NCBI GenBank assembly: GCA_029863275.1 | Contig: JAOTVS010000005.1 | Location: forward strand, 1 to 58,609 | Reading direction: 5' to 3' | From: Candidatus Nitrosopumilus sp. | GTDB lineage: Archaea > Thermoproteota > Nitrososphaeria > Nitrososphaerales > Nitrosopumilaceae | DNA length: 58,609 nt | In this document: positions 1 to 58,609 of the stretch, one piece after another | Numbering within the stretch: position 1 is the first letter of the stretch | Layout of the letters: each line of letters begins with the position of its first letter | Made by a program: the position numbers and the translations under genes | Notes under the pieces: generated by a model | What the model saw: only the letters and a program-made list of their open reading frames with translations | Database searches by the model: none | Told to the model about the DNA's origin: nothing

Positions 1-443
1 TTTTTATTGGATTTTTTTACTGTAAGATTCACTTGTAAAATATCTCTTGAAGAGTTACGTCGGATAATCCAATGAGAGAATTTTTTTGTCATTTTAAATT
101 TCTGTGAATCATAAATCAAACCAATATCTATTCCCCTGCCGTCTCCCATCTCTTCATGAGCGATTTTATAGTCTCTACCTAAAAAACTCAGATTATCTAC
201 TAACTTTTGAAGAACATTTCTGTTTTCAATTTCACAAACTCCTAGAATATCTGGTCCTTTACTACCATTTAGCAGTCCAATAATTTTTGATAGCTGACTT
301 GTTTTTCTTTCTAATTTTTTCTTGGTCCATCCTTTTACCTCTGTTTTAATAATAGATCTAATTCTACTTTCCCGATTTTTTGCATTTTCCTCATCAAATA
401 AATTCTCAAGATTCCACCATGCTATTTGATACTCGTCGGTCAT
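1..443 (-). CDS. Endonuclease/exonuclease/phosphatase (EEP, DNase I-like) family protein, 3' end outside window
   Basis: The minus strand is open from an ATG at 443 to the window edge, so about 147 N-terminal residues are visible and the C-terminus is missing. The protein begins MTDEYQIAWWNLENLFDEE, the typical first strand of EEP-fold nucleases (the WNLENLFD signature), and later has GPDILGVCEIENR, whose Glu is the metal-binding Glu of this fold. IDIGLIYDSQ is the strand that follows. Family members are Mg-dependent nucleases or phosphodiesterases, and the substrate cannot be told from the fragment. An ATG further upstream, at 457, reads straight into a stop, so 443 is the likely start. The gene is divergent from the tRNA gene. 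Confidence 0.85.
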   Translation of the reverse strand, partial: MTDEYQIAWWNLENLFDEENAKNRESRIRSIIKTEVKGWTKKKLERKTSQLSKIIGLLNGSKGPDILGVCEIENRNVLQKLVDNLSFLGRDYKIAHEEMGDGRGIDIGLIYDSQKFKMTKKFSHWIIRRNSSRDILQVNLTVKKSNK

Positions 444-522
444 TTGGGTTCATTCATTTTTTTCAAATTAAAAAGATAGTGAATTATGAAATTAAAAATT
501 ACCTTGTTTTGTACCTGTGAAG

Positions 523-529
523 CTTAAAT
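523..529 (+). promoter_or_regulatory. Probable TATA box (box A) of the tRNA-Pro gene
   Basis: CTTAAAT lies 23-29 bases before the first base of the mature tRNA, the usual distance for an archaeal TFB/TBP promoter. This assignment rests on spacing and AT-richness alone. Confidence 0.4.
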
Positions 530-551
530 TGGGTATTTTTTATGATTTATT

Positions 552-625
552 GGGATCGTGGTCTAGCTTGGTATGATTCTGCGTTTGGGACGCAGAGATC
601 GCGTGTTCAAATCGCGCCGATCCCA
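552..625 (+). tRNA. tRNA-Pro (anticodon TGG)
   Basis: The cloverleaf can be folded by eye. The acceptor stem is GGGATCG (552-558) with CGATCCC (618-624), followed by discriminator A at 625. The anticodon stem CTGCG/CGCAG encloses the loop TTTGGGA, giving anticodon TGG. The T-arm GCGTG-TTCAAAT-CGCGC has one G-U pair. CCA is not encoded and no intron is seen. It decodes CCN proline codons. The matching ProRS gene is in the same window at 51.7-53.1 kb, though not linked to it. Confidence 0.97.
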
Positions 626-727
626 TTAATTTATGAAGTTTTGAATATTGAAAATATTTTTTGAAGATTAAAGAATACGTTATTCAAGATCATATTAATT
701 TATGATAAAGATCATAAATATTAAGAA

Positions 728-2653
728 TTGAAAGGAAAGAAAAAGGCACTAATCATTAGTATTAGTGAGTATGACGATCCAGAAATTCAGAATCTTAAGT
801 TTTGTGAAAAGGATGGGCAATTAATGTATGAAGCTTTAAAAAAAGCTGATTTTGAAATCCTTAAAAAAAATATTTTAATTGGCAAGGTAGAGTTTAATTC
901 TGTTCAAAAAGCCATAAAAAATTTTTTCAGAGGAGATGATGTCCAACCTGATGACACTTTACTTTTTTATTATTCTGGACATGGAGCGCCATGGGGTAAG
1001 GACGAATATTATATAATAACATCTGATACTGATGCTAGAAAGCCCGATGTTAACGGATTTAAATTTAGCAATTTGACAACTCTTGCTGATGACAGTATCT
1101 CTACAAAAAAAATCTCTATTCTAGATTGCTGTTTCAGCGGTGGAGCTAAAATGGCCAAAGGCATCACGGACTCTCAGGCCTTAGTCGGAAAAATTATTAT
1201 GAATGACCAATTTGCTGAGGAAGGAGATGGATCTTATCTTCTAGCATCATCTTTGAGCACACAACAATCGTTTAATTCTAAAGAGGGAGATTGTAGTGTA
1301 TTTACAAAATACATTGTACAAGGTCTTTCTGGAGAGGAAGAAGAGGCAGTAGATGAAAAAGGATACGTTACACCTGAAAAGTTGGGTAGCTATGTTTTTA
1401 AAAAAATGCGTTTTCTTGAAACTCCTCAGAAGCCAATAAAAAAAGTAGAAGGTAGTGGAGAAATTTACCTTGCTTATTATCCAAACTTTAAACCAAGAGA
1501 GACAGATCAATTTCCATCCAATGATGAAATTAAAAAAGCAATGGAAGTTCTAGAGCAAGAATTACCCAAAGAAAAATTGGAGGAATTTTTACGGTTGCTA
1601 ACAAAAGAACTAGAAGGAGAAGAGCTATCTGATAAAGAAGAGGATAGGTTATGGGCATTACAAGAGCAGGTTAATGAGATTGAAGAATTGGCATTAAAGC
1701 AGAAAGCAGGTTATCGTGAACACCAACTAAGAGAGGATTGGTCTCCCCTAAATAATGGAATTAAGAATTCACATACAAATGAGGAAGTAAATAAAATATC
1801 TTTAGCCAATAATGGAAATAAAAAGCCATTAACTAGAGCGCAAATTAATAAACTGGCTCCATCGCAGGATGAAATTAACAAAGCAATGGAGGGTTTGGAA
1901 CGTGAGTTCCCTAAAGAAAAATTGGATGAATGGGTTAGAATATTAGAAAAAGAAGAAAACGATGAAGAATTATCTGATAAAGAAGAAAATAAATGGAATG
2001 CCTTACAGGAAAGATTGACCGATATCGAATGGTACGCTTTGATGCTAAAATCAGGGATTGATGAATTTGAATTAAACAAATTTTGGGCAGAGGATTTGAT
2101 TGAACAATCAAAATCAAAGGACATCGATGAAATAGACAAAAATGAGGAAACGATTACCAGAGAAGTAATTAATTTATTGGTTCCCTCACAGAAGCAAGTT
2201 AATAAATTTCTGAAGAATCTGGATAGAGAGTTTCCCAAAGAAAAATTGGATGAATGGGTTAGGATAGCTAAAAAGTCCCAAGAAGACGGTATTGAAAAAT
2301 TATCCGATAAAGAAGAAGAAAAATTTCAAGCTATATGGGGCAAAATATCTAAAGACGAAATATATGCTTTAATGACAAGGGTTGGGATTGATGAATTTAA
2401 ATTAAAAAATTGGTGGGTAAAGAATGTGTTTCGAGAATCAAAATCAAAAGACATCGATAAAATAGGTGGATTGGAAGACCAATCTGATTTTGAAGAAAAG
2501 GAGGTTGGGCAAGGAACAAAAGAACTAGAAAAACACACTGATGCTAATTTTATTGATCCTGAATTAGTGAATATTCTCAAACTAAGACTTGCAAAGGGAG
2601 AAATAACCAGGGAAGAGTATGAGGAAAAGAAAAACATACTAGGTGCACTCTGA
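728..2653 (+). CDS. Caspase-family (metacaspase-like, C14) protease with three helical repeats and a C-terminal SHOCT domain
   Basis: The 641-residue protein starts with TTG, since an in-frame stop sits at 722 and the first caspase strand begins at residue 5. Residues 1-260 are a caspase fold: YYSGHG places the catalytic His at 85, and ILDCCFSGG places the catalytic Cys at about 135. Three related segments of about 75 residues begin near 262, 378 and 486. They share LPKEKL/FPKEKLDEWVR, LSDKEE and GIDEF motifs and look helical and highly charged. Residues 614-641 (LKLRLAKGEITREEYEEKK) are a SHOCT module, often used for oligomerisation. No signal peptide is seen, so it is probably cytoplasmic. 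Its neighbour at 2664 also ends in SHOCT. The substrate is unknown. Confidence 0.85.
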   Translation: MKGKKKALIISISEYDDPEIQNLKFCEKDGQLMYEALKKADFEILKKNILIGKVEFNSVQKAIKNFFRGDDVQPDDTLLFYYSGHGAPWGKDEYYIITSDTDARKPDVNGFKFSNLTTLADDSISTKKISILDCCFSGGAKMAKGITDSQALVGKIIMNDQFAEEGDGSYLLASSLSTQQSFNSKEGDCSVFTKYIVQGLSGEEEEAVDEKGYVTPEKLGSYVFKKMRFLETPQKPIKKVEGSGEIYLAYYPNFKPRETDQFPSNDEIKKAMEVLEQELPKEKLEEFLRLLTKELEGEELSDKEEDRLWALQEQVNEIEELALKQKAGYREHQLREDWSPLNNGIKNSHTNEEVNKISLANNGNKKPLTRAQINKLAPSQDEINKAMEGLEREFPKEKLDEWVRILEKEENDEELSDKEENKWNALQERLTDIEWYALMLKSGIDEFELNKFWAEDLIEQSKSKDIDEIDKNEETITREVINLLVPSQKQVNKFLKNLDREFPKEKLDEWVRIAKKSQEDGIEKLSDKEEEKFQAIWGKISKDEIYALMTRVGIDEFKLKNWWVKNVFRESKSKDIDKIGGLEDQSDFEEKEVGQGTKELEKHTDANFIDPELVNILKLRLAKGEITREEYEEKKNILGAL

Positions 2654-2663
2654 TAGAAAAATC

Positions 2664-3224
2664 ATGGGTATTAGGAAATCAAAACCAAATGTAAAAGAAT
2701 TAAAAAATAATGAAGATATTGTTTATCATTGGAAATTTAAAAATAAAACTGGATTTTTAAAATCAGACAAATTGTTATTTTTGGTTACAAACAAAAGAGC
2801 TTTAATTGCAGATCAGAAAACAAAGAGAATTTATCGTTTTTTTGGTATATCTTCGCTTGGTGTTGTGGTAAAAAATGTAAGAACGGATTTTAGATTAGGT
2901 AAAAAATCCAAAACTATGGGCACAATAGAATTTTGGGTAAAGGGTAAAAAGATATTTCAGTTATTATCAGAAAATGATCCAGAAGGAATAAGAGATACGA
3001 TTCATGAACTCCAAAGAGGTCTGGGTTATGACACGGAAAATACAGAAGATTATGAAGAAGAAAGAATGGCAAGTGATTCTATACAAAACGATCCTGTTAG
3101 ACCAGAGGAAACGAAAAGATCTTCAGAAGAACCTCTCAAAATATTAAAACTTAGATTTGCAAGAGGTGAAATAACAAAAGAAGAGTATGAAGAAACGAAA
3201 CTCATGTTAGAAGAATCAGATTAA
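2664..3224 (+). CDS. PH-like domain protein with C-terminal SHOCT domain
   Basis: This 186-residue protein is read from ATG 2664. A GTG at 2643, overlapping the end of the caspase gene, is an alternative start in the same frame. The first ~110 residues resemble bacterial PH-like domains: a DIVYHWKFKNKTGFLKSDKLLFLVTNKRAL pattern (shown in pieces: VYHWKFKN, LLFLVTNKRALI), then strands ending in a helix (IRDTIHEL). A charged linker follows, and ILKLRFARGEITKEEYEE near residue 159 is a SHOCT module nearly identical to that of the preceding caspase-like protein. The 10-base spacing implies cotranscription. It may be a scaffold or regulator binding the protease through SHOCT; that role is inferred. 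Confidence 0.75.
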   Translation: MGIRKSKPNVKELKNNEDIVYHWKFKNKTGFLKSDKLLFLVTNKRALIADQKTKRIYRFFGISSLGVVVKNVRTDFRLGKKSKTMGTIEFWVKGKKIFQLLSENDPEGIRDTIHELQRGLGYDTENTEDYEEERMASDSIQNDPVRPEETKRSSEEPLKILKLRFARGEITKEEYEETKLMLEESD

Positions 3225-3528
3225 ATTCCAAAGGTTGAATTTTTTAAAATATTATTTGGAATTATCATCTCATGTTTTCAGGAACCTGGATACTTTTGGT
3301 ATATGGTACGATAAACAAAATTGACTTTCTCCACATAAATTATCCTTATTTGATAATTATTTGTTCTAAGATTCAAATCTGGTACGGTTTGAACCTATTT
3401 TACATGCAAAACGTATATCAAAATTAAGATATTTTAGATTCAAAATAAATGTCATCTAATATTTTGGTAATCAAGCTACATTTGATTTATTTAATTTTTA
3501 ACATTTAGAATTGTAGGGGAATAATCTG
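3225..3528. other. Intergenic region without recognisable gene
   Basis: This is a very AT-rich spacer between the SHOCT pair and the next small gene. I see no ORF with coding character, no tRNA and no strong hairpin. GGGG at about 3517-3520, nine bases before the ATG at 3529, is a possible ribosome binding site. Confidence 0.5.
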
Positions 3529-3642
3529 ATGTTTGGAAGAAAAAAGAAGCTAGAAAAAACCGTTACAAAAGAATCTTTTGCAAAATGCCAAATTCATGGA
3601 ATACATTATCCTACACATCTAGGATGTCCGAAATGTAAATGA
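3529..3642 (+). CDS. 37-residue zinc-binding miniprotein (probable 5' part of a frameshifted gene)
   Basis: The ATG follows a purine-rich GGGGA site at good spacing. The product starts with a basic stretch ([10 protein letters not shown]) and contains [18 protein letters not shown], a Cys/His set able to bind one zinc ion. The frame closes with TGA, but the sequence right after it, read one base forward, encodes a hydrophobic membrane segment with normal codon character (next entry). It is therefore either a very short protein or the N-terminal part of a longer one broken by a frameshift. Confidence 0.55.
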
Positions 3643-3818
3643 AGTTCCAATTGACTCATCAGCACTTGTAATTGCAGGACTTGGAAGTATGATATGGATG
3701 GTACCAGCAGTAGCTGGTGTTGTCGGTGCTGGGATTTATCTAGTAAAACTTCGAACCAACACAGAATAGTTCTACTTCCTATAATCCACAGCAAATAGAC
3801 CATAAAACGACCAAATAA
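3641..3818 (+). pseudogene. Out-of-frame continuation of the 3529 gene: membrane segment plus hydrophilic tail
   Basis: Reading one base forward from the end of the 3529 gene gives [15 protein letters not shown] and [21 protein letters not shown], a clear membrane helix, up to TAG 3767-3769. A second +1 step there gives [17 protein letters not shown] up to TAA 3816-3818. The segments joined would form one protein of about 95 residues with a zinc knuckle, a TM helix and a polar tail. Two successive shifts suggest a decayed gene or base-call errors rather than programmed frameshifting. ATG 3689 could start a 26-residue TM peptide independently. Confidence 0.45.
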
Positions 3819-3967
3819 GATAACTTTTGACTACCCTTATTATCAAATAATAAAATACAATTAACGCCAAGCAATGAAGAAGAGTTAGAGTAATGACTTG
3901 ATATGAAGTAACCTAATAGATCTGAGCTTCGGCACATTTTTATCATTTCTGGATTATTTTGGTTTAG

Positions 3968-4213
3968 TTGAATTTTGAAAAACGTGATATTATTCTAATT
4001 GCAGGAATCGTTTTTGTAGTCCTTGGAATTACTCAATATGTTCCATTACTTTATTCAAGTCTGATTGGATTATTGTTATTTTTTGGAATCAAAGTATATG
4101 TTCACAGGAAAAAGAAAATAATTCAAAATGATGTTGGTGAAGGATTATGTATGGAGTGCGGTTTTAAAATTATTGATAAAAAATGTCCAAATTGTGACTT
4201 TAAAAACATATAA
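3968..4213 (+). CDS. Small membrane protein with C-terminal zinc ribbon
   Basis: The 81-residue product is read from a TTG. Two hydrophobic helices (about residues 9-23 and 25-43) are followed by a basic stretch (VHRKKKI) and a four-Cys zinc ribbon, CMECGF...KCPNCDF. The basic residues after the helices suggest that the zinc ribbon faces the cytoplasm. The function is unknown. This TM-plus-zinc-ribbon design recurs in archaeal microproteins that may anchor partners to the membrane; that role is speculative. Confidence 0.65.
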   Translation: MNFEKRDIILIAGIVFVVLGITQYVPLLYSSLIGLLLFFGIKVYVHRKKKIIQNDVGEGLCMECGFKIIDKKCPNCDFKNI

Positions 4214-4246
4214 TTTTTAAGTAGATAAGAATACAAGAAAAGGAAC

Positions 4247-4555
4247 ATGGTTTCAAGAAAAAAAACGGTGACTAAATCTAGCGAATCCAAAAAAAGACAC
4301 AATGCATCAAAGAAAGGATGGGTTACAAGGCGTCTAAATGCACTAAAGAAAAAACCTTCTAGTCCAAAGATATCTCGGACAATAACTTCTGAAAAATTAA
4401 AAAAACTGCAACGAGAAGAAAAAATTAGAAATACTACTCGAAGAACTGCTCAAAAGAAGGGACGAAGTCTAGTCTCTGATAAACCAAAACTAAAATCAGG
4501 CAGACTTGTCCGTCCAGCTCGTAGAGCTAGCAAAAGGCGTGCCTCTGTAAGATAA
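4247..4555 (+). CDS. Very basic 102-residue protein, possible nucleic-acid-binding protein
   Basis: The product starts at an ATG shortly after a purine-rich AAGAAAAGGAAC stretch. It is extremely rich in Lys, Arg and Ser/Thr (RKKTVTKSSESKKRH, RRTAQKKGRS, RRASKRRASVR), has almost no acidic or hydrophobic core residues, and contains no Cys. Such composition fits a disordered DNA- or RNA-binding or chromatin protein. No known family is recognised. It lies just downstream of a TM/zinc-ribbon gene on the same strand. Confidence 0.6.
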   Translation: MVSRKKTVTKSSESKKRHNASKKGWVTRRLNALKKKPSSPKISRTITSEKLKKLQREEKIRNTTRRTAQKKGRSLVSDKPKLKSGRLVRPARRASKRRASVR

Positions 4556-4744
4556 ATAATTAAATTCTTTTTCTTTTGTATAAGATCAGTTATGCGCATC
4601 CTCTAAATACCAAAAAGTTGAAAATTACGCATGAAAAATCCTAAAAAAATTCTATTTCTGAGGTCAACTTTCACAATTAGCTCAACTTTTCCTCCATTTC
4701 ATTCTAAAAAGAGGCATCTCATCTATTTCATATAGGAAAACGCA

Positions 4745-7700
4745 ATGATCAAGACCGTTACTATATTATTTTCCGTACTTGTAATCATGACACTAGTCAA
4801 TTCAGCTAGTGCACAATCATCTTCAGCTGATCATGTTGTAATTAATGAAGTTGATATTAATCCGCCAGGGGATGATTCAAAATCCCCAACAGAATGGGTA
4901 GAACTTTACAACCCGACTAACTCTGCTGTGGATATCGGTGGTTGGAAAATTGCATCGACCTCTGTTCTAAAACAGACACTCACGATATCTCCTGGAACTG
5001 TAATTGAGGCAGGAAAATTTTTGACATTTTCATACAAACCTGTATGGTTTACAGATAACAATGAAATTGTAGAGCTTCGTGATAAAAACAACATAGTGAT
5101 TGATAGCACTTTGCTAATGTATGATATTCAAAATGATTTTTCCTCTTGGCAAAGAGTCTATGATGGAGTAGATAATGACAGTGCTAGTGATTGGAAGTTT
5201 GAAAAATCAACTGCAGGTTCATCAAATGGCAAACTCCCTGTAACTGAGGATAAACAAAACGTTGTAGTAACGATTGATTCTGCCAAATCTAATTACTTGT
5301 TTGGAGAAACAGCAATTCTTAAAGGCCATATATCTAAAGAAATTTTCAAGTTTCAAAGTGGTACTTTTAATCCAGAATCAATCACGGTAACCATCAAAGG
5401 GCCCAACTATAGTTCTAATATACTACTTTATCCAGACCGAAATTTAGATTTCAAAACTTCTTTAAATTTACATCCAGTTCTTGGAATTACTGAGGGTGTA
5501 TATGATGTAACGGCAAGTTATGCTGATTCATTTGCATCTACAAGTTTTTCGGTTGGAGAAAAAACAATTGATTTAGAACTGATTGAAGAAGCATCATTTG
5601 AAATAGTTACAAACAAATCTCAATATCTTCCTGGAGAAAAAGTATCCATCACTGGCAGTACTTCCGAGGTTATTCCTTTAGAGGGTTTAAAATACACTCT
5701 TAGAGATCCCAAAAATAATATTGTTGCTTCTGGAAATCTATATCCTACAAACAATAAATTCTCTGGCTCCATTTTTCTAACAACAGTAAATCCTGTTTAT
5801 GGCACTTACATTCTAACCTCAGAATATTTGGGAATAGTTTCTACTTCATTTGATTTGGTCCAAGATGTAAAAGAGGATACTTTGATCTCTCTTTGGACAG
5901 ACAAAGAAGTCTATGGTTTGGGAGACACTGTTTTCATTTCTGGTAGGCTGAATGATCATTGGGTAAGTTCGTTGGATTTAGAAATCCTTCAAACAAGAAA
6001 CCTTGCACTTGGAGTTGGAGGATCTGATAGTGGCGACTTTGCCTTTAAAATTTCAGATATTGTTAGACTCGAAGGGGATAGTTCGTTCAAGTATTCATTT
6101 AAAATCCCAACTGGTGATAAACGACTTGGAGATTATAGAATCAAGGTTTCAAAGGAAATAGGCACTGAAATCAAATCCATCACCGTTGTAAAGGATCCTA
6201 CCGAAATTCAAGATATTAAAGAACCTCTTTCACTGGGAACTGACAAATCCGTTTATGATTTTGGAGACAAGATTATGATTAAGGGATTTGTAGACAAATT
6301 AAGTCAAATTACATCTGGTGTTCCAGTAGTCAAAGTATCGATAAAGAACGTGGATGGAACCCCTCTAACTATGATTGGGGATACTGGGGGCGGTAGATTA
6401 GGAAGTACAGGCTCATCGGTATCTTATGATTTTACTGCAATACCAGATCCATCTGGTCGATATTCTGTTTCAACACAACTTAGCCGAAGTATTTTTGATG
6501 AGGGTCAATATCTTGTTACTGCAAAATATCTCAGTCTTTCAAAATCCGCAACATTTTCTGTAACTGATTCTCTGAATATTAAAGGAACGGATCCTATATT
6601 CTTGAATAAAACCGTTTTTGGTTTGGGGGAGACTATCTACCTTACAGGAACTCTTCCTCCAACTAGTGATACATCAGTATCGATTTCCTTAACAAAACCA
6701 GACGGGAGTATCAGTAATTTTGGGGCTTTGGTTGATAACCAACAATTCTCTTGGTCTTGGGTTGCACCTATTGCTGAAAAACAACCTAACTTGAAGTCAG
6801 ATGACCGCTCGCTATCTTCAACAAATATCGGAATTTATAAAATCCATGTCTCGACTCCATCATTTGGAAAAGATCTTTTCTTTAAGGTCTCACTTGATCC
6901 CACAAACGATAGTTTGACAATTTCTCCTGTAAATGTGTACACCTCCAAACCAATCTATGAAGCTGGAGAAACACTAAAGGTACTTGGCTCAGTCATTCTG
7001 CGAGCACAAGGGTCTGAGGGATTAGTGATTCCAGAACGAGTACATCTATCCATCACTTCTGAGAATTCCCCCACCAAAATAATTCATGAGGCTTCAGTTT
7101 ATCCTGATGTTGGGGGAAATTTCAACAGTAATTTTGAATTACCTATAACAATTTTCAGCGAAGGTCAATACAAAGTAAAGGCAAAATACACCAATAAACA
7201 AACCACTTCTTCATTTGGCGTGGTAAATGATTTTGCATATGGTTTGGATGAACCCATATCGCTATTGCTCTCATCTGACAAAACCCAATACAATCCTGGA
7301 GATAAGGTGTTTGTAGTGGGAAAACCAAACAAATTGATTTATCTTGAAAATTATGATGTTAGTGTTTTTAAAACCACTGGCTCTGAAATTACTTGTGGTT
7401 CCTTTACCTGTGGAGTTCATAGTGGCCCAGTAACAACAATTAGACCAAGTCCAAATGGTTCTTTTTCGTACCAATTTTCAATCCCTGATTCCCCTGATAG
7501 TCTTGGGCGATACAAAGTTACAGTTGAGGCAGATTTTGAAACCAAAAACCTTGAATTTGATGTAGTAGAAAAACCAATCGAGGAACATATCCCTCAAACA
7601 ATAATTGAAAAGGTCAACAGCATTTCTGAAGATCAAGTATCGATAAGTATAATGAAAAGAGAATTTGCCGACAGTGAGATTGGACCTAGAGTTCTTTTAG

Positions 7701-8029
7701 GTTCCCTGATTACATCTCCACGTGGAGAGGAGGCAAATGTTAATCTGCGAGTTGTCTCAGAATCTGGAGTTTGTGTAATTGGTCCTGAAGATATCTGTCT
7801 TGTTCAGGAATCCACAAGAAAGCCAGGGGGAATATACGATATTGTGGAAGTGGATGGTACTACCCTCAAGGTTAGATACAGCGGTCCTAATGTAGTAGTG
7901 GAGAAATTCTCAATTTTACCTGAATCATCAACTGAAATGTTGCCTGACTCTATTTGGGACATTCAGGTGGTAAAGGATGATCAACAATCACGCCTTTATT
8001 ACAAGATTAATTACTCTTCTTTAGAGTAA
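4745..8029 (+). CDS. Large exported protein: lamin-tail domain followed by repeated Ig-like beta-sandwich domains
   Basis: The 1094-residue protein has an N-terminal signal peptide (hydrophobic core after MIKTV, cleavage near NSASA-QSSS). Residues ~30-125 form a lamin-tail domain (VVINEVDINPPGD, EWVELYNPT, DIGGWKI), found in extracellular bacterial and archaeal proteins. About seven beta-sandwich repeats follow, each opened by a pattern like NYLFGETAILKG, QYLPGEKVSITG, VYGLGDTVFISG, VYDFGDKIMIKG, VFGLGETIYLTG, IYEAGETLKVLG and QYNPGDKVFVVG. There is no clear C-terminal TM or sorting signal. It is probably a cell-surface protein or one associated with the S-layer, with an adhesive or structural role; the ligand is unknown. 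Confidence 0.8.
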   Translation: MIKTVTILFSVLVIMTLVNSASAQSSSADHVVINEVDINPPGDDSKSPTEWVELYNPTNSAVDIGGWKIASTSVLKQTLTISPGTVIEAGKFLTFSYKPVWFTDNNEIVELRDKNNIVIDSTLLMYDIQNDFSSWQRVYDGVDNDSASDWKFEKSTAGSSNGKLPVTEDKQNVVVTIDSAKSNYLFGETAILKGHISKEIFKFQSGTFNPESITVTIKGPNYSSNILLYPDRNLDFKTSLNLHPVLGITEGVYDVTASYADSFASTSFSVGEKTIDLELIEEASFEIVTNKSQYLPGEKVSITGSTSEVIPLEGLKYTLRDPKNNIVASGNLYPTNNKFSGSIFLTTVNPVYGTYILTSEYLGIVSTSFDLVQDVKEDTLISLWTDKEVYGLGDTVFISGRLNDHWVSSLDLEILQTRNLALGVGGSDSGDFAFKISDIVRLEGDSSFKYSFKIPTGDKRLGDYRIKVSKEIGTEIKSITVVKDPTEIQDIKEPLSLGTDKSVYDFGDKIMIKGFVDKLSQITSGVPVVKVSIKNVDGTPLTMIGDTGGGRLGSTGSSVSYDFTAIPDPSGRYSVSTQLSRSIFDEGQYLVTAKYLSLSKSATFSVTDSLNIKGTDPIFLNKTVFGLGETIYLTGTLPPTSDTSVSISLTKPDGSISNFGALVDNQQFSWSWVAPIAEKQPNLKSDDRSLSSTNIGIYKIHVSTPSFGKDLFFKVSLDPTNDSLTISPVNVYTSKPIYEAGETLKVLGSVILRAQGSEGLVIPERVHLSITSENSPTKIIHEASVYPDVGGNFNSNFELPITIFSEGQYKVKAKYTNKQTTSSFGVVNDFAYGLDEPISLLLSSDKTQYNPGDKVFVVGKPNKLIYLENYDVSVFKTTGSEITCGSFTCGVHSGPVTTIRPSPNGSFSYQFSIPDSPDSLGRYKVTVEADFETKNLEFDVVEKPIEEHIPQTIIEKVNSISEDQVSISIMKREFADSEIGPRVLLGSLITSPRGEEANVNLRVVSESGVCVIGPEDICLVQESTRKPGGIYDIVEVDGTTLKVRYSGPNVVVEKFSILPESSTEMLPDSIWDIQVVKDDQQSRLYYKINYSSLE

Positions 8030-8061
8030 ACTCCAAATAGAAATTTTACTAGATAGTTTTA

Positions 8062-8556
8062 TTGAAATTATATGTTTTACGATTCAATCAAGATGATCCT
8101 AAAAAATGTACAGCTGCTAAACTAGTAAAATTTAACATTGCAAGGGATATTCGAAACACTAACAAAAAAAATCTTGTATTGGATCCCTTTGCCGATAAGA
8201 TTTTAATTCCAAAAGATAAGTTCCTTTTCAACTCTATAGTTGGAATTGATTGTTCTTGGAATTTAACGGATCAGACATTTGCAAAAAAGTTTATTGGAAT
8301 CAAACGAAAACTACCGCCATTACTTGCAGGTAATTCTGTAAATTATTCAAAATTAAACAAGCTTACAACTGCTGAGGCAATTGCTGGTTCTTTGTTCATT
8401 TTGGGTCTAAAACAAGATGCACTTGAATTACTTGACAAGTTCAAGTGGGGTCATACATTCTATGAGTTAAATCAAAACCTTTTAGACGAATACTCCAAGT
8501 TAGATTCTGAAGATGAAGTAGAAGATATCCTGCGAGAATATGGACTTTCAAAGTAA
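8062..8556 (+). CDS. tsr3: Tsr3-type 16S/18S rRNA aminocarboxypropyltransferase (DUF367)
   Basis: The 164-residue product starts at a TTG. It shows the family's landmarks: CTAAKLVKF, LDPFADKILIP, VGIDCSWN, RKLPPLLAGNSVNYSKL, LTTAEAIAGSLFILG and KFKWGHTFYELN. Tsr3 transfers the aminocarboxypropyl group of S-adenosylmethionine to a hypermodified uridine near the decoding site of small-subunit rRNA, late in 40S/30S maturation. The archaeal enzyme is short like this one, without the eukaryotic acidic tail. The stop lies two bases from the end of the convergent substrate-binding protein gene. Confidence in the family is high. Confidence 0.93.
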   Translation: MKLYVLRFNQDDPKKCTAAKLVKFNIARDIRNTNKKNLVLDPFADKILIPKDKFLFNSIVGIDCSWNLTDQTFAKKFIGIKRKLPPLLAGNSVNYSKLNKLTTAEAIAGSLFILGLKQDALELLDKFKWGHTFYELNQNLLDEYSKLDSEDEVEDILREYGLSK

Positions 8557-8557
8557 A

Positions 8558-11020
8558 CTATTTGCGTTGTTTTAGATAAACAATGACTATCACAATAATT
8601 ACAATTACAGGTATTATTACCCAAATTGTAGTTTCTTCATTTGCTTCAAGTTGGCTACTTTGTTGAATCATTTCTGGTAATTGATCCTGTTCATTCGTAA
8701 CTATGAAACTAGTTGTGTAAAAATCTGGTTTTAATACTGAATTTGATATTGCAAATATTTTAAGATCATTTGCTCCAATTCCTAATTTTTTTGTATGATT
8801 TCCTGAAATTTTTATTGTAGTCGGATTTTCATAAACTTTAATTTTTTCAGAGGTCACCAAATCTCCATTATTATTATTCAAAAAATATAGAATCGAATCT
8901 GCTTGGGATGTCTTGATGCTAATGTTTAGTTCATTTTCTTTTTGAATTAGTTTGGGAATCTGAACGTCGGTTATTTTAGGAAATTCTGTATGCTCAAATG
9001 CTGACCAATGTCCTACATTGAATGGATATGAGTCATCTTCAAAGGATGTTACAGTTATTGTTCTAGATTCTGGCGAATAGGAATTAAGATAGAACGGCCC
9101 ATTACTAATCACTGCGTGATTATTTTTTGTAATCCATTCTGAAGATGCTAAATATCGATTCTCAAAATAATCTAAATCTGATTCAAACAGCTTGAGTGGT
9201 GCAGGTACATATCTTTCGTGATTAAACTCGTCTAGATAATTCTGAATTACCCTTGCATCATTTGGAATTATCAGTGATACCCAATTGATGTTTTTATTTG
9301 ATGCCCCTGACCTTGAAATAGATACTTTACCATCTATTACTGCCTGTTCTATGGCTGTAAATATTTCCCATGGCATCGTATTCCACAATGATGCCCACTC
9401 TGCAATTTCCCCATCATCAAAATGCCAATAATCTACATACACCTCAATGGTTTTATCATCAATTGGCCTTACTCCAATTATTGTGTCAACAGACTGTCCA
9501 GCACGTGGAGTAAATTCATCATCAAAGGTTTTATCATTCTCATCTGTCTGAGTTCCCCATTCAATAGTAAAATACAAAGAATGCAAAATATCATTCATGT
9601 CCATTTTTTGACCATTGTGCCAATTACTAAAATCAAGATCAAATGTTACTTTACTTGTAGCAGTTGCATTGTTTGGAACATTTTTCCATACTTGAGTGTG
9701 TGGATCCCAAATTATGGCATCATCTGGAAGATTTAGTGATCCGTCCGGACCTGCAGTTTCTACACTCCAACTTCCACGAATCGGAACAGTCTCTCCTGTA
9801 AATGGATGTTTGAAGGTCAAAGGATCTGATAAAATTCCCCAAATTTGTCTACTATACGTATCACTAAAACCCATTATGGGATTCCAAGATCCTTGGTAAA
9901 TTTGTTTTACGCCAATTACTAATTCATCTTTCTCCCCTTGGGCATTAATCGGTGTGAATCTAGTAGGGATTCCTGCACCGAAATCATTTACAACTCCGTT
10001 TATTCCCTTATTAACTACATATTGATCAACCTTACTTGCTAGAAAAATTCTAACTGATTCATTTACTCCCTCTACTATTGACTGTTGAATTAACTCCTCT
10101 CTTTGGTCAGCTGATTTGAAATCTCCAGTATAGATTTTTTGGGTTAATGAATCAATGTGTTCGTTTTGATAGTTCCAATACTCTGGTACATTGAATCCTG
10201 GCATATTTGAAAACCAAGGAGCATACATTTGACCCAAACTCACAGAATCATATTTTACAAAAGCAGATTTTGCCCAACCTTCTGTGTATATACTCCATTT
10301 CAAATCTGCAGGGTCAGAGCCATAAACAATTACAAAAGCTTTATTCAAATCACCATAATCTCTTTTTACCATAAAACCAATCCTCTCTAATTCGGAGGCT
10401 AAAATCTCTCCGATAGATTTTCTTACAGGATCATCACTTCTTATGAAAAATATTATTTCAATTGGGCTTTCATTTATTTGCCATTTACCATTTGTTTTGA
10501 CTGCACCTTTTTCTTTGAGGTTTTTCATGATGATTTCTTCCCCCAATGTGGGATTATATCTAAAATTAAATTTCTCTAGTTGCTCAATGACTGTAAGATA
10601 TTCTGGATCAAATGGACCATATTGTGAAATCATTGGTGCCCCATATCCTGACATCAATTCGTTTACGATTAATTTTCTATCTACAAGATAATTTAACGCA
10701 AATCTAACTTCCTGTATGGAAAATGGATTAAATTTTTGTGTCTCAGCTGGATTTACCAATATGCTGTATGATCCACTTGTTGAATCAAAAACATTCAATC
10801 CTTCTCTTGCCTTTGAGTTTTCTAATCTATCTGATGGAATTCTATAGTAATACAAATCCAAATTCCCATTTCTTACCTCCTCTAGAGCAGTATTTTCATC
10901 TAAATATTGGATAAATTTTACCGAATCAAAATAGGTACTTTTTTCTGCAGAAATTTCTTCGACATTAAAATTTATAATTACAAAAGCTAGTATTATCACT
11001 AGCAATAATTTCATGTTCAT
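8558..11020 (-). CDS. Membrane-anchored family 5 (oligopeptide-type) ABC substrate-binding protein, circularly permuted
   Basis: The 820-residue protein has an N-terminal signal peptide (residues 1-25) and a C-terminal TM anchor (about 798-816) ending KQRK, as expected for an archaeal binding protein. The order of SBP_bac_5 segments is unusual. Residues 30-360 match the second half of DppA-like proteins (RFALNYLVDRKLIVNELMSG, then the closing strands). Residues 366-690 match the first half (ELVIGV, NWHNGQKMDMNDILHS, ISNGPFYLNSY). A beta domain (690-775) precedes the anchor. It probably binds peptides or similar solutes. No permease gene is adjacent; an OppF-like ATPase gene lies at 47.1 kb. 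Confidence 0.85.
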   Translation of the reverse strand: MNMKLLLVIILAFVIINFNVEEISAEKSTYFDSVKFIQYLDENTALEEVRNGNLDLYYYRIPSDRLENSKAREGLNVFDSTSGSYSILVNPAETQKFNPFSIQEVRFALNYLVDRKLIVNELMSGYGAPMISQYGPFDPEYLTVIEQLEKFNFRYNPTLGEEIIMKNLKEKGAVKTNGKWQINESPIEIIFFIRSDDPVRKSIGEILASELERIGFMVKRDYGDLNKAFVIVYGSDPADLKWSIYTEGWAKSAFVKYDSVSLGQMYAPWFSNMPGFNVPEYWNYQNEHIDSLTQKIYTGDFKSADQREELIQQSIVEGVNESVRIFLASKVDQYVVNKGINGVVNDFGAGIPTRFTPINAQGEKDELVIGVKQIYQGSWNPIMGFSDTYSRQIWGILSDPLTFKHPFTGETVPIRGSWSVETAGPDGSLNLPDDAIIWDPHTQVWKNVPNNATATSKVTFDLDFSNWHNGQKMDMNDILHSLYFTIEWGTQTDENDKTFDDEFTPRAGQSVDTIIGVRPIDDKTIEVYVDYWHFDDGEIAEWASLWNTMPWEIFTAIEQAVIDGKVSISRSGASNKNINWVSLIIPNDARVIQNYLDEFNHERYVPAPLKLFESDLDYFENRYLASSEWITKNNHAVISNGPFYLNSYSPESRTITVTSFEDDSYPFNVGHWSAFEHTEFPKITDVQIPKLIQKENELNISIKTSQADSILYFLNNNNGDLVTSEKIKVYENPTTIKISGNHTKKLGIGANDLKIFAISNSVLKPDFYTTSFIVTNEQDQLPEMIQQSSQLEANEETTIWVIIPVIVIIVIVIVYLKQRK

Positions 11021-11102
11021 AATTTAGAATGGTCTTAATAAAACTTATTTCATTATGACCTGAGGTTATTTATTCTTAAAACCTATATCATCTTAATAAC
11101 TC

Positions 11103-11750
11103 ATGAAAAATCAGTTGAAATTTACTAGGAACTCGATTAATTTATTGTCTGGAGTTATTCCTGGAGGAATCTCTGTTCAAGATTTCTGTGAAATTACTAA
11201 AAATAGTAAAAATGAATCCCAAAAAATTCTGGAAAATTTTACCAAAGTTGGTATTGGGTCAAAACTAGAGGACAAATATTATTTTGAATCTGGAGACAAA
11301 TTAAAAACTGCAATAATGTTTTTAGAAAATGGACTTCCTCTTGATGAAATTTCTATTGCTTTAGACTGGAGAGATTTTGAGGGTTTGACTGCTGAAATCT
11401 TGGCGGAAAAAAACTTTGCAATAATAAAAAATCTTGTACTTACAAAACCACGAATGGAAATCGATGTGATTGGAATTAGACTAGGCGTTGCAATGTTAAT
11501 TGATTGTAAGCATTGGAAAAGATATAGTAACTCATCCTTGTCAGAGGCTGTAAAAAAACAAATTAAAAGAACCAAACATTATATTTCAAAAACACCTGGT
11601 TCAATGGCTGTTCCTGTAATAGTCACCTTATATCATGATAAGATTGACTTTATCGAAAGAGTACCAATTGTTCCAATTTTTCAATTCTCATCTTTTGTTG
11701 ATGAATTTTATGGGAATCTTAACAAAATGAATACTATAGAAACAGGCTAG
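11103..11750 (+). CDS. HTH plus restriction-endonuclease-like (PD-(D/E)XK) protein
   Basis: The 215-residue protein has an N-terminal region (residues ~1-90) with helix-turn-helix character (GGISVQDFCEITKNS). A nuclease-like core follows: WRDFEGLTAEIL (helix with Glu), FAIIKNL, then MEIDVIGI and MLIDCKHWKR. EID...DCK matches the D-(X)n-E/D-X-K active site of Mrr/Holliday-resolvase-type endonucleases. No methyltransferase gene is nearby, so it is not an evident restriction-modification system. It overlaps the convergent DUF2070 gene by 17 bases. It could cleave recombination or repair intermediates; the substrate is unknown. Confidence 0.7.
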   Translation: MKNQLKFTRNSINLLSGVIPGGISVQDFCEITKNSKNESQKILENFTKVGIGSKLEDKYYFESGDKLKTAIMFLENGLPLDEISIALDWRDFEGLTAEILAEKNFAIIKNLVLTKPRMEIDVIGIRLGVAMLIDCKHWKRYSNSSLSEAVKKQIKRTKHYISKTPGSMAVPVIVTLYHDKIDFIERVPIVPIFQFSSFVDEFYGNLNKMNTIETG

Positions 11751-13473
11751 TCAAAAATAGACAAGTACAGCCAATCATAAATCCTTTAGTTAATTTTAAG
11801 GACCTGTCTAATGCTTTAGAATAATCTTCATAAATGCCCTGACCCATTATTTTAACCTCGGTTTCATTCTCTAGTATCTCAAATCTTGCAGAGCTCAGTT
11901 TATTTTCTGCCTTTTTTGCAATTTCTAATAACCATCCTGATAACTTGTCGGCTCCAGTTATCAACCCCAATTGATAGTAACCATTCTTGTTTCTTGCCTT
12001 CACTCTAGCATAATGAGTATCGGAGGTGCATATTTCTAAAAGATTGTAATTTTTTTCTGCAAAATTCTGAACTATTTTCTCTCTGACTCCATTTTCCATA
12101 TTGTTTGCATCGGCCCATCCTAGAAAGTATTTCTTGTCTTTAATCTTAAGACACATTACTCCCAAACCACCCATTCCTAAATCTTCTGCCCATACATCCA
12201 TTTCATCAGAGTTTGCATATCCAAATTCTATAGGATAATTTTCTTTTCCAATCAAAGTATCTAGACAGGATTTGGCAGCCTTTAACATGTTTTCAGCGTC
12301 TTCTTTTGAAATTTCTTTTCCCATGGCATTATGGGTATCTACAATTAACGGTTTTGAATAATTTCGATTTTTTCCATACTGTTCAATATCTTTTTTCATA
12401 TAGTTTGGAATATCCTCCATCCCATGGGGTGAAAGTGACAAAAACAATAATGGATTATTCCCAAATAATAGTCCTGTAACCCTTGCTTTGTTAATTTGAA
12501 CCGTTATTGGTTCTGTACATGTTAATCCTTCTTCTTTGGTGATGCAATTATCAAGATTTTTCAAATAATTTTCGACTTGATCTTTTGAGGGAAGATTAAG
12601 CGAGTGGTCTGATATGCTATGTAGTACCATGGCAGATGAATCAAGATTTTTATAAATCAGATATGGGATATTACTTCCTCCTACAGGATGGTAAGGACCT
12701 GGATGAATCTCAGGTAGAACCATCCTGAAATCAGTTTTGTGTGTAGGTGAGTGTAATCGAATTTGGGTTGTGGATACTTTAGTTTTGTTTGATCGTTGCT
12801 CCATTATTTCTTCAGCTTCGGAGAAATCATTTTTTTGTGATGCTAAATATGCTTGAATTGTCTTATGTGTGCTTTCCATCCCTGGTCTACCTGCTCTATC
12901 TGTTAAAATCGACCAAACACTTGCAATTATCAAAAATGAAATTCCGTATATGAGTGTCATTGGTTCAGTTAACATGGGAATCCACCCTTCAATTGGCATT
13001 AATGCCAAAAACATTGATAATGGTTGGACAAGACATATTGCCCATCCTTTTTTGATGTCAGCACCTAACGTGGTAGTAAAAATTCCTATCCTAAAGCTTG
13101 CAAAAAGAAACATTCCAAAAGTTATAAAAAATAATGATAGCTCTTTTGATAAAACAATACTTGCAGCAATTCCCATCACCAAAGTTAAAAGCCAAATTAA
13201 ATTTCCAAAAAGAGATGCATGAAGTGCTTTTGAATACTCTTTCCTTTTTGTAAAATATTTATCAATTAATTGAACACCAGCTAAGGTGATAACAACTGCT
13301 GGAATTCTAAACCACCATTCATCTGTTCCAAGGTATACAAAATGAGTTATTGCTGTAATTGCTGTTGCCACAAGTAAAGATACAACAAGCGAAAAGTAAT
13401 GTGAAGATGGATTGATCAGGGTAAGAGAAAATCTGTTATGTATATTTGATACATCGTCTTCTGCTTTTTCCAT
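11734..13473 (-). CDS. DUF2070 family membrane protein
   Basis: The 579-residue protein starts with a ~200-residue block of about six TM helices. A long soluble domain follows with the DUF2070 hallmarks LPEIHPGPYHPVGGSNIPY and LHSISDHSLNLPSKDQ, and the C-terminus has a last hydrophobic helix. The His-rich motif suggests a metal site, and the family is typical of Archaea with an unknown biochemical role. The ATG lies seven bases after the stop codon of the Sec61-beta gene, so the two are almost certainly cotranscribed. That may point to a role at or near the translocon. Confidence 0.88.
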   Translation of the reverse strand: MEKAEDDVSNIHNRFSLTLINPSSHYFSLVVSLLVATAITAITHFVYLGTDEWWFRIPAVVITLAGVQLIDKYFTKRKEYSKALHASLFGNLIWLLTLVMGIAASIVLSKELSLFFITFGMFLFASFRIGIFTTTLGADIKKGWAICLVQPLSMFLALMPIEGWIPMLTEPMTLIYGISFLIIASVWSILTDRAGRPGMESTHKTIQAYLASQKNDFSEAEEIMEQRSNKTKVSTTQIRLHSPTHKTDFRMVLPEIHPGPYHPVGGSNIPYLIYKNLDSSAMVLHSISDHSLNLPSKDQVENYLKNLDNCITKEEGLTCTEPITVQINKARVTGLLFGNNPLLFLSLSPHGMEDIPNYMKKDIEQYGKNRNYSKPLIVDTHNAMGKEISKEDAENMLKAAKSCLDTLIGKENYPIEFGYANSDEMDVWAEDLGMGGLGVMCLKIKDKKYFLGWADANNMENGVREKIVQNFAEKNYNLLEICTSDTHYARVKARNKNGYYQLGLITGADKLSGWLLEIAKKAENKLSSARFEILENETEVKIMGQGIYEDYSKALDRSLKLTKGFMIGCTCLFLTSLFL

Positions 13474-13480
13474 TGTTTTC

Positions 13481-13648
13481 TCACGGCGTTAAGAATAATT
13501 CAATTGCCCATGAAACCACAATTAGACTAATTGGAATACTAACTACAATTCTTGGATCAATTTTGAATCCTTTAGTCTCATCTTCAAAGAATCTCATTAA
13601 TCCTCCACTTGATGCTGGAAGAGGTGCGGATTTCTTACTACTGCTCAT
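13481..13648 (-). CDS. Sec61-beta (SecG homologue), preprotein translocase subunit
   Basis: The 55-residue product reads from ATG 13648 (an in-frame upstream ATG at 13678 would add ten atypical residues). It starts MSSSKKSAPLPASSGGLMRF, continues FEDETKGFKIDPRIVV, and ends in one TM helix (IPISLIVVSWAIELFL). This matches archaeal Sec61-beta closely: a cytosolic SSGGL motif and a tail anchor. It is the small third subunit of SecYE-beta and works at the cytoplasmic membrane. It is followed directly by the DUF2070 gene. Confidence 0.9.
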   Translation of the reverse strand: MSSSKKSAPLPASSGGLMRFFEDETKGFKIDPRIVVSIPISLIVVSWAIELFLTP

Positions 13649-13831
13649 GACTATTTGTAAAAACAATGAATTTGACATAAATACTTTATTGTGTGTCTCC
13701 CTTTTCAGCCAAAAATACTCTTAATTTGTCAACATGATCTTAGAATGTATTATTGCCTTTTAGATTATTTTCTATCGAGCCTGTTATATGGTTCTAGAAC
13801 TTTAGTAAAAAATAATTTAAAAATCAACATC

Positions 13832-14224
13832 TTATCCAAATGGATTAAAATCACTTTTACCTGCTTTTCCCAACATACTTCCAAACAAATCTCCCTTTTG
13901 TTGACCAGAATTTTGTTGTAGAGCATTTATAACTTCAGATATTAGTTGTTTTGATTTTCCCTTGTCGTTTATACCACACTTACTATCAATCATGTTGACC
14001 ATTTCGTCCTCAGATAAATCCTGCTGGGTCATTTTGAAGTCTTTTTTCTCATCATCTGAGAACATTCCGGTAATATCTGTAGGCAACGCTGATAACAACC
14101 CTGTTGCTTGATCTGGTGTAGATTTTTGAAGGACAAATTTTGAAATTAATGGTATTGCCATTTTTGCCATTTCAGGACTAATTCCAATCTTTTGTGCTAT
14201 CATGGTCACAATCATATCCATCAT
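13832..14224 (-). CDS. Conserved hypothetical helical protein, 130 residues
   Basis: The product starts MMDM (ATG at 14224 or 14218). It looks all-helical, with GISPEMAKMAIPLISKFVLQ and TGLLSALPTDITGMF giving an amphipathic pattern reminiscent of DUF937/DUF2780-like proteins. A DLSEDEMVNMIDSKCGI stretch and a Gly/Gln-rich, probably disordered C-terminus follow. No signal peptide or catalytic motif is seen. It is the gene next upstream of Sec61-beta on the same strand, but 180 bases away, so it is probably a separate unit. The function is unknown. Confidence 0.6.
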   Translation of the reverse strand: MMDMIVTMIAQKIGISPEMAKMAIPLISKFVLQKSTPDQATGLLSALPTDITGMFSDDEKKDFKMTQQDLSEDEMVNMIDSKCGINDKGKSKQLISEVINALQQNSGQQKGDLFGSMLGKAGKSDFNPFG

Positions 14225-14567
14225 GCTATTTCATAGATTCATTTTATTATAAAATCTTTCTTTCAAACATTTTCAAACCTCACAAACGACTATACTGCCA
14301 GATAAACTAGTCTCGTCTTAAAAACAGAAATTGAGGATATTTCCTAATTTCAAAAATATATGATCAAATTAGTTACTGTTTTTCAGAGATGCACAACAAA
14401 ATTTTTTTCATAAATTAAAGGTGATTTATTATTAAACAATTGATTTGAAATTATTTAGACTATTTGATTTTCTGTTTGTTCAATTTGTTGAACTTAATTT
14501 TAAATCTAATTTCCCAACTTTGAGAATTAATAATAAGTGTTAAATTGAAAATTTTTTAAAAAACAAC
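14225..14567. other. Intergenic region without recognisable gene
   Basis: This AT-rich spacer lies between divergently oriented genes. It must hold promoters for both sides. I found no convincing ORF, tRNA or long inverted repeat. Confidence 0.45.
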
Positions 14568-14708
14568 ATGAACAAAAGAATCTGTTTAATGATTGATGAT
14601 GATGTTGACAAAATTCTTAGAATTCATCAATCCAAATTAATTAGGAAAAATCAATGCTCTGTTAGTTATTCTCAAGTCATAAATTCTATACTTCGCAAAA
14701 ATTTTTAG
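14568..14708 (+). CDS. 46-residue ribbon-helix-helix-like protein
   Basis: ATG 14568 opens a short frame whose product has the layout of a ribbon-helix-helix DNA-binding protein: a beta strand (KRICLMID), a first helix (DVDKILRIHQSKLI), a turn, and a second helix (SYSQVINSILRKNF). MetJ/Arc/CopG-type regulators of 40-50 residues look like this. It could be an autoregulated repressor. No toxin partner is visible, as the next gene encodes a zinc ribbon. Codon composition resembles the neighbours. Confidence 0.6.
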   Translation: MNKRICLMIDDDVDKILRIHQSKLIRKNQCSVSYSQVINSILRKNF

Positions 14709-14716
14709 TAAGCAAA

Positions 14717-14830
14717 ATGAAAAATTATTTTGAATGTCCAAATTGTGCCAAAGAGGGACTAAAAATTCCTATTTCTGAAGGCTTTGACGGTTTAGTCTGT
14801 TCAATGTGTAATAGAATTTATAAAAAATAA
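14717..14830 (+). CDS. 37-residue zinc-ribbon miniprotein
   Basis: The gene starts at an ATG eight bases after the RHH-like gene, so it is probably cotranscribed. The product has two CxxC knuckles (FECPNC and VCSMCN) about 22 residues apart with a short basic C-terminus (RIYKK), a complete rubredoxin-like zinc ribbon with nothing else. The function is unknown. Such proteins may act as transcription or translation accessory factors. Confidence 0.6.
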   Translation: MKNYFECPNCAKEGLKIPISEGFDGLVCSMCNRIYKK

Positions 14831-14903
14831 TCTAAAATATTCCAAAATTAACTTATCTGACTGTTTTTTAGTAATCACTCCAACTTATACAATTTACAAA
14901 TTT

Positions 14904-15224
14904 TTATTTTACTTTATTTATAGCCTCAATTATCGAATTGATGGATTTTAGAATGATTTGTTGTTTTTCATGATCAGACTCTAGTTCTAATTCTTTAGAT
15001 AATACCTCAAGTTTTTTTTCTAGTGTATCAATTAGAGCTGATTTTTGAATTTTGTTGTCTTGTTTTGGAACATTTCTTTTTTCAGGCGTTCTTCCACAAC
15101 TTACACAAAATGCCTTACCTTCTTTCATTATTCTGACTCCTGAACAATAAGGACAGGGTTCTCTTAGCATTGTTGCTCCTTGAAGTAGCATTTCCACAGC
15201 TTTTTTGGTAAACTCCTCGGACAT
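14904..15224 (-). CDS. Sjogren's syndrome/scleroderma autoantigen 1 (Auto_anti-p27) family zinc protein
   Basis: The 106-residue protein has an N-terminal helix followed by a zinc ribbon CPYCSG...FCVSCG at residues 24-43, and a charged helical C-terminus. The start MSEEFTKKAVEMLLQGATML followed by REPCPYCSG is characteristic of the archaeal branch of the p27 autoantigen family. The role in Archaea is not established. It is divergent from the aIF1 gene with about 100 bases between them. Confidence 0.8.
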   Translation of the reverse strand: MSEEFTKKAVEMLLQGATMLREPCPYCSGVRIMKEGKAFCVSCGRTPEKRNVPKQDNKIQKSALIDTLEKKLEVLSKELELESDHEKQQIILKSINSIIEAINKVK

Positions 15225-15327
15225 AGTTTACAATTATTATTCTATTTAAAAAATCCAATTGTTGTATTCTTAATATTTTTCATCTAAGAAGGCTTAATAG
15301 GGCCAAGAGGAAATATTTTTCGAACGA

Positions 15328-15636
15328 ATGGCGGTAATCTGTAAAACATGTGGCCTTCCTGAAGATCTTTGTGCTTGTGGTGAGCTTGCAAAGGATAGTA
15401 CAAAAATCATTATTAGATTAGAAACTAGACGGTTTAAAAAGAAAGGAACAATGATTGAAGGCCTAGATTCAAAATTAAATAATCTAGAAGGTGTTGCCAA
15501 AGAATTAAAGAACAAATATGCTTGTGGGGGAACCGCAAAAGAGGGTTACATTTTCTTGCAAGGAGATCATAGAGATACAATTAAAGAAACTCTTATCACC
15601 CTGGGATTTCCTGAGGCAAGCATAGAACTGCATTAG
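15328..15636 (+). CDS. Translation initiation factor aIF1 (SUI1 family)
   Basis: The 102-residue protein opens with a Cys knuckle (VICKTCGLPEDLCACGEL) followed by the SUI1 fold. KIIIRLETRRFKKKGTMIEGL is the basic 30S-binding strand and loop (given here in part: RRFKKKGTMIEG). Then come LKNKYACGGTAKEGYIFLQG, and a final helix and strand (TLITLGFPEASIELH). aIF1 binds the 30S subunit near the P site and secures start-codon selection, which matters in a genome with many TTG/GTG starts and probably leaderless mRNAs. The next gene follows after seven bases. Confidence 0.95.
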   Translation: MAVICKTCGLPEDLCACGELAKDSTKIIIRLETRRFKKKGTMIEGLDSKLNNLEGVAKELKNKYACGGTAKEGYIFLQGDHRDTIKETLITLGFPEASIELH

Positions 15637-15643
15637 ATAAAAA

Positions 15644-16600
15644 TTGCAAATTTCCAATAAAATTCTCCAAGGTATTGGAATTCCTCACTCAGCGATGTTA
15701 TCTGTGATTTTTGGTATGATGTTTCTTTCATTTCCACTTGGGGCATATGTAATGTTTCATAGTGAAATAGGTGATGATATCAATTTTAATTTCCCATTAG
15801 AACAATTTGAAATATTTTCAATCGGTGATGCATTTATTGTCTTGTGGTGTGTATATATTGTACTTTTCACAATTGCAATGTTGGGTCCCAAAGAGGGATT
15901 TCTTAAAAATTTATCAGCATTTTTATCACATGGCAAATTAAAAACCAAAACAAATTACATGGTGGGTATCACTAAATGGTTTTCTATTTTGATATTGATA
16001 TCTGCAGTTATCAATTTTATCCAAGAAGGATTTGGAATTTCTACAGTTCCACCTGCAGTTGAAAATAATATCATTCAATTTTTTTATGTTAGTCTTGCGC
16101 CGATTGCCGAAGAAATTGGTTTTAGGGTTTTTCTAATCGGACTTCCTTTATTTGCATTTTACTCTCACAAGTCTTCAGTTAAACATTTTTTCAAAGCCTT
16201 GTGGTCTCCTTCAAGTAATCTGCATATCTATGAATCCAGACGTGCAATAATTCTGATAATCATAGTTGCTGTGTTTTTTGGACTTGCCCATATAATTTCT
16301 GGAGAACCTTGGAGTGGAGGAAAATTTGCTCAAGCCACAGCAAGTGGAATAATTTTAGGCTGGTTATATTTTAGATTTGGACTAATTTCTGCCATTCTTG
16401 TTCATTGGGCTGTAAATTACTTTATTTTTTCCTATGTTCATTTTATCTCTCAGATAAATTTGATTTCAGTTGAGAATTCATTTTCTCATCCATTGATCAA
16501 TACTATGGAAATAATATTTTTAATTTCAGGCGTGTTATCAATTAGTATATTGCTAATTAATTATTTTAATTCTAAAAAAGAACAAGTTCTAGATATCTAG
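15644..16600 (+). CDS. CPBP-family intramembrane metalloprotease
   Basis: The 318-residue membrane protein is read from TTG 15644, seven bases after aIF1. It has about seven TM segments. The abortive-infection/CAAX-protease motifs are present: IAEEIGFRVFLIG (EExxxR), FFGLAHIISG (first His) and VHWAVNYF (HxxxN). It would cleave within or near the membrane; CPBP members process prenylated proteins or act in immunity and maturation, and the substrate here is unknown. Its last 12 bases overlap the convergent TFB gene. Confidence 0.88.
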   Translation: MQISNKILQGIGIPHSAMLSVIFGMMFLSFPLGAYVMFHSEIGDDINFNFPLEQFEIFSIGDAFIVLWCVYIVLFTIAMLGPKEGFLKNLSAFLSHGKLKTKTNYMVGITKWFSILILISAVINFIQEGFGISTVPPAVENNIIQFFYVSLAPIAEEIGFRVFLIGLPLFAFYSHKSSVKHFFKALWSPSSNLHIYESRRAIILIIIVAVFFGLAHIISGEPWSGGKFAQATASGIILGWLYFRFGLISAILVHWAVNYFIFSYVHFISQINLISVENSFSHPLINTMEIIFLISGVLSISILLINYFNSKKEQVLDI

Positions 16601-17497
16601 AGCAATTTTTAGACCTTTGTATCTGTTTCTTATGGTCACCTCAGTTACTCCTGCAGCTTCAGCAACATCTCGCTGAGTTTTATTTTCACCATTTGTAACA
16701 CAAGCAACATATAATGCAGCCGCTGCTAACCCCATCGGATCTTTACCTGATGAAATTTTTAATTCTTCTGCTGTCTGTAAAATTTTAGTTGCTTTTCTTT
16801 TTGTTTTTTCAGACAATCCAGCTTTACTTGCAATTCTTGAAATACATTTTACAGGGTCAACTACTGGCATTTTTAATTCAAGCTCTCTTAATAGTAAACG
16901 ATAACATCTTGCAATATCTTTTCGTTTAATATTGCTTGATTGTCCAATGTCTTTTAATGTTCTAGGGGTTTCTGTATCCCTGCAAGCTGCATAAAGTGCA
17001 GATGCAATTAATGCGGAAATTGATCTTCCTCTAACTAGTCCTTTTTCTAAAGCCTTCCGGTAAATGTAAGCTGCCTTTTCAATTACAGGATCTCCTACTG
17101 CTAGTTTGTCTTTTAGTCGGTCCAATTCACTAAAGGCTTGTCTAAAATTCCTATCTACTGGTTCATGTACCTGGCTTCTATTGTCCCAAGTTCGAAGTCT
17201 TTCAATTGTACTTTTCATTGCTGCAGTGAGGGGCTTTCCAGTTGCATCTCTATTTTGAGGATTAATTACCGTGGCCAATCCCATATCATGCATTGCTAGG
17301 GATGTTGGAACTCCTGCCCTACTCTTATTTTCTCCCTCGTTTGAAAATGATCTCCATTCGGGTCCTGATTCATCTACCTTCTCTGTAATGACAAAACCAC
17401 ATTTTCCACAGAAATTCTCGCCAGTGTTAGCATCAGTAACAAGTGTACCTTTTCCACACCTTGGGCATTTTTCCTTTTGACTTCTCTTTTCGACCAT
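16589..17497 (-). CDS. tfb: Transcription initiation factor B (TFB), first copy
   Basis: The 302-residue protein has an N-terminal zinc ribbon (Cys 11, 14, 30, 33), the B-reader/linker region (SGPEWRSFSNE and GVPTSLAMHDMGL), and two cyclin folds (residues ~110-200 and ~205-302). The second ends with the helix-turn-helix TQRDVAEAAGVTEVTIRNRY that contacts the BRE element. TFB recruits RNA polymerase to TBP-bound promoters. Archaea of this group carry several TFBs, and a second copy lies at 34.5 kb. Confidence 0.97.
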   Translation of the reverse strand: MVEKRSQKEKCPRCGKGTLVTDANTGENFCGKCGFVITEKVDESGPEWRSFSNEGENKSRAGVPTSLAMHDMGLATVINPQNRDATGKPLTAAMKSTIERLRTWDNRSQVHEPVDRNFRQAFSELDRLKDKLAVGDPVIEKAAYIYRKALEKGLVRGRSISALIASALYAACRDTETPRTLKDIGQSSNIKRKDIARCYRLLLRELELKMPVVDPVKCISRIASKAGLSEKTKRKATKILQTAEELKISSGKDPMGLAAAALYVACVTNGENKTQRDVAEAAGVTEVTIRNRYKGLKIALDI

Positions 17498-17617
17498 TTT
17501 TATAATTCCTGCATCAATTAATGATAATATTTAACCATTGCTGTTTCAAAGTATATAAGTATTTTTGGATCGATTTGTGGTTTTAGATTATTTTTTGAAA
17601 ATTATCTGCAAAATTTA

Positions 17618-18256
17618 TCATTTCCAATTCAAGACTCCTTGAATTTTTTTTGCAAATTCTGGTTTCTCGTTTTGGGACAAAAGAAATTTTAGATCTTCCA
17701 TATTATCTATATCTAACATAATTCTTTTTACAAATACCATTGATACATCTCTAGTTTTTTCTTTAGCAGTACTCATGTGAATTTTATAACTATCTTCATC
17801 ATAGTGTGTTTTCATCAGGTTAACTGGATTTCGAATTAGGGCATTGGTTCCATCGAATCTTCTTGATGGAACAATAATAGCAAAATTAGAACTACCTTTG
17901 AATTTTAAAACAAAATCAATATCTTGTGTTTTGATGTATGGGATGTCCTGAGGAAATACAATTGATGTCTCAAAATCATTAACCAATAGATAATCATCAG
18001 CAAGTGCCACTGCATCATTTACTCCTGTTTCATTTTCATCTATAATTTGTACAATGTTAAATTTTTTACTAATATCTAGCGCTTTTTTATCTTTTGAAAT
18101 AATTATGATTTCATCAATTTGAGGAGAGATGGATAAAGTCTGCAAAATTTCTTCTAACATTATTTCACAAATTTTTTCTTTTTGTTCTTGAGATAGCCCT
18201 AATCTTGTCTTTGCTTTTGAAAATGTTTTTACTGGAATTATTGCTGCGGTTTTCAA
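17618..18256 (-). CDS. cofC: CofC, 2-phospho-L-lactate guanylyltransferase (coenzyme F420 synthesis)
   Basis: The 212-residue protein starts with TTG. The nucleotidyltransferase start AAIIPVKTFSKAKTRLGLS is typical of CofC, followed by EIIIISKDKKALDISKKF, SIVFPQDIPYI and SSNFAIIVPSRRFDGTNAL. It activates 2-phospholactate (or phosphoenolpyruvate in some lineages) with GTP to make the guanylylated intermediate used by CofD. It begins one base after the stop codon of cofD, so the two are translationally adjacent in an operon. F420 serves redox enzymes in these archaea. Confidence 0.93.
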   Translation of the reverse strand: MKTAAIIPVKTFSKAKTRLGLSQEQKEKICEIMLEEILQTLSISPQIDEIIIISKDKKALDISKKFNIVQIIDENETGVNDAVALADDYLLVNDFETSIVFPQDIPYIKTQDIDFVLKFKGSSNFAIIVPSRRFDGTNALIRNPVNLMKTHYDEDSYKIHMSTAKEKTRDVSMVFVKRIMLDIDNMEDLKFLLSQNEKPEFAKKIQGVLNWK

Positions 18257-18257
18257 A

Positions 18258-19181
18258 CTATACGTGAATCTGTTTTAATATAAAATTGGCCAATGCATCT
18301 TCAGCTATTTTGGTTTTCATAGTAATTTTTGTTTCATATGCTTTCATGTCTAAATCTTGAATTTTTTTCACCAATTCTTTGTCTTTTGAATCAACTACAA
18401 TATTTGAACAAACATCTGAATACATTTTTGCTAATCCATACGCATTAGGTTCAATACCTGCTGCTTCCATGTATTTTGCAGCTGGTCCAGTAATGGCATC
18501 ATTTCCAATTAATGGACTGACTGCAACTACTTTTTTCTTTATTTTTGAAAGTTCTTTTCTAATCCCTTTGATTTGCAACATTGGCCCAATGGAAGTTAAA
18601 GGATTTCCTGGTGCAAGAATTATAATATCTGCATCGTGAATGGCATTTACTGCCTCAGGATTCGGTCTTGCCTTTTCTGCACCAATGTATTGAATTCCTT
18701 CAACTTTGTCTCTTCCCCGATGCTTAACCCAATATTCTTGAATATGCAGCTCTCCTTTATCCGTGGTAATCCTAGTCTCTACACTGTTATCTGTAACCGG
18801 AATGATATTTGCACTTACTGCAAACTTTTCACACATCCACTTTGTAATGTCGCTTAGATTTTTTCCGTTTTTGAGCATATTTGTTCTAATCAAATGGGTG
18901 GCAGCATCTCTATCTCCAACTCTGAACCACGTTTCTTCACCAAAAACTTCCATCTGCCTCAAAAAGTTGAATGTATCTTTTTTTATTCCCCAACCCCTTT
19001 CTTGGTCAAGCAAGTCAGCAAGACCATAAATTATTGTATCAATATCTGGGCATACATAAAGACCATAAAGCCAATAATTATCCCCCACGTTTGAAATTAC
19101 GTTTACCTTATCCTGCTGGGATACTATTCCTCGAACTAGTTTAACTGATCCTGTCCCTCCGGCTAATATTGTGATGTTCAT
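18258..19181 (-). CDS. cofD: CofD, 2-phospho-L-lactate transferase (F420-0 synthase)
   Basis: The 307-residue protein begins MNITILAGGTGSVKLVRG, the nucleotide-binding start of CofD. NVGDNYWLYGLYVCPDIDTI follows, a signature motif for binding the deazaflavin Fo, then QERGWGIKKDTF and FRVGDRDAATH. It transfers phospholactate from the guanylylated donor to Fo, giving F420-0. The partner CofC follows directly; CofE, which adds glutamates, is encoded at 54.4 kb. The ATG at 19181 agrees with the family N-terminus. Confidence 0.96.
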   Translation of the reverse strand: MNITILAGGTGSVKLVRGIVSQQDKVNVISNVGDNYWLYGLYVCPDIDTIIYGLADLLDQERGWGIKKDTFNFLRQMEVFGEETWFRVGDRDAATHLIRTNMLKNGKNLSDITKWMCEKFAVSANIIPVTDNSVETRITTDKGELHIQEYWVKHRGRDKVEGIQYIGAEKARPNPEAVNAIHDADIIILAPGNPLTSIGPMLQIKGIRKELSKIKKKVVAVSPLIGNDAITGPAAKYMEAAGIEPNAYGLAKMYSDVCSNIVVDSKDKELVKKIQDLDMKAYETKITMKTKIAEDALANFILKQIHV

Positions 19182-19291
19182 TTTTCTCCTAAAACGTATG
19201 TACTCTAAATAATACTACATATTACTTTTTCAAAATATCTGGATCAGATTTTTAGGATAAGTTTATTACTTATGATCTGAGAATTTCACCT

Positions 19292-20653
19292 GTGTCTAGG
19301 GCTGTTCTTTTAGCGGTTTTACTTGTTGGGATTATCGTAATTGGTACTAGTTCTCCAGCATGGGCAGCTCAATTAGATGCTCAAATTAATCCAAATAGTG
19401 ATGTCTCATTCTTTAAAGTTAATTATCAAAAAACTGTATTTATTGAATATCCAAATGGAGGAAACCTTTTTGATGAATTACATCAAAAAGAATGGACTTT
19501 GGCAGGAACTGCTGATTCAACAAATCCTGGTGTCCAGGATTTAATTAGTAAACTAAACTCTCGAATTTCAAGTATTGGTAGCCATGCCAGAATTTCAGAC
19601 CTTGATGTAACTTATGATATTCATCTTAAAGGAAGAAATCTGAATACTTCTATAGATTACAAAGTCATTTTGGAGGGAACCATAACTGATTATGTCATTT
19701 CCAAAGATCAAACCAAAACTCTTGTGGACTTGGGATGGCGAGGATTAACTGTAACTGATGAAGTTATAATTAACGGAGTTGGAATAAATCATCCAATTTC
19801 GGCTCTAATTGATAAAGAGCCTAAAGTCTATGATGTATTGAAAGGACAAGAAGCTGAAGAAATTTTATCAAAAAATCTAATTGATGCTAATTACATTTTG
19901 CAGCAACCAATGACAAATTGGCACTTTTTATTTGATCCAACAGGGATAAACGTAGACGCAGGAACTTTTGGTTTAGATGAATCAATATCAGGATTTGTTA
20001 TTTCTCACTGGACAATGGGTGAGAGTAGTTTAAGGGAAGGAAGACAAGTTGAAAGAGTTTTTGAAGCCGAGGTAAAGGCTGATCAAAATTATGTAATTAG
20101 GAGCGTCCAATCAGCAGATGCGGCAAATATTTCTGCAATTGGATTTGGTGCTTTGGATATTTTGGATGGTTTAGAGATTGCTGGAGTTACCGCTAAAGCG
20201 CCTTCAGATTTTGCTACCACCTCAACTGGTGAATTCCCAATTCTTATCGTCTATGGAATGGCAGGAATGGCAGCTATTGGTGGAATTGGTTTTTTTATTT
20301 TTAGTAATAGGGCACTCAAGAATCAAGACATTGCCCAAACTGGAATCGATCCAAGCAGATTAACTGGATATCAAACTAGTTCCTCCGCTGGTGGTTATCA
20401 AACCAACAGAGGTGAAGCACAATTAAGAGATGATACTAGCTATCAGCAAACCAGAAGTGTATATGATCAACAAACAAGCCAGCAAGCACCCCCCTCATCT
20501 ACTCCAAGTGTTGAAGAGGCCGCATGTGGTTGTGCCGCATCGGCTGAGATGGGTTCTGAGTGTGATTGTGAAATGCAAGGATCTTGCTTATGTGACGCAA
20601 CATGTCAATGCAATGCAGATATCTGCAAAGAACAAGCAAATTCAATGAGATAA
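19292..20653 (+). CDS. Exported membrane-anchored protein with cysteine-rich C-terminal tail
   Basis: The 453-residue product starts with GTG. It has a signal peptide (core LLAVLLVGIIVIG, cleavage near AWAA), a large beta-rich extracellular part without a family I can name, a TM helix at about 315-336 (ILIVYGMAGMAAIGGIGFFI), and a Gln/Ser-rich linker. At residues ~409-445 there is a dense cluster of nine Cys (CGC, CDC, CLC, CQC, C). By topology the tail is cytoplasmic. The cluster resembles metallothionein-like metal binding. Function unknown; it may sense or hold metal across the membrane. Confidence 0.75.
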   Translation: MSRAVLLAVLLVGIIVIGTSSPAWAAQLDAQINPNSDVSFFKVNYQKTVFIEYPNGGNLFDELHQKEWTLAGTADSTNPGVQDLISKLNSRISSIGSHARISDLDVTYDIHLKGRNLNTSIDYKVILEGTITDYVISKDQTKTLVDLGWRGLTVTDEVIINGVGINHPISALIDKEPKVYDVLKGQEAEEILSKNLIDANYILQQPMTNWHFLFDPTGINVDAGTFGLDESISGFVISHWTMGESSLREGRQVERVFEAEVKADQNYVIRSVQSADAANISAIGFGALDILDGLEIAGVTAKAPSDFATTSTGEFPILIVYGMAGMAAIGGIGFFIFSNRALKNQDIAQTGIDPSRLTGYQTSSSAGGYQTNRGEAQLRDDTSYQQTRSVYDQQTSQQAPPSSTPSVEEAACGCAASAEMGSECDCEMQGSCLCDATCQCNADICKEQANSMR

Positions 20654-20677
20654 TCTTAAAATTTTTAAAATAAAATT

Positions 20678-20962
20678 GTGTGTGCTGGGAGTAACCCTCC
20701 TTTTGTTTTCACGATATTTCGCTTTGCAGCCTACCTGAACTTGGTATAGGATCCTACAGTTCTGTTTGGCCTTGCTCCATGTGGGTCGTCTCTTTCATTC
20801 CTTCTCTGGAAACCTCAGGTTTTGCCATCATAGTGCGCCAGGTCGGATTATTTTCTGCTCCGTTGCCAATCATCTCTGATTATTTATCTCCAAATCACAT
20901 TTCCTATACGGAGGGAGGAGTTTCCTCTGCCGTAGCAGCGTTTCGTGCTCCAGCTCACACAC
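20678..20962 (-). ncRNA. rnpB: RNase P RNA (catalytic RNA of tRNA 5'-end processing)
   Basis: On the minus strand this protein-free block carries the universally conserved RNase P motifs: CGGCAGAGGAAACTCC (CR-I) near the 5' end, and GGAGCAAGGCCAAACAG (the P10-P12/CR-III core) in the middle. The two ends pair as helix P1: GTGTGTG-AG-CTGG at the 5' end with CCAGCACACAC at the 3' end. The length of about 285 nt fits archaeal type A-like P RNA. GC content is visibly higher than the surroundings. Exact ends are approximate. A T-rich stretch follows the 3' end. Confidence 0.9.
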
Positions 20963-20978
20963 TCTTGATTTATTCCAA

Positions 20979-20990
20979 TTTAATTTGAAG
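20979..20990 (-). promoter_or_regulatory. Probable TATA element of the RNase P RNA gene
   Basis: Read on the minus strand, CAAATTAAATT lies about 20-28 bases before the proposed 5' end of the RNA, as expected for a TBP site. It overlaps the 3' end of the methyltransferase-RNA spacer. The call is by spacing only. Confidence 0.35.
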
Positions 20991-20994
20991 ATTG

Positions 20995-21621
20995 CTATTT
21001 TGGTTTTTTTCCAATGATAAACAAAGTTCCAAATTCACGTTTCCACTTTTTCTTATTTTTTAAATCCTTAATCTGTTTTGTTTTAGTTTCAAATCCAGAG
21101 TTTTTAAAAAACTCCCTCCATTCTTTTTTTGAGTGCAGATGCATTTGCATGTTCATCATTTTAGACCATTTTGCAGTAGCCTTGTTATCTGTGTAATAAT
21201 CAGTCCCACAAAAAAACTGCCCTCCAGGTTTTAATAGTTTAAATATTTTTTTTAGCGCTATTTCAATAGAATTTACATAGTAAAGAGACTCCATAGAAAA
21301 AATAAAATCAAACTTTCCTGAATATTTTAAAGATTCTATATCTGTGTGAATATATTCTTCATTGAGATTTTTTTTTAATTTTTTAGCCTGAATTATCATC
21401 TTTTTACTTTTGTCAATTCCTACCGCTTTCTTACATTTGGGATTTTTGGCCATTTTTTGAACAACCCACCCATTTCCACATCCAACATCTAAAAATGAAA
21501 ATGGTTCTTCAAAGAATATTTTATCTAAAAATTTTGATACATTTTTTCCATGTTCCCTTTCCATTAATTCAGCTCTACCATTTTGAGCCCACTCATCAAA
21601 GGTCTTTCGAACAGCATCCAT
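20995..21621 (-). CDS. Class I SAM-dependent methyltransferase
   Basis: The 208-residue protein has motif I FLDVGCGNGWVVQKM (residues ~41-55), the acidic residue after the second strand (AVGIDKSKKMI), the FDFIFSMESLYYV strand (motif IV region) and LLKPGGQFFCGTDYY (motif VI). The motif set is that of small-molecule or lipid methyltransferases. No substrate-specific feature is recognised. The start is ATG 21621. The gene lies directly upstream of RNase P RNA on the same strand and is divergent from a zinc miniprotein gene. Confidence 0.85.
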   Translation of the reverse strand: MDAVRKTFDEWAQNGRAELMEREHGKNVSKFLDKIFFEEPFSFLDVGCGNGWVVQKMAKNPKCKKAVGIDKSKKMIIQAKKLKKNLNEEYIHTDIESLKYSGKFDFIFSMESLYYVNSIEIALKKIFKLLKPGGQFFCGTDYYTDNKATAKWSKMMNMQMHLHSKKEWREFFKNSGFETKTKQIKDLKNKKKWKREFGTLFIIGKKPK

Positions 21622-21724
21622 TTTCTTTGGTTAACTTTTTTCCATAATAATCTTAAGCATTTTGGATGAACGAGTTCTACGGGTTCCTTATATTCAAAAT
21701 TTTTAACTATTTTTTGAAGATAAA

Positions 21725-21934
21725 TTGCCTGATGAATCGTGTAGACACTGTGGGGGAACTTTGATAGATTACGCACAGTGTGCAGAATGCAAAAAGGTAA
21801 TCGTCATGATATGTAAATTTTGCAGCAATAAAACTGAAGAACAATTTCATAGTAGATGTCTGTTGGTGTTGAATCAAACTGATCATTTTTCTGAAAATAC
21901 TATCAAAAATTCAAATAGTATGATTTTTGCTTAA
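21725..21934 (+). CDS. 69-residue Cys-rich zinc miniprotein
   Basis: The product is read from TTG 21725. Three CxxC pairs occur in order: CRHC near residue 6, CAEC near 19 and CKFC near 30, followed by HSRC. This could hold two zinc ions. The C-terminal third is polar and probably disordered. No family is recognised. It is divergent from the methyltransferase gene with a spacer of about 100 bases. Confidence 0.6.
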   Translation: MPDESCRHCGGTLIDYAQCAECKKVIVMICKFCSNKTEEQFHSRCLLVLNQTDHFSENTIKNSNSMIFA

Positions 21935-21973
21935 TTTCTTGTATACTATACGAAAAATAAATTGATACTACCT

Positions 21974-23191
21974 TTACTTTCCAAGCCCCTTGACCAATCC
22001 AAAAAGCTGTCGTACTGCCAATTTTGGATGATGGGTTGCAAGCTTCAGCATATTTGATAATCCAAAATCTGCCTTGATAAAATCTAAAAATTCATCAGGT
22101 CTTAATTCCTTAATTATGTCTAATTCTTTGTCCCATTGTTCATCTGTAAGACCAATCCATCTATCTTGCACCCTTCCTGCGGATTTTATTTTGGATTCAA
22201 TTTCTTGTCTCCAGTGTTCCTCATAAGGTAATAATGCATTTTCATCTGTTTTTCCCGATTTTAAAGCAGCAGCAGCAACATTTCCTGCAATTCTGCCAAA
22301 TTTTATTGCATATCTTATCCCCTCTAATACCAATGGGTTTGCCTGTCCTGCAGAATCACCTACCATGATTAAATTATTGTAAACAGTTTTTCGAGAAAGG
22401 CCATCATTTGGAATTAATCCATAATGAAATTCAATGGGGGTGATTTTGCCTAGTCTGCTAATTGGACCTTGCTTTGATTCTATTAAATCCTTTAACCGCT
22501 CGGTTGGATCAATTGATGATTCAGGTTTTCCTACTCCTACCCCAATTCTAACTATGTCTTTACTTACGGGAAAAATCCATGCGTATCCTGCGGGAGAATA
22601 CTTTTGCCCGACCATCAACCACCATGTTTCAGGATCAACATTCTCTGCCTTTACTTCATATTCTGCACCAGCTCCGAATCTTTCCCATTGAGTAACTAAT
22701 CCCATTGATTTACAGACAACTGATCCAAAACCACTTGCATCAATAATTATCTTGCCAAAAAATAATAACTCCTCTTTGGAATTGGCGGCAACAACTCCAA
22801 TAATATCTCCTTTTTTATTTTTAATAACATCTTTTACAATAGTTTTTATGAAAATATCGGTTCCTTTTTCTTTAGCCTGTTGGGCTAACCATCTGTATGT
22901 CTTCCTTACATCTAAAACTGCTGCTTGAGCAATAGAATCACTTATGGTTACTTCGTTATTGGGAGAACAAAATGAATAATTTTTGATTGGATTAAAGCAA
23001 TCATCAGGAATTCCAAATTCTTTGATATTTTTTATCCATGTTACCCCACTTGTTCTAACAGTTTCTGCAATCGATTCTTCTTTTTCTAGTAAAGCTACCT
23101 TGACACCGTTTTGAGAAGCTTGATATGCCGCTGAAGATCCAGCAGGCCCTGCACCAACGACAACTATATCGTAGTAGAATTCTTTACTCAA
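21974..23191 (-). CDS. Geranylgeranyl reductase family FAD-dependent oxidoreductase (archaeal lipid saturation)
   Basis: The 405-residue flavoprotein starts with the Rossmann motif VVVGAGPAGSSAAYQA. Later hallmarks are GVTWIKNI, ERFGAGAEYEV, the family pattern PAGYAWIFPVSKDIVRIGVG, and GDSAGQANPLVLEGIRYAI, the second FAD motif. Digeranylgeranylglycerophospholipid reductases hydrogenate isoprenoid chains of archaeal membrane lipids. Related enzymes act on menaquinone or other isoprenoids, so the exact substrate is open. The next upstream gene on the same strand encodes a small zinc protein 56 bases away. Confidence 0.88.
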   Translation of the reverse strand: MSKEFYYDIVVVGAGPAGSSAAYQASQNGVKVALLEKEESIAETVRTSGVTWIKNIKEFGIPDDCFNPIKNYSFCSPNNEVTISDSIAQAAVLDVRKTYRWLAQQAKEKGTDIFIKTIVKDVIKNKKGDIIGVVAANSKEELLFFGKIIIDASGFGSVVCKSMGLVTQWERFGAGAEYEVKAENVDPETWWLMVGQKYSPAGYAWIFPVSKDIVRIGVGVGKPESSIDPTERLKDLIESKQGPISRLGKITPIEFHYGLIPNDGLSRKTVYNNLIMVGDSAGQANPLVLEGIRYAIKFGRIAGNVAAAALKSGKTDENALLPYEEHWRQEIESKIKSAGRVQDRWIGLTDEQWDKELDIIKELRPDEFLDFIKADFGLSNMLKLATHHPKLAVRQLFGLVKGLGK

Positions 23192-23247
23192 CTATCCTAA
23201 TTTCCTCCTCTTGAATATAATTTTGAGGTATTTTGTATTCCGATAAA

Positions 23248-23466
23248 CTATTTTTTTAAAACTGGACTACCATTAACATCATACTCTCTCTCAGAATCAA
23301 ACGTGGTTGTATGTGCCCAATCTCGGTGCATATAACTCTGAGTTTCTCCTTCTTTTTTCCTACAGAATTTTTTATGGATTGTATCTTCGATCTTCAAAGT
23401 ATCTTCATTTTCATGAAAAAGTCGTTTTCCACAATCTTCACATATTATTTCAGGCACAAAATTCAT
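23248..23466 (-). CDS. Small Cys-containing hypothetical protein, 72 residues
   Basis: ATG 23466 was chosen; a TTG three codons upstream (23475) is possible. The product has ICEDCGKRLFHENEDTL, then IHKKFCRKK, a pattern able to bind one zinc ion with three Cys and a His. A polar C-terminus (MHRDWAHTTTF, DVNGSPVLKK) follows. It lies 56 bases before the geranylgeranyl reductase gene, so the two may share a transcript. Function unknown. Confidence 0.55.
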   Translation of the reverse strand: MNFVPEIICEDCGKRLFHENEDTLKIEDTIHKKFCRKKEGETQSYMHRDWAHTTTFDSEREYDVNGSPVLKK

Positions 23467-23596
23467 TGATATCAAATCTATTTAGATGTTTCAAAAACGG
23501 ACTAGATCTTTAATTTCTTTAAACTGTGAGGCTAATTTTTTCGACGGTCTTTTGAAAACCGAAACTTTAGATGGTTAATTTACTTTAATTTTGTTA

Positions 23597-23722
23597 TTGG
23601 AGTATTCATCCATTATTTCTTTTGCAATGTGGAGTGCAATTACAGTGATAATCATTGGCATTACAAGCTTTAGCTACAAGGCTTATCTTGGAAGAAAAAA
23701 AAATGAGACTTCTACGTCTTGA
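23597..23722 (+). CDS. 41-residue single-span membrane microprotein overlapping the DUF99 gene
   Basis: A TTG-started frame (23597, or 23591) encodes MEYSSIISFAMWSAITVIII and then GITSFSYKAYLGRKKNETSTS: one TM helix followed by a positively charged cytoplasmic tail. Its last 20 bases overlap the start of the DUF99 gene (ATG 23703) in another frame, which suggests translational coupling. The hydrophobic and basic layout is convincing as a protein, but the length is too short for certainty. Confidence 0.45.
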   Translation: MEYSSIISFAMWSAITVIIIGITSFSYKAYLGRKKNETSTS

Positions 23723-24284
23723 AAAAAAGGGATTACGTGGATTAGCAATAGCTGAAAGCTTTATGCAAAATTCCGAAAAATCTATTTTAACTGGAGTTGT
23801 CATGAGAAGAGATTTTGTGATTGATGGATTTGTCTTCGGAAGTGCAACTGTAAATGGCGATGATGCTACTGAAAATATTATTAAAATGTATGATGATTTA
23901 AAAAGACCTGATATCAGTTACGTGTTGATTTCTGGACTGATACTTTCTTTGTATAATGTTGTTGATATTAAAAAAATTTACAAGGAGTTGAAGATTCCAG
24001 TGATTGGATTAACCTATAATGATTCAGACGGAATTGAATTTTCTATCAAACAACATTTTCCTGATTCATATAAATCAAAAATTAAAAATTATAAAAAACT
24101 CGACATTAGGAAACAAATTACTCTGCACACATCTTCTGAGATTTTTGTGAGAAAAGAGGGATGCACTTTAAATGATGTAAGACATCTTTTAGATGGTTTG
24201 ACTTTGCAAGGATCTTTTCCAGAACCAATCCGTGTGGCGCAACTATTAGCAAAATCAATACTTCAAAAGGGATTATCCTTCTGA
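23703..24284 (+). CDS. DUF99 (UPF0215) family protein, endonuclease V-like fold
   Basis: ATG 23703 (MRLLRLEKKGLRGLAIAESF) was chosen because it matches the usual family start; an upstream ATG at 23655 would add 16 residues that overlap a separate microprotein frame. The 193-residue product contains AESF, VVMRRDFVIDGFVFG, ISYVLISGLILSLYNVVDI and LTYNDSDGIE. DUF99 belongs to the RNase H-like clan with endonuclease V, but its activity is not established to my knowledge. It overlaps the convergent SDR gene by 12 bases. Confidence 0.82.
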   Translation: MRLLRLEKKGLRGLAIAESFMQNSEKSILTGVVMRRDFVIDGFVFGSATVNGDDATENIIKMYDDLKRPDISYVLISGLILSLYNVVDIKKIYKELKIPVIGLTYNDSDGIEFSIKQHFPDSYKSKIKNYKKLDIRKQITLHTSSEIFVRKEGCTLNDVRHLLDGLTLQGSFPEPIRVAQLLAKSILQKGLSF

Positions 24285-25034
24285 TGCAGTTTTTCCGCCA
24301 TCTACATTTAGAATTGTACCTGTAATCCAATTTGCCTCTTCTGAGGCTAGAAACAAAACTGCATTTGCGACATCCCGAGGTTCTCCAATTCTTACTAGAG
24401 GAATTCTCTCTTCAATTACCTTTCTTGCTTGAGGATCATCGAGATATGGTTTAATCATTCCTGAATTAATTATTCCTGGATTAACACTATTACATCTGAT
24501 GTGTCTTCGTGCATATTCTACTGCAATTGCTTTTGTAAACATGGATAATGCAGCTTTGGTAGCAGAATATGCAGCAAGATGTACCCTTGGTATTGCTCTC
24601 TCACCTGATATAGAGCCAATATTTACAATTGCCCCACTCTTAACATCTGACATCTTTGTTAGAACTATTTTTGTCATGTGAAAAACACCAAAAAGATTAA
24701 CATCAATTAATTTCTTGATTTCTGAATCCTCCATTTCATGAAAATGGACAGGATCATTAATTGCCCCTGCATTATTTACAAGAATGTCTATGGATCCATA
24801 ATTATCAATTATCTGGTTCACCGTCTGAACTACTTGAGATTCGTTTGTTAAATCACAGGACATTGAAGCTGTTTGTCCCTCATTACCAATCTCTTTTCTT
24901 GCAGCTTCTAATTTTTCGAAATCACGTGCAATCATAATCACATTGGATCCTTCCTCGGCAAAACGCTTGGCTATCTCTTTTCCGATATCACTTGATGCTC
25001 CAGTAATGATTGATACTTTATCTTTTAATCTCAT
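24273..25034 (-). CDS. Short-chain dehydrogenase/reductase (SDR, 3-oxoacyl-ACP reductase-like)
   Basis: The 253-residue protein is read from ATG 25034 (MRLKDKVSIITGASSDIG), since the 17 upstream codons lack family similarity. The classical SDR motifs are present: TGASSDIG (TGxxxGxG variant with Asp), NNAG, GSISGERAIP and YSATK with the catalytic Tyr and Lys, and a GG-ending C-terminus (TGTILNVDGGK). It uses NAD(P)H on a carbonyl or hydroxyl substrate that cannot be named. The neighbouring HIBADH-like gene lies on the same strand, 69 bases upstream. Confidence 0.87.
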   Translation of the reverse strand: MRLKDKVSIITGASSDIGKEIAKRFAEEGSNVIMIARDFEKLEAARKEIGNEGQTASMSCDLTNESQVVQTVNQIIDNYGSIDILVNNAGAINDPVHFHEMEDSEIKKLIDVNLFGVFHMTKIVLTKMSDVKSGAIVNIGSISGERAIPRVHLAAYSATKAALSMFTKAIAVEYARRHIRCNSVNPGIINSGMIKPYLDDPQARKVIEERIPLVRIGEPRDVANAVLFLASEEANWITGTILNVDGGKTASEG

Positions 25035-25103
25035 AATAAAATTTAATTGTTGTAACTTATAGAATTTGTGGTGATTTCTAGCCATAAAATCGATTAATTG
25101 AGA

Positions 25104-25979
25104 TCAAACCATTTTATTTATTTTTTTTAGGTATGCTAATATTCCCGTATAATCTAATTTACCAAATCCTTCTTTGACTGCATTTTCGTATACTTCTTCG
25201 GCTTTTTTTGTCATTGGCAATTCAAGTCCCAATGACTTGGATGCCTGTGAAATGGTATTGATGTCTTTTTTTAGATTTTCAAGAGTAAATGTTGGCTCAA
25301 AATTATCTTGTATCATCTTGAAGGCTTTATTCTCACTCATTCCGGTTTTAAAATAAGTGGAGTTTAATATTTCCAAAAAAGTTTCGGGATTAATATTCAT
25401 CCCTCTTGTTAATGTAATTCCTTCAGAAATTGCAAGTGCCAACATTGTAATTTGTAGATTCATTGCTAATTTTATAGAATGGGCAGTTCCGCTTTCTCCT
25501 AAAAAGAAAACCTTGGTGGCAATCGTATCGAGGAGTTTTTTACAACTATCAAAGGTATTTTTGTTTCCTGAGGCCATCATAATCAACTCCCCATTTATTG
25601 CGACATTTGGTCCTCCCATAACTGGTGTATCGAGCATTGAGATGTCATGATTAGAAAATTTCTCAGCATTATTTTTTGAATTTATTGGATTAATGGTACT
25701 CATATCACACACTATCAAACCTTTATGATTTCCATATACTATTCCATCTTTTTCAAATGACACGTGATTTACTGCATTTGCATCCTTTACAACAATTATT
25801 ACTATGTCAGAATTTTCTCCAACTTCTTTTGGTGTAGAGACAACACATGCTCCATTTTTTTCTAATTCTATTGTTTTATCACTTGTCCGATTAAATACTG
25901 TTAATTGATACCCCGAGTGTAACAAATGAATCCCTATTGCATTTCCTAGCATACCGGTTCCAATCAAACCAATTTTCAT
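25104..25979 (-). CDS. 3-hydroxyisobutyrate dehydrogenase family NAD(P)-dependent oxidoreductase
   Basis: The 291-residue protein begins MKIGLIGTGMLGNAIGIHLL with the GxGxxG nucleotide-binding loop. The substrate-binding motif region LDTPVMGGPNVAINGEL is typical of beta-hydroxyacid dehydrogenases. The catalytic Lys is in HSIKLAMNLQ, and the C-terminal helical domain is complete. Members oxidise 3-hydroxyacids or reduce succinic semialdehyde or glyoxylate. In ammonia-oxidising archaea such enzymes could serve the hydroxypropionate/hydroxybutyrate cycle or detoxification, but nothing in the sequence decides this. Confidence 0.87.
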   Translation of the reverse strand: MKIGLIGTGMLGNAIGIHLLHSGYQLTVFNRTSDKTIELEKNGACVVSTPKEVGENSDIVIIVVKDANAVNHVSFEKDGIVYGNHKGLIVCDMSTINPINSKNNAEKFSNHDISMLDTPVMGGPNVAINGELIMMASGNKNTFDSCKKLLDTIATKVFFLGESGTAHSIKLAMNLQITMLALAISEGITLTRGMNINPETFLEILNSTYFKTGMSENKAFKMIQDNFEPTFTLENLKKDINTISQASKSLGLELPMTKKAEEVYENAVKEGFGKLDYTGILAYLKKINKMV

Positions 25980-26011
25980 TTTTTTCTAATTGGAAATTTT
26001 GATTATGATAA

Positions 26012-26437
26012 TTAATGCCTTTCCTCATTTTTTATTTTCCATTGGTGATTTCCAAATCTAGATATTTCGAATTCCAATTGTCCAATGGTTCTATCTCCTT
26101 TTCGAACTTTGGCAAAATCAAATTTTTTTATTTGATAAATTCGTTCAGTAGGTTTGTATCCTCCCTCGATGACTTTAATTTTAAATCGTTTACTAGCTTT
26201 GATTATTAATTTTCGAGCAGTTTTTACATCCCCTATCCATGAAAACATTTCAAATTCCCCAAAGTTTTGAGTAATTACAGAATATCCATACAATCTTGCT
26301 TCAAATTTTTTATCTTTTGATTGGTCATTTAGCCATGTAATTACCTCTTGACCATAACCCTTTTCAATTCCATAGGTTTCAGAATCTTTCATATCTAAAA
26401 AATGGTAAGCTGCCAATCCATAATAATCATTTTCCAT
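26012..26437 (-). CDS. Hypothetical protein, 141 residues
   Basis: The product starts at ATG 26437 (MENDYYGLAAYHFLDMKDSE). It is soluble and mixed alpha/beta, with GYGQEVITWLNDQ, ARLYGYSVITQNFGEFEMFSW, ARKLIIKASKRFKIKVIEG and YQIKKFDFAKVRKGDR. There is no Cys cluster, signal peptide or known motif. It is divergent from a C2H2 zinc-finger gene with about 40 bases between starts. No function can be assigned. Confidence 0.65.
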   Translation of the reverse strand: MENDYYGLAAYHFLDMKDSETYGIEKGYGQEVITWLNDQSKDKKFEARLYGYSVITQNFGEFEMFSWIGDVKTARKLIIKASKRFKIKVIEGGYKPTERIYQIKKFDFAKVRKGDRTIGQLEFEISRFGNHQWKIKNEERH

Positions 26438-26476
26438 TTATGTTAAACTAAAATACAGTTTATCTGTTAAGGAAAT

Positions 26477-26845
26477 ATGCTTACAATTGATTGTCGAGAT
26501 GTAGAATCGATAAAAAACGAATTATTAGTCTATGTCTCAGATCAAGTAGCAGCAATTCCTACTCTAAAAACAAATGAATTTGTTTTATCTGCTATTGAGG
26601 ATGATGACACTATTGACACTAATGAGGTAATAACTTCAATTAAAGAATTTCTAGATTCAATAGGAGAGGGAAATAATTTTGCTGTGATCTCTACTAATCA
26701 AATTGTCAGTATAAGGTCCATTTCCGGTAAGAAAATTAAACGTGATCCCATTCCACAACCTCAAATGTTCTCATGCCCCCATTGTGGTTTTGTTACTCGT
26801 TTTGAAGTAGAACATAATGCACACATGAAGATCCATTATCTCTAA
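26477..26845 (+). CDS. C2H2 zinc-finger protein, 122 residues
   Basis: The N-terminal ~90 residues form an acidic domain without known family (TIDCRDVESIKNELLVYV, IEDDDTIDTNEVITSIKEFL). The last ~25 residues form a C2H2 finger, FSCPHCGFVTRF followed by HNAHMKIH, at the extreme C-terminus. Single C2H2 fingers are unusually frequent in this archaeal lineage and may bind nucleic acid or protein. The start is ATG 26477. Confidence 0.75.
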   Translation: MLTIDCRDVESIKNELLVYVSDQVAAIPTLKTNEFVLSAIEDDDTIDTNEVITSIKEFLDSIGEGNNFAVISTNQIVSIRSISGKKIKRDPIPQPQMFSCPHCGFVTRFEVEHNAHMKIHYL

Positions 26846-27128
26846 CTCGTTAAAATATCATTTGAAAATTAATCTTTTATCAAAATGTTCAAAAAAAAAA
26901 TAGGAAATTTTTAAATTTACATATTTCCGTTAAAGATGTTTATACATAAAATTCAGTTCACTAAAACTCATTATTTTTACAATTGGTATTCTAATTGGTT
27001 TGTTCAAAAAACATTTTTCAATATTTGGGTTAATTTAACTAAAAGAAAATTGGAATCTATTTTATAGCATTTTTTCTTTTATTGAAGTTAAACAGGATCT
27101 TTATAAGCACTAATTGTAAGAAAGAATA

Positions 27129-27326
27129 TTGGACAAATCAATTAAAAATAAAGTTACAAAGGTTTATTGTAGCAAATGTGATTTAATATTTGAAAATAGA
27201 GCAAAATTTGAAAAGCATTTAGATGCTCATTATTCAAATGTTGTATGCGAGGCGTGTCCTGTAGATACAGCAATTGCAAAATTTATGAACTTGTTTAGGC
27301 GAAAATCCCCCAATAATTTGGAATAA
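27129..27326 (+). CDS. C2H2 zinc-finger miniprotein, 65 residues
   Basis: The product is read from TTG 27129. Residues ~14-34 form a classic C2H2 finger (YCSKCDLIFENRAKFEKHLD followed by AH). Two further Cys (VCEAC) and a basic C-terminus (MNLFRRKSPNN) follow. An AT-rich element resembling a TATA box lies about 25-30 bases upstream. It precedes the DsbA-like gene by about 30 bases on the same strand and may be cotranscribed. Its role is unknown. Confidence 0.65.
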   Translation: MDKSIKNKVTKVYCSKCDLIFENRAKFEKHLDAHYSNVVCEACPVDTAIAKFMNLFRRKSPNNLE

Positions 27327-27357
27327 GTTTTTTAAACAATTTTTGGAGATAATCTGC

Positions 27358-28020
27358 ATGAAAAAGAAGGGAGTAATTATTGGTGCAATTGTAGCTATTA
27401 TTACAATTGGACTAATTGCGACTTATTCGTCTTCTACTGAAACTGTAAATTTGGACATGGGTAGAACTCATGGGGATGTTTCCACAGCTATGGGATCCCC
27501 AATTTTGGGCGACCCTTCAGCTCCTATAACCATTGTAGAATTTGGAGATTTTCAGTGTCATGCATGTTATAATTGGTTTCATACTCACAAACCTGCAATT
27601 TATGAAGACTATATAGCAACAGGAAAAGCTAACCTTGTTTTTGTAGATTTGGCTTTCTTAGGGCGTGATTCTCCAATTGCATCTCAAGCCGCTTATTGTG
27701 CTGAAGACCAAGAACGATATTGGGATTATCATGATTTATTGTACAATTCTCAGGAACCTAAAATTGATAATGGATGGGCCAATTCTGAAAGCTTGAAAAA
27801 TTTTGCATTTAGTTTAGGTCTTGATATGGATTTGTTTGAAAGCTGTCTTGATTCAGGTAAATATTCTAAAAGAGTTCAATACAATGTAAGTGAAGCTAAA
27901 AAACATAATGCACGGGCAACTCCAACATTTATTATCGTTGGACCTGATGATCAACAAGAACAATTTCAAGGTGGACAGCCCTATAGCACCTTTAAAAAAA
28001 TTATGGATAATATGATCTGA
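27358..28020 (+). CDS. DsbA-like thioredoxin-fold protein (secreted, membrane-anchored)
   Basis: ATG 27358 was chosen because it sits at good spacing behind GGAG; a TTG at 27343 is an in-frame alternative. The 220-residue product has an N-terminal TM or signal anchor (VIIGAIVAIITIGLIATY) and a DsbA-type thioredoxin domain with the active site CHAC at residues 67-70 inside IVEFGDFQCHACYNW. The cis-Pro loop is RATPTFIIVG. It should form or isomerise disulfides, or reduce them, on the outer face of the membrane. The following gene, two bases away, encodes a membrane protein with a Cys-Ser-Cys motif that is a likely redox partner. Confidence 0.9.
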   Translation: MKKKGVIIGAIVAIITIGLIATYSSSTETVNLDMGRTHGDVSTAMGSPILGDPSAPITIVEFGDFQCHACYNWFHTHKPAIYEDYIATGKANLVFVDLAFLGRDSPIASQAAYCAEDQERYWDYHDLLYNSQEPKIDNGWANSESLKNFAFSLGLDMDLFESCLDSGKYSKRVQYNVSEAKKHNARATPTFIIVGPDDQQEQFQGGQPYSTFKKIMDNMI

Positions 28021-28021
28021 T

Positions 28022-28504
28022 TTGGTTGAAACTTTAAAAATTGTTTTTTCTAATTTCCAATATTCAATATTAGCAATTGGAATATTTGTTTCCATGTTAA
28101 TCGGATTGCTTATTTTATCTGAATTTATTTTCATTGAGCCTTATTTTATAGCACATATTCCACAAGGAACTGAATTTGGATTTTCCCTAATTGTTATTTT
28201 ATCTGGTTTGTCTGCCCTAGTTCTTCCAATGAATATCTATAGAATTAACATCTTGAAAAATTCTAAAGGAAAAATGGGAGGAAGTGTATTTGGCTCATTT
28301 ATTGGAGCAGCTGCGGGGGCATGCAGTTGTGGTCCTGTAGGATTTGCAATTATCTCTACTTTTGGGAGTGTGGGTGCAACATCTATGGCATTTCTTACAA
28401 ACTATGAAATTCCTATTCGAATAGCTGCAATTGGATTATTGGCTTTAACTTACTATGCTACAGTTAAATCATTAAAAGTCGAATGTAAACTCAAACCCAG
28501 ATAG
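28022..28504 (+). CDS. Four-TM membrane protein with intramembrane CSCGP motif, probable partner of the DsbA-like protein
   Basis: The 160-residue product starts at TTG 28022, two bases after the DsbA-like gene, so the pair forms a tight operon. About four TM helices are seen, with a short basic cytoplasmic loop (NILKNSKGK). The third helix region contains AAAGACSCGPVGFAI with Cys 101 and 103, a redox- or metal-like site in the membrane. No VKOR or CcdA signature is recognised. It may pass electrons to or from the CHAC site; this is inferred from linkage only. Its end overlaps the convergent BtuF-like gene by 14 bases. Confidence 0.7.
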   Translation: MVETLKIVFSNFQYSILAIGIFVSMLIGLLILSEFIFIEPYFIAHIPQGTEFGFSLIVILSGLSALVLPMNIYRINILKNSKGKMGGSVFGSFIGAAAGACSCGPVGFAIISTFGSVGATSMAFLTNYEIPIRIAAIGLLALTYYATVKSLKVECKLKPR

Positions 28505-29429
28505 GCCCCAGTATGTTGTAATGAGAGTTTTTTGGGACAAAAAGATCTTCAAAATATTCAGGATGGATTATTTTCGCCAATATTTCCAACCCTGTTATTG
28601 TTCTGATGCTCGGTTTGCTAAAAAAGGAATTTGCATCTACTGCAAATATTTTTTTATTTTTAACTGCTTGTAATTGACTCCATTCTTGATTATTTTTTAG
28701 GATTTTATTGTATTCTTCGAATGTTCTTTTTGCGTTAAAGCCACATGGCATAAAGATGATAATTTCAGGATCAGACTTCTGTATCTCATCAAAGTCCATT
28801 TTTCTTGAACGTTGTTCTTTTTCACTTATCAAGTTGATTCCCCCTGCATATTCTACCATTTCTGGAATCCAATGACCAGCAGTGAAAAAAGGCTCAATCC
28901 ATTCAATGGCAAGAACTTTGGGTTTTTTTCTGTTAATTTTTTTTTTCACGTGTGAAATTCTTTCCTCAAGTTTTAATCTAATATATTCAGATTTTTTACT
29001 TCTCTCGAGAATATCTCCAATCTCTGTTACAAATGTTAAAATCCCATCTAAGTTATGGGGATCCATAGAATAAACTGTAGGTTTTCGAGGAAGTATTGAC
29101 ACTGCTTTGTCGACCTGATTCACATGTGCAGCACAAACTTCACATGTTTTTTGAGTAATTATGAGATCAGGGTTAGCTTCTAGGAGTTTTTTTTCATTTA
29201 AAATAAAAATTTCTTTTCCTTTGTTCAATGATTGACAGATTTGATTGTCAATCTCGATACTTGATAAATTATCTGAATCTACAACTGAATTAATTATTTG
29301 AGGTTTTGCCTGAGCTTCGCTTGGGTACTTGCACTCATGTGTAACTCCATAAAGTAGATCTTGACTTTCTAATTCATAAATTAATTCAGTAGCACTTGGC
29401 AAAAATGAAACAATCCTCATGACTTTCAC
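28491..29429 (-). CDS. BtuF-like (cobalamin/siderophore type) ABC substrate-binding protein, apparently without signal peptide
   Basis: The 312-residue protein opens MKVMRIVSFLPSATELIYEL, the start of BtuF/FepB-type class III binding proteins, and shows ITQKTCEVCAAHV, VYSMDPHNLDGIL, VLAIEWIEPFFTAGHWIPEM and FMPCGFN. No signal sequence precedes the fold, so a cytoplasmic or unusual location is possible. Such proteins are common annotations in Nitrosopumilales, which make cobalamin. No permease or ATPase gene is adjacent. A start at the Met four codons in (29420) is possible. Confidence 0.82.
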   Translation of the reverse strand: MKVMRIVSFLPSATELIYELESQDLLYGVTHECKYPSEAQAKPQIINSVVDSDNLSSIEIDNQICQSLNKGKEIFILNEKKLLEANPDLIITQKTCEVCAAHVNQVDKAVSILPRKPTVYSMDPHNLDGILTFVTEIGDILERSKKSEYIRLKLEERISHVKKKINRKKPKVLAIEWIEPFFTAGHWIPEMVEYAGGINLISEKEQRSRKMDFDEIQKSDPEIIIFMPCGFNAKRTFEEYNKILKNNQEWSQLQAVKNKKIFAVDANSFFSKPSIRTITGLEILAKIIHPEYFEDLFVPKNSHYNILGPIWV

Positions 29430-29525
29430 AATGTTTCCAGTGATTTTGTTCTTTAAACATTATCTGAATTTAGTTAAATATTGACATTCGGCAAGTTAAT
29501 AGGCAAATTTTAGTCACAAGCATCA

Positions 29526-30680
29526 ATGTTGTCTAGCTCTCAAGATATTCGTAGATCTATTTTAGCAAAATGGCACGAAAATCTTTCTAAATATGGTAAT
29601 CTGTTTTCTTCTGATTCAATTAGTGGGAGCAGCCCTCCATCTGTTTTTGTCGGCTCTTATAATTATCCCAAAGTATTCGTAGGTCCAATGGTTCCGCCAG
29701 TTCACGGTGATACAAGTTTACTTGATACTCCTGAAAAATGGATTGGAAAATCATTAGAAGAAATTGTAAATTTTAGGCTAAAATTGGTCCGTGGAATTCA
29801 AAAAATTTCTGTAAATTCAACTGAAGGACGATACATTGAAGATTTGCAAGAAGTTACAATGTCATCAAAGCCCATAGACTCTGACCTAGAATTTCGAAAA
29901 TCTACCTCAAGTATTTCACTTGATGGTGAAAGCGCCCCATTTGGACCAGTAGGCGAGATAAAATCTGCCAAATTTTCTAATTCTTCTACTACCAAACATA
30001 TCGAAAAAACATTCTATGATAAAGATTTGGTAGCAAATGATGCGATAGTGCATTTGTATAATTCTGGAATAGATATTTCTCAAATACAAAAATGTTTTAG
30101 TATGGGAATGTTGGGCAAAAAAAGAAAACTCGTTCCTACTAAATGGAGTATCACTGCTACTGATGATATTATTTCAAAGTCATTAACAGATAAAATTCTA
30201 GATTTTAGCTTTATCGATTCATGTCAGGTTTTTTATTTTGAACATTTGGGAAATTTATTTTCTGTTATATTGTTTCCTCATAGATGGATATATGAAATGA
30301 TAGAGGCTTGGTATTCTAGTGGTATCTTGGGATTTGGTTCTGATCATGAAGATGCACGAGGAATTAATCACCCTCCCGCTATTGCAGGCGCATACTTTGC
30401 CGCAAAATTATCTGTAGTTGAATTTCTTTCTAAAAATAATATTCAATCAGGTGTAATAATTTTAAGGGAAATAAGACCAGAATATGCTATTCCAGTAGGA
30501 GTCTGGCAAGTACGAGAGGGAATTAGAGAAGCAATGAAGAAAAAACCCATTATTGCAGATAATTTTGATCATGCCCTTTCGTTGGCCTCAAAAAAAATGA
30601 GTATTAGTAAATCTGAGTGGGTTTCTCATAGTAATATCGGAAGGTTGATGAGGCAAAAAACCATCTCTGATTTTATCTGA
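29526..30680 (+). CDS. nreA: NreA, archaeal DNA repair protein with C-terminal PCNA-binding motif
   Basis: The 384-residue protein matches the Nre family: SPPSVFVGSYNYPKVFVGPM, HGDTSLLDTPEKWIGKSLEE, GPVGEIKSAKF, FGSDHEDARGINHPPAIAGA and LREIRPEYAIPVGVWQVRE. The last residues QKTISDFI form a PIP box that docks on PCNA. Nre proteins act in repair of alkylation or crosslink damage in Archaea. The ATG at 29526 fits the family N-terminus. It is followed, 40-50 bases on, by a small zinc protein gene. Confidence 0.92.
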   Translation: MLSSSQDIRRSILAKWHENLSKYGNLFSSDSISGSSPPSVFVGSYNYPKVFVGPMVPPVHGDTSLLDTPEKWIGKSLEEIVNFRLKLVRGIQKISVNSTEGRYIEDLQEVTMSSKPIDSDLEFRKSTSSISLDGESAPFGPVGEIKSAKFSNSSTTKHIEKTFYDKDLVANDAIVHLYNSGIDISQIQKCFSMGMLGKKRKLVPTKWSITATDDIISKSLTDKILDFSFIDSCQVFYFEHLGNLFSVILFPHRWIYEMIEAWYSSGILGFGSDHEDARGINHPPAIAGAYFAAKLSVVEFLSKNNIQSGVIILREIRPEYAIPVGVWQVREGIREAMKKKPIIADNFDHALSLASKKMSISKSEWVSHSNIGRLMRQKTISDFI

Positions 30681-30734
30681 AGTTATTTCATATTACTTCT
30701 CCCTTGTAAAGTATAATTTTTCGTTAATATTTTT

Positions 30735-30881
30735 GTGGAAAATCGTCGTTGTAAAAAATGTAATAAAACCATATTGAAATCTGATAACTATGCAATAACC
30801 ATATTTTTAATTAAAAACCTCCCATCTAATCAATATTATGAGCATCTACATTGTCCTGAAAAATTCTCTATTTTTGAATAA
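30735..30881 (+). CDS. 48-residue zinc-binding miniprotein
   Basis: A GTG-started frame encodes MENRRCKKCNKTILKSDNYA, then a hydrophobic strand (ITIFLIKNLP), and YYEHLHCPEKF. Cys 6 and 9 with His 37/39 and Cys 40 could bind one zinc ion. The segment lies between nreA and the archaeosortase-like gene on the same strand, 20 bases before the latter, and may be cotranscribed with it. No family is recognised. Confidence 0.5.
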   Translation: MENRRCKKCNKTILKSDNYAITIFLIKNLPSNQYYEHLHCPEKFSIFE

Positions 30882-30901
30882 AAGAAACTTGTAATATTTA
30901 T

Positions 30902-31864
30902 GTGCCAAATTTTAACTTAGATGTAGTGGAAAATAAAAATCTCTATTTTGGGCTGGCAGTTATCTCAAGTCCAATTTTATTTGCACTAATAGCTTTTCCG
31001 GACAGTTTTAGTCTTAGTTGGAACCAAGGTCGAGGAGGGTTTCTTTTTGCCCTGGTATTTATCATCGCTGAAATCGTTGGACTCAAAATACTAATTTCCA
31101 CAAGACGACTGTTATCCGTAATTCCTTTGGCAATTATTATCATAACTTACATTATTGGTTTGGAATATGGTCTTAGAGATTATATTTTAAATTCTGCAGA
31201 ACAATACAATGTTCAATTAATTTATTCTTGGACCTGGATGTGGGACTTTATCATAATGGCAATTTTTGTTATGGTTGCCTTGACTATTTTTTTTGGCAAA
31301 CGATGGATTCGTATAGCCCCTGCAGGACCAATTTTCTTAGGGGGAAGCGCAATAATTCTTTCCCTAGATGCATTCTTTCCCTATGATACATTAGGTCCTC
31401 TACAATACGTTGTACCATATTTAGTCCAGGCAAATGTTTGGCTGATTGGAGTTTTTGATCTTGGAGTTGCAACTGGTCGGGACAATATAATGTTCCTAAA
31501 AGGTGATTTTGGTTCTATGGTTCTTCAGGTATTTTGGCCATCAGCAGGAGTTCATAGTATAATTATCTATTCTCTTGTAATGGGGGCGTTTTTGCTAAAA
31601 ATGAATATCCCTAGAAAGCGTAAATCGATCTATTTCACTCTTGGGATAATTGGTACAATTATTGTAAACATGATAAGGATTTTTGCGTTATCTTGGTATG
31701 CTCTAAAAGTAACCACGAATGCAGAAAAATGGGAAGAATTTCATTCTGTTGCAGGAGAAATAATGTTTTTGCCCTGGCTGTTTGTCTTCCTTTTAATCGT
31801 AATTTTGATTGAAACTAGGCGACTCAAAAAACTAGAGACTAAGAGTACTAAAAATAACTCGTAA
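30902..31864 (+). CDS. Exosortase/archaeosortase family membrane protein (thaumarchaeosortase-like) with Ser in place of the catalytic Cys
   Basis: The 320-residue polytopic protein (about eight TM helices) starts with GTG. The exosortase catalytic landmarks appear at the usual spacing, but the Cys position carries Ser: FWPSAGVHS (Ser 214), NMIRIFAL (Arg 259) and EEFHSVAGEIMFLP (His 281). Archaeosortases cleave and relocate surface proteins with C-terminal sorting signals, using Cys-Arg-His. The substitution suggests either a Ser nucleophile or a non-proteolytic role. Its stop overlaps the convergent Dpo4 gene by 17 bases. Confidence 0.82.
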   Translation: MPNFNLDVVENKNLYFGLAVISSPILFALIAFPDSFSLSWNQGRGGFLFALVFIIAEIVGLKILISTRRLLSVIPLAIIIITYIIGLEYGLRDYILNSAEQYNVQLIYSWTWMWDFIIMAIFVMVALTIFFGKRWIRIAPAGPIFLGGSAIILSLDAFFPYDTLGPLQYVVPYLVQANVWLIGVFDLGVATGRDNIMFLKGDFGSMVLQVFWPSAGVHSIIIYSLVMGAFLLKMNIPRKRKSIYFTLGIIGTIIVNMIRIFALSWYALKVTTNAEKWEEFHSVAGEIMFLPWLFVFLLIVILIETRRLKKLETKSTKNNS

Positions 31865-32942
31865 TACTACTTTGATCTTTAACCTCTGAGAGTTCAGAGA
31901 CTTTAACTCCTACTCTTCTGATTGGTACCTTTTGCTCTTCTAACGCATCTTTTAGTAATTGGTCTGCATTTTTTTCTAATTCGCTTAAACTTGATGTTGA
32001 ATTTTTTAGAGATTTTGATTTGGTTTTATTAGATAAATCTGATTGTATTAATTGAATTCCAACTGATTTGAATAATTTATTTTCATTTAAAATAACTACA
32101 TGTACTTGTGCACATAATTTTTTTAGGTTTTCAAAAATAAATTCAAAATCGAGTGAGTCTCTTTTTAAGGTCATAACTTTACTATATTGAGTATTTTGTT
32201 CCCTCTTCTTTACTGGTTCTTTATCTATTCCTCTAATTGCATTAAATATGTACGTTCCATTTTTTCTTCCAAATTCTTTATTGAGTGTAAATACATCTAA
32301 ATTCTTTAGTTCTTTAATTGTTTGAAAATTCATTTGAGAAAATCGCTCTTCTGTTTTTTTACCAATTCCAGGAATATCTCTAATCTTCATGGGCTCTAAA
32401 AATTCATCAATTTTTTCAGGTAATACAACAGTTAGTCCATCTGGTTTTTTAAAATCTGAGGCAATTTTAGAGATTAATTTATTGGGTGAAATTCCAATTG
32501 AGCATGTTAGGTTTAGTTTATTTTTAATTTCTTTTTTTATCTCTAAACTCAAATTCTCTGCTTTTTTCCAATCTAACTCTACTTTTTTTGTTACATCCAA
32601 AAATGCTTCATCTTTACCTACATACTCAAAGACATCGCAATTCTTTTCCATAATTTCCATGGCTTTATCAGATAATTCTTTGTAGAATTCGAAATCCACA
32701 GGCAAAAAAACCGCATCTGATTGGCATTCAAGTCTTTTTTTTGCAAAGCTAATTGGAATTCCAGATTTTACTCCAAACTTTCTTGCATTGTAATTTGCAG
32801 TTGCAATTGCACCACTATCACCACCTCGATCTGAAAAAACGCATACACACACAGGTTTTGATTTTAATTCTGGTTTTCTGATCTCTTCACACTGTGCGTA
32901 AAAATAATCAAAATCAATGTGGAAAACTATCCTAGTTTCCAA
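31848..32942 (-). CDS. dpo4: Y-family DNA polymerase IV (Dpo4/DinB), translesion synthesis
   Basis: The 364-residue polymerase starts MET RIVFHIDFDYFYAQCEE, with the first catalytic Asp residues in HIDFDYFYA. The second acidic site is in YVGKDEAFLDVT, and SCSIGISPNKLISKIASDFK follows. Helix-hairpin-helix (IRDIPGIGKKTEERF) and little-finger domains are complete. The C-terminus QSSITSYF is a canonical PIP box for PCNA. It inserts nucleotides opposite damaged bases. Its neighbours include nreA and, 3 kb away, the divergent PolB operon, forming a DNA-damage-response neighbourhood. Confidence 0.95.
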   Translation of the reverse strand: METRIVFHIDFDYFYAQCEEIRKPELKSKPVCVCVFSDRGGDSGAIATANYNARKFGVKSGIPISFAKKRLECQSDAVFLPVDFEFYKELSDKAMEIMEKNCDVFEYVGKDEAFLDVTKKVELDWKKAENLSLEIKKEIKNKLNLTCSIGISPNKLISKIASDFKKPDGLTVVLPEKIDEFLEPMKIRDIPGIGKKTEERFSQMNFQTIKELKNLDVFTLNKEFGRKNGTYIFNAIRGIDKEPVKKREQNTQYSKVMTLKRDSLDFEFIFENLKKLCAQVHVVILNENKLFKSVGIQLIQSDLSNKTKSKSLKNSTSSLSELEKNADQLLKDALEEQKVPIRRVGVKVSELSEVKDQSSITSYF

Positions 32943-33014
32943 TGTTTGATCTAACTTGTTTGATTATTACAATATTGCGTATTCATCTAAATACTTGAAA
33001 ATTTCAATAATTTT

Positions 33015-33263
33015 GTGGATTATCCAATAACTGTCAGTGATGATGGAATTAAGATTAAACCTGAAAAAATGGAAAATGAGAAATTATATCATTGTATTTT
33101 TAAAAAAAAAATTCTTTTAGTTTTCAAAGATTCTCAAGATTTTCTTAATTGTTACGAAATTGAAGAGGAAGACTTGGTAAATGAAATTAAAAACTGCAAA
33201 AACGATGTGGAAATAGAAAAAATATTTGAAAATTACATACAACAAGAAGATATCAAAAATTAA
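33015..33263 (+). CDS. Hypothetical acidic/basic mixed protein, 82 residues
   Basis: The product is read from GTG 33015, divergent from dpo4 with about 70 bases between. It is soluble and probably alpha/beta: MDYPITVSDDGIKIKPEK (strands), LYHCIFKKKILLVFKDSQ, then a charged helical end (EEEDLVNEIKNCKNDVEIEK). Two Cys occur but form no motif. The next gene (Alba) starts 41 bases later on the same strand, so they may be cotranscribed. Function unknown. Confidence 0.55.
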   Translation: MDYPITVSDDGIKIKPEKMENEKLYHCIFKKKILLVFKDSQDFLNCYEIEEEDLVNEIKNCKNDVEIEKIFENYIQQEDIKN

Positions 33264-33304
33264 ATAAAAGCAACCAACCCTTTTGATATCCAAGGACAAT
33301 CAAA

Positions 33305-34093
33305 TTGAGTGACTCAAAAAAATCTAGAGATGCTGAAGATATTTTATCCGAATTTCAAGATTCAAAAAAATCTGGGTCACAAGCCGAACCTGAACCACAA
33401 CTAGAAGCACCAGAACCTGAACCACAACTAGAAGCACCAGAACCTGAACCACAACTAGAAGCACCAGAACCTGAACCACAACTAGAAGCACCAGAACCTG
33501 AACCACAACCAGAAGCACCAGAACCTGAACCACAACTAGAAGCACCAGAACCTGAACCACAACTAGAAGCACCAGAACCTGAACCACAACTAGAAGCACC
33601 AGAACCTGAACCACAACTAGAAGCACCAGAACCTGAATCACAACTAGAAGCACCAGAACCTGAACCACAACTAGAAGCACCAGAACCTGAACCACAACTA
33701 GAAGCACCAGAACCTGAACCACAACTAGAAGCACCAGAACCTGAACCACAACTAGAAGCACCAGAACCTGAAGTGCAATCTGGAACACAAACTAAAGAGA
33801 AAACTAAATCCTTTGTTCCTGAAGAACGCAATGTAATTTACGTAGGAACCAAACCAATAATGTCATACGTTGCAGCCACACTCACACAACTTTCAACTTT
33901 CAACACTGTCACCATAAAAGCTAGAGGTAAAAGAATTACACAAGCAGTGGATGTGTCTCAAATGATAGTAAAAAGAATGGATTCTGTTGGATATGAAATA
34001 AGCGATGTACGAATTTTATCTGATTCCCTTATTTCCCAAGATGGAAAACAAAGAAATGTTTCCTCGATTGAACTTGACATTACTAAAAAATAA
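33305..34093 (+). CDS. Alba-domain nucleic-acid-binding protein with long N-terminal Glu/Pro repeat region
   Basis: The 262-residue protein is read from TTG 33305. Residues 1-27 are polar. Residues 28-153 are 14 tandem copies of EPEPQLEAP (single changes in copies 5 and 10). A short linker follows, then the Alba domain at ~175-262: RNVIYVGTKPIMSYVAATLT, VTIKARGKRITQAVDVSQMI, DVRILSDSLI and SSIELDITKK. Alba dimers coat DNA or RNA. Normal Alba is about 90-100 residues, so the repeat arm is an addition, highly acidic and probably extended. It may shield or regulate binding or recruit partners. Confidence 0.92.
   Translation: MSDSKKSRDAEDILSEFQDSKKSGSQAEPEPQLEAPEPEPQLEAPEPEPQLEAPEPEPQLEAPEPEPQPEAPEPEPQLEAPEPEPQLEAPEPEPQLEAPEPEPQLEAPEPESQLEAPEPEPQLEAPEPEPQLEAPEPEPQLEAPEPEPQLEAPEPEVQSGTQTKEKTKSFVPEERNVIYVGTKPIMSYVAATLTQLSTFNTVTIKARGKRITQAVDVSQMIVKRMDSVGYEISDVRILSDSLISQDGKQRNVSSIELDITKK
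33386..33763 (+). repeat. 27-bp tandem repeat (14 copies) inside the Alba gene
   Basis: Fourteen near-identical 27-base units, each encoding EPEPQLEAP, run head to tail without spacers. Copy 5 encodes QPEAP and copy 10 EPESQ; otherwise the copies are almost base-identical, including synonymous positions. This implies recent expansion or gene conversion. A partial fifteenth unit (EPEVQ) follows at 33764. Copy number should vary among strains through slippage. Confidence 0.95.
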
Positions 34094-34316
34094 AAAAACT
34101 ATTTATCTTGTTTTACTCTTAATTGTAATTTCAATTATTATGACATCTATGCTATTTTCTAATAGTTCCTGTGGCATAAGCCATATGGGATTAATAATTG
34201 ATTTGCAAACTTATGAAAAATCCCTCGATCCAGAATTTTGTGAAGAATTGATTGAAAAGATTGATTCGTATAACATGAAATGTATGCCACAAGTAGAAAT
34301 TTTAGATTGTGGTTAA
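34041..34316 (+). CDS. Small exported or membrane-anchored Cys-containing protein overlapping the Alba gene
   Basis: A frame open from 34005 continues past the Alba stop. The start is uncertain (ATG 34041 or 34056, or a TTG just before the hydrophobic part). The product has a charged N-terminus, one TM or signal helix (IYLVLLLIVISIIMTSMLF), and an outer domain of about 50 residues with Cys in SNSSCGISHMG, DPEFCEELIEK, MKCMPQ and LDCG. Four Cys outside the membrane could form two disulfides. It overlaps the end of the Alba gene by about 50 bases. Function unknown. Confidence 0.5.
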   Translation: MENKEMFPRLNLTLLKNKKTIYLVLLLIVISIIMTSMLFSNSSCGISHMGLIIDLQTYEKSLDPEFCEELIEKIDSYNMKCMPQVEILDCG

Positions 34317-34456
34317 AATAGAAAATAATCCCAAATTTGAGGTGTAAACCAGTTTATCGAAAGTAGGTAAAAATAGAATTTCTACATTTTACTCTCAAAA
34401 ATAAGACGCTTATAGTAAGGCTTAGGATTTATTTTTTAATTCTATAAAATTTGATG

Positions 34457-34487
34457 ATTGGATATGTGATGAAGTCATTTATCCAAT
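34457..34487. promoter_or_regulatory. Inverted repeat upstream of the second TFB gene
   Basis: ATTGGATA (34457-34464) and TATCCAAT (34480-34487) form a perfect 8-base inverted repeat with a 15-base spacer containing TGATGA and TCAT. It lies about 30 bases before a TATA-like TTATAAC at 34519-34525. It could be an operator or activator site for the TFB gene, or chance in AT-rich DNA. Confidence 0.3.
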
Positions 34488-34543
34488 TAGATATGACAAA
34501 TCATGAAATAAGCCGGTTCTTATAACAAGCCAATTAATCCATA

Positions 34544-35473
34544 TTGATCTTATCTTTGGTTTTACAAATTATCAATGCAGATACTGTCTGTGGACGTTGT
34601 GGAAGTAGTATGGTAACCGATAATGTTACTGGAGAAAGATTTTGTGGAAAATGCGGTAATGTTTTCTCTGAGACATTACTTGCTTCTGGGCCTGAATGGA
34701 GATCTTTTTCGAAAGATGGGGGTACGGATCCTACAAGAACTGGTGCACCAACATCCCTTGCGATGCATGATAGAGGACTTTCAACTATTATTAACCCGAT
34801 TAACCGGGACGCATTTGGAAAGCCCCTTACATCTACCATGAAAAGCAGCATTGAAAGGCTACGAACCTGGGATAGCAGAAGTAAGGTCAATGCATCTGTA
34901 GATAGGAATCTTAGACAAGCATTAAGCGAATTAACTAGACTAAAAGACAAACTTTCACTTTCTGACTCCATAATTGAAAAATCAGCATACATTTACAGAA
35001 AAGCATTAGAAAAAGGTTTAGTCAAAGGTCGTTCAATTTCAGGAGTTATTGCAGCATCACTTTATGCTGCATGTAGAGAAACTGAAACACCAAGAACTCT
35101 AAAAGATGTTTCCTATGCAGGTAACCTTAAGAAAAAAGATGTTTCAAAATGTTATCGATTACTGCATCAAGAATTAGGACTTGTAATGCCAGTGGTTGAT
35201 CCCATTCAATGTGTTGCAAGAATTGCGAGTAATCTTGGAATTACAGAAAAAACCAAACGTTATGCAGTTAAGATACTAAAAATTGCACAGGAACATGAAG
35301 AATCATCTGGAAAAGATCCAATGGGATTAGCAGCAGCAGCATTGTACATGTCATCTGTAAAGAATGGTGAAAATATTACTCAGAGAGATATTGCTGAATC
35401 TGCAAATGTTACTGAGGTAACTATCAGAAATCGATACAAAGGTCTAAGATTAGATCAGAACAAGAATTCGTAG
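34544..35473 (+). CDS. tfb: Transcription initiation factor B (TFB), second copy
   Basis: The 309-residue protein is read from TTG 34544; TTG 34556 is equally plausible given a TATA-like element at 34519. It has a zinc ribbon (Cys 16, 19, 34, 37), the linker SGPEWRSFSKDGG and GAPTSLAMHDRGLS, and two cyclin folds ending in the BRE-binding helix TQRDIAESANVTEVTIRNRY. Compared with the copy at 16.6 kb it is clearly paralogous but diverged in the ribbon and linker. Multiple TFBs allow alternative promoter programmes. Confidence 0.96.
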   Translation: MILSLVLQIINADTVCGRCGSSMVTDNVTGERFCGKCGNVFSETLLASGPEWRSFSKDGGTDPTRTGAPTSLAMHDRGLSTIINPINRDAFGKPLTSTMKSSIERLRTWDSRSKVNASVDRNLRQALSELTRLKDKLSLSDSIIEKSAYIYRKALEKGLVKGRSISGVIAASLYAACRETETPRTLKDVSYAGNLKKKDVSKCYRLLHQELGLVMPVVDPIQCVARIASNLGITEKTKRYAVKILKIAQEHEESSGKDPMGLAAAALYMSSVKNGENITQRDIAESANVTEVTIRNRYKGLRLDQNKNS

Positions 35474-35523
35474 GTTGGAAGAGAGATTTAAAATGGTTGT
35501 AATTTAAAATTGGAAAATAAAAA

Positions 35524-35634
35524 ATGATTAAAGAAAAATGTGATAGATGTGGTTCACCTTTAGGTACTGAAAGTAGGAAAACTAAGGAAAGATTTTGTGG
35601 AAATTGTAAAAGAAAATTTCAATTACAGAGATAG
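35524..35634 (+). CDS. 36-residue zinc-ribbon miniprotein
   Basis: The ATG lies about 50 bases after the TFB stop. The product MIKEKCDRCGSPLGTESRKT then KERFCGNCKRKFQLQR has CxxC-x(15)-CxxC with a basic end. It resembles an isolated TFB-type zinc ribbon (compare ERFCGKCG of the adjacent TFB), so it could be a detached ribbon paralogue able to compete for RNA polymerase. That idea is inference from similarity and position. Confidence 0.6.
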   Translation: MIKEKCDRCGSPLGTESRKTKERFCGNCKRKFQLQR

Positions 35635-35891
35635 ATATTTGCTTTGATTGAATGATTGATTTTTTCTTGATAGTCAATAAATGTAATTCTTATTTTTTGT
35701 GCTTTTTCAGAGACTAACATTGAACTGTGGTGTGATTTATTGGCAATTATTCAATTTTATCAGATAAATTCCAGTACCTATAATATCTAAAATTTCTTTT
35801 TATCATTTCTAAATGAGATCTATGACATTCTTTAGTGAAGGGTATTTTGCTATTACCTGCTATATTAAGCCCAATTTACGCATAAAACAAG

Positions 35892-36728
35892 GTGAATAAG
35901 TCATTACTTCAGTATTATTGTGAACACTGTCACTATGCTCTCAAGGAATTAGATTCTAATATTGACAAGACTTGTAGTGTGGAATCATGTCCATGTTGTG
36001 GTACACTTTTGAGTGAATCACTACAACGAAAAATATTCCAAACTGTTCATTCTCCTGCAATTGTATTTCAACGAGCATCACAATTACCAAAGATAACGTT
36101 TGATATTGACAAGATTGACTCTATTTTGAATTTTCTTACACCTGATCAAAAAATATGTCTTGCAGGAATCCACACTCAAAAACTAGTAGAGCGACTGTGT
36201 GTTAGAGCACAACTCTCTTGTAGGTATGGAGGGCTTGATTCTAAAGTGCTACTAATTGATGGTGCTAATAGCTCTGATTTGTATCAATGTGTTGATTTTG
36301 CGCAACAATATGGATTAGATGTAAAAAAAATTTTATCTGGAATAATTTCATGCAGAACATTTACTGTTTATCAACTTGCAAATTTGATTGTAAATGAATT
36401 AAGTAATATGATAAAACAACATGATATAAAAATAGTGATAATCACTCACTTACTACATTTTTTTACAAATGATCCTTATTTGGACTTAAATGAAATGCAA
36501 CAAATACTAAAAACAGTTGTACAGTCTCTAAAATCAATAAAAAACTGCCTGGTTGTAATTTCCTTTGGATTCCCCACTGCATTTGATGGGATGCTGTTAC
36601 AGCTATTTTCAAAAACCATAACCATAAAACAAAACTATAATGTATTATCTGTCCATATTGATAATTTGGGTAAAACCCAATCAGTATTAATTGATGAGCA
36701 TACATTTACGACCATACCTCAAAACTAG
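35892..36728 (+). CDS. Degenerate RecA/RadA-like protein with N-terminal zinc ribbon (PolB2-operon type)
   Basis: The 278-residue protein starts with GTG. Cys 10, 13, 33 and 36 form a zinc ribbon. Residues ~70-278 follow the RadA/Rad51 core order: a strand and loop where Walker A should be (CLAGIHTQKLVERL, no GxxxxGKT), VLLIDGANSSDLY, QQYGLDVKKILSGIISCRTF then TVYQLANLI, and a Walker B strand IVIITHLL without Asp. ATP hydrolysis is therefore unlikely. Members of this type accompany archaeal PolB2 genes. It is the first gene of a tight operon with two miniproteins and a divergent PolB. It may bind DNA or a recombinase and load the polymerase. Confidence 0.75.
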   Translation: MNKSLLQYYCEHCHYALKELDSNIDKTCSVESCPCCGTLLSESLQRKIFQTVHSPAIVFQRASQLPKITFDIDKIDSILNFLTPDQKICLAGIHTQKLVERLCVRAQLSCRYGGLDSKVLLIDGANSSDLYQCVDFAQQYGLDVKKILSGIISCRTFTVYQLANLIVNELSNMIKQHDIKIVIITHLLHFFTNDPYLDLNEMQQILKTVVQSLKSIKNCLVVISFGFPTAFDGMLLQLFSKTITIKQNYNVLSVHIDNLGKTQSVLIDEHTFTTIPQN

Positions 36729-36736
36729 GTGATCTT

Positions 36737-36976
36737 TTGGGTAGAACAATTCCATCATTTCGTATTGCGTTATATCAAGAAGAAAAAAAATGGAAAGTAT
36801 TTCGTACAGCACTTGACAGAAAAAACAAAAAAATTTTTGATGATGTATTTGCAACATCTAGACAATACATTTCAGCATGCATGATGGCTTGCAGACCAGT
36901 TAGACTGGAATCTATATTTATGGTAGTAATTTTTCATCATTTTAAGCAAATTTTGAGCCTAGGTGAGCCTGATTGA
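36737..36976 (+). CDS. Helical miniprotein 1 of the PolB-like operon
   Basis: The 79-residue product starts at TTG 36737, eight bases after the RecA-like gene. It is predicted to be helical: EEKKWKVFRTALDRKNKKIF and DDVFATSRQYISACMMACRP, then a hydrophobic helix (ESIFMVVIFHHFKQIL). It is paralogous to the next gene: both share WKxF...L....K.FD.......YI.A at the same spacing. Its TGA overlaps the TTG start of that gene. No known family is recognised; it may be an adaptor in the complex. Confidence 0.7.
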   Translation: MGRTIPSFRIALYQEEKKWKVFRTALDRKNKKIFDDVFATSRQYISACMMACRPVRLESIFMVVIFHHFKQILSLGEPD

Positions 36977-37206
36977 GCCTATTTCCAGACGATGATTTGC
37001 TCTCAAAGGAAATTGAATCCTGGAAGGCTTTTGGCGATAGTCTTCGTGCAGACGATAGAAAACTTTTTGATAAAATGATCAGACAATGCTACCAATACAT
37101 CAAGGCAATTAATTCCAAAGGACCCACATATACAACATCCTCCTTACTAATGTCTTTAATTCTGATACAACACCAAATGATACAGTTTTTGTTAAATAAA
37201 AAATGA
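36973..37206 (+). CDS. Helical miniprotein 2 of the PolB-like operon, paralogue of the preceding one
   Basis: The 77-residue product starts at TTG 36973 inside the stop region of the previous gene and ends in an ATGA overlap with the polymerase gene. It contains EIESWKAFGDSLRADDRKLF and DKMIRQCYQYIKAINSKGP, then a hydrophobic helix LLMSLILIQHQMIQFLL. The alignment with miniprotein 1 is gap-poor and shows an ancient tandem duplication. The conserved pairing suggests a heterodimeric helical factor. Function unknown. Confidence 0.7.
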   Translation: MSLFPDDDLLSKEIESWKAFGDSLRADDRKLFDKMIRQCYQYIKAINSKGPTYTTSSLLMSLILIQHQMIQFLLNKK

Positions 37207-39365
37207 TCCATGGATATCTTTTTGATGTATATCCATTAAATGATAAGATAGTTTTATGGATTAGAAATAAAAAAACATACAGATTAGAAATACAATGGAC
37301 TCCCTCTCTTTATGTTGCATCTGATACTAGATACAAGCTAAACTTGTTACCAAAAAACCCCAGGATAATTCCTTTAATTAAAAAATACAAGTGGGTAAAT
37401 AAAATTGAAAAAGTATCTGACTTGAAAGAATCCAAAGTCTTAAAATTAACTGTAAAAAACTGTTCTAATCTTACACTATTAGGAAAAACAATAGAGGAAC
37501 TTGATAGATTTGGTGTGTATAGACTGTATAATGTAGATGTTCCACCTGCTCAAAGTTTTATGTATGAGAATGATCTGTTTCCACTTGGCAAATATAAAAT
37601 AAATAATACATGGATGCCCCAATCTAATATTTTAGAAACTGATTACAAATTACCATCATTTACAAAAATAAATTTTAGAGTAAATGCAGAAGCTGTTAAA
37701 AAAATTCCCCAGTTTACAGATAAAATAAAATCCATTCAAATAAATGATGTTATCTTGGAGTCAGATTCTGAAGAGCAAATAATTCTTGATTGCACTCAAA
37801 TGCTAAAAGACATTGATCCTGATTTTATCATGACAAAAAATGGTGACTCTTGGGATTTCCCATATCTTGCATTTAGAGCTGCAAAAAATAACATTTCAGA
37901 AAAAGTGGTCTTAGGTCGAGAAGAAAACTATCCTATTGCAATGCCAAAAAGAACTGGCACGTCATACTATTCTTATGGGCAGGTTCATTTCAAGCCTATA
38001 TCTGCCCAATTATTGGGAAGAATTCACATTGATCGCTCAAATGCATTCCTATGGGAAACAGAACAATCCCTTCAGGCAATCCTTGAGATTTCACGAACAT
38101 GTAGACTACCGATTCAGACTGCAGCGCGTGCATCTATTGGAAAATGCATGAGCTCAGTTCAGTTCTATAACGCTACAAAAAGAAATCTTTTGATTCCTTG
38201 GAAGCCTATAGTATCTGAGATTTTTAAAACAAGAATGGATTTATTGGTAGGAGATCGTGGTGGTCTTATCTTGGAGCCACGCGTTGGTGTACATGAAAAT
38301 GTCGGAGAGATAGATTTTGCATCTTTGTTTGGAAATATAATGCTTCAAAAAAACATATCAGCCGAGACAATAAATTGTAAATGTTGTCCGGATTCTATTA
38401 ATGTGGTACCTGAACTTGGATATAATATTTGCAAAAGACAAGGAATTATTCCACAGTCTTTGCATGTATTATTAGAGAAAAGAAAAAAATATACTGCATT
38501 AATAGAGTCAACAAAAAATAAACAAAAATCAGAAATGTTTAAACAACGAAAGGCTGCACTAAAATGGATTCTAGTTACATCATTTGGATATTTAGGTTTT
38601 AACAATGCAAAGTTTGGAAGAATTGATGCTCATATGGCAGTATGTGCATTTGCAAGAAAACTATTACTACAAGCAATAAAGATTGCAGAAGAAGAAGGGT
38701 TTACAATATTGCATGGTATAGTTGATTCATTATGGGTGTACAAGAAAAACTCAACTGTTCATGATTATGAAATGTTAAGAGACGTAATTGCAAAAAGAAC
38801 AGAATTTGATTTATCTCTTGGTGTGTATAACTGGATTGTATTTTTACCTTCAAAAAATAATTCAAATCTCCCTGTTGCAAATAGATATTTTGGTGCAAAC
38901 AAAGATGGCAAGTTAAAACTTCGTGGTATTGAAACAAGACGACGTGATATACCGAAATTTTTCAAAGAATGCCAATATGATATTTTGAATTTATTTGCAA
39001 AATGTAGCACTTTATCAGAAATTAAAGAGCAATTACCTGAGGCCAAATCCATACAAAATCGGTACAAAAAACGGCTTTTTAGGCATGAATTATCCATAAA
39101 AGATCTTGCATTTACAAACAGGGTAACGCGTGGAACTGGACAACACAAAAGCAACACAATTCAAGCAGACTCTATACGTCAGCTAGAGTTAGAAGGTCGT
39201 AATATTGATCCTGGACAAAAGATTCATTATGTGATTAGTGATTATTCTAGAAAAATCTCTCATCGTGCAGTCCCAATTGAATTTGCCAAAAACTATGATG
39301 CAAAAAAATATTCACAACTACTTGATGAGTGCTGTAAATCTATCTTGGATTCATTTGATAATTAA
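37203..39365 (+). CDS. Divergent family B DNA polymerase (PolB2-like), exonuclease-deficient
   Basis: The 720-residue protein shows PolB order. The exonuclease-like domain keeps ExoII (NGDSWDFPYL, ~213-222) but lacks the ExoI Asp/Glu (KINFRVN in that place) and a clear ExoIII. The palm has motif A DFASLFGNIM with Asp 371, then GIIPQSLHVLLEKRKKY, motif B KWILVTSFGY (454-463) and motif C HGIVDSLWVYK, where the first Asp is Ile 506 and Asp 508 is retained. In B-family enzymes the motif A Asp and the second motif C Asp hold the catalytic metals, so weak polymerase activity is possible without proofreading. ATGA couples it to the gene before. It overlaps the DUF72 gene by 4 bases. Confidence 0.85.
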   Translation: MIHGYLFDVYPLNDKIVLWIRNKKTYRLEIQWTPSLYVASDTRYKLNLLPKNPRIIPLIKKYKWVNKIEKVSDLKESKVLKLTVKNCSNLTLLGKTIEELDRFGVYRLYNVDVPPAQSFMYENDLFPLGKYKINNTWMPQSNILETDYKLPSFTKINFRVNAEAVKKIPQFTDKIKSIQINDVILESDSEEQIILDCTQMLKDIDPDFIMTKNGDSWDFPYLAFRAAKNNISEKVVLGREENYPIAMPKRTGTSYYSYGQVHFKPISAQLLGRIHIDRSNAFLWETEQSLQAILEISRTCRLPIQTAARASIGKCMSSVQFYNATKRNLLIPWKPIVSEIFKTRMDLLVGDRGGLILEPRVGVHENVGEIDFASLFGNIMLQKNISAETINCKCCPDSINVVPELGYNICKRQGIIPQSLHVLLEKRKKYTALIESTKNKQKSEMFKQRKAALKWILVTSFGYLGFNNAKFGRIDAHMAVCAFARKLLLQAIKIAEEEGFTILHGIVDSLWVYKKNSTVHDYEMLRDVIAKRTEFDLSLGVYNWIVFLPSKNNSNLPVANRYFGANKDGKLKLRGIETRRRDIPKFFKECQYDILNLFAKCSTLSEIKEQLPEAKSIQNRYKKRLFRHELSIKDLAFTNRVTRGTGQHKSNTIQADSIRQLELEGRNIDPGQKIHYVISDYSRKISHRAVPIEFAKNYDAKKYSQLLDECCKSILDSFDN

Positions 39366-40147
39366 AATTCCAATTTTTGTTGTTTTTTCTCATCCCATAC
39401 TAGTTCAGATAATCCTAATTGAATCCTCAAAGTGTTTGCAGTGGAAGGACCAAATCCTTCAAAGTGATTGTTTGTCATGATAATGGCCGATTCTAATTTT
39501 AGTTTTTTTATCCTCTCTGACCATTTTTGGATTACTTGTGTTTTATCCATTATTATTTTACCAAATTCTGATTCAGGGATACTTCTATCTCCAATTAGTC
39601 TAATGTACACATAGTCTGCAGTTATTTTAGAAGGATTGTTTACGCCTTGTATCTCGTTCCATACTAGACAATAATTATTTTCTTTTAAATAGTCAAAAGC
39701 ATCATTAGTAAACCACGATTCATGACGTCCTTCAATGGGATACCTAACGTCTGGTGGTAAGTATGAGAATAATTCATCTAGTCTTGGTTTTGCTTCTTGG
39801 AAGGATAATGATGGTGGTAATTGTAATACCAGAGCAAGAACCTTGTCGTGCATTGGAACAAGTGATGATAAAAATGCAAAGACATGTTGTTTTACATTTT
39901 TTAATTTTTTCTCATGTGTAATAATTGATGGGAACTTTGCCGTAAATTGAAATGATGCGGGAGTTACAGCATTCCATTTTTTTGTAATACTGGTATCTGG
40001 AATTTTGTAATATGTAGAGTTTATCTCAGTTATGGGAAATATTTTAGAATAATACTCTAACCAGTCTGATTTTGGTAATTTTTTTGGATAAAACGTACCT
40101 GACCAACCATCGTAACTCCATCCAGTACAACCAATTTTAACTTCCAT
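39362..40147 (-). CDS. DUF72 family protein
   Basis: The 261-residue protein begins EVKIGCTGWSYDGWSGTFYP and continues WLEYYSKIFPITEINSTYY, the typical DUF72 start, then FTAKFPSIITHEKKL, LVLQLPPSL, IEGRHESWF and YVYIRLIGDRSIPE. DUF72 proteins have a TIM-barrel fold related to hydrolases or isomerases and an unknown activity. It is convergent with the PolB-like gene, sharing 4 bases. Confidence 0.9.
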   Translation of the reverse strand: MEVKIGCTGWSYDGWSGTFYPKKLPKSDWLEYYSKIFPITEINSTYYKIPDTSITKKWNAVTPASFQFTAKFPSIITHEKKLKNVKQHVFAFLSSLVPMHDKVLALVLQLPPSLSFQEAKPRLDELFSYLPPDVRYPIEGRHESWFTNDAFDYLKENNYCLVWNEIQGVNNPSKITADYVYIRLIGDRSIPESEFGKIIMDKTQVIQKWSERIKKLKLESAIIMTNNHFEGFGPSTANTLRIQLGLSELVWDEKKQQKLEF

Positions 40148-40458
40148 GACTTACCAAAAAATAAATTAGAATAAAACCTTAAATTTTCTGCAAATTAAAA
40201 AAAATAATTCAAATACAATATTGACAGTAGATTTTTAGATTATTACCGATCAAATAAGTACACACTATTTTTTTAAATTGTAAGAAGTTTTTATGACAAA
40301 TAATTACGCTTAAATAATTTTCTGCCCAAATAAATCTGCAGATAAGTCAAACGAGTTGTCACCAAGAAAATCTATCTCAGGTTTGGTCTTAAACTCTAGT
40401 TTCGGATGCGATAAGGTATGATCAACTCTGAAACTTGATTTATCTGAAATATTTTACC
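40148..40458. other. Intergenic region without recognisable gene, containing an inverted repeat
   Basis: No ORF or RNA gene is convincing. GATAAGGTA (40410-40418) and TACCTTATC (40455-40463) are a perfect 9-base inverted repeat with a 36-base loop; the right arm covers the stop codon of the PAC2 gene. On the minus strand this would be a hairpin at the 3' end of that mRNA, possibly for termination or stability. Confidence 0.4.
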
Positions 40459-41172
40459 TTATCTATACATGGTATCTTTTAGGTGTCTGGCCTCGTCTAT
40501 TTCTGTTTTAATTACCTGTTCTACTTTTTCTGCTTCTCTCTGAAGGGAGGTAATATCGCATGCTGTACCTGGAATTAATTGAGACATGGCCATGCAAAGC
40601 TTTGCACTTGATCGAAAGTCTGGACTTGTACCATCAGAGGAAAAGAGAATCACAATGACATCTTGCTGATTTAAATTCCCTTCGTTGAGCAATACTCCAG
40701 GAATCCCGGGTATGGTTCCATGCTCTAGATTGTTTAAACCTGCTTCTTTAATTTTTTTTCGGCTATTTTCAGTACTTCCAACTGCAATTATTTTGCCACT
40801 ATTTTCTGTGGAATTTATTGGCACACTACTTACGATAAGAGATATTTTTTCTTTTTTTGCCCAGTTTAGCATTTTTCTTGCAATAACTCTTTGAAGTGAA
40901 TTTTCTACGGCAATATGTGACAAAAAGGCTGCTACCCTTATTTTGTCATTTACAAATAAACGGGCAGGATAATTTGGTTTTCCATTTTTAATCAAACTAA
41001 TTGGGGGAAAAACATCTGAATCCATTATTCCGGCAAGTTTGAATTGGGAAGTCTGTATCATAGATTCAGTTGCAATAACACTACTTAATCCAACTGATGG
41101 AAAGCCGTCAATTAGATATCCTCCTTCTAAATTAAGGGGTCTCAATTCTTTAATTATTATTCTAGGATACAA
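40459..41172 (-). CDS. PAC2 family (proteasome assembly chaperone-like) protein
   Basis: The 237-residue protein is read from TTG 41172. PAC2 features are LEGGYLIDGFPSVGLSSVIA at the N-terminus, FPPISLIKNGKPNYPARLF, then GTIPGIPGVLLNEGN and SPDFRSSAKLCMAMSQLIPG. Archaeal PAC2 proteins such as PbaB assist assembly of the 20S proteasome or related ATPases. The C-terminal charged helix (EKVEQVIKTEIDEARHLKD) could be the partner-binding tail. It follows the deoxyhypusine synthase gene on the same strand after 50 bases. Confidence 0.87.
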   Translation of the reverse strand: MYPRIIIKELRPLNLEGGYLIDGFPSVGLSSVIATESMIQTSQFKLAGIMDSDVFPPISLIKNGKPNYPARLFVNDKIRVAAFLSHIAVENSLQRVIARKMLNWAKKEKISLIVSSVPINSTENSGKIIAVGSTENSRKKIKEAGLNNLEHGTIPGIPGVLLNEGNLNQQDVIVILFSSDGTSPDFRSSAKLCMAMSQLIPGTACDITSLQREAEKVEQVIKTEIDEARHLKDTMYR

Positions 41173-41222
41173 TGTTTTATCTAAAATTCTATTGAATAAT
41201 AATTTTTATTAAAATCTATTAG

Positions 41223-42164
41223 CTATTTTTTTAGTTTTGATACCAGGGCAGCATAAAGAAATGGTAAAATGGTTGTCACCTCAGCATGTAATGTAGTCTC
41301 TTTTGCTTTTGGTGTAACTTTACCCCACGAAACTGCTTCTCTTACCAGAGCCCCACTCAAACTCCCATCAAATTCTTGTGCAGTTGTTATGTAAAATGCA
41401 TAATCTAATCCTTCTCTATATTGATTCCACCATAACGTGTGGTGTTTAGATATTCCCCCTCCTATCATTAGTGCTCCTGATTTTTCTGCTTTAAAGATTA
41501 ATCCTGATAACAAATTTGCATCCTCTAACAAATTTAATTTAAAGTCGTTATGTTTTTGCGAAAACATCCAGATTTGACTTCCAACCGCCCCGTCCATAAT
41601 TCCAGGAACTATCACATCTACATTATTCTTAGTGGCCCAATAAAGAAAAGAGTCCTCTCCCAAATTACGTCCTATCATTTTACATATGTCTGATGATGAC
41701 ATTTCTTTTACACCCTTTTGATATTCTTCCTCCAAAAACGATTGAATTTTTTCTTCGATTAAGGGACCATAACTATCCATTGGAACCAAAACGTTTCCTA
41801 ATCTATGGATGTTCTGCTCTGCTAATTCTTTATCATCCATAGTAAAAGATCCTTCTTTGTAATTTGAATAATGTCGTGCAATATCATGATCTAGTGCTCC
41901 ACAAGTAGTAATTACAACGTTAAACCAATTATTTTTTAGCATATCTTTGATAATTCCACGAGTACCAGTAGAAATTAAAGCTCCAACAAACGAAATAAAT
42001 TTCAGACATTTCTCATCGGGAATCATTTCTAATAAAATCTCAAAGCCATTTGAAAGATTTACTGCTTCAAAACCTCCTGCAGTGGATAATTCCTCAAAGA
42101 TTTTTTCAACTGTTGTATCAGAATTGATTCTAACATCTTTGACAGGACGACCTGGGGTTATCAT
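41223..42164 (-). CDS. dys: Deoxyhypusine synthase
   Basis: The 313-residue protein contains FVGALISTGTRGIIKDML, VVITTCGALDHDIARHY, DVIVPGIMDGAVGSQIW, MIGGGISKHHTLWWNQYR, and the active-site Lys in REAVSWGKVTPKAKETTL (Lys ~282). It uses NAD and spermidine to convert one Lys of aIF5A to deoxyhypusine, needed for translation of proline-rich stretches. The start ATG 42164 fits the family. It is divergent from the inositol-phosphate synthase gene. Confidence 0.96.
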   Translation of the reverse strand: MITPGRPVKDVRINSDTTVEKIFEELSTAGGFEAVNLSNGFEILLEMIPDEKCLKFISFVGALISTGTRGIIKDMLKNNWFNVVITTCGALDHDIARHYSNYKEGSFTMDDKELAEQNIHRLGNVLVPMDSYGPLIEEKIQSFLEEEYQKGVKEMSSSDICKMIGRNLGEDSFLYWATKNNVDVIVPGIMDGAVGSQIWMFSQKHNDFKLNLLEDANLLSGLIFKAEKSGALMIGGGISKHHTLWWNQYREGLDYAFYITTAQEFDGSLSGALVREAVSWGKVTPKAKETTLHAEVTTILPFLYAALVSKLKK

Positions 42165-42260
42165 GGTTTAAATTTTTTAGTCAAGTATAAAATTCAACCT
42201 TGGAACTCTAAATAATATTCCTAAGAAAACTTTTAACCCGCCAAGTACACAATATTTCGA

Positions 42261-43355
42261 TTGACGGGGAGAATAAAGGTTGGATTAATAGGAATTGGTA
42301 ATTGCTTTTCAGGTTTAATTCAAGGAATAGAGTACTATAGACAAAATCCCTCGCAAGAAGTAACTGGAATAATTCATGCTAATTTAGCTGGATATGGCAT
42401 TCATGATGTTGATTTTGTCTGCGGTTTTGATGTTGGGGCAAATAAAATTGGTAAACCACTCAATGAGGCAATATATGAATATCCTAACATGGTTGATTGG
42501 ATTCCAAAAGACTCCATGCCAAAGACTCCTGCCAAAGTATACGAAAGCCCTGCATTGGATGGAGTTGGGTTATGGGTAGAAAACAGGATAAAGCCAATCG
42601 AAAGCACAAAAACAGATGAAGAATTAGCCAAAGAAATCAAAGGAATTCTAAAGGAAACCGGAGTTGAAATTTTAGTATCTTATTTACCTGTAGGTTCAGA
42701 TAAGGTAACTGAGTTTTGGGCACAAATTTGTCTTGATACTAATACTGCCTTTGTAAACTGTATTCCCTCATTTATTGCATCAGATGAAAAATGGGCCAAA
42801 AAGTTTGAAGACAAAAACATTCCAGTAATTGGAGATGATATTAAGGGTCAAGTCGGTGCAACAATTGTTCATAGAACACTAGCTAAATTATGCAGTGATC
42901 GCGGAACTAAAATTGAGAAAACATATCAAATTAACGTTGGGGGAAACACGGATTTTTTAAATATGAAAGAACAGGATCGACTTGCTTCTAAAAGAATTTC
43001 TAAAACAGAAAGTGTTCAAAGTCAGCTTGCCACTAGACTTGATGATGATCAAATTTATGTTGGACCATCTGATTTTATTCCATTTTTGGGAAATACCAAA
43101 CTAATGTTTATGCGAATTGAAGGAAGACAATGGGCGAATATTCCCTATAATATGGAGGTTCGTCTCGAAGTAGATGACAAAGCAAACTCTGCTGGAATAG
43201 TAATTGATGCCATAAGATTGGCAAAAATTGCTCTTGACCGAGGTGTAGGCGGTCCAATTAAACCTGCTAGCGCATATTTAATGAAACATCCTATAGAGCA
43301 AATGGCAGATGTAAAAGCAAAGGAAGACTGCGAAAGTTTTGTAGCTGGAAAATAA
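42261..43355 (+). CDS. ino1: Inositol-3-phosphate synthase (myo-inositol-1-phosphate synthase)
   Basis: The 364-residue enzyme starts with TTG. It has VGLIGIGNCFSGLIQGIEYY (NAD-binding loop), DVDFVCGFDVGANKIGKPL, ILVSYLPVGSDKVTEFWAQI, FVNCIPSFIASDEKWAKKF, PVIGDDIKGQVGATIVHRTL and INVGGNTDFLNM. These are the core motifs of archaeal/eukaryotic MIPS, which turns glucose 6-phosphate into inositol phosphate for archaeal phospholipid head groups or compatible solutes. The gene stands alone, with 260 bases of AT-rich spacer before smc. Confidence 0.95.
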   Translation: MTGRIKVGLIGIGNCFSGLIQGIEYYRQNPSQEVTGIIHANLAGYGIHDVDFVCGFDVGANKIGKPLNEAIYEYPNMVDWIPKDSMPKTPAKVYESPALDGVGLWVENRIKPIESTKTDEELAKEIKGILKETGVEILVSYLPVGSDKVTEFWAQICLDTNTAFVNCIPSFIASDEKWAKKFEDKNIPVIGDDIKGQVGATIVHRTLAKLCSDRGTKIEKTYQINVGGNTDFLNMKEQDRLASKRISKTESVQSQLATRLDDDQIYVGPSDFIPFLGNTKLMFMRIEGRQWANIPYNMEVRLEVDDKANSAGIVIDAIRLAKIALDRGVGGPIKPASAYLMKHPIEQMADVKAKEDCESFVAGK

Positions 43356-43615
43356 TTATTTTTTGATTTTATCTATCTAGTTTCGCTATATTTTTTAATT
43401 TTCATGACTGAAAACATGTTATAGATCTCACAATTTTCATCTAATTGATGCTCAAGCACTGATAGGCAACTGTAATTTTTGAGTATAATGGGGAGTCTAT
43501 TTCAAACAAAGTCACCATTACGAAAATTTTGATAGTAAAACAAGAAAAATTCCTCAATTATGTCAACTAAACTTGTTAAACATCGATTATCCTATCATTT
43601 TGGGAAAATATAGCA

Positions 43616-46600
43616 TTGGTACATATTAAAAAAGTAGAAATCTTTGGATTCAAATCCTTTGGGTTTAAGAACACTACTGTACAATTTGAACCTGGATTAA
43701 TTTCGATATCCGGACCAAACGGTTCAGGAAAAAGCAACATCCTTGATGCTATTATTTTTGCAATGGGTGAAAATAAACCAAAAATAATGCGTGTAGATAA
43801 ACTCCGATCTCTAATTCATGATATAGAAGGAAGTAGACATGGCCCCAAAATGGCAAGGTCTAGCGTTCACTTTGATAATTCTGATCGAAAAATCCCTGTA
43901 GATTCAGATAACGTTGAAATCACAAGGGAGATGGATGATAAAGGTGAAAATAGTTATTATCTAAACAAAAAGAAAACAAATCGTAGTCAGATTCTAGATC
44001 TTTTAGATGTGGCAAATGCTGGCTTGGGACAATTAAATGCAGTCCAACAAGGAACAGTTACAAGAATTTCTGAATTCACTTCTGAAGAAAAGCGAAAAAC
44101 CATTGAAGATTTAATTGGTCTGTCATATTTCGATGATAAAAAAACAGAATCACTAAAACAGCTTGATGATGCAGATAGAAGACTAGAAATTGCACTTGCA
44201 AAAATGGGAGAAATTAAAAAAAGAATTGACGAGTTGGAAGAAGAACGAAATCAAAAACTTAGAAGTGATATTTTACAACGAGAACTTAATAGATACAACG
44301 CGATTAGTGCCGCCAATAAAATGCAAGTTGTATTGACGCAAAAAACTTCAAAAGAGATTTTGTTACATGATATTATTTCTAAAATTAAAGTTTTTGAAGA
44401 TGAAAGAACCGAAATTAGAAAAGAAATTGACGATTTAGATTCTCAAAAATCAAATTTAATGCAAGAGGCAAATGATTATAATCAAGCAAAGGCGACAATT
44501 GACTCTGAATTAAGCCAAGCAATGCAGCAATATGAGATTTATAATAGTGAAATTATCGCATCAGGAAAAAGAATAGAGCAAATTGATTCGAGACTACCCG
44601 AAATAAAAAATGATTTAGAAATTATTTTAAAATCTAGAAATGACACTGAATTAAAAATAACGCAAATCAAAGATTCTATAAATGAAACTAATCTAAAAAT
44701 TAAAAAAATTAATGAAGATATGGTTGGAATTGATTCAGATCGTGACAAAATACTTGAAGAACAATCTCAAGCATCTTCTAAAAAACTAGAGATCGACAAC
44801 AAGATAAAAGAGTTAACCTCCCAACTAAATTCTGCAAAATTAAAGTTATCAAAAATTCAAAATGAAAAAGAAGAATCAGAAGGAAAAATTAGTTCCAACT
44901 CCAATAAATTATTGGAGATGGACCAAGATATCAAAACGCTTTTGATCTTAGAAACAAAACTTGCCACAATAATTAAAAATCACACGGCTACTATCTCCGA
45001 ATTAAAACTTCGAATTTCAAAATTGAATTTAAAAAAATCTAAAATCATTACTGACTCTGAAGAATTAAACCTAATTCTTGAAAAGTCAAACAAAGCTGCG
45101 GCACAATATGAAACTAAAATTAAAACTGTTAAGGGAATAATGCATGAAGATTATACCATTGCAAAATTAAAGGAGGATGCTGATAAACTTGGAGTCGAGG
45201 GATTAGTTTATGAAATGATCTCTTGGGATAAAAAATACGAACGCTCAGTTTTAGCTGCCTGCTCGGATTGGATTAAGGCTATTGTTGTAAAAGATTTTGC
45301 AACTTTACTTGGAATTGCAGAGGCTGCCCGTTCTAAAAGTCTGCCAAAACTAAAAATTATTCCGTTGGATGCAATTCCTAATTTTAAATTAAATTTACCA
45401 AAACATCCTGGAGTCATTGGAATACTTTCAGACTATGTAAACTGTAGTTCTGAGTACTCTGCCCTCAAAACATTCCTATTTGGAAATGTAATTCTTACCG
45501 ATTCCACCCAATCTGCCTATAGTATGTCGAAATCTGGCTACAAAACAGTCACATTAGAAGGTGAATTTTTTGAAGCAAGAGGCGGGGGTGTTGTAATCGA
45601 TATTAATTCAAAAATATCAAAACTCACAAAAATCATTTCCCTTAGTTCATCCATTGATGGATTGTTACAATCAATTAATTTACTTAAAAAATATATTTTA
45701 AAGAAAAAAAATATACTAAAAAAAATCGAAGTCTCAATACAAAACTATTCTGATCGATTATCTATCTCAGATAAAGGATTATCTTCTGTTGATGAAAATT
45801 ACTCAAATCTTAAATCAAGAATTCAATCTGCAAATAAAACTAGAACTCAATTGATAGATAGAATTTCAGAATTAAAACATAGAAACAAAAACCTTTCTGC
45901 AGAACTATCTACAGTTGAATCTCATGTAGAGTCACTCAATGATCGAATTTTAATTGTCGAAGAAAATTATGCAAGTGGAGAACAAACAAGAATTTCAAGT
46001 GAGTTGAATAGGATAAATTCAAAAAAATCAGAGATTGAAAAACTACACACAGCCATAATGAATGAATATAGAGATAAGTCATCACAATTGGCAGAAGTAG
46101 AATCAGAATTAAATCGATTAGCATCTCAATCTAAGGCCCTCTGCGAAGAAGAATCTTCTTTGATTTTTCAACAGCAAGAATTAAAAAATAAAATTCAAAC
46201 CTTAGGACAAGAAAAGAATTTAAAAAAAGAGATTCTTGAAAAATTAAGACAAAAAGAACAAGATCTTATATCTACATCTGGTACATCAATTGGACAAATC
46301 AAAGAATTTGATGATAAATTAAAAGTTTTATCAGACAGGAATCAAACTCTAACCAAAGAAATAAACTCGTTTGAGCGACAATCGGATTCATTAAATCGTG
46401 ATTTAGGAGATCTAGCAGAAACTGAAAATAGTTTACAAAAACTGCTTTCGACTTTTGGTTTTAATGCAAACATGGAAACATTTGACGTAGAACCCATAGT
46501 CCAAGGTCTCTCTACTGAATTAAATCATCTAAATGCTTTAAATGCAAAGGCTCCTGAAACTTATCTTGAGGTATCTTATGGGTATCGTTCAATGTCCACA

Positions 46601-47140
46601 CGTAAAAATTCTTTAGAGGCAGAACGAAACTCTATCGTAAAATTTATTGAGGGAATTGAAAAGGACAAACGTCAAACTTTCTTAAATGCGTTTGATCTGG
46701 TAGATAAAGAAATTCGTTTGATCTTTAACAAAATGACTGGAGGAAATGCTTGGCTTGAACTACAAAATGAAGATGATATATTTAATTCTGGAATTTCATA
46801 TTTGATTCAATTCCAAAACAAACCAAAAAGAGAATCTACTTCCATTAGTGGTGGTGAAAAAACTTTGGCAGCGATTGTATTTGTACTGGCATTACAAAAA
46901 TTAAAACCATCTCCATTTTACTTGTTTGATGAAGTTGATGCACATCTTGATGCACCAAACGCTGAAAAATTGTCCACTATCTTAGAGGAACGATCAAAAG
47001 AAAGCCAATTCATTATGGTCTCTTTAAAAGATTCTGTAGTAAACAAAGCAAAACTCATTTATGGTGTATATCCAAAAAATGGAGTCTCCCATGTTGTTAC
47101 TTACAAAGACAAGCGAATGCCATCCGTAAAAACTTCTTAA
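43616..47140 (+). CDS. smc: SMC chromosome segregation ATPase
   Basis: The 1174-residue protein starts with TTG. The N-terminal head has Walker A GPNGSGKS (33-40). Two long coiled coils flank a hinge domain at about 500-640 (DKLGVEGLVYEMI, SDWIKAIVVKDFATLLGI, FEARGGGVV). The C-terminal head has the ABC signature TSISGGEKTLAAI, and Walker B FYLFDEVDAHLDAPN. SMC dimers fold and segregate chromosomes. Length and order are standard. No scpA/scpB gene follows here; the next gene is convergent and overlaps by 4 bases. Confidence 0.97.
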   Translation: MVHIKKVEIFGFKSFGFKNTTVQFEPGLISISGPNGSGKSNILDAIIFAMGENKPKIMRVDKLRSLIHDIEGSRHGPKMARSSVHFDNSDRKIPVDSDNVEITREMDDKGENSYYLNKKKTNRSQILDLLDVANAGLGQLNAVQQGTVTRISEFTSEEKRKTIEDLIGLSYFDDKKTESLKQLDDADRRLEIALAKMGEIKKRIDELEEERNQKLRSDILQRELNRYNAISAANKMQVVLTQKTSKEILLHDIISKIKVFEDERTEIRKEIDDLDSQKSNLMQEANDYNQAKATIDSELSQAMQQYEIYNSEIIASGKRIEQIDSRLPEIKNDLEIILKSRNDTELKITQIKDSINETNLKIKKINEDMVGIDSDRDKILEEQSQASSKKLEIDNKIKELTSQLNSAKLKLSKIQNEKEESEGKISSNSNKLLEMDQDIKTLLILETKLATIIKNHTATISELKLRISKLNLKKSKIITDSEELNLILEKSNKAAAQYETKIKTVKGIMHEDYTIAKLKEDADKLGVEGLVYEMISWDKKYERSVLAACSDWIKAIVVKDFATLLGIAEAARSKSLPKLKIIPLDAIPNFKLNLPKHPGVIGILSDYVNCSSEYSALKTFLFGNVILTDSTQSAYSMSKSGYKTVTLEGEFFEARGGGVVIDINSKISKLTKIISLSSSIDGLLQSINLLKKYILKKKNILKKIEVSIQNYSDRLSISDKGLSSVDENYSNLKSRIQSANKTRTQLIDRISELKHRNKNLSAELSTVESHVESLNDRILIVEENYASGEQTRISSELNRINSKKSEIEKLHTAIMNEYRDKSSQLAEVESELNRLASQSKALCEEESSLIFQQQELKNKIQTLGQEKNLKKEILEKLRQKEQDLISTSGTSIGQIKEFDDKLKVLSDRNQTLTKEINSFERQSDSLNRDLGDLAETENSLQKLLSTFGFNANMETFDVEPIVQGLSTELNHLNALNAKAPETYLEVSYGYRSMSTRKNSLEAERNSIVKFIEGIEKDKRQTFLNAFDLVDKEIRLIFNKMTGGNAWLELQNEDDIFNSGISYLIQFQNKPKRESTSISGGEKTLAAIVFVLALQKLKPSPFYLFDEVDAHLDAPNAEKLSTILEERSKESQFIMVSLKDSVVNKAKLIYGVYPKNGVSHVVTYKDKRMPSVKTS

Positions 47141-48102
47141 TCTAGATTAACATAACACGCAAATGCATGGTCTTTGTCAATTGTTTTTAATTCTGGCTCT
47201 ACACTACACTTGTCAATTACATAAGGACAACGTGCACTGAATTTACATCCTCCATGAATCTCTGCGCTGGTTGGTTCTTTTATTCGGATTTTTCTTTCCT
47301 TGTTTACATTTTCAGGATCTGGTTCTGAAATTGCATCAAGCAAAGATTGAGTGTAGGGATGTTTGGGGTTGAACAAAACATCGTCTATTTTTCCCATTTC
47401 TACGATTTTCCCCATATATAATATTCCTATACGTTGACCAAAATATCTGGCAGTCGCTAAATCATGTGTAATGTAGATAAAAGAAATCTGGTATTTTTTT
47501 TGCAATTCACGCATTAATTCCAGCATTTCGGCTCTTATTGATACATCAAGCATAGATACAGGTTCATCAGCCAAAATCACTTTAGGGTTTATTGCTAATG
47601 CTCTTGCCAATACCACCCTTTGTCTTTGTCCACCTGAAAGCATATGGGGATATTTTCGAATTATATCCTCGGGAGGTTCAAGCTTTACTTCTTTTAGAAC
47701 CTCCAATACTCTTTTTTTCCTTAACTCTGAATTTCCAATATTATGAATTTCAAGGGGTTCAGATACAATGTCAAGTATCTTCATACGTGGATTTATTGAA
47801 TCATATGGATCCTGATGAATCATCTGACAATTCAAACGTATTTTTTCTAAACTTTTACTATCATTTCCAATTTCATTTCCATCAAAAATTATTTTTCCTG
47901 AATCAGAGATAATAGATTTTAGGATTAATTTTGCAATGGTAGATTTTCCAGATCCTGATTCTCCTGCTAAAACGAATACTTCTCCTTTATTTAGATGAAA
48001 AGATACATCATCGACTGCTTTTACTTTGGATATTTTGGAACTAAACAATTGTTTTTTAATGTAATATTTTTTTAAATGCTCTACTTTTAAAATCTCATTC
48101 AA
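47137..48102 (-). CDS. Oligopeptide/dipeptide ABC transporter ATP-binding protein (OppF/DppF type), orphan
   Basis: The 321-residue ATPase has Walker A AGESGSGKSTIAKL, Q-loop MIHQDPYDSINPRM, signature LSGGQRQRVVLARAL, Walker B VILADEPVSMLDVS, and a C-terminal oligopeptide extension with Cys residues (GGCKFSARCPYVIDKC), which in this group can hold a cluster. It would power import of peptides or metal-chelate-like solutes. No permease or OppD gene is adjacent, so partners must be elsewhere; the permuted binding protein at 8.6 kb is one candidate. Confidence 0.9.
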   Translation of the reverse strand: MNEILKVEHLKKYYIKKQLFSSKISKVKAVDDVSFHLNKGEVFVLAGESGSGKSTIAKLILKSIISDSGKIIFDGNEIGNDSKSLEKIRLNCQMIHQDPYDSINPRMKILDIVSEPLEIHNIGNSELRKKRVLEVLKEVKLEPPEDIIRKYPHMLSGGQRQRVVLARALAINPKVILADEPVSMLDVSIRAEMLELMRELQKKYQISFIYITHDLATARYFGQRIGILYMGKIVEMGKIDDVLFNPKHPYTQSLLDAISEPDPENVNKERKIRIKEPTSAEIHGGCKFSARCPYVIDKCSVEPELKTIDKDHAFACYVNLD

Positions 48103-48198
48103 TAATTACTCTAAAAACTAGAAGTATATCAAGAAATTGCAAGTATTTGTAAAAATTTGGGATAAAGAATTTATGTTGTTTAAAGGTTGAATTAATAT

Positions 48199-49221
48199 TT
48201 GAGTGGAGCACTTCAAACAAATCCAATCTATAAAAAATATGTCATTGATGACAATCTTCGATATTTTAAACCCCATTCCACAAAAATTGAAAAAACTTTT
48301 GCTGATGAAATATGTGCAAGTTTGGCGGAAAATTCTAAGTATATCAATCCAAAATTTTTTTATGATAAAAAAGGATCTGAATTATTTGAAAAAATTTGTG
48401 ATCTTTCAGAATATTATCCCACTAGAACCGAAATTAAAATTTTAAAAAACCTAAAACCTGATTTAGCTAAATATCTTGATAAATCTTTTAGATTAGTTGA
48501 ATTAGGTAGTGGTTCTTCTACAAAAACACGCCTAATTTTAGATATTTTTGCTCAAATTCAAAACACAATAGAATATTTCCCTATCGATATTTCTGAAATT
48601 TTAACTGAAAGTTCTGAACTACTCCAAAGAGATTACAATGGTCTGAAAATAACTGGAATTATTGATACATATGAAGGAGGACTTGAGTTTATTGAAAAAT
48701 ATGATGACAAGAAAAATTTAATAATTTTTTTGGGTTCTAGCTATGGGAATTTTAATCCTAAAGAAGGAAAAATCTTTTTAAAAAAAATAAATTCAATAAT
48801 GAAAAAAGAAGATCTATTCTTAATTGGCTTAGATTTGGTTAAGAACAAATCCATTTTAGAGAATGCATATGATGACTCACAAGGAATAACTGCAAAATTC
48901 AATCTTAATGTTTTATCTAGAATTAATGATGAATTAGATGCAGACTTTGTCTTGAATAATTTTAAACATATTGCAAAATATAATGAAAAAGATCAAAGAG
49001 TTGAAATGTATTTGAAATCTCTTGTTAACCAGTCAGTAATTATCTCAAAGGCAAACATTTCCTTAAAATTAAAACATGGTGAACTTATTCATACAGAAAA
49101 TTCACACAAATACAAATTACCTCAAATTGAAAAAATAATGAAAGAAACTGGTTTTGAAATTAAACAAAATTGGTTAGATGTAAAAAAATATTTTGCTTTA
49201 ACCTTGGTTTCAAAAAAATAA
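48199..49221 (+). CDS. egtD: EgtD, L-histidine N-alpha-methyltransferase (ergothioneine synthesis)
   Basis: The 340-residue protein is read from TTG 48199. It shows NPKFFYDKKGSELFEKICDL and EYYPTRTE near the N-terminus, LVELGSGSSTKTRLIL (SAM-binding), FPIDISEILTESSELLQRDY, NLIIFLGSSYGNFNP and DLFLIGLDLVKNKSIL. EgtD trimethylates histidine to hercynine with SAM. It is convergent with the egtB gene, three bases apart, so the two-gene ergothioneine pathway is assembled here tail to tail. Ergothioneine is a redox-protective thiol. Confidence 0.93.
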   Translation: MSGALQTNPIYKKYVIDDNLRYFKPHSTKIEKTFADEICASLAENSKYINPKFFYDKKGSELFEKICDLSEYYPTRTEIKILKNLKPDLAKYLDKSFRLVELGSGSSTKTRLILDIFAQIQNTIEYFPIDISEILTESSELLQRDYNGLKITGIIDTYEGGLEFIEKYDDKKNLIIFLGSSYGNFNPKEGKIFLKKINSIMKKEDLFLIGLDLVKNKSILENAYDDSQGITAKFNLNVLSRINDELDADFVLNNFKHIAKYNEKDQRVEMYLKSLVNQSVIISKANISLKLKHGELIHTENSHKYKLPQIEKIMKETGFEIKQNWLDVKKYFALTLVSKK

Positions 49222-49223
49222 CT

Positions 49224-50534
49224 CTATGTATTTTCTACACATCGAAAACCTGAAAACAACCACCTTTCATCTAATCTAAAGAAGTTTCTATAACTACCAC
49301 GGATGGACATTTTAGGGGTTCCAAAGGATCCTCCTCGAAGCACCTTCTGATTGGCAAACCACTTGTCATTATATTCATCAAATCCTGATTTGAATCCTGG
49401 ATAGCCCATAAAATCAGATGATGTCCATTCCCATACATCCCCAATCATCTGATGACACCCATACGGACTAATTCCTTTTGGGTAGCTTCCAATCTCTGTA
49501 CATCCCCATTGATATGATTCTAGAAGATTGGCCGTTTGTTCAGTGGGTAAATTGTTTCCCCAAGGGTAAATTGTTTTTTGTTGTTGGGCCTCATTCCAAC
49601 ATGCAGCTTTTTCCCATTCAGCTTCTGTTGGTAATCTTTTTCCTGCCCACTTACAATAGGCATCAGCCTCATAGTAACTAACATGACAAACAGGTTCATT
49701 TGGGTTTAGTTTACGAAAGCCTAAAAAGTCACGCACCATCCAATCATCTTCTCTTTTTCCCCAATACATCGGAGAATCCCAGTGATTTTTTTTCACCATT
49801 TCCCAACCATCTGAAAGCCAATACTTGTAGGTCTCATATCCACCATCACTGATGAATTCTAGATATTGTTTATTGGTAATTGGAAAAATATCTATTTGGT
49901 AATCGTTGAGATACACTTTGTGTTGGGGCTTCTCGATATCATAGCAATAACTATCTCCATTGTAACCCATGGAATAAAGACCTCCTTTAATTTTAGTTGA
50001 TTCTCCTTCAATTTCAATTGGTATTCGTTTTTCACTATTTCTAACAGGTCTATATTGGTCCGCTAAAAGGTGTTGAAGATCATAAACCAATAATTCTTGA
50101 TGTTGACACTCGTGGTGAAATCCGGTTGAAATTAATCTAATTTCCTCATCGCTAAGATCTTTTGAATTAATAAAATTTTTTACTCTTTGATTGATATTGT
50201 TAAAGTATTGAAAAATCTGATCTATTGTTGGTCTGGAAATAATACCTCTAGTACCTTTATCTTGAGGAACCCCAAATTGCTGATAATAGGAATTAAGATA
50301 TTCTGAAAATTCTTTGGAGTAAAACTTATAATTTTTATCTAATTTGCTTAAAATCGCTTCATAAATCCAGCTTACATGACCTATGTGCCACTTTGGAGGG
50401 CTCATGTAAACTGCTGTTTGAACAATAAAATCATCTTTTTCTAGGGTTTTTACGAGTTCTAAAGTTCGATTTCTTGTTGCACTAAACTGTTCTAAAATTT
50501 GGTTTTTCTGATCTTGATCAGCAACGACAGTCAT
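49224..50534 (-). CDS. egtB: EgtB-type hercynine sulfoxide synthase (ergothioneine synthesis)
   Basis: The 436-residue protein joins an N-terminal DinB-like four-helix domain (WHIGHVSWIYEAIL, and GFHHECQHQELLVYDL with the iron-binding HxxxH) to a C-terminal formylglycine-generating-enzyme fold (GGLYSMGYNG, KRLPTEAEWEKAA, YPWGNN, GDVWEWTSSDF, VLRGGSF, SGFRCVE). This non-haem iron enzyme couples a thiol donor (gamma-glutamylcysteine or cysteine) to hercynine with O2. EgtD is the convergent neighbour. No separate egtE or egtC gene is visible in the window. Confidence 0.93.
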   Translation of the reverse strand: MTVVADQDQKNQILEQFSATRNRTLELVKTLEKDDFIVQTAVYMSPPKWHIGHVSWIYEAILSKLDKNYKFYSKEFSEYLNSYYQQFGVPQDKGTRGIISRPTIDQIFQYFNNINQRVKNFINSKDLSDEEIRLISTGFHHECQHQELLVYDLQHLLADQYRPVRNSEKRIPIEIEGESTKIKGGLYSMGYNGDSYCYDIEKPQHKVYLNDYQIDIFPITNKQYLEFISDGGYETYKYWLSDGWEMVKKNHWDSPMYWGKREDDWMVRDFLGFRKLNPNEPVCHVSYYEADAYCKWAGKRLPTEAEWEKAACWNEAQQQKTIYPWGNNLPTEQTANLLESYQWGCTEIGSYPKGISPYGCHQMIGDVWEWTSSDFMGYPGFKSGFDEYNDKWFANQKVLRGGSFGTPKMSIRGSYRNFFRLDERWLFSGFRCVENT

Positions 50535-50539
50535 TAACT

Positions 50540-51622
50540 TTAATTTTGATTTCCTTTATTATTATATTTGCCCAAAACATCGGTACGTAATTGTCCACAT
50601 GCAGCAGATATCTCAGAACCCTTCTCGACTCTAACTGTACAATTGACTCCACTATTGTAAAGTATTCTTTCAAACTCTAACACATTTTTCCTTATAGGAC
50701 GCTTGAAATCACCTGCAGTTGGATTTAGTGGTATCAGATTTACATGAGAACCATTATTTTTTAAAAGAACCGCAAGATCTGTGGCAATTTCTCTTGAATC
50801 ATTTACATCTTCTATCAAAGCATACTCAAATGTTACACGTCTACCTGTCTTCAAAAAATATCTCTGACCTGCATTAATCAAATCTTTTACAGAATTAGGT
50901 CCTGCAGTTGGAACCAACCACTGTCTTAACTTATCATTTGGAGCATGTAAGGATATTGCAAGTCCAATCTGTAAATTCTCATCTGCCAATCTATCTATTC
51001 CTGAAATGATTCCTATAGTTGAAATTGTTATGTTTCTTTGTCCGATTCCAAAACCACGTGGGTGGGTCAATAACTTAACAGCCCTAACTGTTTCTGAATA
51101 ATTGGCAAGTGGTTCACCCATTCCCATAAACACAATATTTGTAACATGTTGGTTTTTTGCATCAAGAATTTTTGCAAAATGGATAACTTGACCAACAATT
51201 TCTTCTGCTTTCATGTTACGATCAAACCCCATTTGTCCAGTTGCACAAAATACACATCCCATTGCACAGCCTACTTGGGTTGAAACGCAAATAGTAGACC
51301 TAGGATGACCAAATATTTTTTTCGGGGGGTATTGCATTAAAACTGACTCTATTGGTGTCTCATCTTTAAGACCAAGCAATACCTTTGTAGTTTCTTTATC
51401 TTTGCTTTCTATTCTGTGAATTTCTTTGGTGGATCCAATTGTAAACCCTTTATCCACAAGTGCCTCTCTAAATGTTTTAGGAAGCTGTTTTATTTCTGAA
51501 ATGCCCTCGGGAAATTTATAATACAAAGAGTAAAGGATTTGATCTGCTCTATAACGAGGTTGACCAAGTTCGATCATTAATTCCTCCATTTCTTCTGGGA
51601 GTAGTCGATAAAGATCTTTCAT
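50540..51622 (-). CDS. rlmN: RlmN-family radical SAM 23S rRNA (adenine-C2)-methyltransferase
   Basis: The 360-residue enzyme has the radical-SAM cluster CxxxCxxC in GCAMGCVFCATGQMGFDRN, the RlmN N-terminal helical domain (RADQILYSLYYKFPEGISEI), NIVFMGMGEPLANY, ISTIGIISGIDRLAD, ISLHAPNDKLRQWLVP, and the second catalytic Cys region near VEKGSEISAACGQL. RlmN methylates A2503 of 23S rRNA and A37 of some tRNAs. It is essentially a bacterial family, so its presence here suggests ancient transfer. It is cotranscribed after proS, with about 50 bases between. Confidence 0.92.
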   Translation of the reverse strand: MKDLYRLLPEEMEELMIELGQPRYRADQILYSLYYKFPEGISEIKQLPKTFREALVDKGFTIGSTKEIHRIESKDKETTKVLLGLKDETPIESVLMQYPPKKIFGHPRSTICVSTQVGCAMGCVFCATGQMGFDRNMKAEEIVGQVIHFAKILDAKNQHVTNIVFMGMGEPLANYSETVRAVKLLTHPRGFGIGQRNITISTIGIISGIDRLADENLQIGLAISLHAPNDKLRQWLVPTAGPNSVKDLINAGQRYFLKTGRRVTFEYALIEDVNDSREIATDLAVLLKNNGSHVNLIPLNPTAGDFKRPIRKNVLEFERILYNSGVNCTVRVEKGSEISAACGQLRTDVLGKYNNKGNQN

Positions 51623-51674
51623 GCCTTATTCCTCATCTTCTAAATCGTTGTACAATAAATTTTGGATTTTATTT

Positions 51675-53117
51675 CTAATATCCTCTTGCAAAAATTGGAA
51701 CAATAGTACTCGGCTCATTACAATAAATACACTTTCCAACCTTATTTTTATTGCCTAGTGGAATAACACGAATATCTGCACCTGTTTCATCTTTAATCTT
51801 ATCTTCACAATCTTGCTTTCCACACCAATTTGCATTAAAGAATCCACCCTTGCCAATTTTTTCTTTGAATTCGGAAAAATCAAAAATATCAAATGTGTTT
51901 AGATCTGCTTGCTTTCTTGCAGTCTCTAACATTTTAGATTGAATTTCATTTAAAATCTGACCGATTTTTTCAATTTTATCAAAACTCAAGTCGATTTTTT
52001 CTTTATTGTATCTTTTTGCTAACACAACTTTTTGTTTCTGAATATCTTTGGGTCCTATTTCTATTCTTAATGGAACCCCTTTCATTTCCCAATCGTTGAA
52101 TTTGTATCCTGGAGATATTTCGCTTCTATCGTCAATATGAACTCGCATCATTTTTAGTTCTAATTGTTTTTTAATATCCTCTGCCTTTTGCAATGTTTGC
52201 TTTTTATCTTCCTCAGAATTATAAATAGGAACAATAACTATCTGTGTTGGTGCAACTTTGGGAGGTAATACAAGTCCCTTATCATCACCATGAACCATAA
52301 TCATTGCACCAATAAGCCTCCAAGATACTCCCCAAGATGTTTGCCATGCAAAGTGTTCTATGTTGTCTTTATCTGCAAATTTTACATCAAAGGGTTTAGA
52401 AAAATTTTGTCCTAGAAAATGTGAAGTTCCCATCTGTAGAGCTTTACCATCTGGCATTACTGATTCCATTGTAGTAGTATACACTGCCCCTACAAATTTT
52501 TCTTTTTCACTTTTCTTTCCAATAATCACAGGAATGGCCAACTCTTCTTCTACAGTATTCTTGTAGATGGCTAAAATTTTGAAAACTTCTTTTTCTGCCT
52601 CCTCTTGGGTCGCATGTACTGTGTGCCCTTCTTGCCATAGAAATTCTGAAGTTCTAAGAAAAGGTTTTGTAGCCTTTATTTCCGCCCTTAGTGCAGTATT
52701 CCAGAAATTAATTTTTAATGGTAAATCCCTCCAACTTTTTATCCATTTTGAATATAACGTATATGCTAAGGTCTCCGAAGTTGGCCTAAGAGCAAGTCGA
52801 TCCCCTACCTCATTTTCACCTGAATGAGTCACCCAAAATACTTCAGGATTAAATCCTGCAAAATGCTTTTTTTCTTTTCCTAACAAAGATTCGGGAATCA
52901 AAACAGGAAGAAATCCATTTCTAATTCCGTTTTGCCCAAATTTTTTATCAAAGGTATACTTCAAAGATTCCCAAATTGAATATCCATCAGGTCTTAAAAC
53001 AATTAAGCCCTTAACTGGTGCATAGTCTGCTAATTTTGCCTTTAGAACTACCTGAGTATACCACTCACTGAAATCGCTTTTTTTGGATACGGTAATCCCA
53101 ATACTTTCTTTACCCAA
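51675..53117 (-). CDS. proS: Prolyl-tRNA synthetase (archaeal/eukaryotic type)
   Basis: The 480-residue protein is read from TTG 53117 and has class II motifs: LIVLRPDGYSIWESL, RLALRPTSETLAYTLYSKWI (motif 1/2 region), LPLKINFWNTALRAE and LRTSEFLWQEGHTVHAT (motif 2), and GMTSHFLGQNF-like MGTSHFLGQNF. An anticodon-binding domain (QIVIVPIYNSEEDKKQTL) and the C-terminal zinc domain of the archaeal class (WCGKQDCEDKI, CIYCNEP, ending GY) follow. It charges tRNA-Pro. The upstream gene at 53.2 kb is on the same strand. Confidence 0.96.
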   Translation of the reverse strand: MGKESIGITVSKKSDFSEWYTQVVLKAKLADYAPVKGLIVLRPDGYSIWESLKYTFDKKFGQNGIRNGFLPVLIPESLLGKEKKHFAGFNPEVFWVTHSGENEVGDRLALRPTSETLAYTLYSKWIKSWRDLPLKINFWNTALRAEIKATKPFLRTSEFLWQEGHTVHATQEEAEKEVFKILAIYKNTVEEELAIPVIIGKKSEKEKFVGAVYTTTMESVMPDGKALQMGTSHFLGQNFSKPFDVKFADKDNIEHFAWQTSWGVSWRLIGAMIMVHGDDKGLVLPPKVAPTQIVIVPIYNSEEDKKQTLQKAEDIKKQLELKMMRVHIDDRSEISPGYKFNDWEMKGVPLRIEIGPKDIQKQKVVLAKRYNKEKIDLSFDKIEKIGQILNEIQSKMLETARKQADLNTFDIFDFSEFKEKIGKGGFFNANWCGKQDCEDKIKDETGADIRVIPLGNKNKVGKCIYCNEPSTIVPIFARGY

Positions 53118-53194
53118 ATCAAATTTTCAGAATCTACTTTTACTAATGAGCCTTTCGTGATTATTTACCTTAATTTGATATTTTGGGATTCATT

Positions 53195-53482
53195 CTATAA
53201 TGGGTCGCCTTTACAAAATACTTTGCCCATGACTCTACTTTGAAAATTGGGACAAACAAAACATTGGATAAATTGTATATTACCTTTTAAAACTGGGCAT
53301 TCAACAAATTCTTGTTTCATTTTTTTGAGCATTTTTGGACTCACTCCCTTTAGTTTGAGTTTTCCTTTTTCATCCATCATTCCTGCCTCTTGTAGTATTG
53401 CTTTGAGCTCTTTTGTCATTTTTTGTTTTTCTTCAGTTGATTTAATGTCTACTTCATATTTTCGCTTTAGCTCTTCACTCAT
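53195..53482 (-). CDS. Conserved hypothetical protein with four-Cys C-terminal cluster
   Basis: The 95-residue product starts MSEELKRKYEVDIKSTEEKQ and has a long charged N-terminal helix, a GVSPKMLKKMKQEFVECPVL linker, and a C-terminal QCFVCPNFQ...VFCKGD. The four Cys (C-x(14)-C-x2-C-x(11)-C, approximately) could bind zinc or an Fe-S cluster. It precedes proS on the same strand by about 80 bases and may be cotranscribed with proS and rlmN. No named family is recognised. Confidence 0.65.
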   Translation of the reverse strand: MSEELKRKYEVDIKSTEEKQKMTKELKAILQEAGMMDEKGKLKLKGVSPKMLKKMKQEFVECPVLKGNIQFIQCFVCPNFQSRVMGKVFCKGDPL

Positions 53483-53705
53483 GAATTTTCAATCCTCTCC
53501 CTCGATTTATTACTAGCGTTTTTTTTATTTAAAAACAATTTATTCTTTTAAAGTTGTTTACCGTGTGAAACTGACATAGAAACAATCCCCTTAACACTCG
53601 TCTAATTATTAAAATGGTTAATTAGTTTAAGGAAATTTTTGAAAAAATACTTGAGTTTGCCAGAAATAATAAATGGAATTTTTTAAAGCCAATAACCCGT
53701 GCTAC

Positions 53706-53715
53706 TTTTATATTA
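53706..53715 (+). promoter_or_regulatory. TATA box of the HAD phosphatase gene
   Basis: TTTTATATTA is a near-consensus archaeal TATA box, centred about 35 bases before the TTG start at 53745. Transcription would begin some 26 bases after its centre, leaving a leader of only a few bases, consistent with leaderless or near-leaderless translation. Confidence 0.5.
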
Positions 53716-53744
53716 TTAGCATTTTTTCGAAAATCAGAAATTAA

Positions 53745-54389
53745 TTGCTTGTGATATTTGATGTTGAAGGTGTCCTTTATGATGCAGAATATCTGCCCAT
53801 TCTTGCTGAAAAACTAGGAAAAGAAAACGAAATTTGGGAAATCACCAAAAAAGGAATTCAAGGAGTAATAAATTGGGAAGATGGTCTGAGAACCAGAGTG
53901 GATGCACTAAAAGGATTAGACTATGAAACATGTCAACAGATAGCATCTGAATTACCAATAATGACTGGAGCCAAAGAAGCATGCAGGGTTCTCAAAGCTG
54001 CTGGATGGAAATTAATGGCAGTCTCTGGTGGTTTTACGATAATGACTGACAGATTAAAACAAGAACTTGGATTAGACTATGTTTTCTCAAATGAACTTAT
54101 TTTCAAAGATGGAAAATTAAATGGTGTTAGGATTAATGTTGATTCTGATAAAGCTAAATCTGCAGTAATTAAAATTTCTGAATGGGGAGAAAGCAAAGAA
54201 AACATAACATGCGTTGTAGATGGCGCAAATGATATCAAACTATTTGATGTATGTGGATTAGGAATCGCTTTTCGAGCACAAGATGTAGTAAAAGACTTGG
54301 CAACTACTACTTTGGAAGAAAAAGATCTTTCAAAAATCTTGGATATTATTAACAAACACTATAAAATGGAATTAGAGACTACGGCATAA
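53745..54389 (+). CDS. HAD-family phosphatase, phosphoserine phosphatase (SerB)-like
   Basis: The 214-residue protein starts at TTG 53745 (GTG 53751 is possible). HAD motif I is FDVEGVLYDAEYLP with nucleophile Asp 6; the second residue is Glu instead of the usual Asp. Motif II is MAVSGGFTIMTDRLK, motif III around DSDKAKSAVI, and motif IV CVVDGANDIKLFDVCGLGIA. SerB removes phosphate from phosphoserine to make serine, which fits the downstream cysteine synthase gene. Other small phosphate esters are possible. Confidence 0.8.
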   Translation: MLVIFDVEGVLYDAEYLPILAEKLGKENEIWEITKKGIQGVINWEDGLRTRVDALKGLDYETCQQIASELPIMTGAKEACRVLKAAGWKLMAVSGGFTIMTDRLKQELGLDYVFSNELIFKDGKLNGVRINVDSDKAKSAVIKISEWGESKENITCVVDGANDIKLFDVCGLGIAFRAQDVVKDLATTTLEEKDLSKILDIINKHYKMELETTA

Positions 54390-54417
54390 ACAATATTTTA
54401 CCGCCTTTTCTGTGTAA

Positions 54418-55149
54418 TTGTACTTGCAAGTAATTCCAATCCCAATAGATAAAGAAATCGAACTTAATGATAATCTATCAGATCTAATTTGCAAATCATT
54501 TGAAATTTATGATGGGGATATTGTAGTCATAGCTCAAAAGATAATCTCTAAACAAGAAGGAAGAATTGTAAATTTATCATCAATCACTCCTTCTTTATTA
54601 GCTAAAGGAATTAGTTTAGCGTATGACAAAGATCCAAGTATTGTTGAATTGATACTCTCAGAATCTAAAAAAATTGTAAGAATGGAAAAAGGAAAAATTA
54701 TTGTGGAGACTAAATCTGGTTTTATTTGTGCAAATGCTGGTATTGATGAGAGCAATGTTAAAAATGGATTTGCAACTCTGCTTCCAATAAACTCTGATCA
54801 CTCTGCTGATAATATTTGTAAACAAATATGGAAATCTAGGAAAAAAGAAATTGCTGTAATAATATCTGATACCTTTGGACGGCCATTTAGGATGGGACAA
54901 ACTAATTGTGCCATTGGCATTTCTGGCCTAAATCCAATTTTGGATTATGAAGGAACTTGTGATACATTTGGAAATATTTTACGGGTCACTGCTATTGCAA
55001 TTGCAGATGAAATTTGTGGCGCTGCTGAATTATTAATGAAAAAAACCACCAAATGCCCTGTAGTAATAATTCGTGGATATGAATTTAAAAAAGAAACCTC
55101 CTCAATAAAGCAAATAATTCGTCCCGAACAAGATGATCTTTTTAGATAA
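54418..55149 (+). CDS. cofE: CofE, coenzyme F420-0:L-glutamate ligase
   Basis: The 243-residue protein is read from TTG 54418. It shows YLQVIPIPIDKEIELNDNL, DGDIVVIAQKIISKQEGR, SGFICANAGIDESNVKNGF, AVIISDTFGRPFRMGQTNCA and IGISGLNPILDYEGTCDTFG, and AIAIADEICGAAELLM, the CofE/FbiB-N pattern. It adds glutamate residues to F420-0 with GTP and divalent metal. Together with cofC and cofD at 17.6-19.2 kb, the window holds the whole tail-building branch of F420 synthesis, split into two loci. Confidence 0.94.
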   Translation: MYLQVIPIPIDKEIELNDNLSDLICKSFEIYDGDIVVIAQKIISKQEGRIVNLSSITPSLLAKGISLAYDKDPSIVELILSESKKIVRMEKGKIIVETKSGFICANAGIDESNVKNGFATLLPINSDHSADNICKQIWKSRKKEIAVIISDTFGRPFRMGQTNCAIGISGLNPILDYEGTCDTFGNILRVTAIAIADEICGAAELLMKKTTKCPVVIIRGYEFKKETSSIKQIIRPEQDDLFR

Positions 55150-55232
55150 TGGTGCAATTTTAAAAAATAGGATTAGCTAATTTAAAATAGATTTTAATAT
55201 GATGTACCTGAAATTATGAAATAGAGATAATA

Positions 55233-55469
55233 ATGTCAGAATCCAATGAGAAAAAACTAAATGCGACAGGACTATTTTGTCCAGAACCAGTATTTAGAAC
55301 AAAAATTGAGATTGAAAAAATGCAAGTTGGAGAAATATTGAAGGTTTCTGCAGATGATCCTGCAGCTGAAGATGATATCTCCCGTTGGGTTACAAGAAAT
55401 GGCCATGAGTTATTGAAAATGAGCAAAGATGGCAACACAATTAACTTTGAAATTAAAAAGGTGAAATAA
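55233..55469 (+). CDS. TusA/SirA-family sulfur carrier protein
   Basis: The 78-residue protein has LNATGLFCPEPVFRTKIEIE with the active Cys 16 in the CPxP motif, MQVGEILKVSADDPAAEDDI and a final strand NTINFEIKKV. TusA-like proteins carry persulfide sulfur for tRNA thiolation, molybdopterin or other uses. It lies five bases before the cysteine synthase gene, so a sulfur-metabolism operon is likely. Confidence 0.92.
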   Translation: MSESNEKKLNATGLFCPEPVFRTKIEIEKMQVGEILKVSADDPAAEDDISRWVTRNGHELLKMSKDGNTINFEIKKVK

Positions 55470-55473
55470 TCAT

Positions 55474-56472
55474 ATGGCTGCAAAGGTGATCACTAATGAT
55501 GATCCTTTAAAGCGAGTAGGAAATACCCCGCTAATTAAATTAAATTCTTTATCCAATGAAATGGTATCATATTTTGCTAAACTTGAAGGGCACAATCCCT
55601 TTGGTTCTGTAAAAGATCGTGCTGCATATTGGATGATAAAAGATGGGGAAGAAAAGGGAATCCTTACCAAAGGTAAAAGCATCATAATAGAACCAACTTC
55701 TGGAAACACCGGAATTGCTTTAACTGGAATTGCAAATTTGTTAGGATACAAAGTCGAAATTGTAATCCCTGAAAAAGCTAGTAATGAAACTAAAGATATT
55801 ATTAGAAACCTAGGGGCTAAGGTTTTTGAAACCAGCGATGATTTGTGTCCAAAAGTTGGTGCCGGTACTGATCAAAGTATAGCACTTGCAACCTCTATTG
55901 CCTCATCGAGGCCAGACACATATTATTCGCCCAACCAATATGCCAATGAAGCTAATTTCAAAGGTCACTATGTTGGAACTGGCCCTGAAATTTGGAAACA
56001 AACTGAAGGAAAGATAACACATTTCTTTACCGGTGTAGGTACTGGAGGAACTATCACAGGTATTGGTACATTCCTTAAAGAAAAAAATCCTAAAATTAAG
56101 ATTATCGGATGCCAACCACAACAAAACCATTTGATCCAAGGTTGGAGAAACTTTGAAGAATCTGCCAAACCTGATTTATTTTTAAAAAGAGAAAATGTAG
56201 TTGATGATTGGATATATGTTGATAACAATGAAGCATTTTCTGTTGTAAAAGAAGTATTTGAAAAAGATAAATTGTTGATTAGCCCATCTTCTGCTGCGGT
56301 ATATGCTTGCATGAAAAAATACCCTATATCTGAGAAGGCATGTGTTGTAGGTATATTTGCTGATGATGGCAGAAAATTCAAAAGTGTTTATGCTGACCAA
56401 AAAATAATGTCCATCGAAGAATTTGATACATGCCTAAAAGAGGCAAAGCATATGTCTGAATTAGCTTATTAA
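55474..56472 (+). CDS. PLP-dependent cysteine synthase (CysK/CysM family)
   Basis: The 332-residue enzyme has the PLP Lys 47 in NPFGSVKDRAAYWMI, PTSGNTGIALTGIANLLGY (substrate loop), FFTGVGTGGTITGIGTFLKE (phosphate loop), and SPSSAAVYACMKK. It makes cysteine from O-acetylserine or O-phosphoserine and sulfide; the closeness of a SerB-like gene and TusA suggests use of a serine derivative and a sulfur carrier. It is not the long form with CBS domains. The donor preference cannot be read from the sequence. Confidence 0.9.
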   Translation: MAAKVITNDDPLKRVGNTPLIKLNSLSNEMVSYFAKLEGHNPFGSVKDRAAYWMIKDGEEKGILTKGKSIIIEPTSGNTGIALTGIANLLGYKVEIVIPEKASNETKDIIRNLGAKVFETSDDLCPKVGAGTDQSIALATSIASSRPDTYYSPNQYANEANFKGHYVGTGPEIWKQTEGKITHFFTGVGTGGTITGIGTFLKEKNPKIKIIGCQPQQNHLIQGWRNFEESAKPDLFLKRENVVDDWIYVDNNEAFSVVKEVFEKDKLLISPSSAAVYACMKKYPISEKACVVGIFADDGRKFKSVYADQKIMSIEEFDTCLKEAKHMSELAY

Positions 56473-56484
56473 AATAAAATATTT

Positions 56485-56967
56485 TTAATTTTGTTTGTTT
56501 TGTAGATATTTTTCATAAAATTCTTTAAAGAAAATATTCATTCGTTTTTCATGATTTAGACATTCATTATTTGATTTAATTAATTTCTCTCTCTGCTCCA
56601 TACTCCATCTACTTTGCGGCTTATCTTTTAGGTCCATGCTTGAAGGATTTTGTTTTACATTTTCCATATCTTCCAAGAGATTGATTCCCAACTGTCTAAG
56701 TTTACTTAATCTCAAAAGAAACATATCTGATTGCTCTTCATTAATTAGTTTCATCAAAGAATAAACTTCAGTAAAGTATTCAATAGTTTTTTTGTGATAT
56801 TTGCTAAATTCTTGAATTTTCTTAACCCAATATTTTTCTGAAGATTCATTTTTTATTTTAAAATTATACTGGGTGGCTGATAATTCCGCTCCTAACTTTT
56901 TTAGGTTTTCCTTGTATTCCCTAATTTTATTTTCAGAGTCCATAATCTTTGTAATTTGTTTGCTCAA
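56485..56967 (-). CDS. Hypothetical helical, coiled-coil-like protein
   Basis: The 160-residue product (ATG 56967 or 56943) is almost entirely helical and charged: SENKIREYKENLKKLGAELS, YWVKKIQEFSKYHKKTIEYF, LLRLSKLRQLGINLLEDMEN, REKLIKSNNECLNHEKRMNI. Its pattern resembles a BAR-like or four-helix coiled-coil protein, but no family is named. It lies 74 bases upstream of the divergent/adjacent trxB region, on the same strand as trxB. Confidence 0.55.
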   Translation of the reverse strand: MSKQITKIMDSENKIREYKENLKKLGAELSATQYNFKIKNESSEKYWVKKIQEFSKYHKKTIEYFTEVYSLMKLINEEQSDMFLLRLSKLRQLGINLLEDMENVKQNPSSMDLKDKPQSRWSMEQREKLIKSNNECLNHEKRMNIFFKEFYEKYLQNKQN

Positions 56968-57041
56968 AAAGACTTTGTATAATCTTTTATAATATTTTTT
57001 AAAAAAATAAATAGGTTCTAAATTTTATTTTTTTTGAAAAT

Positions 57042-58034
57042 TTAAGACTTTTCTGTGAGGTATTTATCAACATCAATTGCTGCCATACATCCGTAACCTG
57101 CTGCTGTTATGGCTTGTCTATATGTTCTATCATGCACATCGCCTGCTGCGAAAACTCCTTCGATGTTTGTATCTGTTTTATTTTTTAAGATAATATATCC
57201 ATCATCATCTAAATCAATTTGATTTTTGAACAACTTCGTATTTGGTTCATGACCAATTGCTACAAAAAGACCTCCAACGCGAACCTCAGTTTGTTCGTTA
57301 GTTTTAATATTTTTAATTATTGCTTTTTGCATTTTCTGGTCACCTAGGATATCTATTATTTCAGAATCCCAAACAAAATTTATTTTTTCATTATTAAACG
57401 CTCTTTCTTGCATAACTTTACTTGCTCGTAACTCATTTCGCCTATGAACTAAATGCACCTTGGTTGCAAATTTAGTAAGAAAAGTCGCCTCCTCTACTGC
57501 TGAATCCCCTCCTCCAACTACAATTAATTCTTGATTTCTAAAAAATGGCCCGTCACAAGTTGCACAATAAGACACTCCTTTTCCAGCAAACGTAGTCTCT
57601 CCCTCCAATCCTAACTTTCTTGGATTTGCTCCTGTTGCAATAATAACTGCCTTTCCTTCATATTCTTCAGATCCTGTAAGAATTTTGAATGGAGAATTTC
57701 GAAAATCAACATTTACGACTTCATCATCAATTATTGTTGTACCCATTCGTTGGGTTTGTTTTCGCATCTCAATCATTAAATCTGGACCCATTATTCCTTT
57801 TTCAAATCCAGGGTAATTTTCAACTTCTGTAGTGTTTACTAACTGCCCTCCAGGTAAAATACCTGATAAAATCAAAGTGTCATACCCTGCCCTAGAACAA
57901 TATATTCCAGCAGTATATCCAGAAGGACCTGCGCCAATAATGACGACATCAAATTTGGTTTTCTTCTTTTCTGGGATTTTTGGGGAGTTATCCTTCTTCT
58001 CAAGGACGGTTGCCCCAGAATCTGCTGCCATCAT
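57042..58034 (-). CDS. trxB: Thioredoxin-disulfide reductase
   Basis: The 330-residue flavoprotein has an N-terminal extension (ATVLEKKDNSPKIPEKKKTK) then FDVVIIGAGPSGYTAGIYCS (FAD), VSYCATCDGPFF with the redox CxxC, LIVVGGGDSAVEEATFL and a HRRNELRAS loop (NADPH), and GVFAAGDVHDRTYRQAITA (FAD). It reduces thioredoxin or other dithiol proteins in the cytoplasm. Thioredoxin itself is not encoded here. The ~25-residue N-terminal tail is longer than usual. Confidence 0.95.
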   Translation of the reverse strand: MMAADSGATVLEKKDNSPKIPEKKKTKFDVVIIGAGPSGYTAGIYCSRAGYDTLILSGILPGGQLVNTTEVENYPGFEKGIMGPDLMIEMRKQTQRMGTTIIDDEVVNVDFRNSPFKILTGSEEYEGKAVIIATGANPRKLGLEGETTFAGKGVSYCATCDGPFFRNQELIVVGGGDSAVEEATFLTKFATKVHLVHRRNELRASKVMQERAFNNEKINFVWDSEIIDILGDQKMQKAIIKNIKTNEQTEVRVGGLFVAIGHEPNTKLFKNQIDLDDDGYIILKNKTDTNIEGVFAAGDVHDRTYRQAITAAGYGCMAAIDVDKYLTEKS

Positions 58035-58398
58035 GAAAATAATTTATTGAAATCATTAATTTAAGTGATAGACCTAATTTACACACTTTTTTTAAATGAA
58101 ATTTAATAGATCAGGTTAAATCTCAACGCTGTTCTTTTTTACAAAGGAAGGTTGATTTTGTTAAGGAAACCCCATTTTTCGTAAATGACCCTATTTTGGT
58201 TGGATTTCAAAAATATCTAACATTATTTTTCTTAACTAGTAAATTGGCGATCTATTTTGATTGTAATCAAATATTTTACAAAGAATTTTAAATCCTTGAT
58301 CATTCGTTTTAGATTTTAATCTTCCAATTCTAGAGAAAGTAATACTGGTTGTATAGTAGCAAGTCTTTTATGAAAAGTTCCAAAACCAGCCTTAGAAA
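58035..58398. other. Intergenic region without recognisable gene
   Basis: This AT-rich stretch separates the trxB start from the last, truncated gene. One stop-free frame (58106-58291) has no start codon and no family similarity (see rejected). Promoters for both flanking genes should lie here. Confidence 0.45.
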
Positions 58399-58609
58399 AT
58401 GCTAAAAATCACTATTTTTGCCCTATCACTATTATTATTTGTCTTTACATTGAATAATAACGCATTAGGTTTTAGTGATGACTCTAATCAAGAAGAATAT
58501 TTAGATTTTCAACCCTATACTGGTAACAGATTAATCGTCTTTAATGATACTCGCATCGACTATTGCGTGGTAAAAAATAACGAAAATCCTAGGTTTAATC
58601 ATATTGCAG
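58399..58609 (+). CDS. Exported hypothetical protein, truncated by the window end
   Basis: ATG 58399 opens a frame that runs to the end of the window without a stop. The visible 70 residues start with a signal peptide (MLKITIFALSLLLFVFTLNN, cleavage near NALG-FSDD), then a polar region with LDFQPYTGNRLIVFNDTRID and YCVVKNNENPRFNHIA. It is probably secreted or surface-attached. The family cannot be recognised from this fragment. Confidence 0.7.
   Translation, partial: MLKITIFALSLLLFVFTLNNNALGFSDDSNQEEYLDFQPYTGNRLIVFNDTRIDYCVVKNNENPRFNHIA

Follow-up and report, generated by a model that had tools for sequence, protein, structure and literature searches.

A caspase-type protease gene and a PH-like neighbor both ending in SHOCT: a candidate two-gene accessory module in a Nitrosopumilaceae-type genome

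Do two adjacent archaeal genes, one for a caspase-type protease and one for a small PH-like protein, function together when both end in the same small SHOCT domain, and if so, in what? The question arises in the window (the whole stretch of DNA analyzed here, 58,609 nucleotides), which is contig 35 of a Nitrosopumilaceae-type genome of 1.76 Mb that is 99% complete. On the + strand, an orthocaspase-like gene (728-2653) is followed by a PH-like/SHOCT gene (2664-3224). Only 11 nt separate the caspase stop codon from the ATG at 2664, and this gap, together with the common strand, makes co-transcription probable. The reading preferred here, to which we give about an even chance, is that the two genes form a horizontally variable accessory module of the caspase conflict or cell-death type, in which the PH-SHOCT partner probably regulates or localizes the protease.

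The protease gene and its catalytic features are these:

728..2653, + strand: orthocaspase-like protease gene, 641 aa, TTG start (ORF, Pfam, archaeal clade with support 99/99)
737..1411, + strand: caspase (p20-type) domain (Pfam C14, NCBIfam, invariant columns, MCA2 alignment)
980-982 (CAT), + strand: His85, caspase catalytic residue
1124-1126, + strand: Asp133, two residues ahead of Cys135
1130-1132 (TGT), + strand: Cys135, caspase catalytic residue

Pfam Peptidase_C14 covers residues 4-204 in a single stretch (E 1.2e-16), and the NCBIfam profile for EACC1-type caspases (caspase_w_EACC1, NF047832) covers residues 6-228 (E 1.3e-33, at 116.3 bits against a cut-off of 140); PADLOC returns only a modest "caspase" match. 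With the start placed at TTG 728, the N-terminal motif of the protein and that of its relatives are closely similar (KKALIISIS). The intact His85/Cys135 pair reported in the first-pass annotation is confirmed: both residues are encoded, both are invariant, with Asp133, across 14 aligned archaeal caspase domains, and in alignment with MCA2 His85 falls on the catalytic His and Cys135 on the mutated catalytic Cys position of the solved protein. Mutated active sites in homologues, named at the outset as one of the findings that would refute the idea, are absent from the 14 archaeal relatives aligned. A profile built from the archaeal domains also reaches solved metacaspases (best E 1.9e-7). In a published survey of orthocaspases (PMC6426788), 93 of 93 archaeal homologues keep the His-Cys pair and orthocaspases have Arg/Lys cleavage specificity. 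The window protease is orthocaspase-like, has an intact catalytic pair, and looks active. In metacaspases, cleavage after Arg or Lys goes with an Asp placed two positions ahead of the active-site Cys. Because Asp133 stands in that place, its position suggests that the window caspase would also cleave after Arg/Lys.

The protease has relatives, and they bear on what it may do. The full-length query found matches in 7 of 200 genomes of the family, which outside the window cover the protease region only, at 36-44% identity; a caspase profile found matches in 21 of 400 genomes of the class (about 5%), a few of the weakest being interrupted by stop codons. Where relatives retrieved with the caspase profile carry names, they are Nitrosopumilus and Nitrosopumilaceae assemblies. 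In a tree, the 14 archaeal domains form one group (support 99/99) apart from 20 outgroup sequences, and within the survey this clade is restricted to ammonia-oxidizing archaea. Viral contigs hold no more than distant caspases (24-32% identity), and a pattern scan of genome contigs with the single caspase gave no match. Members of the clade keep a constant protease domain but exchange what follows it toward the C-terminus (TPR, pentapeptide, trypsin-like, TM, and unknown regions). Four archaeal caspases have directly beside them a conserved Trypco1-like gene of about 85 aa, 42-51% identical across families, so that the combination of a caspase with a small partner recurs in the clade:

L062:5622-5882: Trypco1-like gene beside an archaeal caspase
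L023:2436-2780: the same
L021:8815-9111: the same
L262:1993-2163: the same

Trypco partners have been described with trypsin-like peptidases in bacterial conflict systems (PMC7159879). Elsewhere in the order, a genome of another family (G251, contig 10, about 297-320 kb, loci L256 and L257) has a cluster of six caspase-profile genes spanning about 22 kb, whose tails include TPR and pentapeptide plus alpha/beta-hydrolase, among others. About 4 kb from another archaeal caspase lies an Emfourin-like gene (L069:11915-12238, E 4e-10), possibly encoding a protease inhibitor.

Among 42 genes adjacent to bacterial caspase relatives, 13 are ThsB_TIR and 2 are EACC1, and on this ground the bacterial relatives are conflict-system caspases. 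Kinship with defense and cell-death caspases, proposed at first sight of the DNA, thus gains support from two sides, the EACC1-type profile match (below its cut-off) and the Thoeris TIR genes adjoining bacterial relatives. A role of the window's own genes in defense or programmed cell death would follow from family kinship and context, and is the least certain step in the argument. No EACC1, Trypco1-like, or TIR gene lies beside the window caspase, and no ThsB_TIR gene was found in the genome (99% complete). Its nearest scanned neighbors resemble housekeeping or surface genes, and the Pfam scan found no defense gene of a known system among them; matches to MutT and Bunya_G1 profiles were taken as spurious. 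One gene of the window (4745-8029, + strand) encodes a 1,094-aa protein that combines a lamin-tail domain with domains of the MG2 type; it is conserved next to the gene for Ribo_biogen_C (Tsr3-like) in each of the eight relatives compared. The lack of known defense genes nearby would suit a housekeeping or stress orthocaspase serving protein quality control or turnover rather than defense, and a cyanobacterial orthocaspase is described as cleaving the antitoxin component of a toxin-antitoxin system (PMC7935541). Patchy presence, swapped tails, and a strain-specific insertion (below) are, however, unlike housekeeping genes, and we consider such a role unlikely.

In the window caspase, the swapped region holds three repeats:

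1511..1771, + strand: charged helical repeat 1 (repeat alignment)
1856..2128, + strand: charged helical repeat 2, five-helix model with mean pLDDT 81 (repeat alignment, structure model)
2180..2458, + strand: charged helical repeat 3 (repeat alignment)

They had been described as three charged repeats of about 75 residues. The repeats are real, with a mean column identity of 62-65%, but they follow one another at 115 and 108 aa (spacings of 345 and 324 nt), and about 80 aa of each form the conserved core. The model was made by folding one repeat with the other two supplied as an alignment. Its matches among PDB folds are weak only (Foldseek E values no better than 4; VIA Z at most 3.7), a CCM2 adaptor domain among them, and no convincing homologue turned up in 400 genomes of the class, the best non-self match (E 0.008) being partial and in an interrupted frame.

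The second gene is harder to place:

2664..3224, + strand: PH-like plus SHOCT partner gene, 186 aa from the ATG at 2664 (ORF; GTG at 2643 as alternative start)
2751..3023, + strand: beta-rich PH-like region, modeled at low confidence as seven strands followed by a helix at the C-terminal end (pLDDT 55; bPH_3)

Calling this protein PH-like, as was done initially, is plausible: the order of strands and helix would suit a barrel of seven strands capped by a helix at its C-terminal end. The fit has to be set against a bPH_3 match of 15.6 bits (E 0.022), below the gathering cut-off of 23, and the low model confidence. Fold searches with the model returned mostly beta-propeller blades (Z at most 4), with the bacterial PH protein 3b77 no higher than Foldseek rank 26. 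Across 400 genomes the PH part found weak, partial matches, of which the intact ones that were translated appeared unrelated; in viral contigs the protein was not found. A PH-like domain fused to the caspase itself, suspected by eye in two genus-mates (L022, L023), was without Pfam or profile support and was set aside.

Much of the case for partnership turns on the two tails:

2573..2641, + strand: SHOCT tail of the caspase (Pfam PF09851, residues 616-637, 27.2 bits against a cut-off of 27)
3129..3200, + strand: SHOCT tail of the PH-like protein (Pfam PF09851, residues 156-179, 31.2 bits against a cut-off of 27)

Both are C-terminal and above the gathering cut-off, and that of the PH-like protein is modeled as a helical hairpin (block-mean pLDDT up to 89). 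The first-pass annotation had both genes ending in almost the same 28-residue module. SHOCT is indeed on both, but the two tails agree at 18 of 27 ungapped positions (BLOSUM62 score 86), and this is the ordinary level of the family. The pair ranks 160 of 595 SHOCT pairs in the archaeal family set, with 159 above it, and three other SHOCT pairs within the window genome score 88-108. Judged by these scores, the likeness of the tails is ordinary for archaeal SHOCTs and not special by itself.

Could the tails nevertheless bind each other, assembling the protease and the PH-like protein in the manner of an effector-associated adaptor pair? In bacterial conflict systems, adjacent genes often have one small adaptor in common, and these copies generally resemble each other more closely (PMC7159879, PMC8195603); here both neighbors carry SHOCT, and among the SHOCTs compared the caspase tail has its best match in its neighbor's. 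The PH tail does not return the preference, scoring higher with the SHOCT of a protein from another genus (96, against 86 with the caspase tail). The only published test that we found showed one bacterial SHOCT to be monomeric and its carrier protein not multimerized (PMC3581485), a test of self-association in which no two different SHOCTs were paired. Since the linkage survey described below found no conserved linkage either, direct tail-to-tail binding seems to us quite unlikely.

A less specific explanation is that each SHOCT sends its protein separately to a common generic target, such as a membrane face, DNA, or a host hub, with no specific pair involved. SHOCT occurs in 45 of 61 genomes of the family, with 7 matches in the window genome, on bPH_3, fn3, TPR, TM2, and other unrelated proteins, and because it is so widespread its presence on both proteins may point to no more than a generic partner of the two. 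For proteins with SHOCT-like domains, localization at the membrane is predicted (PMC11237479), and nucleic-acid or other binding has been proposed for SHOCT (PMC3581485). Tandem SHOCT genes, on the other hand, are very rare, which suggests more than generic use: among those of the 61-genome matches that lie on contigs with several matches, the caspase and PH-like genes alone lie on one strand within 6 kb of each other. By chance, about 0.01 same-strand neighboring SHOCT pairs would be expected in the window genome (7 matches, an assumed ~2,100 genes), so that the adjacency there is more than chance, as computed after the fact. We give separate generic targeting clearly less than an even chance.

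Conserved linkage of caspase-SHOCT with PH-SHOCT genes had been put forward as a check. The neighborhood survey speaks against it. A SHOCT profile run on 6,960 ORFs from 89 loci with a caspase, of which some are overlapping copies of one locus, and on 12 further regions found no SHOCT in or near any other caspase, and no caspase was found in the short flanks read around PH-SHOCT genes elsewhere in the family. The pair is found in one genome only, so the case for joint function rests on adjacency rather than on conserved linkage. By position and common domain, in this one genome, the PH-SHOCT gene is likely the partner of the protease.

Both genes lie inside a single insertion:

551..626, + strand: tRNA-Pro (TGG), left edge of the insertion (ARAGORN, Rfam; this tRNA also flanks the empty site of 8 relatives)
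627..3838, right edge approximate, no strand: insertion of about 3.2 kb, absent from 8 relatives (comparison with relatives)
3650..3769, + strand: gene remnant inside the insertion, encoding a C-terminal tail that recurs in the genome

Six of the eight relatives with an empty site belong to the same genus and two to other genera of the family; one genus-mate (G018) also has the left-hand gene in common with the window. In the empty sites, tRNA-Pro is followed by a few tens of bases and then by a conserved element (window 3864-3935) and the gene at 3968. G+C content is 0.32 in the insert and 0.33 elsewhere, and no att-site duplication of the tRNA end was found at the insertion. The conserved element (+ strand), just 3' of tRNA-Pro in eight of eight relatives, has C/D-box-like motifs (..AATGA..CTGA..) and a sub-threshold Rfam match to a C/D snoRNA at 3869-3930 (E 0.27), and is probably a C/D sRNA. 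The remnant, probably unrelated to the caspase/PH pair, encodes a 39-aa peptide beginning VPIDSSAL, which occurs at 26 sites in the window genome (itself included) and at 16 in genus-mate G089, plus a single weak match in G083; the remaining relatives that were searched gave no match. A complete protein that carries it looks secreted and is EDSAP-1/PEP-CTERM-like (96.7 of 100 bits), and the peptide looks like a lineage-specific C-terminal sorting tail.

A variable site of this kind invites the objection that two accessory genes landed side by side with no joint function. The gene debris at the site, and the fact that the pair occurs in no other genome, favor chance neighbors; the 11-nt gap, the same strand, and the rare domain common to both argue the other way, and coincidence appears to us rather improbable.

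The preferred reading, a caspase module with a regulating or localizing partner, fits the caspase conflict plan because it combines a constant protease, a changeable sensor region, a small partner gene, and patchy presence. On this proposal, the constant protease domain would be joined to a swapped sensor or scaffold region, here the three five-helix repeats and SHOCT, and the repeats may bind the trigger or the substrate. The PH-SHOCT protein would act on the protease, whether to locate it, to sense a signal for it, or to inhibit it; in the simplest case SHOCT would draw the two to one site (the membrane or a shared binding site). Activation could then lead to cleavage after Arg/Lys and to dormancy or death of the infected or stressed cell. 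A bolder version, which we hold to be very unlikely, makes SHOCT a homotypic adaptor, comparable in archaea to coupling by death folds or EADs, through which a PH-like membrane sensor would recruit and switch the caspase, with the repeats as a new sensor fold. Archaeal caspase-type proteases have been little studied; a clade of them with a constant and apparently active protease, swapped C-termini, and in some cases a Trypco1-like partner mirrors the conflict systems of bacteria. Should the PH-SHOCT protein control the protease, widespread SHOCT would acquire a testable role.

Several known systems can be set beside the module, although in the literature searched no paper was found that names caspase and SHOCT jointly. 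Archaeal and bacterial orthocaspases (Klemencic et al. 2019, PMC6426788) share the p20 domain and the intact His-Cys pair, and extra C-terminal domains are usual among them; SHOCT and the five-helix repeat are absent from the domains listed in the portion of that paper available here. The caspase effectors of Type IV Thoeris (Rousset et al. 2025, as cited in PMC12847820) are distant relatives at 25-29% identity that lie beside ThsB_TIR, whereas the window caspase sits on a separate branch of the tree with another C-terminal region, in a genome where no TIR gene of that family was found. The bPH_3-SHOCT proteins of Nitrosopumilaceae (L014, L018) have the partner's plan, a PH-like domain followed by SHOCT in about 180 aa, but their PH part has no significant sequence likeness to the window's, and their short flanks hold no caspase. 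As regards coupling of the EAD type, both window neighbors have SHOCT, and the match of the caspase tail to its neighbor is not reciprocated. Another comparison is with EACC1-caspase systems, in which up to 50 alternative C-terminal domains occur (Kaur et al. 2020, PMC7159879). The window differs from them in having no 5' EACC1 gene (tRNA-Pro ends 101 nt ahead of the caspase, with no gene between), in a caspase that falls short of the curated NF047832 cut-off, and in having SHOCT and a PH-like partner instead, in an archaeal clade; it resembles them in that an N-terminal caspase belonging to their profile family stays constant, that the C-terminal domains are highly variable, and that there is a small partner gene.

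Follow-up and report, generated by a model that had tools for sequence, protein, structure and literature searches.

A probable PolB2 mutasome operon with two PPB2 genes in a Nitrosopumilaceae archaeon

Layout, surroundings and distribution of the operon

Four genes on the forward strand occupy positions 35892–39365 of a 58,609-nucleotide stretch of DNA from Candidatus Nitrosopumilus sp., the whole of which is called the window below. The first gene (iRadA, 35892–36728, GTG start) encodes a protein of 278 residues with a zinc-ribbon-like N-terminus and a RAD51/RadA core devoid of the Walker A and Walker B motifs. After a gap of 8 bases, a TTG codon starts the gene of a small helical subunit of 79 residues (PPB2A, 36737–36976), which carries the N-terminal arm MGRTIPSFR. 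This gene shares a TTGA overlap with that of a second small helical subunit of 77 residues (PPB2B, 36973–37206, also with a TTG start), which is without MGRT and has a conserved N-terminus of its own, MSLFPxDD. An ATGA overlap leads to the gene of a polymerase of 720 residues (PolB2, 37203–39365, ATG start), in which the motif A Asp (D371) and a PolC motif of the form HxxxD (H504, D508) are recognized, and from which ExoI and ExoIII have been lost. The four genes and their junctions are as a first-pass annotation of the same DNA had read them. Operons in which PolB2 is accompanied by an inactivated RadA and by a small helical protein (arCOG07300) were described by Makarova in 2014 (PMC4104785). 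The names PPB2 and iRadA come from Timinskas in 2025 (PMC11791011), where an assembly of PolB2, iRadA and a PPB2 trimer was modelled in silico and the term mutasome was used.

The operon is preceded on the same strand by a conserved block of about 50 bp (35840–35891), which holds a GGT-N11-ACC dyad (GGTATTTTGCTATTACC) followed by a TATA-like element, TATTAAG, about 26 nt 5' of the GTG start. The block is near-invariant before iRadA in four relatives of the same genus, in which the DNA further upstream diverges, and it recurs at an equal distance upstream of iRadA in loci L014/L062. The spacing of the TATA-like element fits a leaderless message, and the block is a candidate promoter. With up to three mismatches allowed, it is found only once in its own genome (chance expectation in the window, 0.02); a regulon with a common promoter block was rejected on account of this uniqueness. 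About 400 bp separate iRadA from a TFB gene further upstream (34544–35473), and three Nitrososphaeraceae loci (L047, L050, L054) also have TFB genes, 1–2.5 kb downstream of PolB2. As TFB is often multi-copy in these archaea, this proximity may be due to chance. A reading frame of 36 codons with two CxxC pairs (MIKEKCDRCGSPLGTESRKTKERFCGNCKRKFQLQR) is located between the TFB gene and the operon (35524–35634), and positions 33305–34093 encode an Alba-domain protein whose N-terminal part contains a long repeat made of EPEPQLEAP-like units.

Downstream, the only DUF72 gene of the genome (39362–40147, reverse strand; Pfam DUF72, E = 3e-50) is convergent with polB2 and overlaps its stop codon, with 4 bases in common. 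Enrichment of DUF72 genes near PolB2 operons has been reported (PMC11791011). This conserved neighbour, absent from the first-pass annotation, adjoins the PolB2 operon in 10 of 28 Nitrososphaeria loci and in 7 of 52 other loci, and is a candidate accessory gene. Its orientation varies in other Nitrososphaeria; in bacteria it is on the same strand, downstream of the PolB2 operon. The genes nreA and dpo4 had been taken as support for a repair theme. Both are indeed present in the window, where dpo4 is a separate gene 3 kb upstream of the operon on the opposite strand, but the linkage is not conserved. Neither was found within about 4.6–6 kb of PolB2 in the relatives checked, and their membership of the module was rejected for this reason.

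The sample used for comparison consists of 80 named loci from a genome scan, in Nitrososphaeria, other archaea and bacteria. They are the 80 loci that match the query best, which leaves distant groups, Sulfolobales for example, under-represented. The order iRadA-PPB2-PolB2, adjacent and on the same strand, is common to archaea and bacteria in this sample, and the four-gene order of the window recurs in about ten other Nitrosopumilaceae genomes, with PolB2 identities of 49–80%. The initial reading had been made to depend on conserved linkage, which holds across Nitrososphaeria and into bacteria. The operon is not a chance arrangement, since its order recurs in relatives and its four genes all have pN/pS ratios between 0.10 and 0.20.

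PolB2 is present in about 12 of 250 Nitrosopumilaceae genomes, and the operon is dispensable, as so many of these archaea are without it. PolB2 stands alone at seven Nitrososphaeraceae loci, one of which is a contig fragment, and iRadA-PPB2A-PPB2B is found elsewhere in several of those genomes. Both PolB2 and iRadA were present in all ten Nitrososphaeraceae genomes chosen for PPB2, even where they are unlinked. In a tree calculated without a PolB3 outgroup, the window polymerase groups with the polymerases of PolB2 operons, and the PolB2 of Nitrososphaeria are monophyletic (100/99). As this single clade broadly tracks taxonomy, horizontal transfer into the class was rejected in favour of the simpler explanation, loss in many Nitrosopumilaceae. 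No PolB2 relative was among 352 pattern hits in viral contigs, which thus give no sign of a viral source. Orphan genes of armed PPB2, with neither iRadA nor PolB2 as neighbour, were observed in the Nitrososphaeraceae genus g30 (L121–L130, L199, L200); there are several per genome, with about nine matches in G251/G365, and some contain internal stop codons.

Two types of small subunit

PPB2A and PPB2B are homologous, as had been noticed from their alignment. Direct comparison of the two gave a match with an E-value of 2e-4, and iterated profiles merge them. Neither matched a Pfam family above its curated cut-off, or any NCBIfam family. The predicted model of PPB2B is helical with a pLDDT of 88, and a structure search of the PDB returned no match below an E-value of 1.5, so that the sigma-factor-like fold reported for PPB2 is neither supported nor excluded.

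Among the best 80 matches to the query, both types are encoded in all 21 Nitrososphaeria loci that have PPB2, and a single PPB2 is encoded in all 45 such loci from other archaea and bacteria; in this sample the second PPB2 is confined to Nitrososphaeria. Where PPB2 genes are duplicated, the MGRT arm is reported to be always on a single copy (PMC11791011). The motif is borne by exactly one copy in 20 of the 21 Nitrososphaeria operons, the start of the A copy falling outside the open frame in the last one (L051). In the window, the arm is on PPB2A only.

In a maximum-likelihood tree that rests on only 79 columns and places one divergent B copy (L056) loosely, all the Nitrososphaeria A copies form one clade (98/98) with the orphans and the N-terminal halves of natural A-B fusions, and a branch supported at 100/99 parts this clade from the B copies and the C-terminal halves of the fusions. 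The sequences thus point to a single old duplication as the origin of the A and B types. The fusions are six proteins of 182–202 residues from three complete genomes of genus g24 (G306, G298, G303; L186–L191), up to three per genome. Their N-terminal half is of A type, and over their C-terminal half the B profile outscores the A profile. Two of them adjoin a diverged iRadA. The g24 genomes, of 2.3–3.6 Mb, each encode PolB2, away from the fusions. Over five species of the window genus, pN/pS is 0.20 for iRadA, 0.17 for PPB2A, 0.10 for PPB2B and 0.20 for PolB2. PPB2B is the most constrained of the four proteins, and with such a low ratio it is not a decaying duplicate.

Published models of the A and B copies form homo- or heterotrimers with similar confidence (PMC11791011). 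As homotrimers of either copy are plausible (PMC11791011), PPB2B might remain outside the polymerase complex. The trimer would then consist of PPB2A only, and PPB2B would assemble into a homotrimer with a function apart, for instance in regulation or in binding another repair factor through its LFPxDD arm. The conserved N-terminus of PPB2B is compatible with such a role, as is the existence in Nitrososphaeraceae of orphan A-type genes without B neighbours. This arrangement is nevertheless rather unlikely, as both copies accompany each other in every Nitrososphaeria operon examined, A and B form one chain in genus g24, and in the window genus the B gene sits between those of A and PolB2 with overlapping codons. 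The plainest interpretation places A and B together in a single assembly, and the gene comparisons support, short of proof, a mixed A/B small-subunit assembly.

It is proposed tentatively that the PolB2 mutasome of Nitrososphaeria obligately uses two small subunits, an armed PPB2A and an unarmed PPB2B, which would have split once before the class diversified, and that the mixed trimer fixes one PolB2 per assembly. The same proposal includes a module dispersed in some lineages: given the A-B fusions, the iRadA-PPB2 genes away from PolB2 and the many orphan armed PPB2s, armed PPB2 may have roles beyond PolB2.

The inactivated RadA and the polymerase

iRadA matches the Rad51 domain of Pfam with an E-value of 3e-11, and a Foldseek search with its predicted structure retrieved RAD51 filaments (8.8e-16). 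The AlphaFold pLDDT exceeds 90 through the core. The N-terminal helical domain is absent, and the RadA/RAD51 fold lacks its ATPase residues: the Walker A motif and the Walker B Asp are missing in all 40 aligned sequences, namely that of the window and 39 relatives from archaea and bacteria. The motifs DGxN and RxFTxxQ are conserved across the alignment and constitute the signature of the iRadA family itself. The early description of a RadA-like core (DGANS, RTFTVYQ) deprived of both Walker elements is thus borne out. The zinc ribbon that had been assigned to this protein is also upheld by the cysteine pairs C10/C13 and C33/C36, which are kept in relatives, though the pLDDT of this region is below 50, as it is for almost all of the first 47 residues. 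A simple pattern search revealed no clear PCNA-binding motif at the C-termini of iRadA and PolB2.

The polymerase matches Pfam DNA_pol_B with an E-value of 1e-25 and the NCBIfam type B polymerase model with 6e-113, under the cut-off of that model. The PolB1 of the same genome, encoded on another contig, matches the PolB2 query mainly over its C-terminal 430 residues (29%). The PolC motif of PolB2 reads HGIVD (H504-GIV-D508), Ile506 taking the position of the first motif C Asp and D508 being kept; HxxxD is the form given for PolB2 in place of YxDTD (PMC8764526). Of 82 aligned rows, 81 have the motif A residue D371 and one has a gap there. No variation is seen among the aligned Nitrosopumilaceae and Nitrosotalea sequences at the Asp of motif A, in motif B (KxxLKWILVxxFGYLGFNN) or at the second Asp of motif C, and both Asp residues are also invariant in the wider family. 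It had been recognized from the outset that D371 and D508 are retained and that the first Asp of motif C and ExoI are gone. The protein had also been called exonuclease-dead; ExoI and ExoIII are indeed absent by comparison with the PolB1 of the organism, but the ExoII motif NGDxxD (213–218) is retained, which calls for a small correction.

The missing first Asp of motif C and the missing exonuclease motifs, together with the earlier literature, would favour a catalytically dead PolB2 in a structural or regulatory complex, for example one in control of replication or of fork processing, a view put forward before 2020. This is highly improbable in view of the conservation just described for the motif A Asp, motif B and the second motif C Asp, and because the PolB2 of Sulfolobus, which shares the HxxxD motif, is a robust, active translesion extender (PMC8764526) that is required for targeted mutagenesis (PMC8764526, PMC7390963). 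Inactivity does not follow from the term degenerate, used at first for archaeal PolB2 lineages, since the active Sulfolobus enzyme has the same loss in motif C (PMC8764526). The Sulfolobus Dpo2 (PMC8764526, PMC7390963) resembles the window protein in its PolB2 family, HxxxD PolC motif and exonuclease loss; the window protein is larger (720 against 540–582 residues) and keeps the ExoII motif. By analogy with Sulfolobus, PolB2 of the window is expected to be an active, non-proofreading polymerase.

Relation to known mutasomes and proposed mechanism

The window, from an archaeon in the genus of Ca. Nitrosomaritimum, very probably contains a PolB2 mutasome operon of the family already described, presumably working by the mechanism proposed for it. 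All the defining features of this family that were tested at the sequence level were found: gene content and order, MGRT arm, Walker-less iRadA, HxxxD PolC motif and exonuclease loss (PMC11791011, PMC4104785), to which are added the DUF72 neighbour and a second PPB2 without MGRT (PMC11791011). The first-pass annotation had put forward a putative archaeal mutasome in which the two miniproteins serve as adaptors. The system is not new (PMC4104785, PMC11791011), and the mutasome reading itself agrees with the modelled assembly of PolB2, iRadA and PPB2 trimer (PMC11791011).

The parallel drawn at that stage was with another system. In bacterial ImuA-ImuB-DnaE2, a RecA-like protein and an error-prone polymerase are encoded together. 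An ImuA-ImuB-DnaE2-type mutasome can be dismissed as a class assignment, even with a RecA-like protein without normal ATPase motifs adjoining an error-prone polymerase, because the operon has no Y-family ImuB or C-family DnaE2 gene, its polymerase belongs to the B family and PPB2 matches no known family. What survives is a loose analogy. The closest functional parallel is E. coli Pol V (UmuD'2C-RecA), in which an error-prone polymerase is likewise joined by a partner of the RecA family and an arm of the small subunit lies close to the active site (architecture according to PMC11791011). It differs by its Y-family polymerase, active RecA and unrelated small subunit; the window operon encodes a B-family polymerase and not a Y-family UmuC with UmuD, and the likeness is one of analogy only.

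In the proposed mechanism, PolB2 would act as a B-family polymerase devoid of proofreading, able to extend primers beyond lesions or mismatches. iRadA, with its RAD51 fold and presumed lack of normal ATP binding, would dock on PolB2 as a RadA subunit does on the next RadA, and may in this way direct the polymerase to DNA that is stalled or coated with RadA. The MGRT arm of PPB2A would insert close to the DNA, in the cleft that separates PolB2 from iRadA. The armless PPB2B would most likely fill the remaining places of the helical small-subunit trimer around PPB2A, which would keep the number of armed copies to one or a few. For the organism of the window, we infer formation of the complex, the A/B stoichiometry, the translesion role and induction by damage.

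The case of the window is ordinary in kind and well supported, and its interest lies in the constant A/B pair. Relative to the described mutasome, as presented in the main text of PMC11791011, the second PPB2 is here a class-wide, old and highly constrained paralogue with its own conserved N-terminus; the natural A-B fusions and the orphan PPB2 genes of relatives are absent from that main text. The constancy of the pair in the Nitrososphaeria operons examined is, on the same basis, a modest addition to the published model. The two constant PPB2 types, with their fusion in one genus, offer a clean test of the published small-subunit trimer assembly. Ammonia-oxidising archaea are abundant in oceans and soils, and their damage tolerance is little studied. 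The PolB2 machine probably lets the cell copy past DNA damage, and the PolB2 mutasome present in part of these archaea is a concrete candidate for damage-induced mutagenesis.
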